A DNA stretch of 42,790 nucleotides from Methanocaldococcus sp. (GTDB taxonomy: Archaea; AGJL01; Methanococci; Methanococcales; Methanocaldococcaceae): positions 1 to 42,790 of the forward strand of contig JAMOTQ010000032.1 of the NCBI GenBank assembly GCA_027068365.1. Reading direction: 5' to 3'. A program made the translations under genes and the position numbers. This document shows positions 1 to 42,790 of the stretch, in pieces; the stretch's first letter is position 1; each line of letters starts with the position of its first letter. Below the pieces are notes generated by a model. That model was not told the DNA's origin and did not search any database. It saw only the letters and a program-made list of their open reading frames with translations.

Positions 1-57
1 TAAATCTTCAAAAGAAATAATTTTTTTTGGAATAAAATCACCAAACTGCACTCCCAT
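1..57 (-). CDS. fen: Flap endonuclease 1, N-terminal fragment cut by the window edge
   Basis: Only the first 19 codons are present, reading leftward out of the window. They translate as MGVQFGDFIPKKIISFEDL, which I recognise as the start of archaeal FEN-1, a structure-specific 5' nuclease that removes flaps during Okazaki fragment maturation and repair. The family keeps Gly2 right after the initiator Met, so the ATG at 55-57 is preferred over the in-frame ATG at 67-69, which would add MRDS. The upstream stretch to aroK holds stem-loops, described separately. The call rests on N-terminal similarity alone because the catalytic acidic residues lie outside the window. Confidence 0.85.
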   Translation of the reverse strand, partial: MGVQFGDFIPKKIISFEDL

Positions 58-418
58 GCTATCCCTCATTAATAATCTTAGCTAAAAATTATAGTGTTTT
101 TCAAAATTAATAAAATTTATTAATGAAGATTTGAATGCCCTCCAAAAAGAAGGCATTCATTAATACCTTAGTAACTGCATAAAAGATATTTATAAAAAAC
201 GGTTTAATTTTTTAAATTTCTATAAAAACTCATAAAAATAGGCAAAAGTTAAAAATTATTGGGGATACTGTTCTGCTATATCCCCAATTACTGGAAACTT
301 GAATTTCTCTAATTTAAATTCTTTAAAACCATATCAAAATGTAAAAGATTTACAATTTTGGTATTTATAATTTGTCATTAAAAATCATGATAGATTTCAA
401 AAATAAAAAAAATTAAAA
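58..418 (-). promoter_or_regulatory. Gene-free stretch between aroK and fen with two stem-loops and a possible promoter
   Basis: No credible ORF. Read on the minus strand it holds, in order: a hairpin (arms 279-288 and 258-267, 10 bp, 11-nt loop) followed by a short U-rich run, which could end aroK transcription; a TATA-like stretch at about 185-200; and a second hairpin with arms 152-159 and 132-139 (8 bp, 12-nt loop). The second hairpin can be extended by pairing 160-164 with 119-123 across an 8-nt bulge. Transcription starting about 25 nt after the TATA-like stretch would begin close to the second hairpin, giving fen a structured leader of roughly 100 nt. The pairings are visible in the sequence; their function is inferred. 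Confidence 0.45.
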
Positions 419-1267
419 TTAGTAGATAGAAGCCCCATCATTGTTTGGTTTAGTTAAAATAACCTTTCCATACATATTTAATTTCTCTTTTACCTTCTCA
501 ACATTCTCATCTTCAACTATGGCTATATAACTTGGACCTGTTCCAGACAATCCAGCTGTTATAGCTCCTGCCTCTAAGGCATCTATTGCTATGTTTGTTG
601 GAAAGTTTAAGGCAGATGCATACAAAATCCCATTTAAAAACAATGCCTTAAAGTAATTCCCATTCATAGCTTCATTAAAGGCAATCTCAACCCAATCTTT
701 TATTAATTTCATCCTATTTACATTAACATTTTTTTCTAAATTTGGAATTAAAACTAAGACATTTAAATCCTCTTTCATCTTATCTCTTTTTAAAATCTTC
801 CTCTCTATATTGTCAGTTATTGTTATTCCTCCATAATATGAGGCAGTGGCATCATCATAAGCCCCAGTAACAGTTAATTTTTCATCAAAACTTGATTTTA
901 TGCCCAAATTTAATATTAGCTCATCATCTATCCTTTCATTTAAAGCATCAAATGTTGCCAAAACTACTGCATTAGAAGTGGCTGAACTGCTACTCAAACC
1001 TGATTTTATAGGAATTTCTGTCTTTGTTTCAACATAGGCAGAGTAATTCAACCCAAAATAATCTAATGTATTTTTAACACATCTTATTATTAAATTTGGC
1101 TTAATATTTGGATTATCTAAAACTTTTCCCTCTATCTTATTTTTTCCATCATCTATTAATTTAACTCTTGCATAAACCTTTAAATCTAAACCAAAAGCTG
1201 AACCCTTACCTGTTGCTATTGCATTAATTATTGTTCCAGAAGCTAATGCATAAGCTCTCCCTTCCAT
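419..1267 (-). CDS. aroK: Archaeal shikimate kinase, GHMP type
   Basis: This cytosolic enzyme phosphorylates shikimate with ATP in the pathway to chorismate and aromatic amino acids. Archaea use a GHMP-superfamily protein rather than the bacterial P-loop AroK. The 282-residue product has the GHMP ATP-binding motif at about 89-101 ([12 protein letters not shown]) and the third family motif near 237-246 ([10 protein letters not shown]), and its length suits the family. The ATG at 1265-1267 follows an AGAGGATGAT ribosome binding site. It lies downstream of the thermonuclease gene on the same strand with a 13-nt gap, so the two are probably co-transcribed. Homoserine kinase is the main alternative in this superfamily, but the glycine/serine motif and overall sequence match archaeal shikimate kinase (MJ1440, as I recall). 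Confidence 0.9.
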
Positions 1268-1280
1268 AAAATCATCCTCT

Positions 1281-1880
1281 TTAATTATTATGCCAATTCC
1301 ATAAACCTACTCTATCTTCCTTTGCCTCTTTCTCAACCTCTAAGAATTTATCTCTTAATTCAAAATCACTTATATAAACCCTCGCATAACCGTATTTTAA
1401 AAGTTCTTCATTGAAGTTTATCAAATTATTGCTATTATTTATAAAGATATAAGCTAAATACCTCCCGTATCTATCTTTTTTTGGAGCTTCTTTGTCAAAG
1501 GCAATAATAACTGTTTTATTTTCCAACTGCTTCTTTGCAAAGTATTTGGCTTTTATTCCCCATTCTTTTAAGTATGTTGTATTTGTTATTGGAGTGCCAT
1601 CTAATAAATAGTATTCATTAGGGTTATTTTTCTTGTATGTTTCTGGTGTATCAACGCCTAATAACCTAATTTTCCATAATTTTCCATTAACATTTACATA
1701 GACGGTATCTCCATCAACAACTTTAACAACCTTTCCATAATAGTGTTCATGGGTATTTACAAATGAATTATAATCACTACCATAATTAAAATTAGTTTTA
1801 TCATTTAAACAACCACATAAAGACATTGAAGCCAATACTACCAACATCAAGAATATAAAATATTTTTTTAATGTTTTCAT
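1281..1880 (-). CDS. Secreted thermonuclease-like lipoprotein (SNase domain)
   Basis: Staphylococcal-nuclease-like phosphodiesterase predicted to act outside the membrane. Residues 1-24 form a signal peptide with a positive N-terminus, a hydrophobic core and a lipobox-like LCGC (21-24), so a lipid-anchored protein is likely. The SNase domain spans about 48-196. Residues corresponding to the S. aureus nuclease active site are present: Arg72 ([11 protein letters not shown]), Asp77, Glu80 and Arg140 (DRYGRYLAY). The ATG follows a GGGAAA site. Possible roles are nucleic-acid scavenging or degradation of extracellular DNA; the sequence does not decide between them. It appears to be a catalytically complete member rather than a Tudor-SN type. 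Confidence 0.87.
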
Positions 1881-1915
1881 AATTTCCCTTTTTTCTGATT
1901 TTTAATTAATCATTT

Positions 1916-2671
1916 TTAGAATAAGCTAAGTAATTTATAACTGGCTATAATTGATAATAAAACAATAACTCTTGTTATTTCATTTGAAGCCCCTAAAATA
2001 TCTCCATTAACCCCACCAAAATGCTTTTTAGCTATCTTAGCCATGCATAGACCAGTAATTATTGCCGTTATTATAGCAATAATAATAATTTTCCTCTCAA
2101 TCCCACTAAATATTAAAAGTAATGGAAGAGATAAAATAATTCCAATTGTTAAAAACTTTTCATCTGCCTTTTTAACGAAGTATCTTCCAGTTCCCTCAAT
2201 TAAAGGATTTCCAAAGGTTGAACAGCTCAACATTCCAAGCTTTGCACAAACCTCTACAACCAATAGATATAGGATATTAATCTCCAAAATATAAGATAAT
2301 GATATAATTGCCAATAAATTAAAAAATACTGCAAAAACTACTCCTCCACAACCAATATACCTATCTTTCATAGCCATTAATTTCTTTTTCTTATCTCCAA
2401 CAGCCATCCATCCATCTCCAAAGTCAATTAAGCCATCTATATGATGAAAGCCGTTTAAATATTCAACAAAAAATAAAATTAAAACAGCAGATAGAAGATT
2501 AGGAAACAAAAAACTAAAAATGTAGCCAATTAATAAACTAAAAATTCCAAACACATAACCAATTAAAATAATCAAGTAAAAATGGTTGGCAATGTTTTCA
2601 AAATCAAAATCTTCCACATATATTGGAATCCTCGTAAAAAATGATAACAGTGCTTTAAATTCCTTAAACAT
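1916..2671 (-). CDS. cobS: Adenosylcobinamide-GDP ribazoletransferase (cobalamin synthase)
   Basis: Integral membrane enzyme that joins adenosylcobinamide-GDP to alpha-ribazole, the last assembly step of cobamides. A methanogen needs corrinoids for the methyl-H4MPT:coenzyme M methyltransferase. The 251-residue protein has several hydrophobic segments and the CobS signature around 91-107 ([17 protein letters not shown]), an acidic, presumably Mg-binding motif, followed by [10 protein letters not shown]. Length is typical. The ATG follows GGGGAT. It lies between the HAD phosphatase and thermonuclease genes on the same strand with short gaps, but neither neighbour is an obvious cobamide gene. 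Confidence 0.93.
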
Positions 2672-2697
2672 TGGTTATCCCCAAAAAATTTTATATT

Positions 2698-3384
2698 TTA
2701 GTTCTTTTTTAATTCTTTAACAATATCTACAAGCTCTTGAAGAGAGTTTATTGTATAATCACTATATCCATCATCTTCCATATATTTATATTTTCCCTTT
2801 AATATCCTAACTGTTATCATTCCCAATTCCTTGGCTGGTTTTATGTCCTTATCAACCCTATCCCCAACATAAATAGTTTCTTCTGCCTTTAAGCCCATTC
2901 TCTTTAATCCATATTTAAAAAACTCTAAGTGAGGTTTTCCTAAACCAAATTCTTCCGAGGTTATGACATCATCAAAGAATGGATGAATTCCCAACCTAAT
3001 AAGTTTTTCCCATTGTTTTATGGTCAATCCATCAGTTACAACTCCCAACTTTAACCCCATTGCTTTAAGCTCCATCAATGTCTTTATTGTATGTGGGTAA
3101 GGTCTTAATAAAGCAACTTTAACATTGTGGTAGGTTATAATTCCAGTTGTTATTATTTTAGGGTCATATTTTCCTAAAACTGCCTTAACTAAATCATCAA
3201 AGTGCTTTCCATAATTTGAACCTTTGTCCTTAATAATTTTGTTTAATATGTCCATTGCCTCATCAAAATTTATATTTAAACCGGCATCTATCATTGATTT
3301 AACTGCCTCTCTTCTTGCAATCTCAACGAATTCTGATGAGTTATATAAAGTATCGTCTAAATCAAATAAAATTCCCTTTATCAT
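2698..3384 (-). CDS. HAD-superfamily phosphatase (glyceraldehyde-3-phosphate phosphatase-like)
   Basis: Haloacid-dehalogenase-fold hydrolase of 228 residues. Motif I is FDLDDTLY (7-14), with nucleophile Asp8 and acid/base Asp10. Motif II is VVTDG near 115, the motif III lysine lies in GLGKPHLEFF, and motif IV is VGDRVDKDI. A helical cap follows motif I. I recall the M. jannaschii counterpart (MJ1437) being reported active on glyceraldehyde 3-phosphate in vitro; the physiological substrate remains uncertain. The ATG follows GGGAAT. Its gap to cobS is 26 nt, so an operon is plausible, but no direct role in cobamide synthesis is evident. Confidence 0.85.
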   Translation of the reverse strand: MIKGILFDLDDTLYNSSEFVEIARREAVKSMIDAGLNINFDEAMDILNKIIKDKGSNYGKHFDDLVKAVLGKYDPKIITTGIITYHNVKVALLRPYPHTIKTLMELKAMGLKLGVVTDGLTIKQWEKLIRLGIHPFFDDVITSEEFGLGKPHLEFFKYGLKRMGLKAEETIYVGDRVDKDIKPAKELGMITVRILKGKYKYMEDDGYSDYTINSLQELVDIVKELKKN

Positions 3385-3438
3385 ATTTTATTCCCTTTTT
3401 TGGATTTTTAAAGTTAAATCCAGTAAAAATTTTATATT

Positions 3439-3723
3439 TTATGCTCTTTTTACCTTCTCTTTAACCATCTGGAACAATCCAACAAAATCGTCATCCTCAT
3501 TAACTGGAACAACTATTAAACCTAATTTTTTATGCCTCTCTATCCAGCCCTCATCATAAGCAGGGACTTCTATCTTTATCGGTTCATCTGTTGGATTCCC
3601 AACTATAACGTTTCTGTATGGAAATGGTTTTACTTCACCGTCATCTTCATAAGGAAAAATCGTTTCTCTAATATAACCCCCCAAAGCCATTGTCATTCTT
3701 GGCAATAAAACCATCTTTGGCAT
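3439..3723 (-). CDS. Small conserved methanogen protein resembling EhbP
   Basis: A 94-residue soluble protein starting MPKMVLLPRM and containing GGYIRETIFPYEDDGEVKPF and NVIVGNPTDEPIKIEVP. I associate this pattern with subunit P of the energy-converting hydrogenase Ehb (PF10622), which is often encoded away from the main ehb operon, but I cannot confirm it here. The open frame extends 12 nt upstream to GTG codons. The ATG at 3721-3723 is preferred because a GGTG site lies 8 to 5 nt before it. No signal peptide, membrane segment or cysteine motif is present. If correct, it would link to low-potential ferredoxin supply for carbon assimilation. Confidence 0.7.
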   Translation of the reverse strand: MPKMVLLPRMTMALGGYIRETIFPYEDDGEVKPFPYRNVIVGNPTDEPIKIEVPAYDEGWIERHKKLGLIVVPVNEDDDFVGLFQMVKEKVKRA

Positions 3724-3936
3724 TTTATACACCACGTTTATATTATTAGAAATTAATAGTTTCCTTCTAAATTTAAACTTAACTGAAAATAGTTTTTAAA
3801 TATTTAGCATCTATGAAAATAAATGCAAATATATAGATTTATATATACATATAACGCATAATAAAATAAGCATAATAAATAAGTAAAAATTAATTAATTG
3901 AAAAATGAAGGATAATAAAAAAAGATAAAAGGAAAT
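3724..3936 (-). promoter_or_regulatory. AT-rich leader and promoter region of the EhbP-like gene
   Basis: This stretch separates hfq from the EhbP-like gene, both on the minus strand. Around 3828-3855 it has an alternating T/A tract typical of archaeal TATA elements (such as TATATATAAA on the minus strand), and a second AT-rich candidate lies near 3797-3812. No ORF, strong hairpin or RNA gene was seen. A separate promoter for the EhbP-like gene is likely, with an untranslated leader of perhaps 50-90 nt. Confidence 0.35.
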
Positions 3937-4152
<216 letters not shown>

Positions 4153-4197
4153 CTACTCCACCTTTTAATATCTTATGAATATCAACCCTTATAATTC

Positions 4198-4851
4198 TCA
4201 ATCACATATATATACTTTTTTAATTGGACAGTTATCGCATAATGGATTTTTCCTACAAAACCTTTTACAGTGTTCCACTATTAATGCGTGATATTCTTTG
4301 TATATTTCCAAATCTTTTGGTAGAGATTTTTCAAATATTTCCTTAATTTCATCATATTTAGCTTTTTCGCTAATTACTCCCAACCTACTAAACATTCTTT
4401 TAGTATATGAATCAACAACAAAACTCTCTCTATCCAACGCATACAATAAAATACTATCAGCAGTTTCCTTACCAACTCCATTTATTGATAAAAGCTCACT
4501 CCTCAATGTCAAAGTGTCTTTATCTGACTTAGCCATCTTTTCCGTGTTTCCATACTTTTCTACAATAAATTTGGTTACATTTTTTAGACGCTTAGCTTTT
4601 AAATTATAAAATCCAGCTGGTTTTATAAGTTCTTTTAATTTGTTTTCATCAATGTTTAATATTTTTCTCTCATCTATCAAATTTTTATTTTTTAGATTAT
4701 TAATTGCCCTTTCTACATTTTTCCAACTTGTATTTTGAGTTAAAATTGCTCCAACAACAACCTCATACCTTGTTTCAGCAGGCCACCAATTCTGTTTCCC
4801 ATAATGGTTTAATAAAATTTTATAAATGTTGTATATTATATTATCTTCCAT
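4198..4851 (-). CDS. HhH-GPD base-excision DNA glycosylase (EndoIII-like)
   Basis: DNA glycosylase of 217 residues. The helix-hairpin-helix is at 120-131 (LLSINGVGKETA), the catalytic aspartate is Asp147 (VVDSYTKR), and a C-terminal cysteine cluster (Cys199, 205, 208, 216, plus Cys195) should hold a [4Fe-4S] centre with slightly unusual spacing (x5, x2, x7). The position of the E. coli Nth lyase lysine (Lys120) is Glu129 here, so a monofunctional glycosylase without beta-lyase activity is expected. I recall the M. jannaschii counterpart (MJ1434) being described as a novel uracil-DNA glycosylase. The ATG follows GGGATAAA. The first 11 nt overlap the upstream membrane-protein gene, implying translational coupling. 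Confidence 0.87.
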   Translation of the reverse strand: MEDNIIYNIYKILLNHYGKQNWWPAETRYEVVVGAILTQNTSWKNVERAINNLKNKNLIDERKILNIDENKLKELIKPAGFYNLKAKRLKNVTKFIVEKYGNTEKMAKSDKDTLTLRSELLSINGVGKETADSILLYALDRESFVVDSYTKRMFSRLGVISEKAKYDEIKEIFEKSLPKDLEIYKEYHALIVEHCKRFCRKNPLCDNCPIKKVYICD

Positions 4852-5587
4852 TTTTATCCCTTATTATCACAGATTTTTTATCAAATGGATTAACTCTCAA
4901 ACATAAAGAGTAGAGGTAAGGATAGTTGTCTTTTAAGTGCATTAAGTAGTTTAACCATTGAATAATTAATAATCTATAAACCCTAATAATATCATTCTTT
5001 AAATGCTCTAAATCACTTTTTGGGAGATTTTTTAAGTCATCCCTTCTATGAAGTTCATCGGCTAAATGAAATACTGCCAAAAGCAATTCAGTAAAGCTTT
5101 CGTGCTCCAATAGCAGAGGATTTTCCATTAATCTCAAAAGAAAATTCCTGTTTTTTTCCAATAAATCTTTAAGTTTATGTAAATTAATCTTTTCTATATC
5201 TATGTTGAAATTATGATTTATTAATAATTTTTTTGTTTCTTCATAAGTTTTATTGTCCCAATCATCCGATATTTTTAAGTAATTCCTTATATCTCCAACG
5301 TCTCCTTCTAAAATTATTTTTAATAATTCCTCTCCAACACTATTAAAAAAAGAACCAACGACCATATTTAATTTTTCTAATCTCTTTTTCTTTTCTTTAT
5401 ACTCTAAAATCCTTTCAATAATTAAACTTACACACAGCACTTCAATAGGAACGAATGCCAAATGAAGTAAAAAATAACTTAATATATGCTCATAGTCCCC
5501 AAAAATAACAAAATGTATAGAATATATTAGTAGAGATAATAAAATTAATATTATTCCAATAATAATTATATATCTCTTTTCATCCAT
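4841..5587 (-). CDS. Uncharacterised two-helix membrane protein
   Basis: The family is not recognised. The 248-residue product starts with two membrane segments (about 7-30 and 38-60), followed by a charged, mostly helical cytosolic region (EYKEKKKRLEKLN onward) that contains leucine-rich amphipathic stretches. It may be a membrane-anchored adaptor. Its ribosome binding site (GGGAT) sits in the last codons of the PUA-domain gene upstream, and its 3' end overlaps the glycosylase start by 11 nt, so the three genes form a tight translational unit. No catalytic motif was found. Confidence 0.8.
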   Translation of the reverse strand: MDEKRYIIIIGIILILLSLLIYSIHFVIFGDYEHILSYFLLHLAFVPIEVLCVSLIIERILEYKEKKKRLEKLNMVVGSFFNSVGEELLKIILEGDVGDIRNYLKISDDWDNKTYEETKKLLINHNFNIDIEKINLHKLKDLLEKNRNFLLRLMENPLLLEHESFTELLLAVFHLADELHRRDDLKNLPKSDLEHLKNDIIRVYRLLIIQWLNYLMHLKDNYPYLYSLCLRVNPFDKKSVIIRDKNGR

Positions 5588-5588
5588 T

Positions 5589-6077
5589 TTATCCCTTAAA
5601 GTTCCAGAGCTTATCCCCTACATAGTGTATATTTTCAACTGCTTTCCCCTTATCTTCCTCTTTCATCTCTTTTCCACTCATTAATGCAATTCCAATACAT
5701 ATTGGTTTTTTGTGGTTTTCATCTACAACAAAAACAACATCTCCCTCATTAATGTTTTCATCCGCATCTACAATTCCCGGAGCCATTACATCAGCTCCCT
5801 TTATTAAGAATTTTATTGCCCCCATATCAACAACAACTAAATTTTTATCTGGGAGTTTTTTCAACAACAATCTTAATGTTGGAATTACTTTATCATCTTT
5901 TTTAAATGCAATTGGCTCTTTATCAACCAATATTATTTCAAAATCGTCAGCTATGGCTATTTCTACATTACCCTTTTTTGGAATTATTTCATCAACATCT
6001 CCAAAAAATTCCTTTAATTCATTTTTTATTTTTTTAATGTCCTTTTTGCTTAAAAAATATCTCCTTCTTATCTCCAA
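5589..6077 (-). CDS. MCT-1-like PUA-domain RNA-binding protein
   Basis: A 162-residue protein with an N-terminal pre-PUA domain (1-75, RRRYFLSKKDIKKIKNEL) and a C-terminal PUA domain (about 79-156, VVVDMGAIKFLIKGADVMAP then GIVDADENINEGDVV). This architecture matches archaeal relatives of eukaryotic MCTS1, which acts in ribosome recycling and re-initiation, so an RNA- or ribosome-associated role is likely. Translation starts at TTG (6075-6077) after a GGTGG site; no in-frame ATG would preserve the conserved N-terminus. An archaeosine-transglycosylase PUA fragment is the alternative, but the catalytic domain is absent. Confidence 0.85.
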   Translation of the reverse strand: MEIRRRYFLSKKDIKKIKNELKEFFGDVDEIIPKKGNVEIAIADDFEIILVDKEPIAFKKDDKVIPTLRLLLKKLPDKNLVVVDMGAIKFLIKGADVMAPGIVDADENINEGDVVFVVDENHKKPICIGIALMSGKEMKEEDKGKAVENIHYVGDKLWNFKG

Positions 6078-6134
6078 ATTACCACCTTCGTAATAAGTTT
6101 AAAAACATAAATTAACATTTTTATATTTTCCTCC

Positions 6135-6518
6135 TTATTTTAACTCGTTTATAATCTCTTTAACTTTTCTTAAAAACTCCTCAGCATATACGATACATAT
6201 TTCTGCTTTTTTCTTATCAATATCAAATGTAGAACCATAATCTGCTTCCTGTCTTAAATCAAATACATATTTGTAATATTGTGCATAATTATTATCTAAT
6301 ATCCCAGTTTTTATAAATTCTAAACCAAGTATTTTTAAAATTCCTCTATGTTTTTTAGGATTTAGCCCTTTACTTAACAGTAATGCTTTTGCAGAATGAA
6401 ACATTGAGTAGTAAGCTCTCGATATCGCTCCGATATAATGTTCATTTTCAAATAAAATTTTTGCTTCATCTAAACTCTCTTCTGCCAATAATATTTGAAG
6501 GTCTATTTCTTTATCCAA
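6135..6518 (-). CDS. HEPN-domain protein, likely toxin of a HEPN/MNT pair
   Basis: An all-alpha 127-residue protein of the HEPN family (PF05168 type). The SRAYYSMFHSAKALL segment carries Arg34 and His41 (R-x6-H), and DLRQEADYG is typical of the C-terminal half. HEPN proteins of such pairs are often RNases whose activity is blocked by the partner nucleotidyltransferase, which can AMPylate them. Translation begins at TTG (6516-6518) after GGGGGT, and the start overlaps the end of the MNT gene by 8 nt, so the two are coupled. A non-catalytic HEPN cannot be excluded, because the R-x6-H is not in the place typical of HepT. Confidence 0.85.
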   Translation of the reverse strand: MDKEIDLQILLAEESLDEAKILFENEHYIGAISRAYYSMFHSAKALLLSKGLNPKKHRGILKILGLEFIKTGILDNNYAQYYKYVFDLRQEADYGSTFDIDKKKAEICIVYAEEFLRKVKEIINELK

Positions 6519-6819
6519 TTATAACCCCCTCTTTTAGGACATTTTTATAGAATGAAAAATTTTTATATCTTTTAAACTCCTCCTCAGTTTTTACTATCGC
6601 AGATATAACTTCCCCATATTTTAGGAGTATTTCAGCACTTAAAAAAGAAACATCCCTCTGCGGAACATTCCCAATAATTAAAATGTCTATATCACTCTCT
6701 TCATTATAATCCCCTCTTGCATAACTACCAAATAATATAATCTTCTTAATCTTATCTTTATACTTATCTTTCAATGCTTTAACAAACTCATTTAAAGCCA
6801 ATTTTTTTGTATCTTCCAT
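6511..6819 (-). CDS. MNT-type minimal nucleotidyltransferase, likely antitoxin
   Basis: A 102-residue polymerase-beta-fold nucleotidyltransferase with GSYARGD (31-37) and the metal-binding pair in SDIDILI (Asp43, Asp45). The usual third acidic residue is not seen: the strand reads GEVISAIVKTEEEF, as in many small archaeal MNTs. The ATG at 6817-6819 is chosen because GGGGATG lies just before it; the open frame extends upstream to 6831, overlapping nothing conserved. It follows the cofH stop directly and overlaps the HEPN gene, so it probably forms a two-gene toxin-antitoxin unit inserted in a housekeeping operon. Confidence 0.87.
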   Translation of the reverse strand: MEDTKKLALNEFVKALKDKYKDKIKKIILFGSYARGDYNEESDIDILIIGNVPQRDVSFLSAEILLKYGEVISAIVKTEEEFKRYKNFSFYKNVLKEGVIIG

Positions 6820-6831
6820 AAACATCCCCAT

Positions 6832-7911
6832 TTAATCCAAAATTTTATACAAAGTAGTTCTCTCCTTAGGAATTAATCCAACTCTCTTAATCATATCTCT
6901 AATTTCTTCAACGCTCATATAAACCCCATGCTCAGCCCCTGCACTTCTTGATATATTTTCCTCTATCAAAGTGCCTCCAACATCATTAGCCCCACATCTC
7001 AAAGCAACTTGAACCATCTTTTTCCCTAATTTAACCCAAGATGCCTGGATATTTTTTATCAACCCTCTAAATATTATCCTACTAACAGCAAAAACCTTCA
7101 AATCTTCAATACCAGTAGCTCCTGCTCTTGCTCTCCCCTCTCTATAAATTGGGGCAAATCTATGCATAAATGAAAGAGGGACAAATTCAGTAAAGCCGTT
7201 TGTCTCTTGCTGAATCTCTTTGATTATGAAGAGATGATTTACCCAGTGTTTGTAGTTATCAATATGTCCATACATCATAGTTGCAGTTGTAGGAATGCCT
7301 AATTTATGAGCTTCTTTAATTATATAAATCCATTCTTTTGTTTTTATTTTGTTTGGGCATAACTCAGCTCTAATTTCATCATCTAAAATCTCCGCCGCAG
7401 TTCCTGGCATGCTGTTTAAACCACTTTCCTTTAATATTTTCAACGCCTCTTTAATATCTAAGCCGGCATTTTCAGCTCCAAAATAAACCTCCATTGGTGA
7501 AAATGCGTGTATATGTATATCTCCATAAGGTTTTGTTGCCTCATGAACTGCCTTTAAAATCTCCGCCTGATAATAAGTGTCTATCTTTGGATGTAATCCA
7601 CCTTGAATACAAACCTCGGTGCAACCAAATTTTTTTGCCTCCACAGCCCTTTTAGCAATCTCATCTATATCCAAAAAATAAGCATGTTTGTCATTTTCAT
7701 TTACCCTAAAAGCACAAAATTTGCAGTTTCCAATGCAAATGTTTGTGAAGTTTATGTTTCTATTTACAACATAAGTAACTATATCTCCAACCTCCTCCTT
7801 CCTCAAACTGTCAGCAAATTTAAACAACTCAAATATATTTTCATTATCTTCAAATAACTCTAACGCCTCTTTTTTTGATATTTCCCTTTCTTTAAATTTT
7901 TCCAAGTCCAT
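6832..7911 (-). CDS. cofH: FO synthase subunit 2 (CofH, radical SAM)
   Basis: CofH transfers the 4-hydroxybenzyl part of tyrosine to 5-amino-6-ribitylaminouracil. With CofG it builds the deazaflavin FO, precursor of coenzyme F420. The 359-residue protein has the radical-SAM cluster motif C59-x3-C63-x2-C66 (CIGNCKFC) and HIHAFSPMEV and GTAAEILDDE blocks typical of CofH/MqnC-like enzymes. Length is normal. The ATG follows GTGAAATT, 4 nt after the hisI stop, so hisI and cofH are co-transcribed. CofG is not in the window. F420 is the main hydride carrier for mch-pathway partners such as mtd and mer. Confidence 0.95.
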   Translation of the reverse strand: MDLEKFKEREISKKEALELFEDNENIFELFKFADSLRKEEVGDIVTYVVNRNINFTNICIGNCKFCAFRVNENDKHAYFLDIDEIAKRAVEAKKFGCTEVCIQGGLHPKIDTYYQAEILKAVHEATKPYGDIHIHAFSPMEVYFGAENAGLDIKEALKILKESGLNSMPGTAAEILDDEIRAELCPNKIKTKEWIYIIKEAHKLGIPTTATMMYGHIDNYKHWVNHLFIIKEIQQETNGFTEFVPLSFMHRFAPIYREGRARAGATGIEDLKVFAVSRIIFRGLIKNIQASWVKLGKKMVQVALRCGANDVGGTLIEENISRSAGAEHGVYMSVEEIRDMIKRVGLIPKERTTLYKILD

Positions 7912-7915
7912 AATT

Positions 7916-8305
7916 TCACTTTTTATTGTTTTTATAATACTCCTCGGTTATTTTTAATTCTCCATCTTCTATTTTGTAATGGAAGCAAGAATAATAACCC
8001 TCATGACATGCTACCCCTTTCTGCTCAACTATGAATAATAAGGCATCTCCATCACAGTCCCTATAAAATGTTATTAATTTTTGGACATTACTACTTTCTT
8101 CCCCTTTTTTCCATAATTTTTTCCTACTTGTTGAATAATAGTGCATGTATCCTGTTTTTAATGTTTCTTTTAATGCCTCTTCATTCATAAACGCAACCAT
8201 TAATACATTTTTATTTTTATCACATGTTATTGCTAAAATCAACTTTTCCCCTTCTATATTTCTGAATTTTAAATTTAGTTTTTTTATTGTTTCCTCCACC
8301 TCCAT
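7916..8305 (-). CDS. hisI: Phosphoribosyl-AMP cyclohydrolase
   Basis: HisI opens the adenine ring of phosphoribosyl-AMP in the third step of histidine synthesis. It is cytosolic and requires Zn and Mg. Metal-binding motifs are visible: CDGDALLF (Mg-binding aspartates) and the Zn cysteines in [12 protein letters not shown]. The product is 129 residues from the ATG at 8303-8305, which follows GGTGGTTTC; the open frame extends 21 nt further but lacks a comparable site. It is the monofunctional type without the HisE domain. It is followed closely by cofH. Confidence 0.94.
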
Positions 8306-8395
8306 GAAACCACCACAAAATATCATTTAAGAATATAAAATTTTAAAGATAAAAAACACAAAAGATAATAAATAATCCATATAAATTAATAAAAA

Positions 8396-9910
8396 TTACC
8401 AATTCATTCCCATCCACTCTCCCACGATATCGATGTCTTTTCCGCCATATATTCCATCAAATCTATCAATTTTAACTATTGAAGGGAGGGGTATTGCAAT
8501 TCCAACTACAATAGCTTCTCCGATTCCCAAAGATGCCAAGTCCTTTACTAAATCTTCTCCTAACTCTTCTGAAGCTCTTTGTATGTATTTTTGGTCTTCT
8601 GGCTCTACTATTCTCAAAATTATTTTTGTGTTTGTTTGAGATAAGACATCAGGATGTAGTTGTTTTGGTCTTTGAGAAACTAATCCCAATCCAACACCAA
8701 ATTTCCTCCCTTCTCTTGCTATTTTTCCCAACCATAAACTTGCGGAGGTATTTTCATTTATTGGGATAAATATATGTGCCTCCTCTACTATTAACACAAC
8801 TGGTTTCGTTGCTATTTTGTAATGCGTTTCAATGTTGTTTAAGTTTTTTATTGCATTTGTTTTTATCATTTCATTTGGATGGTTTAAATCCCTTAAAGAT
8901 TTTATGTATAAAATCCTTTTAGATAATAGATTTTTTGCAATATAGCTAACAAAAGTAATCATCTGATGAATTTCCAATCCACTTAAATTAACAACATTTA
9001 TCTTCCCAATTTCAAACTCTTCAATAATATCCTTATTGCCAATATTTAATGAGAAGTCCTCCTTAAATTTACTAACTTTATCATATAAAGACACTAAATT
9101 AATAAAATCATCCTCACCAGTTTTCCTCATGTCGTATTTTCTTTTTAGAGGATGATAATATTTAATCTCCCATCCAACCTCTGCCAATTTCACCCACTCA
9201 TACAACAACTCTCCTAATTTTTCAATAAAATCCATTCCACTAAGCCCAGGAAATTCTTTTTTTATGGTGTGGTAGGCATATTCTAAGAATACCCTCTTTT
9301 TGTTTATCTCTTTATCATTATTACCTAACCCAATAATGTCAGCAAGTTCTTCTGGGGATAATATTGCAGGGTTTATTGTTGGATGTATTGCTTTAACTTT
9401 TTTCTCTAATTCTTCATGATAGAGTGTGGCATATTCCCCATGGGGGTCTAAAATTACAACACTTCCGTTCTTTTTTCCAAATTCTTTGCATAGAACAGCA
9501 ACGGTATTTGACTTCCCTCCCCCAGTAACTGATAAAATAGCGAAATGCCTTGAAACCAATTTATTTGTATCTAAATAGACCCTTATATTTTTCCTACTCA
9601 CTATACTTCCAATATTCAATCCACGTTGAACATAAAATATCTTATTTAGTATTTTATCATCGCATAGTTTTACTCCGCACTCTGGGGAAATTGGAGATTT
9701 ATTAATTTCGATTTTATTGTCTTTTAATGTTCCGATTACTTTTGCCGTACAGATAAATTTTTCATTTGTAAGTTTGACATCCTTAACTACTGCCAATATA
9801 TCATCATTGTCTATATTTTTAGCAAGCACATACTCCCCAAACTTAATTCTATTATTAGATTCAAATGTAAAATCTTTAATTGAAGTGTCTCCTATGATTT
9901 TCACATACAT
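8396..9910 (-). CDS. HerA/FtsK-type ATPase with N-terminal HAS barrel
   Basis: A 504-residue ring-forming DNA translocase of the HerA family. An N-terminal beta-rich HAS-barrel region (about 1-115) precedes the RecA-like core with Walker A VTGGGKSN (128-135). Walker B with catalytic glutamates is PVVLIVEEAHIF in the C-terminal third, followed by SQRPKQLHPDVLSQTNTKI, typical of the HerA sensor and Arg-finger region. HerA normally works with the NurA nuclease in end resection, but no NurA gene is nearby. Instead a TPR gene lies 13 nt upstream on the same strand. The ATG follows GAGGGGATGT. Whether this is the repair HerA or a paralogue cannot be decided here. Confidence 0.87.
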   Translation of the reverse strand: MYVKIIGDTSIKDFTFESNNRIKFGEYVLAKNIDNDDILAVVKDVKLTNEKFICTAKVIGTLKDNKIEINKSPISPECGVKLCDDKILNKIFYVQRGLNIGSIVSRKNIRVYLDTNKLVSRHFAILSVTGGGKSNTVAVLCKEFGKKNGSVVILDPHGEYATLYHEELEKKVKAIHPTINPAILSPEELADIIGLGNNDKEINKKRVFLEYAYHTIKKEFPGLSGMDFIEKLGELLYEWVKLAEVGWEIKYYHPLKRKYDMRKTGEDDFINLVSLYDKVSKFKEDFSLNIGNKDIIEEFEIGKINVVNLSGLEIHQMITFVSYIAKNLLSKRILYIKSLRDLNHPNEMIKTNAIKNLNNIETHYKIATKPVVLIVEEAHIFIPINENTSASLWLGKIAREGRKFGVGLGLVSQRPKQLHPDVLSQTNTKIILRIVEPEDQKYIQRASEELGEDLVKDLASLGIGEAIVVGIAIPLPSIVKIDRFDGIYGGKDIDIVGEWMGMNW

Positions 9911-9923
9911 CCCCTCTCTTAAC

Positions 9924-11660
9924 TTAAATTATATATCCAAATGAAGACACCAATTCATTTTTACAGAAGTTTATAACCTCTTCACTTGGGGTGTAATCTT
10001 TTGGAGATTGGCAAAATTTATACATTTCACTTGGCAATACATTTTTTAAATATTCAAGTATTTCCTCAATTTTTTTACGCTGTCCTTCTTCCAAAGTGTT
10101 TAAATAATCTAAATTTTCAACATACATAATGTAAAAGTAAGCACCAATAGGGTTTTTAAATAGGTATTTGTATATCATTGCAAGGTAGTAAGTTATTGCG
10201 TTAATTTTGTAATAAATTGTAGGGGGATTTAAGAGAGGAGAATTTATTTCTAAATCTATTGGCTCCCTGTTCATTAGCTTTTGTACTATTTCTTTTATGC
10301 TTTCATCATTGGTTATTTTTAGCAACTTCTTAGCCATTGAAAATGCCTCTTCATAGTTGCCCATTTCTTCATTTATTACTATTAATGCCTTTAAAACTTC
10401 AATATCTTGGGAATCTAATCGATAAGCATTCATATAGTAATCATAAGCGGCATTATATTTTTTTAATTTGTAGGAAATGTAACCTGCAACTTTTAACCAA
10501 TTGATATTTTCAGAGTTCCAATTCAATATTTTACTAACATATATCATTGCTTGTTCATAATATTTTAAAACGCCAGTTATGTCCCCCTTACCAATGAGGG
10601 AATATACTGTAAATAGATTAGCTTCATTTTCTGGGATATTCCCTAAATAAAGCTCTAATATTTTATCAAATAACTCAGATGCTTCCTCATAATTTTTATG
10701 TTTGTAATGGTATACGCTCAATCCAAAGTATGCATATGGATTTTGATATATTTCAATGGATTTTTTGTATGCATCAACAGCGTCATTTTTATCAAGTTTA
10801 TTTAATAAATCCCCCTTTTTTGCATAATATAAACATCTTTCAAATTCATAAATGGCGTTTTCTATTGAAGAAAGGCCTTTTAAGTGTTCTTCAAATATTT
10901 CTAAAACTACACTTTTGTAATAATATGCCACGTCATTATTTTCATCAATTTCCAAAATTTTATTGAAATATTTTAATGAAGAGATGTACTCCTTATTTTC
11001 TAAATACCTAATCCCAAGAGATAAATAATCAACTGTATTGTTATCAATATTTTTTATGATTTTTTCCAACGATTTAGCAATCTCAGCATATTCCCCATCA
11101 ACATTTTTATTTAAGAGTTGTTTAAATAAAGTATATGCATTTTCAACATCGCCAAGCAACAAGTAAAGTTTTGCAGCATTAATTAATGCATTAATATTGT
11201 TTTCATTCAATTTATACGCTTTCAAGTAATAATTTAAAGCAGTTTCATATTTCTTATTTTTAAGGCAGATATCCCCCAACATCTCATATATTTCACTCTT
11301 TTTTATCTTATCAGATGCTTTAAGTAAACAATCATACGCTTTATTTAATTCACCCATTTTATAGTGAATAAGCCCTTTCAAATAAAAGAAATTATGATTT
11401 TTTGAAAGTGATATCGCATTTTTTAATGCATTTAATGCAGAGTTATAATCCCCCAAATTATAATATGACAACGCCAAATTATACCAATCGTTTGCATTTT
11501 CATTTTTAATATTTAGAGCTTTTAAATAAAACTCCACAGCTTTCTCATAATCCCCAGATTCAAAATACTGGTTAGCTTTGTTTATGTATTCCATATACTC
11601 TTCCTCTCCCTTTTCCCCCTTTTTATTAAAAATATTTTTTAACTTATCCAATATTCCCAT
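9924..11660 (-). CDS. Tetratricopeptide-repeat protein
   Basis: A 578-residue protein made largely of TPR units such as DYEKAVEFYLKALNIKNENA (about 37-56) and NDWYNLALSYYNLGDYNSAL (57-76), with similar units to about residue 480. The C-terminal 100 residues are helical and not clearly TPR. The N-terminal 25 residues are lysine-rich and glutamate-rich (LKNIFNKKGEKGEEEYMEY). No signal peptide is present. TPR arrays bind partner proteins; here the partner is unknown, though the close-packed HerA-like ATPase downstream is a candidate. The ATG follows GGTGATAAG. Confidence 0.88.
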   Translation of the reverse strand: MGILDKLKNIFNKKGEKGEEEYMEYINKANQYFESGDYEKAVEFYLKALNIKNENANDWYNLALSYYNLGDYNSALNALKNAISLSKNHNFFYLKGLIHYKMGELNKAYDCLLKASDKIKKSEIYEMLGDICLKNKKYETALNYYLKAYKLNENNINALINAAKLYLLLGDVENAYTLFKQLLNKNVDGEYAEIAKSLEKIIKNIDNNTVDYLSLGIRYLENKEYISSLKYFNKILEIDENNDVAYYYKSVVLEIFEEHLKGLSSIENAIYEFERCLYYAKKGDLLNKLDKNDAVDAYKKSIEIYQNPYAYFGLSVYHYKHKNYEEASELFDKILELYLGNIPENEANLFTVYSLIGKGDITGVLKYYEQAMIYVSKILNWNSENINWLKVAGYISYKLKKYNAAYDYYMNAYRLDSQDIEVLKALIVINEEMGNYEEAFSMAKKLLKITNDESIKEIVQKLMNREPIDLEINSPLLNPPTIYYKINAITYYLAMIYKYLFKNPIGAYFYIMYVENLDYLNTLEEGQRKKIEEILEYLKNVLPSEMYKFCQSPKDYTPSEEVINFCKNELVSSFGYII

Positions 11661-11664
11661 CTTA

Positions 11665-12651
11665 TCACCAAATTTTATGCCCTACATTATTTGCCTTAGT
11701 TATAATTATATCCCCACAAACTCCATAATTATCAAAAACTTTATTAGCTTTTTCAATTATTAATTTTTTATCCCCAAAGGCATAAATTGTTGGTCCAAAA
11801 CTTGAAAGTCCTGCATAAACATCTTTATGCAACTCCCTAATTAAATCCTTAACAATATCTGACTGTAAATTAAGTTCAACCTTTTTAAACCCTAAATATT
11901 GAATCTTATTAACAACCTCTCCAAAATCATCCAAATTTTTTTCAACAACTGCTGGCATCATCTTCATTAAAACCAAATGGCAGATTTTTTCAACCTCATT
12001 TAAAGGAACTGGGCAGTATTTTTTAAATATATCAACCTCTTTTTTTCCATAGACATGCTCTCCCTTTGGAATTATTAAGATAGTTTCCCAATCAAAGTCC
12101 TGCCTAAATATTATCGGTGCTGGCTTAACCCCCTTTGAAGCAGATGAAGGTCTAAAATCTTCTTTATCTTTACCCCTACCAAAACTATGCCCTCCGTCAA
12201 TTAAAAAGCCGCCATATTCAAAAGCCCCTATTCCAATGCCAGAAGTCCCTCCCCTTCCAGTAACTTTGGCTATCTCATAACCATCCATTTCTTTATCATA
12301 TATTTTTGATATTAATTTACCAACAGCCAAAGATAGCTGTGTTCCACTACCAAGACCAGAATGAGCCGGAAATAGAGATAGGATTTTTAAATCAATCCCC
12401 TCCCCATCAACGACTTCTAAAACTTTAATAGCTGTGTTATATACTCTATCTCTAATAGATTTTAAAAAATCTTCATCAAACCTTTCGATTAATCTTTTAT
12501 CAAACTCAACATTTATCTCATCACTTTCCTTCCCTTCAATTTTTATGTTTGGTTCTTCTAACGCTAAACCAATGCCTCCATCTACCCTCCCAATAGAACC
12601 ATTTAAATCAATAAGCCCCATGTGAATCCTTGATGGAGTTTGGATTATCAA
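11665..12651 (-). CDS. mptG: Beta-ribofuranosylaminobenzene 5'-phosphate synthase
   Basis: RFAP synthase condenses PRPP with 4-hydroxybenzoate or p-aminobenzoate, the first committed step toward the methanopterin side chain. It is a GHMP-fold protein of 328 residues, with the motif FPAHSGLGSGTQLSLAVG near 92-109 and a C-terminal SSFGPTIYAFGD block. Translation starts at TTG (12649-12651) after GGTGAGAT; the next in-frame ATG (MGLIDLNG) would remove the conserved start. I recall MJ1427 being shown to have this activity. It lies 4 nt upstream of the TPR gene on the same strand. Confidence 0.92.
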   Translation of the reverse strand: MIIQTPSRIHMGLIDLNGSIGRVDGGIGLALEEPNIKIEGKESDEINVEFDKRLIERFDEDFLKSIRDRVYNTAIKVLEVVDGEGIDLKILSLFPAHSGLGSGTQLSLAVGKLISKIYDKEMDGYEIAKVTGRGGTSGIGIGAFEYGGFLIDGGHSFGRGKDKEDFRPSSASKGVKPAPIIFRQDFDWETILIIPKGEHVYGKKEVDIFKKYCPVPLNEVEKICHLVLMKMMPAVVEKNLDDFGEVVNKIQYLGFKKVELNLQSDIVKDLIRELHKDVYAGLSSFGPTIYAFGDKKLIIEKANKVFDNYGVCGDIIITKANNVGHKIW

Positions 12652-12747
12652 AATCTCACCATTATAAAGGTTTTGAAAATAATAACAAATATAGTCGGAT
12701 GTTCTATAAATTAAATATTTACAACAAAAATAAAAAGTTTATTTATT

Positions 12748-13212
12748 CTAAATTAATGCCTCAATTAAGTCCCCTCTTGTAACAATACCAATTAAATTTC
12801 CTTCATCATCAACCACTGGCAATCTTTTGATGTTATTTTCAACCATTAACTTTGCCGCATCGTTAATTGTCATATCCGGCTTGGCAACTACAACCTTTTT
12901 AGTCATGACATCCCTAACTTTTGTTTTTAGAGCATTTTTCAAATCTTCTTTAAACTCTTCAATCTTTAAAGCCGTTTTTAAAGGCAATTCAATCAAATCC
13001 AATGGAGATGGTAAAATAAGGTTTAAATCCTCATTGTGAGTAATTAATGTTTTTACTATATCACTCTCTGAAATTATTCCCACCAACTTACCGTCTTTAT
13101 TTAAGACAGGAGCACCACTTATTTTCTTTTCCCTAAACAATTTTATAACATCAGTTAAATCATTATCCTCATAAACTACAATAGGTTTTTTCATAATATC
13201 TTTTATTAGCAT
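12748..13212 (-). CDS. Protein of two paired CBS domains
   Basis: A 154-residue protein made only of a CBS pair (about 1-62 and 92-154): IKDIMKKPIVVYEDNDLTDV then KISGAPVLNKDGKLVGIISE in the first, and VRDVMTKKVVVAKPDMTIND then IKRLPVVDDEGNLIGIVTRG in the second. The linker carries LILPSPLDLIELPLKTAL. CBS pairs bind adenosine nucleotides or related ligands and regulate partners, so this is likely a stand-alone energy or ligand sensor. Its ATG shares a base with the comC stop (TAATG overlap) after GGTGAAAT, so it is translationally coupled to comC. Confidence 0.93.
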   Translation of the reverse strand: MLIKDIMKKPIVVYEDNDLTDVIKLFREKKISGAPVLNKDGKLVGIISESDIVKTLITHNEDLNLILPSPLDLIELPLKTALKIEEFKEDLKNALKTKVRDVMTKKVVVAKPDMTINDAAKLMVENNIKRLPVVDDEGNLIGIVTRGDLIEALI

Positions 13213-14249
13213 TATTTCACCACATAACCATCAATATCTAACCCAACTTCTTTACATATCTCTTTTAATTGATTGTATAGGTTTTCATCAATTTCAAAAC
13301 CCTCTTTTCTTTTGGCTTTATTTCTCTCTTCAATTTCCCCAGGAATTAATATTTCAAAGCCCTCTGCTGGCTCTGAGCTTTTAATCTCCTCCATCAACTC
13401 ATCAACTTTCTTCTTAAATTCCTCTTTACCCATAAAAAAGTCAGGATTTATAACTATAAACAAATCTCCCTTGGTGCATCTCTCATTTGGGTTTGCTGTT
13501 CCTCTAACCTTACTTCCAACCTCAGCCCCACCAATTGCTGACAACATCTCAATAGCCAAAGCTAAACCATACCCCTTAGGTCCTCCAAATGGTAATATAC
13601 ACCCCTCCAACGCCTTAGCAGGGTCTGTTGTTGGTCTTCCATCTTTATCCACTGCACAACCCTCTGGAATCTTTATTTTTTTTCTTAACGCTTCTAAAAT
13701 CTTCCCCCTCGCTATTGAAGCAGTAGCCATATCTAAGGAAAACTTATATTTATTTCCTTTAAAAGCAATGGCTATTGGATTTGTCCCTAAAATCTTCTCT
13801 TTACCACCAAAAGGTGCCATAGCTGGCTCTGTGTTTGTTATTGTTATTCCAATCATATCCTGATGCATAGCCAGCTCTGAATAATAGCCGGCTATACCAA
13901 AGTGATTAGCATTTCTTGTAGCAACAACTCCAACTCCGACATTTTTTGCTTTATCTATGGCTAAATCCATTGCCCTTTTTCCAACAACTTGCCCTAAACC
14001 TAAATCTCCATCCACAACTGCTGTTGCTGGACTCTCCTTAACTATCTTTATGTTTGGCTTTGGATTTATATTTCCCAATTTTAAGGCAGTTATGTATTGA
14101 GGAAATCTACCAATTCCATGGGAAGTGAAGCCCTTTAAATCTGCCTCGACAAAAACATCAGCAGTTATTTTGGCATCTTCTTCTGGAACACCAAATTTTT
14201 TTAAAACATCAATTATAAGCTTTCTCTCATTTTCTGGTGTTAAAATCAT
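13212..14249 (-). CDS. comC: L-sulfolactate / malate dehydrogenase
   Basis: NAD(P)-dependent 2-hydroxyacid dehydrogenase of the LDH2/MDH2 family. In methanogens ComC oxidises (R)-sulfolactate to sulfopyruvate during coenzyme M synthesis and also acts on malate. The 345-residue product shows GFTSHGIGRFPQYI (a family active-site block near 55), NANHFGIAGYYSELAM with a conserved His, and PFGGPKGYGLALAIEMLSA. Two adjacent ATG codons exist; the second (14247-14249) is preferred because the family starts MIL and GGAGGGG gives better spacing. The sequence closely matches my memory of MJ1425. The CBS-pair gene follows with a 1-nt overlap. Confidence 0.94.
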   Translation of the reverse strand: MILTPENERKLIIDVLKKFGVPEEDAKITADVFVEADLKGFTSHGIGRFPQYITALKLGNINPKPNIKIVKESPATAVVDGDLGLGQVVGKRAMDLAIDKAKNVGVGVVATRNANHFGIAGYYSELAMHQDMIGITITNTEPAMAPFGGKEKILGTNPIAIAFKGNKYKFSLDMATASIARGKILEALRKKIKIPEGCAVDKDGRPTTDPAKALEGCILPFGGPKGYGLALAIEMLSAIGGAEVGSKVRGTANPNERCTKGDLFIVINPDFFMGKEEFKKKVDELMEEIKSSEPAEGFEILIPGEIEERNKAKRKEGFEIDENLYNQLKEICKEVGLDIDGYVVK

Positions 14250-14283
14250 CATTTCCCCTCCATAAATTTTATTTTTTTATTTT

Positions 14284-14808
14284 TTATGGTTTTACATAAG
14301 CCATGTTGTAATAAACAATATCTCCATCGGCATCAACTATTGCTATCAACAACTTTTTTCTAACTGAGTGGGCAACCCTAACAAAGCCCGTCAGTTCATT
14401 TAATAAGATAGAACTATCCTCAGTAAATACCTTAACCAAATAAACGGAGTGTTCTTTATCTATGTTGGCTCCTCTCTCATACAACCTAAAATCAGCACCA
14501 TACTTTAAGCCGGTTTTTACTATATAGCCCCTACTTCTTAAATCTTTATAAACTAAGTATTTTGAACACAGCCGTTCTTCAACATTTCTTGCATATTCAT
14601 ATAACTCTTCAAAACTCATTATTTTTTTATTTTTATCTTTAACCTCCAACCACCCCAAATTTATTAAATAGAGGGCTTCAACCAATGATAAAGATAAAAA
14701 ATTTCCCTCAACATTTCCATAATGCTTTGCTGACAACTTAGATATTCCGTTTTTATCAAAAACTATAACTCTATCTCCATCCAATAATCCAATTATTTTT
14801 TTGCCCAT
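14284..14808 (-). CDS. endA: tRNA-splicing endonuclease, homotetrameric type
   Basis: EndA cuts introns from pre-tRNAs at bulge-helix-bulge sites. At 174 residues it is the single-unit archaeal form that assembles as a homotetramer. The catalytic triad is present: Tyr110 (FRLYERG), His120 (EHSVYLVKV) and Lys151 ([10 protein letters not shown]), matching Tyr115/His125/Lys156 of M. jannaschii with a constant offset of 5. The N-terminal half carries the usual small alpha/beta domain. The ATG follows GTGAGATAAA. It is transcribed away from cfbD, sharing a 134-nt divergent promoter region. Confidence 0.95.
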
Positions 14809-14942
14809 TTTATCTCACACCAAATTTATTTTTGTTGGGTTTTAACAATCCAAAAGTTTTTTGTTGATAGTGAAATAAATAACATATGGTTTTTGCATAG
14901 GTTATATTAAAATATTAAAATTAACTTTATGGGGTGGATTTA
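14809..14942. promoter_or_regulatory. Divergent endA / cfbD promoter region
   Basis: This 134-nt gap separates the starts of endA (minus) and cfbD (plus). It is AT-rich, with TATA-like material at about 14900-14920 (TTATATTAAAATATT) suitably placed about 25-40 nt before cfbD. The GGGTGG just before 14943 serves as the cfbD ribosome binding site. No ORF, RNA gene or clear long palindrome was found. Confidence 0.4.
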
Positions 14943-16007
14943 ATGATATTTCATCCAAGACCTTCTCCTATTGCCGCGGCAATGTATCAACTTAGGGACT
15001 TGGGAGTTGATGCTATAATTTTACATGGACCAAGTGGTTGCTGTTTTAGAACAGCAAGATTGTTGGAGTTGGATGGAGTTAGAGTATTTACAAGTAATAT
15101 AGATGAAAACGCCATTGTCTTTGGAGCCTCTGAGAATTTAAAAAATGCCTTGGACTATGCAATTAACTATTTAAAAAATGAGTTAAAGAAAGAGAAGCCA
15201 ATGATTGGTATAGTTGGGACATGTGCAAGTATGATTATTGGAGAGGACTTATGGGAGTTTGTTGATGATGATAGAGCCATAATAATCCCAGTTGAAGTGC
15301 ATAGTGGTAGTGGGGATAACACAGTTGGAGCTATAAGGGCAATGGAGTCAGCTTTAAAGTTGGGAATTATTGATGAGAAAGAGTTTGAGAGGCAGAAGTT
15401 TTTATTAAAAAAAGCCACTGAGATTGAGAAAACGAGGGGGATGGCAAAGAAAGAGTATATAAAACCAACCTATGATGATGATTTAAATGAAGCTATAAAT
15501 GCTTTAAAGGAATTAAAAGAAAAAGATGGGAAGATAGCTTGTGTATTAAATGCTAAAAAAGAAACTGCCTATTTATTTGCTCATCCTTTAATTGTATTGA
15601 ATAAATATTTTAACTGTGTAAATATTGCCAATTTAGATACAAATAAGGGGCTTCCAAAGATAAGAAGGGATGCAAAAAATATATTAAATAGTTTTAAAGC
15701 AGATTATATTACAGGGGGTTTAGATGAATATCCAATAACCGGAGAAAAGGCAGTTAATATATTAAAAGATTTGGATGTTGATGCTGTTGTTGTCTCTGGT
15801 GTTCCCCATGCTTTGCCTATTGAAGAAATAGATAAAGATATAATAAAGATAGGCATAAGTGATGGACCAAGAACTTATTACCCTATAAAAGAGATTTATG
15901 ATTATGCAATTGTTGAGTTAGATGCTCATGCAAAGGTTTTAGGGAAAAAAGATATTGTTAAGTCGAGATTTGGAGAAATATTGGATTATATGCTAAGTAA
16001 GATTTAA
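14943..16007 (+). CDS. cfbD: Ni-sirohydrochlorin a,c-diamide reductive cyclase, NifD-like subunit
   Basis: CfbD with the NifH-like CfbC carries out the ATP-driven six-electron reduction and ring closure that form the F430 macrocycle for methyl-CoM reductase. The 354-residue protein resembles nitrogenase component 1: cysteines in HGPSGCCFRTARLLE and GIVGTCASMIIGEDLW probably hold an Fe-S cluster. The ATG at 14943 is preferred, with GGTG 10 to 7 nt before it; the frame could extend 9 nt to a GTG. cfbC is not in the window. cfbB, acting just before this step, lies downstream on the same strand, with rfcS between them. Confidence 0.93.
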   Translation: MIFHPRPSPIAAAMYQLRDLGVDAIILHGPSGCCFRTARLLELDGVRVFTSNIDENAIVFGASENLKNALDYAINYLKNELKKEKPMIGIVGTCASMIIGEDLWEFVDDDRAIIIPVEVHSGSGDNTVGAIRAMESALKLGIIDEKEFERQKFLLKKATEIEKTRGMAKKEYIKPTYDDDLNEAINALKELKEKDGKIACVLNAKKETAYLFAHPLIVLNKYFNCVNIANLDTNKGLPKIRRDAKNILNSFKADYITGGLDEYPITGEKAVNILKDLDVDAVVVSGVPHALPIEEIDKDIIKIGISDGPRTYYPIKEIYDYAIVELDAHAKVLGKKDIVKSRFGEILDYMLSKI

Positions 16008-16046
16008 AAACTTTATAAATAGGATATAAAATTTTGTGGTGATAAT

Positions 16047-17681
16047 ATGGACAAACCATGGGTAGAGAAGTATAGACCAAAAACATTGGACGAGATTGTT
16101 GGACAGGATGAAATCGTAAAAAGATTAAAGAAATACGTTGAAAAAAAAAGCATGCCACATTTATTATTTAGCGGACCTCCTGGGGTTGGAAAGTGCTTAA
16201 CAGGGGATACAAAGGTTATTATAAACGGAGAGATTAAAAAAATTGGAGAGGTTGTTGAAGAAATTAGTAATGGGAAGTTTGGAGCAACTTTAACTAACAA
16301 CTTAAAGGTTTTAGGAATTGATGAATACGGAAAAATCAGAGAGTTTAATGTGCAGTATGTTTATAAGGATAAAACCAACACTTTGATAAAAATAAAAACC
16401 AAAATGGGTAGAGAGTTAAAGGTAACTACCTACCACCCTTTATTAATAAACAACAAAAATGGAGAAATAAAATGGGAGAAGGCAGAGAATTTAAAGGTTG
16501 GGGATAAGTTAGCAGTTCCATGCAATATTGTTTATAAAAAAAATGGCTTTATCTTTAAAGATAAAAAATTGAAAGGAAAAGGTCTAATCATAAATGAAAA
16601 TATATTAAACTATTTATCAGAAAAATTAAATTTAGATGCTGATTTAAGTAAGAACGTTTTAAAAGAAATTCTCTACAAATTAGAAACAATGGATAACAAT
16701 ATAGATGATAAGTTAAAGGATGCAATATCATATCTTATATTTTTACATGAAAATCAATTATATTGGGATGAAATTGTTGAAATTGAGCAATTAAGTGGAG
16801 AATTCACAATCTATGATTTGCATGTTCCAAAATACTACAACTTCATTGGTGGTAATTTACCAACTATACTGCACAATACAACTGCCGCTTTATGTTTAGC
16901 AAGGGATTTATTTGGAGAAAATTGGAGAGACAACTTTTTAGAACTTAATGCGTCAGATGAAAGAGGGATAGACGTTATTAGGACAAAAGTAAAAGAATTT
17001 GCAAGAACTAAGCCAATTGGAGATGTTCCATTTAAAATTATATTCTTAGATGAGAGTGATGCATTAACAGCAGATGCACAAAACGCTTTAAGAAGAACAA
17101 TGGAGAAATATTCAGATGTAGCTCGTTTTATTCTTAGTTGCAATTACCCAAGCAAGATTATCCCTCCAATTCAATCAAGATGTGCAATATTTAGGTTTTC
17201 ACCATTAAAGAAGGAAGATATAGCTAAAAAGCTAAAAGAAATTGCTGAGAAAGAAGGTTTAAAATTAACTGAAAGTGGGTTGGATGCAATAATTTATGTT
17301 TCAGAGGGAGATATGAGGAAGGCAATAAATGTCTTGCAAACAGCAGCAGCGTTAAGTGATGTTATAGATGATGAGATTGTTTATAAGGTCTCATCAAGGG
17401 CAAGACCAGAGGAAGTTAAAAAGATGATGCAATTAGCTTTAAATGGAAAGTTTATTGAAGCGAGAGATTTATTATACAAGTTAATGGTTGAATGGGGAAT
17501 GAGTGGGGAGGATATATTAAACCAGATGTTTAGGGAGATAAACAACTTGGATATAGATGAGAGAAAGAAGGTTGAGTTAGCAGATGCTATTGGTGAAACT
17601 GATTTCAGAATAGTTGAAGGGGCTAATGAACGAATTCAATTGAGTGCGTTATTAGCAAAAATGGCTTTAATGGGAAAGTAA
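16047..17681 (+). CDS. rfcS: Replication factor C small subunit, interrupted by an intein
   Basis: RfcS is the AAA+ clamp-loader subunit that, with RfcL, loads PCNA onto primed DNA. The precursor has 544 residues; removing the 228-residue intein (50-277) leaves 316, normal for the family. Host motifs are Walker A GPPGVGK (43-49) continuing with TT after the intein, Walker B IIFLDESDAL, sensor 1 LSCNYPSKI and SRC motif IQSRCAIFRF. The ATG follows GGTGATAAT. It lies between two F430 genes on the same strand. The M. jannaschii homologue, as I recall, carries three inteins; only one site is occupied here. Confidence 0.96.
   Translation: MDKPWVEKYRPKTLDEIVGQDEIVKRLKKYVEKKSMPHLLFSGPPGVGKCLTGDTKVIINGEIKKIGEVVEEISNGKFGATLTNNLKVLGIDEYGKIREFNVQYVYKDKTNTLIKIKTKMGRELKVTTYHPLLINNKNGEIKWEKAENLKVGDKLAVPCNIVYKKNGFIFKDKKLKGKGLIINENILNYLSEKLNLDADLSKNVLKEILYKLETMDNNIDDKLKDAISYLIFLHENQLYWDEIVEIEQLSGEFTIYDLHVPKYYNFIGGNLPTILHNTTAALCLARDLFGENWRDNFLELNASDERGIDVIRTKVKEFARTKPIGDVPFKIIFLDESDALTADAQNALRRTMEKYSDVARFILSCNYPSKIIPPIQSRCAIFRFSPLKKEDIAKKLKEIAEKEGLKLTESGLDAIIYVSEGDMRKAINVLQTAAALSDVIDDEIVYKVSSRARPEEVKKMMQLALNGKFIEARDLLYKLMVEWGMSGEDILNQMFREINNLDIDERKKVELADAIGETDFRIVEGANERIQLSALLAKMALMGK
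16194..16877 (+). other. RfcS mini-intein (228 residues) in the Walker A motif
   Basis: Protein-splicing element starting at Cys50 (CLTGDTKVIINGEIKKI, block A) and ending at Asn277 (TILHN, block G), followed by Thr as +1 nucleophile. Block B is LKVTTYHPLLI with the TxxH motif, and block F is YDLHVPKYYNFIGG. All splicing residues are canonical, so it should be active. The middle region (about 90 residues from NIVYKKNG to IVEIEQ) has no LAGLIDADG motif, so the homing endonuclease appears lost and the element is probably immobile. Insertion directly after the P-loop lysine means unspliced protein cannot bind ATP properly. Confidence 0.93.
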
Positions 17682-17772
17682 TTAAAAAAATAACTTATAA
17701 TTATTTTTAAATTTTTGATAAATCTCTATAATTTTTATAATTGCTATTTTCTATATAAAAGAGGTTGATTGT

Positions 17773-19098
17773 ATGAAAAGAATTGTAATTGCAGGAACAT
17801 CAAGTGAGGTAGGGAAAACAGTTATCTCCACTGGAATTATGAGGGCGTTGTCAAAAAAATACAACGTTCAGGGCTATAAGGTTGGACCTGATTATATAGA
17901 CCCAACTTATCACACAATAGCCACAGGAAACAAATCAAGAAACTTGGACTCTTTTTTTATGAATAAGGAGCAGATAAAATACTTATTCCAAAAACATTCA
18001 AAGGATAAGGATATAAGCGTTATTGAAGGAGTTAGAGGACTTTATGAAGGTATCTCTCCAATAAAAGATATTGGAAGCACTGCAAGTATAGCCAAGGCGT
18101 TAAATAGCCCTATAATTCTACTTGTAAATGCGAAGAGCTTAACAAGGAGTGCAATAGCAATGATAAAAGGTTTTATGAGTTTTGATAATGTGAAGATTAA
18201 GGGAGTTATTTTTAACTTTGTTAGGAGTGAAAACCACATAAAGAAATTAAAAGAGGCGATGAGTTATTACCTCCCAGATGTTGAGATAATTGGATTCATC
18301 CCAAGAAATGAAGATTTTAAAGTTGAAGGGAGACATCTTGGCTTAGTTCCTACACCAGAAAATTTGGAAGTGATAAAAAATAAAGTAGAGTTATGGGGGG
18401 AATTGATTGAAAAATATTTAGATTTAGATAAGATTGTGGAGATTGCTGATGAAGATTTTGAAGAGGTTGATGATGTTTTTTTATGGGAAGTTAATGAGAA
18501 CTACAAAAAAATAGCTGTTGCTTATGATGAAGTATTTAATTTTTATTATTGGGATAATTTTGATGCTTTAAAAGAAAATAAAGCTAAAATAGAGTTTTTT
18601 AGCCCATTAAAAGATAGTGAAGTTCCAGATGTTGATATCTTATACATTGGAGGGGGCTATCCAGAACTCTTTAAAGAAAAACTAAGCAAAAATAAGGAGA
18701 TGATTGAAAGTATTAGAGAGTTTGACGGCTATATTTATGGAGAATGTGGGGGATTGATGTATTTAACAAAGTCCATTGATAATGTGCCAATGGTTGGTTT
18801 ATTAAACTGCTCAGCTATTATGACCAAAAATGTTCAAGGACTTAGCTATGTTAAGGCAGAATTTTTAGAAAACTGCCTAATTGGAAGGAAGGGATCGAAA
18901 TTTAAAGGGCATGAGTTCCATTACTCAAAGCTTGTTAATATAAAAGAGGAAAGATTTGCCTACAAAATAGAGAGAGGGAGAGGAATTATTAATAAATTTG
19001 ATGGAATTTTTAATGGCAGGATTTTGGCAGGTTATTTGCACAATCATGCAGTTGCCAATCCTTATTTTGCCTCATCTATGGTTAATTTTGGAGAATAA
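17773..19098 (+). CDS. cfbB: Ni-sirohydrochlorin a,c-diamide synthase (cobyrinate diamide synthase family)
   Basis: A glutamine-dependent amidotransferase that amidates the a and c side chains of (Ni-)sirohydrochlorin for F430; the same enzyme can act in cobamide synthesis as CbiA. The 441-residue protein has an N-terminal dethiobiotin-synthetase-like ATPase domain with P-loop [10 protein letters not shown] (about 8-17) and a VGPDYIDP motif. A C-terminal class I glutaminase domain carries the nucleophile cysteine in [10 protein letters not shown] and a conserved GHEFHYSK block. The ATG follows GAGGTTGAT. It is downstream of rfcS by 91 nt, on the same strand as cfbD. Confidence 0.93.
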
Positions 19099-19162
19099 AG
19101 GGAAGGGTTTGAAATTGAAAGGAAAGAAAAAAATACTTTTTAATTAAAGATTTTTTAGATAA

Positions 19163-19555
19163 TCATGCATTCAAAAAATTAAAGTTTGTTATAATTATAG
19201 CAAAGAATATGATTATCTGAGCTATCATTATTTGAGTATATCTGTTATCAATCTTTTTATCTAACTGGCTAAATTTGTTATCAACATACCTCATTAGTCT
19301 TTCTTCCATTGTCTTTATTTCTCCTCTTAGTTTTTCTTCTACGAGCATTAAATCCTCTTTTGTAGCTAATTCGTTTCTTAATTCATCTTTTAATTCTGTT
19401 TTTATAAGGACTTTATTTTCTTCAAATCTTTTATCAATTCTCTGTTCGTTCTCTTTTATAAATTCTTCAACTATCTTATATAACTCCTCTGCTTTCTTCT
19501 CGTCCTTAACATTTTTATAAATCAACTCATACAACTTAGCATAAGCAATAGCCAT
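19163..19555 (-). CDS. Coiled-coil protein with C-terminal membrane anchor
   Basis: A 130-residue protein. About 1-40 is helical (AIAYAKLYELIYKNVKDEKK), 40-105 is a charged coiled coil with short heptad-like units such as ATKEDLMLVEEKLRGEIKTM, and 107-126 is one membrane helix (IMIAQIIIFFAIIITNF). The architecture resembles DUF1640/CCDC90-like proteins, which are widespread in Methanocaldococcus and of unknown function. The ATG follows GGTGATTTT. It is a single gene, divergent from the PhoU-like regulator and convergent with cfbB. Confidence 0.82.
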   Translation of the reverse strand: MAIAYAKLYELIYKNVKDEKKAEELYKIVEEFIKENEQRIDKRFEENKVLIKTELKDELRNELATKEDLMLVEEKLRGEIKTMEERLMRYVDNKFSQLDKKIDNRYTQIMIAQIIIFFAIIITNFNFLNA

Positions 19556-19709
19556 AAAATCACCATAAACATCACAAATAACTAATTTTCCTTGCCATTT
19601 ATATTTATTGTTGTTGTATTGAAAACTACTTTTAAGGTTAAACTATTTATAGAAAGATAGGTATTTAATTACATAAAATATGAATTATAAAATGTTATTT
19701 TGTGATAGT
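19556..19709. promoter_or_regulatory. Divergent promoter region of the coiled-coil gene and PhoU-like gene
   Basis: TATA-like elements lie on both sides: about 19597-19609 (reads ATAAATATAAAT on the minus strand) for the coiled-coil gene, and 19643-19654 (CTATTTATAGAA) for the PhoU-like gene, 55-65 nt before its chosen ATG. The segment 19680-19709 is open in frame with the PhoU-like gene but more likely forms its leader. Confidence 0.4.
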
Positions 19710-20555
19710 ATGCTAAGAGGAAAAGAAGCTACCTTAGCTGGGATAATAAGGGTTATTATTGAGGAAGAGCCAGAGACGCAGGATGAGATTGCCGAAAAGC
19801 TTGGGATTAGTAGGAGGTATGTTGCTAAACTTTTAAAGCCGTTGATTGATGAGGGGATAGTCAAACATCCTTATGTTGTGGATATGGGAAAATTGCATAA
19901 ACTAAATTTACAGTTTGATGAAAACCTTTTGATGAAGGAGATAAAAACAACCTTAGAAAAGATGGAAAAAACCCTTTTAAATAACTTAGATTTGGTATAT
20001 ACTGCCTTAAAAAACAACGATAAAAAATTGGCTGAGGATGTAATCATTAAGGACTATGCTTTAAATAAGATGGAAGAGGAGATTAGATTGCTTTTAAGCA
20101 TGAACGCTCTAAAATACTTGCCCGGAGCTTATGCCAATGCATTTGCTACGATTGCCTCAAACCTTGAAAGATTAGGGGATTATATAGCAAATATTGCTGA
20201 GGAGATAGTTCATGGGCTAAAATTAGATGAGGATATTGAGGAGGAGATAACTATTATATTTAATATCCTTAGAGAGATGCTAATTGAGGCAATAGATGTT
20301 GTTATAAGTAAAAAGAAAGAGACAAAAATTCACAAACTTGAAGAACAACTACATAAAAACCTTGACTTATTGCTAAATAAGGTTTTGGAAAATAAGAGAG
20401 AGGACTTAAATTTCTATGTTCAATTTGGAATGTTTTTAAAGGACATTGAAAGATTTGGAGATAGATGTGTTAATATTGTGGATATTGCCTTGGAATTGTA
20501 TCATAACATTCCAAGAAGCCCAATCCCTGAAAGGTTAAAAAGAGGTATGCTATAA
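19710..20555 (+). CDS. PhoU-like regulator with N-terminal winged-helix domain
   Basis: A 281-residue protein. The N-terminal 70 residues form a helix-turn-helix of the ArsR/MarR kind (ETQDEIAEKLGISRRYVAKL, then LIDEGIVKHP). The rest is two PhoU-type three-helix repeats with NLERLGDYIANIAEEI and DIERFGDRCVNIVDIAL, each containing the (R/D)xGDxxxNI metal-binding motif. It probably combines DNA binding with sensing of phosphate-transporter state. The ATG at 19710 is chosen for its GTGATAGT site; the frame extends to an ATG at 19680 without a good site. No pst genes are nearby. Confidence 0.88.
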   Translation: MLRGKEATLAGIIRVIIEEEPETQDEIAEKLGISRRYVAKLLKPLIDEGIVKHPYVVDMGKLHKLNLQFDENLLMKEIKTTLEKMEKTLLNNLDLVYTALKNNDKKLAEDVIIKDYALNKMEEEIRLLLSMNALKYLPGAYANAFATIASNLERLGDYIANIAEEIVHGLKLDEDIEEEITIIFNILREMLIEAIDVVISKKKETKIHKLEEQLHKNLDLLLNKVLENKREDLNFYVQFGMFLKDIERFGDRCVNIVDIALELYHNIPRSPIPERLKRGML

Positions 20556-20650
20556 AAATTAATAACAAAGAGTTAAAAATAAAACCTTTTTTATGATTAG
20601 AATTTAAAATTTTAAAATTAAAAATTGCCTTAAAGTTTTGGAGGGATGTT

Positions 20651-21262
20651 ATGAGGGAATTTATATTCAAAGCAAATAAAACAATAACCTCCTCAGATAT
20701 AAATTTAAAGGATTTACCAGGAAGTTGTGGAAGGTTGGATTTACTATGTAGATGTGTGAGTGATGCATTCTTTTTATCCCACGATATAAGGAGGGATGTG
20801 ATTTTTTATGCTGTATTATATGGACAACCAAATCCACCAGTTTGCATAAAATTTGTTGGTAGCGAGTTAAAAAAGGTCTCTCCGGATGAGAGGAGCATAG
20901 CAATATTTATAAAAAAAGCCCTTAAAAAATTTGAAGAACTTGATGAAGAGCAAAGAAAAGATTGGAACCAATCAACTCCTGGAATTTACGTTAGGAGATT
21001 GGGTTTTAGAGATTTAGTTTTAGAAAAATTAAAGGAAGGAAAAAATATTTATTATTTACACAAAGATGGTGAAGATGTTGAGAATGTTGATATAGAAAAC
21101 TCTGTTTTTATAATTGGAGACCATATTGGTATTGGAGAGGAGGATGAAAAATTTTTAAATGAAATTAAAGCTAAAAGAATCTCTCTATCTCCATTAGAGT
21201 TGCATGCAAATCATTGTATAACTATAATACATAATGTTTTGGATAAAAGAGAGAATATGTGA
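20651..21262 (+). CDS. trmY: tRNA (pseudouridine-54 N1)-methyltransferase
   Basis: TrmY methylates N1 of pseudouridine 54 in archaeal tRNAs, which replaces the T-loop ribothymidine. The 203-residue SPOUT-class protein has the family start [20 protein letters not shown], the central [14 protein letters not shown] block, and the SAM-binding knot near the C-terminus ([15 protein letters not shown], then [19 protein letters not shown] with the conserved cysteine). Length is typical. The ATG follows GGAGGGATG. I recall the M. jannaschii enzyme as MJ1640. It ends 25 nt before the oppositely oriented orphan gene. Confidence 0.94.
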
Positions 21263-21287
21263 GGTTTATATAATGCTTTAGTCCTTG

Positions 21288-21689
21288 TTAAACATTTAAT
21301 ACTAAAGTTATTTCTTTGATATTATTCAAATCTATAGACTCACCATTTATAATCAACGTATTACCATTAATAGCTAGTTTATTTGGATTTTTAATTTTTT
21401 TAGGACGTGGAGAATTATTTTTAGTGATTATAATTTCTACAATGTCAATTTTTTCTCTATGTTTTTTATTCTCTCGTAATATATTGCTTAAATTTCCTAA
21501 TTTTGTAATTTCGGGACAACTTTGATTTATTGTCTTATTTCCCAACACATTTTTTACTACAATTTTTCCATTAGAATTTTTAAGATTTACTTTAATATTA
21601 TATGGAGAATTCTTGTCTAACTGTTGGAAGAATTCAAGGTAGTCCTCTGGAATGTGTAAAATCGGTTGCAAGTATAACACGAAGTGCAT
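21288..21689 (-). CDS. Unrecognised 133-residue protein
   Basis: I do not recognise this protein. From the ATG at 21687-21689 it begins MHFVLYLQPILHIPEDYLEF. It is rich in Asn, Lys and Ile, with a predicted beta-rich C-terminal half (KLAINGNTLIINGESIDLNN then IKEITLVLNV) and a basic middle (NNSPRPKKIKNPNK). It has a single internal cysteine and no membrane segment or enzymatic motif. That start has a near-perfect GGAGGTG ribosome binding site, good evidence that the gene is real; the open frame extends 13 codons upstream without such a site. It is divergent from the PP-loop gene and convergent with trmY, and may be lineage-specific. Confidence 0.72.
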   Translation of the reverse strand: MHFVLYLQPILHIPEDYLEFFQQLDKNSPYNIKVNLKNSNGKIVVKNVLGNKTINQSCPEITKLGNLSNILRENKKHREKIDIVEIIITKNNSPRPKKIKNPNKLAINGNTLIINGESIDLNNIKEITLVLNV

Positions 21690-21808
21690 AATTTTACACC
21701 TCCACATCCAATAGAATTTATGATACAATATTTTGAGTATCGTTAATGTAATATATATCTATTGTCTAAATGTAAAGAAATCTAAAATCGTAATTTGAGG
21801 AGCTAAAT
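21690..21808. promoter_or_regulatory. Divergent promoter region, orphan gene and PP-loop gene
   Basis: This 119-nt spacer has TATA-like sequence at about 21747-21760 (TAATATATATCT), usable by either direction, and strong ribosome binding sites at both ends (GGAGGTG on the minus strand near 21697-21703, GAGGAG on the plus strand near 21797-21802). No ORF or clear palindrome was found. Confidence 0.4.
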
Positions 21809-22591
21809 ATGAATTTTGAAAAAATTATAGAGGAGAGAGTAAATCAAAAACTTAAAGAATTACGGCTAAAAAATTCATTGGAAATTTTAGAGAAATTAGA
21901 TATTAATATAGAGCTTAAAAAGCCCTTAAAATATATGATTTTAAAGAGATTAAGGGGAGATAAAGAGTTTTATAAAATTTCCATTGATAAAAAGCCAAGA
22001 GCAGTTGTTGCATTCAGTGGAGGGGTAGATAGCTCAACATCTGCAATAATAGCAAAACATATATTTAATATTACAGCAGTTTCTTGCTATTCAAAATATA
22101 TAATGACTAATGAGATGAAAGAAAATGCCAAAAACATAGCTAAAAAGATAGGGGTAGAGTTAGAATTTATTAATGTAGATTTAGAAGAGGTTTATAAAGG
22201 AGTTGTTAATGGCAGATTTCATCCCTGTGGTAGATGCCATAAAATCATTGAAAGTGCAGTTATAGATTATACCAAAAAAATTAATGCTGAGTTTGTTATA
22301 TTTGGTGATTTATTGGCTTTTGGATATTTGTCTTTATATAAAGATGATGATATTTTTAGATTTAATTTACCTTCTTTTTTTGCCCTAACAAAGGATGAAG
22401 AGAGGGAGATATTAAAAAACAATGGCATTGAGTTAAAGGCAAGTTATGGATGCCCATTGTTAAAAATTTATCATCAACACAATAAGGGATATAAATTTAC
22501 CATTCAAAGGATTTTGAGGGAAGTTAGGGGGAGAGTAGTTAATGAAGAAGAGGGGTTTAAAAACATAATTGATACATTAAATCAGCAATAA
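21809..22591 (+). CDS. PP-loop ATPase with CxxC and distal cysteine, possible tRNA-thiolase-like enzyme
   Basis: An adenylating enzyme of the N-type ATP pyrophosphatase fold, 260 residues. The PP-loop is SGGVDSS (70-76), preceded by a basic helical N-terminal region. Cys140 and Cys143 (HPCGRCHK) and Cys215 (YGCPLLK) form the CxxC-plus-distal-Cys pattern seen in TtcA/TtuA-type sulfurtransferases, where three cysteines hold a [4Fe-4S] cluster. The substrate is not evident; a tRNA base or a small molecule is possible, and NAD synthetase or asparagine synthetase motifs are absent. The ATG follows GAGGAG. Its last 15 nt overlap the convergent ATPase gene. Confidence 0.82.
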   Translation: MNFEKIIEERVNQKLKELRLKNSLEILEKLDINIELKKPLKYMILKRLRGDKEFYKISIDKKPRAVVAFSGGVDSSTSAIIAKHIFNITAVSCYSKYIMTNEMKENAKNIAKKIGVELEFINVDLEEVYKGVVNGRFHPCGRCHKIIESAVIDYTKKINAEFVIFGDLLAFGYLSLYKDDDIFRFNLPSFFALTKDEEREILKNNGIELKASYGCPLLKIYHQHNKGYKFTIQRILREVRGRVVNEEEGFKNIIDTLNQQ

Positions 22592-23926
22592 AAAACCCTT
22601 CCAAGGTATATGTAGGATGTTATCTTCAACTTTTAACTCATCACCAATAACTATGCCTCTATAGGCTTTAACTCTCTCCATACTCCTTAAAACTTGTTTT
22701 GACGATTTTTTGCCTAAACCAACCTCAATAACAATCTTCTCCATATATGGAGAGATTAAAATAAAATCAGCTCCTCCTTTTTTTGGTTCATAACTTAGGT
22801 TATATCCCTTCTTTTTACAAAATAAGTATAAGTAGAATGCTACAACATCCTCCAATAGAGAGCCATAACAAACATCATCTATTACAACTCCCATTTTATG
22901 CCATAATGCCGTCTTTATAGGAACTGGGAGGAATTTTATCTTTTGGGACTTTCTAACCTTTTTCTCTATTGAACCATAGGGATAGATTTTAAATAACAAT
23001 TCACACTTTTCTAAGACGTCAACTAAATTTATCAAAGTTCCCTTAGCAATTTCAAGTGTGTTTGCCAAACTTTCATAGCTGTATCTCTCTCCCTTTGGAT
23101 TGGCTAATAGATATAGCAATTTAAAGGCTTTATCTAATGTTTCCATGTTAAAATCTCTTACTTCTCTAACATCCTTATAAATAATTCTCTCTAACATTGT
23201 GTAGATTTTATCATAGACATCCAATTCATCATCTTCCAATGCAAAAGGTAGAGAACCAACTCTTAAATATTTTTTAACATCTTCCTCCAAAATTAGGGAA
23301 TAAACTTTGGCATATACTTTTTTGAAGTTATCTAAGTTGTTGTTTAAAATTACCTCTTCAAATAGGCTTTCAATCTTGATATTTTTTGTTAAATATAAAT
23401 ATTCCCTAAAAGTCATTGGATAAATAGGTTTATGTAAAGCTCTCCTTGCCAAATCTGGACTTTCTCTAAGCTTTAAAGCAGATGAGCCAGTGGCTATTAT
23501 AAAAATATTGGTGGTGTCATATAGGTTTTTTAAAACCAAATCCCAATGCTTTTCATACTGAACCTCATCAAGCAGTAGAATTATCTTCTCTTCATATAGG
23601 TTGATACCAAAGATTTCTGAATAAGCTTTTAAAGCATCCATTAAGTTGATATCATTAAGTTTTAACTCATCCATTGAAAAGTATAAAACTCTATTAGCTT
23701 CTATCTTTAATCTTGCATAATGGTAGATTTGAGATAGAAGGGTTGTTTTTCCCAAACCTCTAAGTCCATACAAGAGAATTAACTCCCTTTTACCATTCTC
23801 AATGTATTTATCAACCTTATTTTTTAAAATATCATAATCAAATCTCTTCTTCTCCTTGTTGTATCTTGAGAGTATTAAAGGAGTTTTTGCAATGTGGTTT
23901 AAAATATAGTCATTCAACTGAACCAT
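22577..23926 (-). CDS. Archaeal AAA ATPase of the ATPase/DUF4143 type
   Basis: A 449-residue P-loop ATPase. Walker A is GLRGLGKTT (54-62), Walker B is IILLLDEVQYE, and sensor-like IFIATGSSALKL follows. A winged-helix region occurs mid-protein (YSYESLANTLEIAKGTLINL). The C-terminal domain ends with GGADFILISP and IVIEVGLGKKSS, which fits a PD-(D/E)xK-like nuclease fold. This family is numerous in archaea, often mobile and poorly understood. The ATG at 23924-23926 follows GGTGATGTT; the open frame extends 17 codons further. It is convergent with the PP-loop gene, overlapping it by 15 nt. Confidence 0.87.
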   Translation of the reverse strand: MVQLNDYILNHIAKTPLILSRYNKEKKRFDYDILKNKVDKYIENGKRELILLYGLRGLGKTTLLSQIYHYARLKIEANRVLYFSMDELKLNDINLMDALKAYSEIFGINLYEEKIILLLDEVQYEKHWDLVLKNLYDTTNIFIIATGSSALKLRESPDLARRALHKPIYPMTFREYLYLTKNIKIESLFEEVILNNNLDNFKKVYAKVYSLILEEDVKKYLRVGSLPFALEDDELDVYDKIYTMLERIIYKDVREVRDFNMETLDKAFKLLYLLANPKGERYSYESLANTLEIAKGTLINLVDVLEKCELLFKIYPYGSIEKKVRKSQKIKFLPVPIKTALWHKMGVVIDDVCYGSLLEDVVAFYLYLFCKKKGYNLSYEPKKGGADFILISPYMEKIVIEVGLGKKSSKQVLRSMERVKAYRGIVIGDELKVEDNILHIPWKGFLLLI

Positions 23927-24063
23927 AACATCACCAATATGGTCATTTGATTGAACCAATATATAAAGATATGGCAAAACTAAAAAGAGCTTTAAATGCT
24001 AAAAAATAACTAAAAAAATAAAAAATTATTTTAGAATAGAAGGTAATGAAAAGTAAAAAGTTT

Positions 24064-25035
24064 TTATAACTCTATCCAACCTAATGATTTTTTAATAACT
24101 TCTGCATTAACTTTTCCAGCTTTATAAACTTTTCCAGTTGTAATATCGTTAATTACAACAACAGCCGGAGCAAACATTCCCTTATCTATTTTGTAGAAAT
24201 CATAATCAGCGGCTTTGAAAACTTCCATGAATGGTTTTCCATAGTCCTTTGATGAGCAGGATGGTAGAGCTTTGCATAATCTTTCAATGTCATCATTTTC
24301 ATCGCTCTTAATGTAGTAGTAGGTTATTCCACCATATAAAACCATATCGTTTGTGGCTCCCATCATTGCGAAGTCATCCCCTATTATTGGAGCAATTGGA
24401 GCCAAACCAGCGGCATATTTGACTTTATTAACGTCAAACTCTAAAACTTCCAACATCTTGTATGTTCCGTTCTCAACGACTCTACCGCTGATTTGGATTG
24501 AACCAACCAATGAAGCAGTTGGAGCAACCAATAAATAAACATTCTCTGGCTCAACGCCACATTCTTTGGCAACATAATCGGCAACTTCTTCATTTGGCAA
24601 TTTTGACGCCTCTAAACATAAAATAGCAACATCTGCGTTATCTTCATATCCAATCTCTTCGTAGGTCTTTTTTGGTTTTTTAGCTAAAGCCCTTGCAGGT
24701 CCTGAACCCATAGCAAAGTATTTTCCAACCTTAACAGCCCATCCAGCTTTTTGAGCACCCAATGTAGCAATTGCTGGATGTGAGGTCTTTACTTTAACAA
24801 AAGGTAAATTTATCCCATTAAATTCACATGGGGATAAGGATATACCAACATGAGCTAAGCCCCCTAAACAAACTTTTGTATATAATTTTCCTGCCCCCCA
24901 GCTTCCAGGAACATTAACTCCACAATCTAAAACAGTAGCTCCATTTTCTAACTTTATAACGTCAATATTTAACTCCTCTTTATTTTTTATCATTCTATTT
25001 ACAATTTCCAATGCCTTTTTATTTACACTTAGCAT
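24064..25035 (-). CDS. mch: Methenyltetrahydromethanopterin cyclohydrolase
   Basis: Mch interconverts N5-formyl-H4MPT and methenyl-H4MPT in the methanogenic CO2 reduction pathway. The 323-residue protein has the family's expected length and blocks: [37 protein letters not shown] and [20 protein letters not shown]. The ATG at 25033-25035 follows GGTGATAAA; the open frame runs 37 codons further upstream but that part is AT-rich promoter sequence and not conserved. It is divergent from mptE, which makes a precursor of the same cofactor, so the two methanopterin genes share a promoter region. Confidence 0.96.
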
Positions 25036-25164
25036 TTTATCACCAATGAAGCATGTGTATAGCTTTTTTATATACATTTTATATAATGTTGTATTTGTAT
25101 TGTTTTTATAGTTTATGATTTGAATTTGTTTAAATAGAGTAACCAAATAACCAAATGTGATAAT
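25036..25164. promoter_or_regulatory. Divergent mch / mptE promoter region
   Basis: This 129-nt spacer holds two TATA-like tracts on the mch side (about 25068-25088, reading TATATAAAATGTATATAA on the minus strand). A tandem octamer AACCAAAT at 25141-25148 and 25149-25156 lies just before the mptE ribosome binding site (GTGATAAT). The open reading frame that spans it in front of mch is not considered coding. Confidence 0.42.
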
Positions 25165-25890
25165 ATGGATATGAAGGAGTGGGATGTATTTTATAACAAA
25201 ATTGTAGAGGATTTTGGATTTGATAAAGATAAAGATGTTGAAAGTGCAGTTATTTTAAATGAGATTTTAGAGAAAGTCAATACAATACCTATTGATAAAC
25301 TTAAAGATATTATTGAGGGTAGAGAGGTTTTTATCTTTGGTGCAGGCCCATCAATAAAAAGACATATTAAAATTTTGAAGGAATTAAGAAAAATGAAATG
25401 TAAAAATCCCATAATAGTGGCTGATGGAGCGTGTAAGGCATTCTTAGAAGAGGGCATAATTCCAGACATTATAGTTTCAGATTTGGATGGGGATTTAGAT
25501 GCTTTAATTGAATGTAATAAAAATGGCTCAATAATTGTAGTTCATGCACATGGGGATAATATAGATAAGATTAAAAATTATGTTCCAAAATTAAAAAATG
25601 TTGTTGGAAGTTGCCAGATACCAAATTATAAGGAGTTAAATTTAAAAAATCTTATAAACTTTGGAGGATTTACAGATGGAGATAGGTGTTGTTTTTTAGC
25701 TCATCATCTTAAAGCTAAAAAACTTATATTGGGAGGGATGGACTTTGGAATTTACATAACTAAATATTCAAGACCAAATATAAAAAATGATATAGATGTT
25801 GGAGATGGAATAAAAATTAAAAAGTTAAAATACGCTGAAAAATTAATAAATTATTTAAAAGATAGGGTAGAGATTGAGTTTTTAAGATAA
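25165..25890 (+). CDS. mptE: 6-hydroxymethyl-7,8-dihydropterin pyrophosphokinase (MptE)
   Basis: MptE activates 6-hydroxymethyl-dihydropterin with ATP for coupling to the RFAP-derived side chain in methanopterin synthesis. It belongs to the archaeal DUF115 family, unrelated to bacterial FolK. The 241-residue protein has the glycine-rich [13 protein letters not shown] block (about 52-64), [20 protein letters not shown], and the metal-binding [13 protein letters not shown]. Length is typical. The ATG follows GTGATAAT. It is divergent from mch and is the pathway partner of mptG at 11665-12651. Confidence 0.92.
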
Positions 25891-25999
25891 AAATTTAGGA
25901 AAGTATATATATGAAATATGACACATTAAAAAGGATTATTATAATCATTGTATAAATGGTTAATAATACTGCCAAAAATTATTTTATATAGGGATAAGC

Positions 26000-27427
26000 A
26001 TGATAACCGTTATAGGTTTTGGTTCTTTTGGAAGAAAAGTTGTGAATTTCATTAAAAATAAGGAACCACTCACAATTATTGACAAAAATATTGACGATGC
26101 TGATGATTTAGTAAAGGAAGGTATAAGTGTAATTGTTGGAGATGCCACCGATGAAGAAACACTAAAAAAAGCTAAAATTGATAAGTCAGATATTGTATTG
26201 ATATTAACGAATGAGCCAGAGGTTAATAGAAAGATAGCTGAAAAGGTTTGTGAACTAAGCCCAAGCTCATATAAAATTGCAAGGGCAATTCCAAGATATC
26301 CAGAGCTCTATATGGGGCTAAATATAGATAAAATTATAAACATCTTAGAAAGTGGAGCCAAAGACATTGCAAAAGAGGTTGAGGATGCGAAATTAAAGAG
26401 AAAGTTAATGCAATTAAAATCTATATTAATAGAGGGTAAAAAAAGATGTATGGAACTAAAAAACTCTGAAAAAGAAGAAAAAGCTCCTTTATTAATTTTA
26501 ACTCACATAAACCCTGACCCTGATGCCATAGCAAGTGCAATGGCTTTAAAAACAATTGCCGAAAAGTGGGGTGTTGATGCAGACATAGCTTATGGAGGAA
26601 GTATTGGATACGATGAAAACAAGGCAATGATTAATTTATTGGGTATAAAGCTTCTACATGTTGAGGATATAGATTTAAATGATTACTGTGTCATTGCAGT
26701 TGTAGATACTTCCACATCAAAACAACTACCTATTGAACCTCAAAACATTGATATAATTATAGACCATCACAATAACACTGATTTAACTGCCAAATATATG
26801 GACGTTAGGCCAGAAGTTGGAGCTACTGCTTCTATTTTAACGCAATATCTTATGGAATTAGATATAGAGCCATCAAGAAACTTAGCCACTGCATTATTTT
26901 ATGGAATACAATCGGATACCGATTACTTTAAGAGAGAAACATCAAAGTTGGACTTTGAAGCAGCTGCCTACTTACAAAGCTATATAGATGCCTCCATCTT
27001 AAATATGATAGAAAATCCAGAAATTTCAACAGAGGTTATGGAGGTTTTAGCAAGAGCAATAATGAACAGGAGAGTAGTTAAGGGAAACATTGCCTTATCT
27101 TATGTTGGTGAAATTTCTAACAGAGATGCTCTACCAAAAGCCGCTGATTTCCTATTAAAGATGGAGGGGATTTCAACAACCTTCGTATTTGGAATTGTTG
27201 GAGACGAAATTCACATATCTGCAAGAACTAAGGATTTAAGGTTAAATCTTGGAGAAATATTAAATAAGGCATTTGGTGGGGGAGGACATCAAACGGCTGC
27301 AGCAGCTAAGATTCCTTTGGGAATATTTAAAGCAGTGTCTGATAAAGAGGCATTAAGAAAATTAGTTGAGGAGGCAATTAGGGCTAAGATATTGGAAGTT
27401 ATTGGTATAAAAGAAGAAGAGAAATAA
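26000..27427 (+). CDS. TrkA-N / DHH phosphoesterase fusion protein
   Basis: A 475-residue protein. Residues 1-125 form a Rossmann TrkA-N/RCK-type domain (ITVIGFGSFGRKVVNFI, then VGDATDEETLKKAKI). Residues from about 155 form a DHH phosphoesterase with HINPDPDAIASAMALK, VVDTSTS and the DHHNN signature. A C-terminal DHHA1 domain ends in GGGGHQTAAAAKIP. Relatives include NrnA-type nano-RNases and cyclic-dinucleotide phosphodiesterases; the Rossmann domain suggests nucleotide sensing. The substrate is unknown. The ATG follows GGGATAAGC. A short dyad (25934-25946) lies in the 109-nt upstream gap. Confidence 0.9.
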   Translation: MITVIGFGSFGRKVVNFIKNKEPLTIIDKNIDDADDLVKEGISVIVGDATDEETLKKAKIDKSDIVLILTNEPEVNRKIAEKVCELSPSSYKIARAIPRYPELYMGLNIDKIINILESGAKDIAKEVEDAKLKRKLMQLKSILIEGKKRCMELKNSEKEEKAPLLILTHINPDPDAIASAMALKTIAEKWGVDADIAYGGSIGYDENKAMINLLGIKLLHVEDIDLNDYCVIAVVDTSTSKQLPIEPQNIDIIIDHHNNTDLTAKYMDVRPEVGATASILTQYLMELDIEPSRNLATALFYGIQSDTDYFKRETSKLDFEAAAYLQSYIDASILNMIENPEISTEVMEVLARAIMNRRVVKGNIALSYVGEISNRDALPKAADFLLKMEGISTTFVFGIVGDEIHISARTKDLRLNLGEILNKAFGGGGHQTAAAAKIPLGIFKAVSDKEALRKLVEEAIRAKILEVIGIKEEEK

Positions 27428-27435
27428 TAAATATA

Positions 27436-28125
27436 TCAAATAATAACTTTTTTAGATTTTTTATGCCTTTTAAAATCTAAGGAGCATGATACATTGGAAA
27501 GATATTTTAAAGCAATTTCTTTTGCCTTTAATATCTTATCTTCATCAGGTTTTTCTGCATTTAAATTGTTGTTATATTTCACATAGCCAGTTATCCTATA
27601 AGGTAAATCCCAATTACTTAAAAACTTAGCTATTTTTTCAATTTCATCCAAATCAACAATATTTGGGATTAAAACTGTATCTATTTCAACTTTAAAATTA
27701 AATTTGTCCTTATTTTTACCTATATAATTTATACAATCTAAAACTTTTTTGTTGGAGCAGGAAGTTAGATATACATGTTTATTCTCATCATATGCCTTTA
27801 AATCTATATGTATTTCATCAACTTCAAGCTTATTAAGCATATCTTTCAAATAATATCCGTTTGTAGAAAGCATTATGTAAAAACCTTCATCTTTCAACAG
27901 CTTTGTTAGCTCAGGCAAGTCATTTTGTAGAGTTGGCTCTCCACCAGCAATTAAAATTTTATTTAATCCATAACCCTCTCTAATTTCCAAAATTTTATTT
28001 AAAATCTCATTTGCAGAGTATTTTTTACAAGATAATGGACTAAAAAAACAATATTTACATTTAAAGTTGCATCCATAAGTGAGGAGAGTTATTTTATCAC
28101 TTAAAGAGAGATGGGAGATTAACAT
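27436..28125 (-). CDS. Radical SAM protein, activating-enzyme-like
   Basis: A 229-residue radical SAM protein with the cluster motif C19-x3-C23-x2-C26 (GCNFKCKYC) and the SAM-binding IAGGEPTLQNDLPELT block, followed by LSTNGYYLKDML and IHIDLKAYDENKHVYL. These features recall glycyl-radical activating enzymes and related small radical SAM proteins. No SPASM or extra cluster domain is seen, and no glycyl-radical substrate gene is adjacent, so the reaction is unknown. The ATG follows GGTGATTTT. It converges with the DHH gene (8-nt gap). A structured 152-nt spacer separates it from the phosphorylase-like gene. Confidence 0.88.
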   Translation of the reverse strand: MLISHLSLSDKITLLTYGCNFKCKYCFFSPLSCKKYSANEILNKILEIREGYGLNKILIAGGEPTLQNDLPELTKLLKDEGFYIMLSTNGYYLKDMLNKLEVDEIHIDLKAYDENKHVYLTSCSNKKVLDCINYIGKNKDKFNFKVEIDTVLIPNIVDLDEIEKIAKFLSNWDLPYRITGYVKYNNNLNAEKPDEDKILKAKEIALKYLSNVSCSLDFKRHKKSKKVII

Positions 28126-28277
28126 AAAATCACCAAAAATTTTATTTCCATAGGGGGCGTAGCCCCTTTTGATATTATCTCCAAATCTTTCTAATTTACA
28201 CCTCCTCGCTTACGCTCGGAGGTGTTAGCTTTGATGAAATGGAAAGCTCTGCTTTCTGGCTACAAAACCGTAAAGTT
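28126..28277. other. Spacer with three hairpins, possible small repeat element or RNA
   Basis: This spacer lies between the radical SAM gene start and the phosphorylase-like gene end. It is locally GC-richer than its surroundings and contains three inverted repeats: 28154-28158 with 28162-28166 (GGGGC/GCCCC, 3-nt loop, followed by T4 on the plus strand), 28198-28205 with 28218-28225 (ACACCTCC/GGAGGTGT, 12-nt loop), and 28227-28232 with 28243-28248 (AGCTTT/AAAGCT, 10-nt loop). The first resembles the GGGC-GAA-GCCC hairpin at 36372-36388. It could be a terminator cluster, a short repeat or an uncharacterised RNA; the sequence does not decide. Confidence 0.4.
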
Positions 28278-29837
28278 TCATTTATACAACTTCTCAGCAT
28301 ACTCCTTAGCCATTCTTTCAGCATCAAAGTATTCAACAATATGATTAACGCAGTTGCAAGCTTTCATCCACCAATCCTCAGTGTCATACATGTCAGCAAC
28401 CTCTTCCAGCAAATTATAGATACAATTAGCCACATAGGCATCATCATCCCTAACCCCATCACCAATCGTAAAGCTGTCATCTGGATACATCTTAGCCCAC
28501 TCAACATGCCATCCGTCTAAGGTGCTCATGTGTATAGACGCGTTCATAGAGGCAGTCATTCCAGAGGTTCCAGATGCCTCATGGTTTAATTTTGGTGTAT
28601 TAAGCCAAATATCTGAACCCTGCTTTAACATCTTACTAAGCTTTAACTCATAGCCAGTTAATATGGTAGCTCCTTTCATATCCCTTGTTTTTGATACAAT
28701 CCAGTTAAAGGTTGCTATCATGTTGTGGTCATTAGGATGTGGTTTTCCAGCCCAAATAACTTGTATTTTTTTCTTTTTTAATAATTCAAGTAATCTCATC
28801 TCATCATGTAGCAATATGTAAGGTCTTTTATAGGCAGTAAATCTCCTTGCCCAAACAACAGTTAATCTATCCTTTTTAAAAATCTTTCCAGTTTGGTCTG
28901 CCACTTCTTCAAACAAAATTTCTTTTAATTCCATTTTCCTCTCTCTTAGCATATCTATATCGTATTTTTTTGCCGCCTCTCTAATAATAGGGTCTTGCCA
29001 ATAATATTTATCTTGGGCATTGGTTATTGCCACTATCTCACATCTATCCTTAACCCAACTCCACATTCTATCGCAAACTTCTTTATGCTTTTTAGAGACA
29101 GCATTAGCTCTCTTACAGGTTCTTAATGCACAAACGGTATAGTTAAAAGGATTCCCTCCTAATCTTTCAGCTAATTTTACATCAACATTTCCAAAGAATC
29201 CCATGGATTTTAATAAATTAATGTCTTGGGTTTCATTTCCTTCTGGTAGTGGTGTGTGGGTTGTGAAAACAACGTGCTCCCTTGTATATTCAAGCCCATA
29301 ATCTTCAATTAATTTAAAAACTAATGGTAAAGGATGGGGTTCATTCATGTGGAAAAGTTTTACATTCTCACACTCTTTTATAACCTTATAGCCCCCAATA
29401 CCTAAAACCATCTCTTGGGCTATGTGGAGGATATTATTGGCATCATACAATTTGTGGGTTATAGTTCTTGAAAAATCATCGTTCTCTGGAATGTCTGTGG
29501 TTAAAAAGTAGATTGGGCATGTTCCAAAAACATCCTCCTCTAATTTATAAGCTTTAACCCATACAGTGTTGTTATTTATTTTAACTGGAACTTTTAATTT
29601 AATATCCTCCAAGAAATCATAATATTTCCTTATATACTCAACCTTCATATATCCTTCTCTATCTCTCAATTGGTCATAATACCCATAACTCCATAATATT
29701 GAAACCCCCACAAGTGGCTGGTTTAATCTCTTAGCGGCTCTAAAATGCGAGCCAGCTAAAAACCCCAATCCCCCAGCATAAGTTTTTAAAGGTTGATGAA
29801 TTGCAAACTCCATACAGAAATAGGCAGTTGGCTTCAT
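28278..29837 (-). CDS. GT35 glycogen-phosphorylase-like protein lacking the PLP lysine
   Basis: A 519-residue member of the short alpha-glucan phosphorylase group. Family blocks are YFCMEFAIHQPLKTYAGGLG (6-25), LFHMNEPHPLPLVFKLIEDY, FTTHTPLPEGNE and WARRFTAYKRPYIL. At the PLP-lysine site the consensus EASGTxxMK reads EASGTSGMT: residue 428 is threonine (codon 28554-28556). Phosphorolysis normally needs PLP on that lysine, so this protein may be a non-PLP glycosyltransferase, a regulator, or a phosphorylase using PLP differently. I avoid the name glgP for that reason. The ATG follows GAGGGAGAT. It is divergent from polC. Confidence 0.85.
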   Translation of the reverse strand: MKPTAYFCMEFAIHQPLKTYAGGLGFLAGSHFRAAKRLNQPLVGVSILWSYGYYDQLRDREGYMKVEYIRKYYDFLEDIKLKVPVKINNNTVWVKAYKLEEDVFGTCPIYFLTTDIPENDDFSRTITHKLYDANNILHIAQEMVLGIGGYKVIKECENVKLFHMNEPHPLPLVFKLIEDYGLEYTREHVVFTTHTPLPEGNETQDINLLKSMGFFGNVDVKLAERLGGNPFNYTVCALRTCKRANAVSKKHKEVCDRMWSWVKDRCEIVAITNAQDKYYWQDPIIREAAKKYDIDMLRERKMELKEILFEEVADQTGKIFKKDRLTVVWARRFTAYKRPYILLHDEMRLLELLKKKKIQVIWAGKPHPNDHNMIATFNWIVSKTRDMKGATILTGYELKLSKMLKQGSDIWLNTPKLNHEASGTSGMTASMNASIHMSTLDGWHVEWAKMYPDDSFTIGDGVRDDDAYVANCIYNLLEEVADMYDTEDWWMKACNCVNHIVEYFDAERMAKEYAEKLYK

Positions 29838-30094
29838 TTATCTCCCTCAACTAATAATTATTTTATTTTTTAATTTTATTACTTAATTTGATAATTATAT
29901 AATTACGTCGTAATTATATATTTATTTTCTATTTATATTTAAAATTTTTAAATTTTTAATGTTGTTATTTATAAATATTTGTATATATGGATTATTTTTA
30001 AGCAAATGTATTATATTCCCCATATCTAAATTAGAATAACAAAAACTATATGATTCATTTAAATTAAATATCAAAAATTACAAATGTGATTATT
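29838..30094. promoter_or_regulatory. Divergent promoter region between the phosphorylase-like gene and polC
   Basis: This 257-nt region is extremely AT-rich. A 25-bp palindrome at 29896-29920 (arms of 12 bp, one central base; core ATTACGTCGTAAT) starts 59 nt upstream of the phosphorylase-like ATG, in operator position. A TATA-like tract lies at 29967-29980 on the polC side. GTGAT just before 30095 is the polC ribosome binding site. No ORF is present. Confidence 0.5.
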
Positions 30095-33000
30095 ATGGTT
30101 CATGTTGCATGCTCTGAAAACATGAAAAAGTATTTTGAAAATATCGTTAATGAAGTTAAAAAAATTTACAAAATAGCTGAGGAATGTAGGAAAAAAGGTT
30201 TCGACCCAACTGATGAAGTTGAAATCCCGTTAGCTGCTGATATGGCTGATAGAGTTGAGGGATTGGTTGGACCGAAAGGTGTGGCTGAGAGAATTAGAGA
30301 ATTGGTTAAAGAGTTGGGTAAAGAGCCAGCGGCATTAGAAATAGCCAAAGAAATCGTTGAAGGAAAATTTGGAAACTTTGATAAAGAAAAAAAGGCAGAA
30401 CAGGCAGTTAGAACTGCACTGGCAGTTTTAACGGAGGGAATTGTTGCCGCTCCATTGGAAGGAATTGCAGATGTCAAAATCAAAAAAAATCCAGATGGAA
30501 CTGAATATTTAGCCATCTACTATGCTGGACCAATAAGAAGTGCTGGGGGAACAGCTCAGGCATTATCTGTTTTAGTTGGGGACTTTGTTAGAAAGGCGAT
30601 GGGTTTAGATAGGTATAAACCAACAGAAGACGAGATTGAGAGATACGTTGAAGAAGTTGAGCTTTACCAATCAGAAGTTGGTAGCTTCCAATACAACCCA
30701 ACAGCTGATGAGATTAGAACAGCCATAAGGAATATACCAATTGAGATTACTGGAGAAGCAACGGATGACGTTGAGGTTTCTGGGCATAGAGATTTACCAA
30801 GAGTTGAAACAAACCAACTGAGGGGAGGGGCTTTATTAGTTTTGGTTGAAGGGGTTTTGTTAAAAGCTCCAAAAATATTGAGGCATGTTGATAAATTGGG
30901 AATAGAGGGATGGGATTGGCTTAAAGATTTAATGAGTAAGAAAGAAGAAAAAGAGGAAGAAAAAGAGGAGGTAGAGGAAGAAGAAATAGATGAAGAGGAA
31001 GAGGAGATAAGTGGATACTGGAGGGATGTTAAGATAGAAGCAAACAAAAAGTTTATAAGTGAAGTTATTGCTGGAAGGCCTGTTTTTGCCCATCCTTCAA
31101 AGGTTGGTGGATTTAGGTTGAGATATGGAAGGAGTAGAAATACTGGATTTGCCACACAAGGATTTCATCCTGCCCTGATGTATTTGGTAGATGAATTTAT
31201 GGCTGTTGGAACTCAGCTAAAAACTGAAAGACCGGGAAAAGCCACCTGTGTTGTTCCAGTTGATAGCATTGAGCCGCCAATTGTTAAGTTAAAAAATGGG
31301 GATGTTATTAGGGTTGATACAATAGATAAAGCCGTAGAGGTTAGAAATAGAGTTGAGGAGATTTTATTCTTGGGGGATGTTTTAGTTAATTATGGGGATT
31401 TTTTAGAGAACAACCACCCATTACTGCCAAGTTGTTGGTGTGAGGAGTGGTATGAGAAGATATTGATAGCCAACAATATAGAGTATGATAAAGAATTTAT
31501 AAAGAATCCAAAGCCAGAAGAAGCTGTTAAGTTTGCTTTAAAAACAAAAACTCCATTGCATCCAAGATTTACATATCACTGGCATGATGTTAGCAAGGAG
31601 GATATAATCTTATTAAGAAATTGGTTGTTAAAAGGGAAAGAGGATAATTTTGAAGGTAAAAAGGTTTGGATTGTTGATTTAGAGGTAGAGGATGATAAAA
31701 AAGCAAAAAGGATTTTGGAGTTGATTGGTTGCTGTCACTTAGTTAGAAATAAAAAGGTTATAATTGAGGAGTATTATCCTTTACTCTACTCATTGGGCTT
31801 TGATGTTGAAAATAAAAAGGATTTAGTGGATAATATAGATGAAATTTTAAAATCAGCCAAAAATAGCATGCATCTTATAAATTTATTGGCTCCATTTGAG
31901 ATTAGGAGAAATGCTTATGTTTATGTTGGAGCAAGGATGGGAAGACCCGAGAAAGCCGCTCCAAGAAAGATGAAGCCCCCAGTTAATGGTTTGTTTCCAA
32001 TAGGTAACGCTGGAGGGCAAGTGAGATTGATAAACAAGGCAGTTGAGGAAAACAACACGGATGATATTGATGTCTCTTACACATACTGCCCAAAATGTGG
32101 AAAAATCTCTTTATATAGGGTCTGTCCATTCTGCGGAACTAAGGTAGAGTTGGATAAATTTGGAAGGATTAAAGCTCCTTTAAAGGATTATTGGTATTCT
32201 GCCTTGAAAAGATTGGGTATAAACAAGCCAGGGGATGTTAAGTGTATTAAGGGGATGACATCTAAGCAGAAGATTGTTGAGCCATTGGAAAAGGCAATAT
32301 TAAGGGCTATGAATGAGGTTTATGTCTTTAAAGATGGAACTACAAGGTTTGACTGCACTGATGTGCCAGTAACTCACTTTAAGCCAAATGAGATAAATGT
32401 TAGTGTTGAAAAATTGAGAGAGCTTGGTTATGATAAAGACATTTATGGTAATGAGTTAGTTGATGGAGAGCAAGTAGTTGAGTTAAAACCACAAGATGTC
32501 ATAATCCCAGAGAGTTGTGCGGAGTATTTTGTTAGAGTAGCTAATTTTATAGATGATTTGTTAGAGAAGTTTTATAAAATGGATAGATTTTACAATGTAA
32601 AAAAGAAGGAGGATTTAATTGGGCATTTAGTTATAGGAATGGCTCCTCATACCTCAGCAGGAATGGTTGGGAGGATTATTGGATATACAAAGGCAAATGT
32701 TGGTTATGCTCATCCATATTTCCATGCCGCAAAGAGAAGAAACTGCTTCCCTGCAAATACAAGGATTTTGGTAAATATTGATGGAGATGTTAAGAGAATT
32801 ACATTAAAGGAACTGTATGAGTTGTTTGATGAAAGTGATGAGGTATTTGAGAAGGATGCATTCATTAGAAGAAAGCCAAAGAGAAACGTTAAAGTCTATT
32901 CCTTCGATACAGAAAATAAAAAAGTAGTTTTAACTGACATTGAGGAAGTTATAAAGTTACAATCTCCAAATCATCTTATAAAAATAACATTAGATGGAAA

Positions 33001-34954
33001 TAGAGAGTTTATTACAACCTATGACCATCCAGTTATGGTTTATGAGAACGGCAAATTTGTTAAAAAATTGGCAATGGATGTTAAAGAAGGGGACTTAATG
33101 CTAATTCCAAAGGTTGATTTTGAAGAGGAGGATATAGAGGAGTTTGACTTATTAAAAGAATTTTCAAGAGAGGAGTTTAAAGATTTATGGAGTATTTTGA
33201 GAGTTAGAGGTATTGGCAATTGGATTAAAGAAAATATTGATAAGAAATTAATTAGAGAGCTGAAATTGAATGATTATTTAAGATATGATACAATACCATT
33301 GAATAAACTTCTCATCTTATTGGAAAAATCAAATTTAACAGTTGATGATGTTCCAAAAAACTGCTACATTGGTGTTAGAAGAGATAAGGTCAATATTAAA
33401 AGAATTGTTAAGGTTGAGCCGTTATTAAAGTTGATTGGCTACTACTTATCTGAGGGATATGCAAGGGAGTCAAAAAGTGTTTATCAGATAAATTTCTCAA
33501 ATTCAGAGGAAGAAATTAGGGAGACCATTAAAAAAGCTATAAAAGAGGCATTTGGAGATATAAACATATATGAAAATGAAGAGGAAGGAAAATTAACATT
33601 ATCATCAAAAATTGTTTATTTATTCTTCACAAGAGTTTTAAAGATTGGAAAAAAGGCAAAATCAAAGAGAGTTCCAAGCTTTATCTTTAAGTTGCCAAGG
33701 GAAAAAATTAAATTAATGCTTTCTGCCTACTTTGATGGTGATGGAACTGCTTTAATAACTACTCCAAGAGTAGCTGTTTATAGTGCAAATAAAGAGTTGT
33801 TGGAGGATATTGATTTATTGCTAAATAGATTTGGTATTAAAACTTATTGGACAGTTGATAAAAATGCAAATGAGAGAGAGGGGAGCTGTGTAAAGAAATA
33901 TTATGAAAATAAAGATAAAGAAGCTCCAAAATCAGTTGTTTATGCTTTAAATATTACAGGAAAGTATTATGACATCTTCTTCAAAAAAATAGGATTTTTC
34001 TTAAAAAGAAAGCAGAAGGTTTATGATTTGCATAAAAATAAGATAAGAAAAGATGATTTAACAGAATATGATTTTGGTTGGATTGTGGGGGTTAGAAAAA
34101 CTGAGGTAGTAAAGTCAGAGGATGAATTTATCTATTCACTAACTGCTAAGAAGTATCACAATGTAATCATAAACAAGAATATTCAAACATATCAATGTGA
34201 TGGAGATGAGGATTCTTTCTTCCTACTCTTAGATGCGTTCCTAAACTTCTCCAAGAAATTCCTGCCAGACAAAAGAGGAGGGCAAATGGATGCCCCATTA
34301 GTTTTAACAACTATCTTAGACCCAAAGGAAGTTGATGGGGAAGTCCATAACATGGATACGATGTGGAGTTATCCATTAGAATTTTATGAAAAAACCTTAG
34401 AGATGCCTTCACCGAAAGAAGTTAAGGAGTTTATGGAGACGGTTGAGGATAGATTAGGAAAGCCAGAGCAGTATGAGGGTATTGGCTACACTCATGAAAC
34501 TTCAAGGATTGATTTGGGACCGAGGGTTTGTGCCTATAAAACCCTTGGCTCAATGTTGGAAAAAACAACTGCCCAACTATCAGTTGCTAAGAAGATTAGG
34601 GCTACTGATGAGAGAGATGTTGCTGAGAAGGTTATACAGTCCCACTTTATCCCTGACTTAATTGGGAATTTAAGGGCTTTTTCAAGGCAGGCGGTTAGAT
34701 GTAAGTGTGGGGCTAAGTTTAGAAGAGTGCCATTAAAAGGAAAGTGTCCAAAATGTGGCTCTAACTTAATATTAACTGTCTCAAAGGGAGCTGTTGAGAA
34801 GTATATGGATGTTGCTGAGAAGATGGCTGAGGAATACGATGTAAATAATTATATAAAACAACGACTAAAAATTATTAGGGAGGGGATAAATTCAATTTTT
34901 GAAAATGAAAAGAGCAAGCAGGTTAAATTAAGTGATTTCTTTAAAATGAGTTAA
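30095..34954 (+). CDS. polC: DNA polymerase D large subunit DP2 with an intein
   Basis: Catalytic subunit of the archaeal replicative polymerase PolD. The precursor has 1619 residues from ATG 30095, preferred because GTGAT at 30086-30090 then acts as the ribosome binding site; the frame also has a GTG at 30086. Removing the 484-residue intein leaves 1135, the normal DP2 size. Visible features are the N-terminal region ([20 protein letters not shown]), an acidic linker (about 284-304, 30942-31012), zinc-binding CPKCGK and CPFCGT (from 32089), the catalytic motif N-CDGDED split by the intein, and a C-terminal zinc finger (CKCGAKF, CPKCGSN). The small subunit DP1 is not in the window. Confidence 0.96.
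32744..34195 (+). mobile_element. PolC intein (484 residues) with LAGLIDADG homing endonuclease
   Basis: In-frame element starting at Cys884 ([14 protein letters not shown], block A) inside the DP2 catalytic motif, between Asn and CDGDED. Block B is [11 protein letters not shown]. Two LAGLIDADG motifs are visible: [10 protein letters not shown] (about 33433-33465) and [10 protein letters not shown] (about 33718-33750), so a homing endonuclease is probably functional. Block F includes [10 protein letters not shown]. The C-terminus is NIQTYQ followed by Cys: the last residue is Gln instead of Asn, and the penultimate is Tyr instead of His. I recall that the Pyrococcus PolII intein at this site also ends in Gln and still splices; the Tyr is an extra departure. 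Confidence 0.93.
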
Positions 34955-34967
34955 ATTTGGTGGAACT

Positions 34968-35846
34968 ATGAAGGTTATTCCCTTAGCTTCTGAAAGTTTG
35001 GGGGTTAGGTCATTGGCAACCTATGTTAAAACAAAGGATGTGGGGATTTTGATAGATCCGGGTGTTGCATTAGCCCCCGATAGATATGGTTTAAAGCCGA
35101 ATGATATAGAATTTGAGAAATTGAGAGAGATGAGGAATAAAATTAACAACTATGCTAAAAAATCTGATGTTATAACTATCTCCCATTATCATTACGACCA
35201 TTATACTCCATTTTTTGATGACATATACTTAGATTCAAAGGACTACGCTAAGGAGATATACAGGGATAAAATTTTATTGGTAAAGCATCCCACTGAATTT
35301 ATAAATAAAAGCCAAATGGAGAGGGCAAAAAAATTCTTGGAGAATGTTAAGGATATTGCCAAAAAAATTGAGTTTGCCGATAACAAAACATTTAAATTTG
35401 GAAAGACGGAAATAAAATTTTCCCCACCATTTCCACATGGTAGGGATGATAAACTTGGGTATGTTTTAATAACAACAGTTAAAGAAGGGAATTTTAAGTT
35501 TATGCACACTTCTGACACTCAGGGTGTTATATTTGATGAAATTAGGGATTATATTATCAAAGAAAAGCCAAATTTAATACTTATGGGAGGACCTCCAACA
35601 TATTTAATGTATAGGTATGGAAAAAAGAACTTAGAAAGGACTAATGAAAACTTAAAATCAATAGTTGAAAATACTGGGGCTGAGATTATAATCGACCACC
35701 ATTTATTGAGGGATAAAAAGTTTAGAGAAAAGATTAAGATAAAGTTTAAGACGGTTGCTGAATACTTAGGAGAGAAAAATTTATTGTTGGAGGCATATAG
35801 GAAAGAAATTAAAAACGGGGCAGATATTAACGAGTTATTTAAGTAA
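34968..35846 (+). CDS. UPF0282 metallo-beta-lactamase-fold hydrolase
   Basis: A 292-residue metallo-hydrolase of a family restricted largely to archaea (UPF0282; MJ1629 as I recall). The metal-binding motif HxHxDH is at His73, His75, Asp77, His78 (ISHYHYDHYTPFF). Further ligands are likely in FPHGRDDKLG, HTSDTQG and IIDHHLLRD. Physiological substrate is unknown; nuclease or phosphodiesterase activity is the usual expectation for this fold. The ATG follows GGTGGAACT, 13 nt after polC, so it is probably co-transcribed with the polymerase. The antitoxin-like gene follows 11 nt later. Confidence 0.9.
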   Translation: MKVIPLASESLGVRSLATYVKTKDVGILIDPGVALAPDRYGLKPNDIEFEKLREMRNKINNYAKKSDVITISHYHYDHYTPFFDDIYLDSKDYAKEIYRDKILLVKHPTEFINKSQMERAKKFLENVKDIAKKIEFADNKTFKFGKTEIKFSPPFPHGRDDKLGYVLITTVKEGNFKFMHTSDTQGVIFDEIRDYIIKEKPNLILMGGPPTYLMYRYGKKNLERTNENLKSIVENTGAEIIIDHHLLRDKKFREKIKIKFKTVAEYLGEKNLLLEAYRKEIKNGADINELFK

Positions 35847-35857
35847 AAGGTGGGATT

Positions 35858-36067
35858 ATGCCAACTATAACAATAGATGTTCCAGAAAATGTTCCAATAG
35901 AAAGGATTAAAAGGAAAATTCAAAAGCTTATTACAGAGGAGAGGTTAAAGTGGGAGTTATTTGAAAAGGCAAAGGAAGAGTTAAATTTGACAGAAGAGGA
36001 TTTGAAGGATTTTGAAAAGGCAAGGGAGGAAGCATGGAAGGGGATAAAGAAAAAGTATGGCTTGTAA
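35858..36067 (+). CDS. Antitoxin-like small protein (VapB type)
   Basis: A 69-residue protein: an N-terminal strand segment (TITIDVPENVPIERIKRK) typical of archaeal VapB-type antitoxins, followed by a charged helical region that would wrap the toxin (LTEEDLKDFEKAREEAWKGI). It is intact and has a good GGTGGGATT site. The PIN-toxin remnant begins 34 nt before its stop in another frame, the classic overlapping arrangement of a VapBC module. Since the toxin is broken, this antitoxin is an orphan unless it serves another PIN protein in the cell. Confidence 0.82.
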   Translation: MPTITIDVPENVPIERIKRKIQKLITEERLKWELFEKAKEELNLTEEDLKDFEKAREEAWKGIKKKYGL

Positions 36068-36220
36068 TCGATGCCAATATCATATTCTCAGCATTGATAA
36101 AAGATGATTCCTTAACTGGAAAGATTATTTTTAGTGATGAATAAAGTTAAAGTTTATAATACGAGAGAGTTGTTAGAAGAGTTCTTAAATAACTTTGACA
36201 TATCTCTATATATGAAGTAA
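36034..36220 (+). pseudogene. Remnant of a PIN-domain (VapC) toxin with internal deletion
   Basis: The frame starting at ATG 36034 encodes the PIN N-terminus VWLVIDANIIFSALIKDD, with the first catalytic aspartate, then GKIIFSDE and a stop at 36142-36144. In the next frame, 36137-36220 encodes NKVKVYNTRELLEEFLNN, which looks like the C-terminal strand and helix of a PIN protein. The middle (perhaps 80 codons, with the remaining acidic residues) is missing. The simplest reading is an internal deletion that joined the two ends out of frame. The start overlaps the antitoxin gene. Family assignment of the 3' part is inferred from pattern. Confidence 0.72.
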
Positions 36221-36452
36221 AAATATACAAAATATACGGTATAACTACCGACATTATTAACCTCGATGATGAAAGTTACCCCCACTGACCTTTTTGGGAT
36301 GAAGAAATCGGCACTGTCTGAGAGGTATTATTCATTAAACTTCTAAGGGGCATTATCCTTTGGGTATCCCAATAGGGCGAAGCCCTATGGTTCTGACACT
36401 GTCTGAGAGGTATTATTTATTAAACTTAGATTTTTAAATAATGGGGGATTTT
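36221..36452. repeat. Gene-free stretch with a 31-bp direct repeat and hairpin
   Basis: Two 31-bp direct copies lie at 36312-36342 and 36397-36427 (30 of 31 identical; they begin CACTGTCTGAGAGGTATTAT). The 54-nt spacer holds a perfect 7-bp hairpin with GAA loop (arms 36372-36378 and 36382-36388). No transposase or ORF is present. It could be a short non-autonomous element with duplicated flanks or a local tandem duplication, and it sits exactly beside the deleted toxin. The GGGGG before 36453 is the next gene's ribosome binding site. Only two repeat copies, so not a CRISPR array. Confidence 0.6.
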
Positions 36453-37799
36453 ATGTTTATAGATGAAGTTATAAGTAATTTAAAAGGGAATGAATTCCTA
36501 AATACTTCTCTTTTAACCAAAAGTAATAAAAATAGATTGTATTATGCTGTAAAACAGCCAGATGGTAATATAAAGGTAGTTCTTCCCTTTGTTTTTGAAA
36601 ATAAAAATTTTCTAAAACTTTCTAAATACAGGGATGGGATAGAAGGAGCTACGCAGAGGGTTATTGAGGAAATAAAAAAAGAGATAATTAAGAAAAAGAG
36701 ATTTCTCCCATTGGCTGGGTATTTTGGTAGAATTTATAAGGCATTATATGAACCATTAACTGTTGTAAATTGCGATTTAAATTTAGGTTATGACTTGTGG
36801 AGGGCAGACAAATACAACTACATTGAAGGAGATAAGATTTATTTAATGCTTAGAATGATTTTTAAAGAAAATAACGCTAAAAATATAGCCAAAGAAATCA
36901 ATAACTTATGCTATGATTTAGATAAGTTTATTAAAAACATTTCTATTGATTTATTAATTGAAGAGGCAAAAAATATAATAAATCAAAAATATCTTAGGGA
37001 CAAGTTGGATGAACTCGGCTTAGTTTGCTTTATAGCAAACAATTCAAAGCCAGCAAGGAAATATACTGATGTTAGAAGACATTATAGGATAGCCGGACCT
37101 AAAGATGTAAATATTCCCTTTGAATGCCCTGAGGAACTTGAACCTATGGAAATAGAGCTTAAATATGGTAAAAAAGTTAAAGGGTTGGGAATAAAAAAGA
37201 AGGAAATATTTATAATTACTGGAAGGAATGCTCAGGGAAAAACTACCCTTTTGCAGGCGATAGATAGTGGAAGAGACGACCATTTAATTGGAGATGGAAG
37301 GGAGTTTATAATAACCACTAAAAGCTTATCTAAGGCATCGACTGGGAGTATGGAAATGAGTGGGCAGGATATAAGCTTATTTTTCCAAAAACTACCACCG
37401 GGAATTAAAGGAAGTCCTAAGGCGGTTTATGGAACTGCCTCTGGTTCAATGTATATGGCTTACCAAATACAGAGAGCTATAAAAAATAAAACTAAGCTTA
37501 TTTTAATAGATGAGGATAATTCAGCAGTTAATTTATTAGTTAGTGGTGTTTTAAGTAAGTGGTTTGAGGGAGTTAAATCGTTGGCTGAGATAATTATGGA
37601 AGATAGAGAAAAGCTTGGAGATAGTGCTTTTATCATCGTCACGAGCTCATTAGATTTATTAACTGCTTTGGGAGATAGGGCAATGTATTTAGAAGACCAT
37701 AAAGCCAAATATCTTGATTTAGATTATTTTAGGGAGGAGTTAGGAAAATATTATTTGGAATTAGCTTCTAAATTTATTGGAACAAAAACCTTGAAATAG
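36453..37799 (+). CDS. Predicted ATPase of the ABC class
   Basis: A 448-residue soluble P-loop protein of the ABC_ATPase family (PF09818), whose role is unknown. The N-terminal half (to about 235) is family-specific, ending in RIAGPKDVNIPFECPEE. Walker A is GRNAQGKTTLL, SLSKASTGSMEMSGQDISLF stands where the ABC signature region is expected, Walker B is LILIDEDNSAVNLL, and the switch region is FIIVTSSLDLL. No membrane domain occurs, so it is not a transporter subunit by itself. The ATG at 36453 is chosen because GGGGG lies 6-10 nt upstream; the frame extends 12 nt to another ATG. Confidence 0.86.
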   Translation: MFIDEVISNLKGNEFLNTSLLTKSNKNRLYYAVKQPDGNIKVVLPFVFENKNFLKLSKYRDGIEGATQRVIEEIKKEIIKKKRFLPLAGYFGRIYKALYEPLTVVNCDLNLGYDLWRADKYNYIEGDKIYLMLRMIFKENNAKNIAKEINNLCYDLDKFIKNISIDLLIEEAKNIINQKYLRDKLDELGLVCFIANNSKPARKYTDVRRHYRIAGPKDVNIPFECPEELEPMEIELKYGKKVKGLGIKKKEIFIITGRNAQGKTTLLQAIDSGRDDHLIGDGREFIITTKSLSKASTGSMEMSGQDISLFFQKLPPGIKGSPKAVYGTASGSMYMAYQIQRAIKNKTKLILIDEDNSAVNLLVSGVLSKWFEGVKSLAEIIMEDREKLGDSAFIIVTSSLDLLTALGDRAMYLEDHKAKYLDLDYFREELGKYYLELASKFIGTKTLK

Positions 37800-37881
37800 T
37801 ATTAATTTTTTATTTTTATTTCGTTGTATTTTTAATATTGATTAGATAAAGGAGTTAATTATAGTTGTTAATGTGATGGTT

Positions 37882-38337
37882 ATGGACAAAAATAGCAAAA
37901 TAACACTAATTGGTAGTAAATTAGCTAAGACGGGAGGAGAGTTTATTTATTTGGGAGAGGTTGAAGAGTGCAAAAATTGTAAGTTTAAAAGATTGTGTCA
38001 TGGAAATTTGGAAGTTGGGAGGAAATATAAGATAATTTCAGTTAGGTCGGCAAATCATCCTTGTATGGTTCATGAGGGAGGAGTTAAGGTTGTTGAGGTA
38101 GTTTTAGCTGATTTAACAATAATGATTGAGGCAAAAAAAGCACTTGAAGGGGTTGTTTTAAATCATCAGCCAATAAATTGTGATAACTTTGATTGCGATT
38201 ATTATAACTTTTGCAATCCTGATGGAATAAAAGAAGGGGAGAAATATAAAATAAAGCAGGTTTTAAACGAAAAAATAAACTGCCCTTCTGGAAAATCATT
38301 AAAAAAAGTTATAGTTGAGTTAATTGAGGATAAATAA
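37882..38337 (+). CDS. UPF0179 protein with duplicated four-cysteine unit
   Basis: A 151-residue archaeal protein of unknown function (UPF0179; MJ1627 as I recall). Eight cysteines fall in two similar units: Cys30-x2-Cys33-x5-Cys39 with Cys61, and Cys100-x4-Cys105-x5-Cys111 with Cys134. Each triplet is followed by a matching (V/E)G(R/E)KYKI segment (GRKYKIISV and GEKYKIKQV), so the two halves look like an internal duplication. Each unit could bind Zn or an Fe-S cluster. The ATG at 37882 is preferred, with GTGAT immediately upstream; the frame extends to a GTG at 37873. Confidence 0.85.
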
Positions 38338-38344
38338 TTATTTC

Positions 38345-40360
38345 TCACTTCTTAACTATCTCACATCCCCCAGGAGGGAGAACTCTTAAAATATCCTCAT
38401 CATCAACACCGTAATCTTTAAATATCTCTTTTAACTCCTTAACAACCTTTCCTTTCTCTTTATTTGATGGCTTTAATAAAACCCACTTAATAAAACTCTT
38501 TTGTAATGTTTTTGGTGGAGCTGTCGTTATCTTTACATCCCCATCGTATTCAATAACTCCAATACCCAACTCCAATGGTGTATTTCTATAATAATGCCTC
38601 TCTCCCCTAATTACAAATGCCCCTCTCTTTAAATACTCTCCACTTTCAGCTGTTTTTGATATTTGCTCTGGTTTAACCCAATAAGTGTCAATAGCTCCAT
38701 ATCCAAGCTTCCAAGCCCTTGAATGAGAGACAGAAAACTTGGCAACCTCTTCCAATGTCTCTTCATCAACTTCTCTACCCTGCGTTTTTATAACCGTAAA
38801 TGGAGCTCCTTGAATATCTGCGTGGAATACAATATCATCCTTGTCAGTGTATTTTTTAATAATAATCTCGTTTGTTATTGCATCTTTCCCAGCAATAACC
38901 AAGAATCCATTAATAACAGTCCATTTAAATTTCTCATACCACTTTCTCTCCTTTCTAACTTTCTTTTTCATTTTTGCTGATTCCATTTCCTTTAACTCTT
39001 TCTCTCCTTTCTTTTTAAGCTCTTCTATCTTCTTTTTAGTTAGCTCAATAGCATTTTCTATTCCTTCAATTTTGTTTCTCAACTTTTTAGCTTTTTCATA
39101 ATATATCTCAGCATTTTCAAAGGCGTTTTTTCTTATATCCAAGGAGACCCTTTCTTCTATAACTTTGTCATCAATTTCAGATTTTAATCTAATAATTATC
39201 TCTCCAACATTTTCATTTATATTTTCAATCAATCCCAAAATTGGATGTTCTTTATTCTCTTTGATTATCTTTTTTATTCTTGCCCAGTCCATTTTTTCTC
39301 TTGCTTGTCTTATAGCGTTTAATAGCTCTTCAACAATTTGATAGTTTGCATAAATCAAATCTCCTTTAATTTGGTTTTTTTCTGCATCTTCTTTATACTT
39401 CTTCAATGTCTCTAACTGTCTTTTTAATATATTTTCTTGCCTCTCAATTTCCCTCTCAATCTTTGATTTTTCTTTTTTAACTACAACTTTTGTTAAAAAT
39501 TTGGCAAAGTAGTCATCAACTGCCTCTAAAAAACTGTTGTAATACTTTTTCTCTAAACCATCATATTTTTTTAAATCAATAGGGACAACATCAAAATATT
39601 CACTGTCCTTTAAAATAATCTGCGGCTTTCTATTGTTAAAAATTTCGTTAAATAAATTTTTAGATGCTTCAAAGAGCTTTTTAATCTCTTCTTCACTTAA
39701 ATCTTTCTTTTTCTTATCAATTCCTGCTCTCTCACAAATCTCTTCAGCGTAAAGCCCACCAATACCAAAAACCCTCGATATTAATCTAACGCACTCAACC
39801 CCTTTATTATTTAAGAAATAATCTTTAAATACTTCATAGGCAATAGAAAACTCTAAGTTATAGGGATTTAATGGCTTTTGTGGAGGAAATTTGTATTTTT
39901 CCTTAGGAACTATTTTTCTTGTGCTCCATCTTTCAACTTTGAGAGGGGCGATAATTGTGTCCTCACTATTTAAAAATATAATATTCCCATCCCCAAACAG
40001 CTCAGCAACCAATTTATAAACTCCCTCTTTTGTTTCAAAGTGAAAAATAACTATTCTATCAAAATTTACCTGCTCAATCTTTATTAATTTAGCATTTTTT
40101 AAATATTTTCTTAGTAACATTGCAAAAGATGGGGGAAGTTTTGGCTTTTCCCTCTCATAATTTGTTAAAGTTATATACTTATATTTACCAATACTTATGA
40201 CGAGTTCCCTACTCCCGCCCTCGGGAACATGGATTTTTAATATCAACTCTCTGTTTTGCTCATTATCAATTAAAAACGCTTTATCTAACCTACCATTAAT
40301 GAGATTTTGTAATTCATCCACAACACAGCACACATCAACATTTGTCATCTCACTCTTCAT
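38345..40360 (-). CDS. rqcH: Rqc2/NEMF/RqcH homologue (NFACT protein)
   Basis: Archaeal member of the NFACT family that binds obstructed 50S subunits and recruits tRNA for ribosome-associated quality control. The 671-residue protein begins with the NFACT-N domain (VDVCCVVDELQNLINGRLDK). Helix-hairpin-helix-like and long coiled-coil regions follow (about 300-480, including EREIERQENILKRQLETLKK), then the NFACT-R domain (FLVIAGKDAITNEIIIKKYT, DIVFHADIQGAPF). The ATG at 40358-40360 follows GGTGAGATT; the frame extends 9 codons upstream. It converges with UPF0179 (7-nt gap) and is divergent from the helical-repeat gene. Confidence 0.92.
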   Translation of the reverse strand: MKSEMTNVDVCCVVDELQNLINGRLDKAFLIDNEQNRELILKIHVPEGGSRELVISIGKYKYITLTNYEREKPKLPPSFAMLLRKYLKNAKLIKIEQVNFDRIVIFHFETKEGVYKLVAELFGDGNIIFLNSEDTIIAPLKVERWSTRKIVPKEKYKFPPQKPLNPYNLEFSIAYEVFKDYFLNNKGVECVRLISRVFGIGGLYAEEICERAGIDKKKKDLSEEEIKKLFEASKNLFNEIFNNRKPQIILKDSEYFDVVPIDLKKYDGLEKKYYNSFLEAVDDYFAKFLTKVVVKKEKSKIEREIERQENILKRQLETLKKYKEDAEKNQIKGDLIYANYQIVEELLNAIRQAREKMDWARIKKIIKENKEHPILGLIENINENVGEIIIRLKSEIDDKVIEERVSLDIRKNAFENAEIYYEKAKKLRNKIEGIENAIELTKKKIEELKKKGEKELKEMESAKMKKKVRKERKWYEKFKWTVINGFLVIAGKDAITNEIIIKKYTDKDDIVFHADIQGAPFTVIKTQGREVDEETLEEVAKFSVSHSRAWKLGYGAIDTYWVKPEQISKTAESGEYLKRGAFVIRGERHYYRNTPLELGIGVIEYDGDVKITTAPPKTLQKSFIKWVLLKPSNKEKGKVVKELKEIFKDYGVDDEDILRVLPPGGCEIVKK

Positions 40361-40415
40361 AATCTCACCATAAAAGTTTTTAATCATTAATAGATATTTT
40401 ATTATTTGTGATAAT

Positions 40416-42488
40416 ATGAAGAAGGAAGAGTTTTTAAAGTATTTAAGGCAAGGGAAATATAATAAATTAGCTAAGTTAATTAATAGTTATCCAGATATTT
40501 TAAGTTTTTTAGATGAGTTATTTAAATCTGGCAAAGAAGATGATGTAAGAAGGGCATTGCTGGTTCTAAAAAGATTAGATAACGAGGTAATTGAGAAATA
40601 TCTATATTATGTTATATTGAATTTAAATGAGAAGAGAATTATAGCCAAAGAGGCGGAGGAGATATTAAAGAAAATAACTAACAAAGAGAATGTTGAAGAG
40701 GCAATAGTTGAAATTGCAAAAAAACCTTTGGATGAAAAAATAATTTACTTATTTTTGCAAAATATGAAAGAAGAAAATATTTTTTTTAGAGCCATTCTTG
40801 AACACACAAAGAGTAAAAACATAGAAGAAGGTATAAAAACCTTATTATTAAAAAACTGCAATTCTGAGATGATATTAAAAATCTTAGCTAATAAACTCTA
40901 TTCTCATGAGAAAGATGAGAGAGAACTTGCAGTAAATATATTGTTAAATATAGTTGATTCTTTAACTGAGGAACAGAAGAATATTTTAAGGGATAATTTA
41001 AATATATGCTTATTGGGAGATGAGAATAAGAAGATGTATAAAAAATTTAAAAAATTATTTGAAAAATTAAATATTCCCACCGAAATATCTAATGAACAAA
41101 TAAAAGCCCTACTAAAATCCCATGGAAAAACTGCCCTAAATATAATTTTAAGGGAAAATATAAAACTTCCTGCTAAATTTTACGATAGGGAGTTTTTAAA
41201 GGAATTTCTATATGTGAGGGATGAAGAAAAACAGTTTGTTGGGGTTAAATTAATATCATTAAAAAGAGATTCAAAAAAGAAGGTTGATTTACTATTTAGA
41301 TTTTTACATTATGGATATGGTAAGGCAAAAACATCCGCAATAAGGGAACTTAAAAAAATAGCCAAAAATAACAATGAGCTAAAAGAATACATAGAGAAAA
41401 AGACATTAACTTCTGCTAAAAAAATGAATTTAGGGCTAAAAATATCATCTCTAAGAATATTAAAAGAATTTGCAAAAAAAGAACATTTAGAGTTTTTAAT
41501 TAATGAACATAAGCGACTGAAAGCGTTGGCTTATAAATTAGAGGAAGAAATGTTTATGGGAGGATTTAGGCACATGCTAATGATGGAAGAGGAAATAAGA
41601 AAATGTAATGTTGCTATGAGATTAATAGAGGAGATTGTAGCAGATATTTGCTTAAAAAATAACATCCATTACAATGATTTAAAAGTAGCTGAAAAACTTG
41701 GTTATGAATTTTATAGAACAATAGAATTAATAGGGGCTAAAAATCTAAATCTAATAGATATTTATGAGTTTTTAGAGGATGTTAAGAGAAATGGGGAGCT
41801 TATAACTTATTTGGCTGGGATTGTAATTAATAATAAAATAGATGATAATTTAACTAAGAAAATTTTGGATATAACTGAAAAGGCAGAAATGGAAAATAAA
41901 GATTTGTTAAATGCAAATAAAATTATGATTTATGCATCTTTAAATAGAGTTGATAAGATTGGGGAGATTATAAATATGGCAGAAGGTTATTATTCAAAAT
42001 TAGCTTTTATCAATGCAGTGAAAAAGTTTCTTGATGAAGGATTATTAGATGAGGAAAAAATAAGTTTATTAATTCCAAAGATTGCTGAAATGATATATGC
42101 AACAAAAAAATTAAGGTTGATGGCATTAGAGTTTTTTAAAAGATATCCAAATGAACTCGTTTTTCCAATATTGATTAATGAAATTGGTAATTATAAGGGA
42201 GAAGAGAAGATAATAATAGATGTCATATCAAACATAATATTTAAATATCCAAATAACATACGTAATATTAGGGAGTTATTAAATACAGATAAAAGAAACT
42301 CTGCTTTAAAAATACTGCTTAAAGTTAGTGAGAAAAGACCGGAACTCTTAGAAGATTTTATATACTTGCTTGCTGGAATTTACGGGTCTGCAAATGAAGA
42401 TGATAAAAAACTAATAAAAAAGATTTTAAAAAACATTACCAGTGAAGAGCAAAAATTAATATTAAAACCAGTAATTGGAGAGATTTAA
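40416..42488 (+). CDS. Large alpha-helical-repeat (HEAT/ARM-like) protein
   Basis: A 690-residue, entirely helical, charged protein built of degenerate HEAT-like units, for instance KEDDVRRALLVLKRLDNEVI (about 39-58), DERELAVNILLNIVDSLTEE and KKMNLGLKISSLRILKEFAK. No enzyme motif, signal peptide or membrane segment is seen. It is probably a scaffold. It shares a 55-nt divergent promoter with the Rqc2 homologue and is followed 19 nt later by a TOPRIM-domain gene on the same strand, so a functional link with nucleic-acid or ribosome work is plausible but unproven. The ATG follows GTGATAAT. Confidence 0.82.
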   Translation: MKKEEFLKYLRQGKYNKLAKLINSYPDILSFLDELFKSGKEDDVRRALLVLKRLDNEVIEKYLYYVILNLNEKRIIAKEAEEILKKITNKENVEEAIVEIAKKPLDEKIIYLFLQNMKEENIFFRAILEHTKSKNIEEGIKTLLLKNCNSEMILKILANKLYSHEKDERELAVNILLNIVDSLTEEQKNILRDNLNICLLGDENKKMYKKFKKLFEKLNIPTEISNEQIKALLKSHGKTALNIILRENIKLPAKFYDREFLKEFLYVRDEEKQFVGVKLISLKRDSKKKVDLLFRFLHYGYGKAKTSAIRELKKIAKNNNELKEYIEKKTLTSAKKMNLGLKISSLRILKEFAKKEHLEFLINEHKRLKALAYKLEEEMFMGGFRHMLMMEEEIRKCNVAMRLIEEIVADICLKNNIHYNDLKVAEKLGYEFYRTIELIGAKNLNLIDIYEFLEDVKRNGELITYLAGIVINNKIDDNLTKKILDITEKAEMENKDLLNANKIMIYASLNRVDKIGEIINMAEGYYSKLAFINAVKKFLDEGLLDEEKISLLIPKIAEMIYATKKLRLMALEFFKRYPNELVFPILINEIGNYKGEEKIIIDVISNIIFKYPNNIRNIRELLNTDKRNSALKILLKVSEKRPELLEDFIYLLAGIYGSANEDDKKLIKKILKNITSEEQKLILKPVIGEI

Positions 42489-42507
42489 GTTTAAAGGTTG
42501 GATGATT

Positions 42508-42790
42508 ATGAGGAGGGATGAATACTTTGAAAAATTATTGGAAGTTATTGAAGAGTTAAAGATTGAGGCAGAGGAAAAACCAATTATTGTTGAAGGAAAG
42601 AGAGATGTGGAAAGCTTAGAGAAATTGGGAGTTGAAGGAACTTTTATTATAATAGCTAAGACACCAGTTTATTTAATAGCCGATGAACTTGTAAGGAAAA
42701 GAGTTAAAGAAGTTATTCTATTAACTGACTTTGATAGAAGAGGTAGGATGTTAGCCAAGGCAATAATAGAGGAGTTTAGACATAGAGGAA
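42508..42790 (+). CDS. Small TOPRIM-domain protein (UPF0292), cut by the window edge
   Basis: The first 94 codons are visible, starting MRRDEYFEKLLEVIEELKIE after a GGATGATT site. The TOPRIM fold is clear: the catalytic glutamate in KPIIVEGKRDVESLEKLG (about 31-48) and the DxD motif in VILLTDFDRRGRML. This matches the UPF0292 family of stand-alone archaeal TOPRIM proteins, related to the DnaG/RNase M5 catalytic centre, with unknown substrate; structured RNA cleavage as in RNase M5 is one possibility. It lies 19 nt after the helical-repeat gene, probably in one operon. Confidence 0.9.
   Translation, partial: MRRDEYFEKLLEVIEELKIEAEEKPIIVEGKRDVESLEKLGVEGTFIIIAKTPVYLIADELVRKRVKEVILLTDFDRRGRMLAKAIIEEFRHRG

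Follow-up and report, generated by a model that had tools for sequence, protein, structure and literature searches.

A branch of GT35 alpha-glucan phosphorylase-like proteins with threonine or serine in place of the PLP lysine, in Methanococcales and several bacterial groups

Glycogen phosphorylases are considered to require covalent PLP; according to the speculation of one review, a nucleotide gave way to PLP in a GT-B ancestor (PMC11046441). Every GT35 enzyme characterised so far is an alpha-glucan phosphorylase (PMC8950772), and GT35 phosphorylases are described as using covalent PLP, with K646 as the PLP lysine of E. coli MalP (PMC11046441); both statements count against a departure from this chemistry in the clade described here. 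The window, a stretch of 42,790 nucleotides of Methanocaldococcus sp. DNA, contains a GT35 gene whose PLP signature reads EASGTSGMT, with the following features:

28278-29837, minus strand: GT35 alpha-glucan phosphorylase-like ORF of the Thr/Ser-type clade, 519 aa (family profiles, AlphaFold2, Foldseek); its translation contains ...NTPKLNHEASGTSGMTASMNASIHMSTLDGWHVE...
29763-29774, minus strand: GGLG glycine loop, invariant in 84/84 clade members
29256-29258, minus strand: His194, invariant (84/84), aligned to catalytic His377 of rabbit phosphorylase
29010-29024, minus strand: TNAQD, with Asn273 kept and A274-Q275 clade-specific in the alignment; Lys-type proteins have TNGVH/TNGIH
28827-28853, minus strand: phosphate-binding block W329-A-R331-R332-F-x-x-Y-K337, with R331/R332/K337 invariant and W329 clade-specific
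28647-28649, minus strand: clade-specific Glu397, where the helix carrying Lys405 begins (rabbit R649)
28635-28637, minus strand: Ser401, clade-specific, one helical turn ahead of Lys405 (rabbit A653)
28623-28625, minus strand: Lys405 (AAG), clade-specific and invariant, aligned to MalP I623 and rabbit I657
28536-28580, minus strand: PLP-signature block EASGTSGMTASMNAS, with Thr for the Schiff-base Lys (translation, homologue alignment)
28554-28556, minus strand: Thr428, codon ACT, in the column of E. coli MalP K646 and rabbit K680

The window protein matched TIGR02094 with 361 bits (cut-off 191.7) and PF00343 with 53 bits (E = 2.5e-14, cut-off 27). Its AlphaFold2 model (pLDDT 95.1, pTM 0.93) had the Segatella copri glycogen phosphorylase as top Foldseek match (PDB 9l6i, TMq 0.89), and all of the 50 best PDB fold matches were GT35 phosphorylases, which indicates a GT-B phosphorylase fold. 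The short- and long-form phosphorylases of TIGR02094, of which the S. copri enzyme is an example, have this fold in common with the window protein, which scores above the family cut-off, and share with it the glycine loop, His, Asn, Arg/Arg/Lys, Tyr, and the EASGTSG block, whereas the window protein (about 25-34% identity) lacks the PLP lysine, has TNAQ where they have TNG[VI]H, and carries Glu397/Ser401/Lys405, Trp329, and Gly395. The catalytic core of the classical phosphorylases (TIGR02093: rabbit GP, E. coli MalP) could be aligned end to end, but these enzymes measure about 800 aa, and the window protein is without the PLP lysine and several of their insertions. GT5 glycogen synthase (GlgA) has the GT-B fold in common and showed remote homology across most of the window protein; however, the latter stayed below the GlgA cut-off with no match to the GlgA (GT5) model listed, bacterial clade members reached 31-42 bits where the threshold is 328, and GT5 was no nearer to the window protein than to Lys-type GT35. 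GT4 trehalose phosphorylase, which needs no PLP, has another family and substrate and is likened to the clade by description, not by sequence. It offers a precedent in being a retaining phosphorylase within a GT family that uses a front-side displacement mechanism (PMC8950772).

The sequence-only reading had claimed that Thr occupies the position of the PLP lysine, and this was borne out: ACT at 28554-28556 encodes the residue that aligns with MalP K646. Since ACT is two base changes away from a Lys codon (AAA/AAG), a lone read error cannot account for Thr428, and sequencing error or decay was discarded as an explanation on this ground and in view of the clade-wide Thr/Ser, the 61-97% identity within the order, and the open frames. 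The further claim that the other GT35 blocks are conserved, arguing against general decay, also held up. The glycine loop, His194, Asn273, Arg331, Arg332, Lys337, Tyr396, and Glu420-Ser425, and with them the catalytic and phosphate-binding residues expected of GT35, were invariant in 84/84 clade members, while the Lys expected at the end of EASGTxxMK was Thr or Ser in every one of these. From His194 onwards, I take the rabbit equivalents to be His377, Asn484, Lys568, Arg569, Lys574, Tyr648, and Glu672-Gly677, with K680 for Thr428; the rabbit numbering is anchored through the alignment to E. coli MalP.

Among the 84 distinct clade members, which were gathered by a regular expression blind to other residues at column 428, this column held 72 Thr and 12 Ser, compared with Lys in 28/28 sequences outside the clade. 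The blindness was checked by listing every close locus among the Methanococcales homologues and in the genome scan described below, and each had Thr or Ser. At least 8 independent Thr/Ser exchanges are needed on the tree, the Ser codons were of both the AGY and the TCN type, and none of Ala, Pro, Ile, Asn, and Lys, all single-base neighbours of Thr, occurred at column 428 in the clade; together, this pattern suggests that a hydroxyl at this column is probably under selection.

The clade differed from the 28 Lys-type sequences at further positions, including Ser30, Gln275, Trp329, Gly395, Glu397, Ser401, and Lys405. Glu397, Ser401, and Lys405 are spaced four residues apart on a helix that AlphaFold2 modelled at 398-407, correspond to rabbit 649/653/657 in an alignment that is gap-free through Thr428, and were present in 6/6 sequences outside the set that defined these positions. 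The Lys405 column was K in 84/84 clade members and V/I/L/E in the Lys type. Rabbit residues 648-653, A653 among them, line the PLP pocket, and Lys405 would then be pocket-facing, judging from its alignment to the A653/I657 stretch. Lys405 is thus a candidate for either a relocated cofactor lysine or a filler of the vacated pocket. PLP bound through a neighbouring lysine had been named beforehand as the case that would refute a functional loss, and Lys405, absent from Lys-type relatives, is a concrete candidate for such a residue. The changes to K405 and T428 map to a single branch, and their coupling was seen once. Other clade-invariant lysines were set aside as replacement anchors: K301 and K305 align with positions at which E. 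coli MalP has lysine too, and K71 belongs to the N-terminal domain, away from the pocket blocks of the alignment.

Exactly one GT35 copy was found in 30/36 Methanococcales genomes, and alignment of the archaeal column gave Thr in 29/30 and Ser in 1/30 of these homologues; in each of these 30 genomes the Thr/Ser-type gene was the sole GT35. A second, Lys-containing GT35 was looked for in the window's genome and none was found (assembly 89% complete). Peptide patterns drawn from elsewhere in the protein, with the Thr428 motif left out, were run against the genomes of 84,980 species (one genome per species, with other archaeal phyla outside the sample) and yielded 80 loci. The close loci comprised one from Methanococcales (L061) and 52 from bacteria and had Thr or Ser in 53/53 cases, while Lys was kept in all remaining loci (identity of about 32% or less). 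The 52 bacterial loci, with a best-segment identity of 43-51% to the window protein, came from Bacteroidota, Campylobacterota, and Desulfurellales, plus one cyanobacterial MAG and a MAG labelled Thalassovita. Of 248 sampled Bacteroidota genomes, 25 contained matches to a DNA pattern for EASGTSGM[T/S], and the reversed-pattern control gave none. The methanogen setting suggested earlier therefore stands for Methanococcales but not as a methanogen peculiarity, as the clade extends to Bacteroidota, Campylobacterota/Desulfurellales, and others.

The Thr/Ser sequences formed one side of a branch (SH-aLRT 100; stem length 1.23 changes per column). When classical phosphorylases were added as outgroup, the clade stayed intact beside Lys-bearing TIGR02094 groups, the deepest branch order being unsettled. 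Given this placement, Lys would most simply be the ancestral state, lost once, and an ancestral pre-PLP origin of the clade was discarded on the same grouping, subject to that unsettled order. The Thr/Ser clade is a large, ancient GT35 branch shared by methanogenic archaea and several groups of bacteria; a literature search found no published description of it. Clade genes on Runella and Pontibacter plasmids are annotated plainly as glgP. On the Runella plasmid, a pyridoxamine 5'-phosphate oxidase family gene (L210:5633-6073, plus strand) lies ~30 bases past the Thr-type gene, possibly by chance. A DUF1622 gene precedes GT35 on both the Pontibacter plasmid (L211:3356-3703, Thr-type) and a Methylophaga plasmid (L215:1-77, short Lys-type), hinting at a common mobile cassette.

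The proposed link to glycogen metabolism gained support from gene content. In Methanococcales, the gene was present in exactly the 30 genomes with a GH57 amylase, and the same 6 lacked both (Fisher p 5e-7, a value that ignores shared ancestry, several of the 6 negative genomes being incomplete); full-length GlgA was also missing from most of these 6. Three Methanococcus-like genomes (G018, G019, G020) kept the Thr-type gene and GH57, and in these no full GT5 glycogen synthase was found, only a GT4-like 410-aa protein. The clade gene was the only GT35-like gene in 19/20 bacterial genomes that were searched whole. In Campylobacterota/Desulfurellales it sits in operons with varying sets of GlgA, branching enzyme, GH57 4-alpha-glucanotransferase, GalT-like uridylyltransferase, ROK sugar kinase, phosphofructokinase, and a PGM-like phosphomutase, the company expected of a maltodextrin phosphorylase. 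In Bacteroidota, the clade gene was usually without conserved glycogen neighbours. Thirteen of these genomes (G039, G041-G049, G052, G054, G055) encode a stand-alone ~270-300 aa protein with only the GT5 N-terminal half, in some of them the sole GT5 match. One Campylobacterales operon (L064) holds both a Lys-type GT35 with DUF3417 (1023-3122), the source of the single AAG in the codon count for column 428, and a Ser-type GT35 (6001-7587, both plus strand), which suggests that the two types are not fully interchangeable; phosphoglucomutase and probable glucose-6-phosphate isomerase genes lie between them.

The primary paper on the glycogen enzymes of M. maripaludis, by Yu et al. in 1994, reportedly described phosphorylase activity in extracts. 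The glycogen phosphorylase step of this species has been assigned to MMP1220 in a review (PMC4902934). Every Methanococcus-like GT35 found here was of the Thr type, and I infer that M. maripaludis would carry the Thr form as well, since all seven genomes of its probable genus have Thr. The expectation in the sequence-only reading that loss of the Schiff-base lysine would end ordinary phosphorolysis is, next to this assignment, a conjecture. Elsewhere in the window, intein-like insertions were noted by eye in the ORFs for a replication factor C small subunit (16047-17681, plus strand) and a DNA polymerase II large subunit (30086-34954, plus strand), for which the letters CLTGDTKV...YQC were quoted.

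Taken as a whole, I favour, at roughly even odds (a probability of about 0.5), the reading in which the monophyletic Thr/Ser GT35 branch still transfers glucosyl units of alpha-1,4-glucans, most likely as a phosphorylase, and has had its cofactor site rebuilt. The invariant catalytic and phosphate-site residues, the phosphorylase fold, the sole GT35 status, the linkage to glycogen genes, and the published assignment of the M. maripaludis step to MMP1220 argue for an active glucan enzyme, while the clade-wide loss of Lys, the constrained hydroxyl, and the coordinated E397/S401/K405 changes on the facing helix point to a rebuilt cofactor site. Such an enzyme would serve in the breakdown of glycogen or maltodextrin, presumably cleaving the glucan with inorganic phosphate, and the retained R331/R332/K337/T424 site would still hold phosphate groups. 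The anchoring of PLP may have been taken over by Lys405, or the enzyme may dispense with a PLP imine, the former PLP pocket then being occupied by Lys405 and Thr428; I rate these two sub-cases about equal. A literature search found no biochemically characterised clade member.

The alternative that survives best, though doubtful, is a nucleotide-sugar glucosyltransferase, in which the nucleotide of UDP-, ADP-, or GDP-glucose would reoccupy the pocket as in GT5/GT3 glycogen synthases, enzymes with E-x7-E or another residue where phosphorylases have E-x7-K. GT35 and the glycogen synthases share GT-B homology, the clade has Gly395-Tyr396 and Ser401 as many GT5 sequences do, and the suggestion, made in a review, of a proto-GT35 enzyme in which PLP took over from a nucleoside monophosphate is in keeping with this (PMC11046441). 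Single-sequence GT5 HMM medians were also higher for the T-type than for the K-type (20.8 vs 3.7 bits), but this signal was absent from the profile-profile comparison, where both were equally close to GT5 (84.1 and 83.3), and closeness to GT5 was dropped as evidence. R331, which is on the PLP-phosphate side in phosphorylases, is invariant, GlgA is already present in several operons, and the 50 best fold matches are phosphorylases without exception; support for a nucleotide-sugar donor is weaker than for a phosphorylase.

Glucosyl transfer to a non-phosphate acceptor, meaning hydrolysis to free glucose or disproportionation between glucans, is distinctly doubtful. Free glucose would require a sugar kinase, and a gene for a ROK sugar kinase immediately precedes the clade gene in L067, L092, and L109 and is nearby in Sulfuricurvum loci; however, the kinase is equally explained by glucose from the neighbouring GH57 4-alpha-glucanotransferase, as with E. 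coli MalP/MalQ/Glk, and the phosphate-binding Arg/Arg/Lys is retained. An otherwise ordinary phosphorylase that holds PLP by ordinary non-covalent contacts, with no lysine, would agree with the invariant PLP phosphate site (R331, T424, S425) and with GT35 chemistry being ascribed to the PLP phosphate rather than the imine (PMC6411801), but it is improbable, as the ring-side wall (F26, S30, Q275, W329, E397, S401, K405) changed in concert, which is more than simple imine loss would need. A non-catalytic or regulatory glucan-binding paralogue, acting as a sensor or a partner of GlgA or GH57, is unlikely: loss of the canonical cofactor lysine is, as a matter of general knowledge, the classic sign of a pseudoenzyme, but some loss among the catalytic and phosphate-site residues would then be expected where 84/84 members show none, and the clade gene is usually the sole GT35 of its genome.

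Within the favoured reading of a working phosphorylase with a rebuilt cofactor site, the boldest version is a natural, widespread glycogen phosphorylase, descended from a Lys-bearing ancestor, that either needs no PLP at all or fills the old PLP pocket with a nucleotide or a cofactor bound to Lys405; I put this forward tentatively, with the odds leaning against it. I know of no earlier departure of a GT35 enzyme from its cofactor, and a PLP-free (or nucleotide- or Lys405-cofactor) phosphorylase, if true, would be the first. The PLP-free or nucleotide version, if true, would in effect turn back the proposed exchange of a nucleotide for PLP. Because members of the clade automatically receive glgP or alpha-glucan phosphorylase names, metabolic models may assign them the wrong cofactor or reaction. 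The nucleotide-to-PLP idea becomes directly testable in a clade that has lost the lysine yet retains the catalytic residues, and whose genomes usually encode no other phosphorylase-like protein.

Follow-up and report, generated by a model that had tools for sequence, protein, structure and literature searches.

In the Methanocaldococcus sp. contig JAMOTQ010000032.1, the gene (PolC) for DP2, which is the large subunit of PolD, the replicative polymerase, carries an in-frame intein, and this intein ends in Tyr-Gln rather than in the standard His-Asn. The locus raises the question whether such an end marks an unusual splicing behaviour, on which active PolD might be conditional, or whether it is a variant that the intein has inherited. 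Throughout, the window refers to the whole stretch of DNA that was analysed, 42,790 nucleotides in length. We consider it highly probable that the intein is a full-length class 1 intein of the Pab PolII type, that its Tyr-Gln end was inherited, and that the ends of such inteins change mostly by recombination of the C-terminal half.

The DP2 intein and its C-terminal junction

The open reading frame of DP2 runs through 1622 codons with neither a frameshift nor a stop, and a search of the genome revealed no second full-length copy of DP2, the gene being present in single copy. In three intein-less DP2 genes of the same genus (L011-L013), HAAKRRN runs straight into CDGDED without a gap, and this direct joining fixes the boundaries of the intein (Table 1). 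The codons at the C-terminal junction, read in frame, are TAT at 34190-34192 (Tyr), CAA at 34193-34195 (Gln) and TGT at 34196-34198 (Cys+1). The first-pass annotation had described an end of NIQTYQ followed by Cys, with Gln where Asn is standard, a trait shared with the Pyrococcus PolII intein, and with Tyr in place of the penultimate His, and this description is correct in each respect. The Tyr-Gln end is also not a sequencing error, since the same end occurs independently in other assemblies (L002, L005/L112 and L009).

Table 1. Features of the DP2 gene and its intein in the window
Feature	Position	Strand	Basis
DP2/PolC (PolD large subunit) gene with in-frame intein	30086..34954	+	Pfam PolC_DP2_N/central/cat; NCBIfam PRK14715, 3161 bits
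DP2 intein, 484 aa, between HAAKRRN and CDGDED	32744..34195	+	Limits from intein-less homologues; Intein_splicing and LAGLIDADG_3 Pfam matches
Cys1, first nucleophile	32744..32746	+	Invariant, 69/69
Block B TTYDHP (Thr B7, His B10)	33014..33031	+	Thr and His invariant, 69/69
First LAGLIDADG motif LIGYYLSEG, homing endonuclease	33431..33457	+	Acidic residue kept
Second LAGLIDADG motif LSAYFDGDG; module boundary, point of partner change in related inteins	33719..33745	+	Breakpoints of relatives at residues 327-335 in 6/7 pairs (DNA level)
C-terminal module, comprising blocks F and G and the second half of the endonuclease; apparently swapped as a unit in relatives	33722..34195	+	Conflict of N-module and C-module trees; AU tests
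Block F, Ser at F4, catalytic His F13 at 34157-34159	34127..34174	+	His invariant, 69/69
Block G NIQTYQ, penultimate Tyr, last residue Gln	34178..34195	+	Codons read in frame
Cys+1 of the C-extein, DGDED motif directly after	34196..34198	+	Codon read in frame

A second intein of the window lies in the RFC small subunit gene (16047-17681, + strand); it is a mini-intein of about 228 aa (approximately 16194-16877), inserted at the P-loop (GPPGVGK/C...LHN/TT).

Class membership and predicted splicing

The DP2 intein has the residues expected of class 1, namely Cys1, Cys+1, the Thr and His of block B and the His of block F, and its last residue belongs to the cyclisable kind (Asn, rarely Gln or Asp), being Gln and not Asn. 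Assignment to class 2 (KlbA-type) is ruled out by Cys1. Its insertion site, between HAAKRRN and CDGDED, is that of the Pab-type DP2 active-site inteins, and two intact LAGLIDADG motifs with their acidic residues mark it as a LAGLIDADG intein with a predicted endonuclease. In sequence it matches the PolII intein structures 5BKH (E 4e-56) and 2LCJ (E 4e-47), as well as the PolII intein 7OEC. An AlphaFold2 model of the intein (pLDDT 94) was matched by Foldseek over its length to the endonuclease inteins PI-PkoII, TliVMA and PI-PfuI, and over ~120 residues to the splicing domains of the Pab and Pho PolII inteins (2LCJ: probability 1.00, rmsd 1.4, 121 columns).

The closest described systems are the PolII (DP2) mini-inteins of P. 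abyssi and P. horikoshii (2LCJ, 5BKH), with which the window intein shares the insertion site, Cys1, the TxxH of block B, Ser at F4, the block F His, the C-terminal Gln and Cys+1. They differ from it in that they end in His-Gln, lack a homing endonuclease and are only 185 and 166 aa long, whereas the window intein ends in Tyr-Gln and has a LAGLIDADG endonuclease. The PolII intein of Methanoculleus marisnigri is likewise a DP2 intein that ends in Gln and splices, slowly and better when Gln is replaced by Asn (PMC4031507), a likeness taken from its description and not from its sequence. A natural C-terminal Gln is also found in the ribonucleotide reductase intein of Chilo iridescent virus, which differs in host protein and lineage, and in that Gln there splices better than Asn (PMC4031507). 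The M. jannaschii PEP synthase and KlbA types likewise have no penultimate His, and their homologues in the genome studied here end VFN/C and VSN/C, respectively; these types differ in retaining Asn as the last residue, and KlbA is a class 2 intein without Cys1.

A penultimate His is absent in around 5% of functional inteins (PMC4031507), and its role can pass to the block F His (PMC5050341). By analogy with these systems, splicing of the window intein most likely follows the standard four-step route, in which the last cleavage would be cyclisation of Gln to an aminoglutarimide, and the invariant block F His would give the help that is supplied elsewhere by the penultimate His. We thus expect the Tyr-Gln combination to splice by known chemistry. 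The intein directly precedes the CDGDED motif, and for this reason the unspliced DP2 precursor would be expected to lack catalytic activity and not, as the first-pass annotation had implied, to fail in assembly.

That the intein is decaying and has lost splicing seems extremely improbable to us. Two of its usual catalytic residues are non-consensus, and the intein C-terminus model TIGR01443 does not report its end while reporting nine others in the same genome, as a decaying intein might lead one to expect; it nonetheless sits in an open frame in a single-copy replicase gene, and all its other catalytic residues belong to the invariant set. Compared with its nearest YQ relative, L002, it has a dN of 0.083 and a dS of 0.72 (ratio 0.12, one of two pairs for which dN/dS was computed), which indicates purifying selection at the sequence level. 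The nine other inteins of the genome end in HN (seven), SN (KlbA-like) and FN (PEP-synthase-like), the DP2 intein being the only one found there that ends in Gln.

Terminal residues at the DP2 site

Our survey comprised 69 distinct complete inteins at the exact DP2 site, 20 of them from Methanococcales, 46 from Thermococcales, one from a Lokiarchaeote and two from other archaea. The last two residues are HQ in 42 inteins, AN in seven, SQ in six, YQ and HN in four each, FQ and SN in two each, and AQ and YN in one each; for the Methanococcales the numbers are HQ 7, HN 4, YQ 4, FQ 2, SQ 2 and AQ 1. Taken singly, the last residue is Gln in 55 inteins and Asn in 14, and the penultimate residue is His in 46, Ser and Ala in eight each, Tyr in five and Phe in two. 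None of the 69 departs from Cys1, Thr B7, His B10 or His F13; judged from these sequences, free variation among the catalytic positions at the site is confined to the penultimate residue. The penultimate His of the Pab and Pho inteins, which is Tyr in the window intein, does not define the family, since 23 of the 69 surveyed inteins do without it. The loss of His might have been tied to a final Gln; this idea was rejected, as Thermococcales inteins ending in AN and SN exist.

These counts alter the weight of the initial observation. The first-pass annotation had treated the change of two catalytic residues at once as a special event, a view that does not survive the finding that Gln is the majority state and that residues other than His are common before it or before Asn. 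It had also stated that the idea would fail if Tyr-Gln proved common at this site; by this yardstick the idea is largely refuted, as Gln stands last in 55 and His is missing in 23 of the 69 inteins, and the pair itself is not rare at the site, ending 4 of the 20 Methanococcales inteins. With Gln the prevailing last residue at the DP2 site, and in a family already known to splice with it, Tyr-Gln counts as one more ordinary natural variant; the wider mosaic pattern described below matters more.

When the search was widened to other phyla, one archaeal phylum (152 genomes) yielded a single additional intein (L118, HQ) and another (300 genomes) yielded none at E 1e-18, a result of little weight, as divergent inteins may score below this cut-off; no match turned up in the phage records. 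At the same DP2 site, a very divergent mini-intein of 165 aa with a Tyr-Asn end (L111, from genome G036) is of unsure placement and probably represents an independent lineage. Several Methanococcales DP2 inteins of 288-404 aa (L014, L018-L022 and L030), in which the LAGLIDADG motifs are degraded or gone, are intermediate between full-length and mini-inteins.

Mosaic inteins and a probable exchange of modules

At the second LAGLIDADG motif (residues 326-334 of the window intein), at least four to five pairs of closely related DP2-site inteins drop in DNA identity from 91-97% to 50-66%, to rise again in the C-extein. The exteins and intein residues 1-335 of L007, which ends in HN, are 97-98% identical in DNA to those of L003/L004, which end in SQ, whereas the remainder of the intein, residue 335 up to its final base, is only 66% identical between L007 and L003 (inteins at 4162-5616 and 4165-5616, respectively). 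In the Thermococcales pairs L079 (SN)/L064 (SQ), L082 (AN)/L075 (HQ), L086 (AN)/L072 (HQ) and L085 (AN)/L071 (HQ), the fall from 91-96% to 50-57% identity takes no more than a few residues, and identity is high again in the C-extein; a like drop is seen for L084 and L083, with partners that are more diverged. On the numbering of the window intein, six of the seven pairs lose identity at residues 327-335 and the most diverged pair at 364; these positions only bound the crossover, which could be earlier where the parents are alike upstream of the motif. Likelihood ratios for a single breakpoint in the protein sequences are 77-137, compared to a maximum of ~22 in 500 shuffles and to 4-23 in ordinary sister pairs.

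Separate trees were built for the N-module (residues 1-316) and the C-module (residues ~325-481, ~155 residues), with the last three residues excluded from both, and the two are in strong conflict. The AN and SN inteins form one C-module clade (SH-aLRT 99), yet are scattered among HQ inteins in the N-module tree. AU tests reject both a single N-module clade of AN/SN inteins (p 8e-7) and the placement of L079 with its N-module sisters in the C-module tree (p 9e-5), although these p-values are somewhat optimistic, as the groups were picked after viewing the sequences. The Gln/Asn state requires nine changes on the N-module tree vs two on the C-module tree; the state of the end thus travels with the C-terminal half, and the terminal dipeptide is mostly a property of an exchangeable C-terminal module.

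A low identity of the C-modules could also come about by fast local divergence, and ordinary pairs (L001/L002, L005/L006) do have a somewhat higher variability in the C-terminal part. We regard this explanation as very unlikely: the divergent modules fall together in a different clade with good support (SH-aLRT 99) and do not stand on long branches of their own, the AU tests reject a shared placement, and the sister pairs L003/L004, L070/L071 and L075/L077 have no drop of such size. Exchange of the module is the reading that we prefer. The DP2-site inteins of thermophilic archaea probably swap a cassette that reaches from the second LAGLIDADG motif to the C-terminal junction, and so switch their final splicing chemistry in single steps. 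Across the family, most changes of the dipeptide would then be due to recombination that replaces the C-terminal half, with the second LAGLIDADG helix and the splice junction as its limits, and not to stepwise point mutation. L061 and L062, also from Thermococcales, are 94% identical in DNA from about residue 227 onward and 70% identical in the N-terminal part, which suggests, on this comparison of sequences, another exchange with an earlier breakpoint.

If this is true, the cassette carries the second endonuclease lobe together with the C-terminal splicing residues, N- and C-terminal intein halves are mixed naturally, and the chemistries switched are His-Gln, Tyr/Phe/Ser-Gln, His-Asn and Ala/Ser-Asn. 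By single bases, the way from CAA to AAT leads via a Lys or a His codon; a module swap would offer mobile inteins a route past such Gln/Asn codon intermediates, which presumably do not splice. Orthologous inteins with almost identical N-terminal halves thus appear to have had C-terminal halves of different terminal chemistry swapped in, and natural pairs such as L007/L003, L079/L064 and L082/L075 make the effects of the last residues on splicing rate, temperature and redox dependence measurable with the N-terminal half held constant. Exchange of the C-terminal half in these inteins was not found described in a literature search that most subscription papers lay outside, and we regard its novelty as provisional.

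History of the Tyr-Gln end

In a tree of the shared splicing domain, the window intein falls into a supported set of eight, of which three end in YQ, two in FQ, two in SQ, one in HN and none in HQ; within its C-module clade (Methanocaldococcus-type), only Tyr, Phe or Ser precede Gln. Neither the window intein nor its nearest YQ relatives have a clear module swap of their own. As the codons for Tyr, Phe and Ser in this set are one or two bases apart, and that for Tyr is one base from His, a single loss of His followed by drift would be the simplest history in this lineage. Counts of changes on one tree of the whole splicing domain (seven for the last residue, eight for His/non-His) were replaced by the module trees once the mosaicism had appeared.

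The first-pass annotation had proposed that splicing may be slow or temperature-dependent, which would make the assembly of PolD conditional on it. Slow, temperature-dependent splicing is plausible for the window intein, as it has been published for the PolII inteins of P. abyssi and P. horikoshii: both require high temperature to splice in vitro, and the Pab intein in addition requires reduction of a disulfide between Cys1 and Cys+1 (PMC8175363), while replacement of the C-terminal Gln of the slowly splicing Pab intein by Asn makes C-terminal cleavage 20-fold and splicing 3-fold faster (PMC4031507). It is a further step to regard Tyr-Gln as a slow or heat-gated switch maintained by selection, through which active PolD would depend on splicing, and this we consider unlikely. 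The need for heat in vitro may merely reflect that the protein comes from a hyperthermophile; in the clade of the window intein the residue before Gln shifts between Tyr, Phe and Ser, with a single base between them, Gln and Asn types interchange among close relatives, and several Methanocaldococcus congeners have a DP2 without any intein.

An exception to module exchange is L009, which ends in TYQ and whose C-module is near-identical to those of L010 (MHN) and L023 (IHN), with no module swap among the three. Between L009 and the other two, 5-6 of the last nine bases differ (Fisher p 4e-4 and 4e-5), compared to 8-9% of bases elsewhere. The switch is limited to the last three codons, so that not every change of the end proceeds by module exchange; it would be explained equally by gene conversion over a very short tract and by selection for a matched triplet (hydrophobic-His-Asn vs Thr-x-Gln), and the data do not choose between the two.
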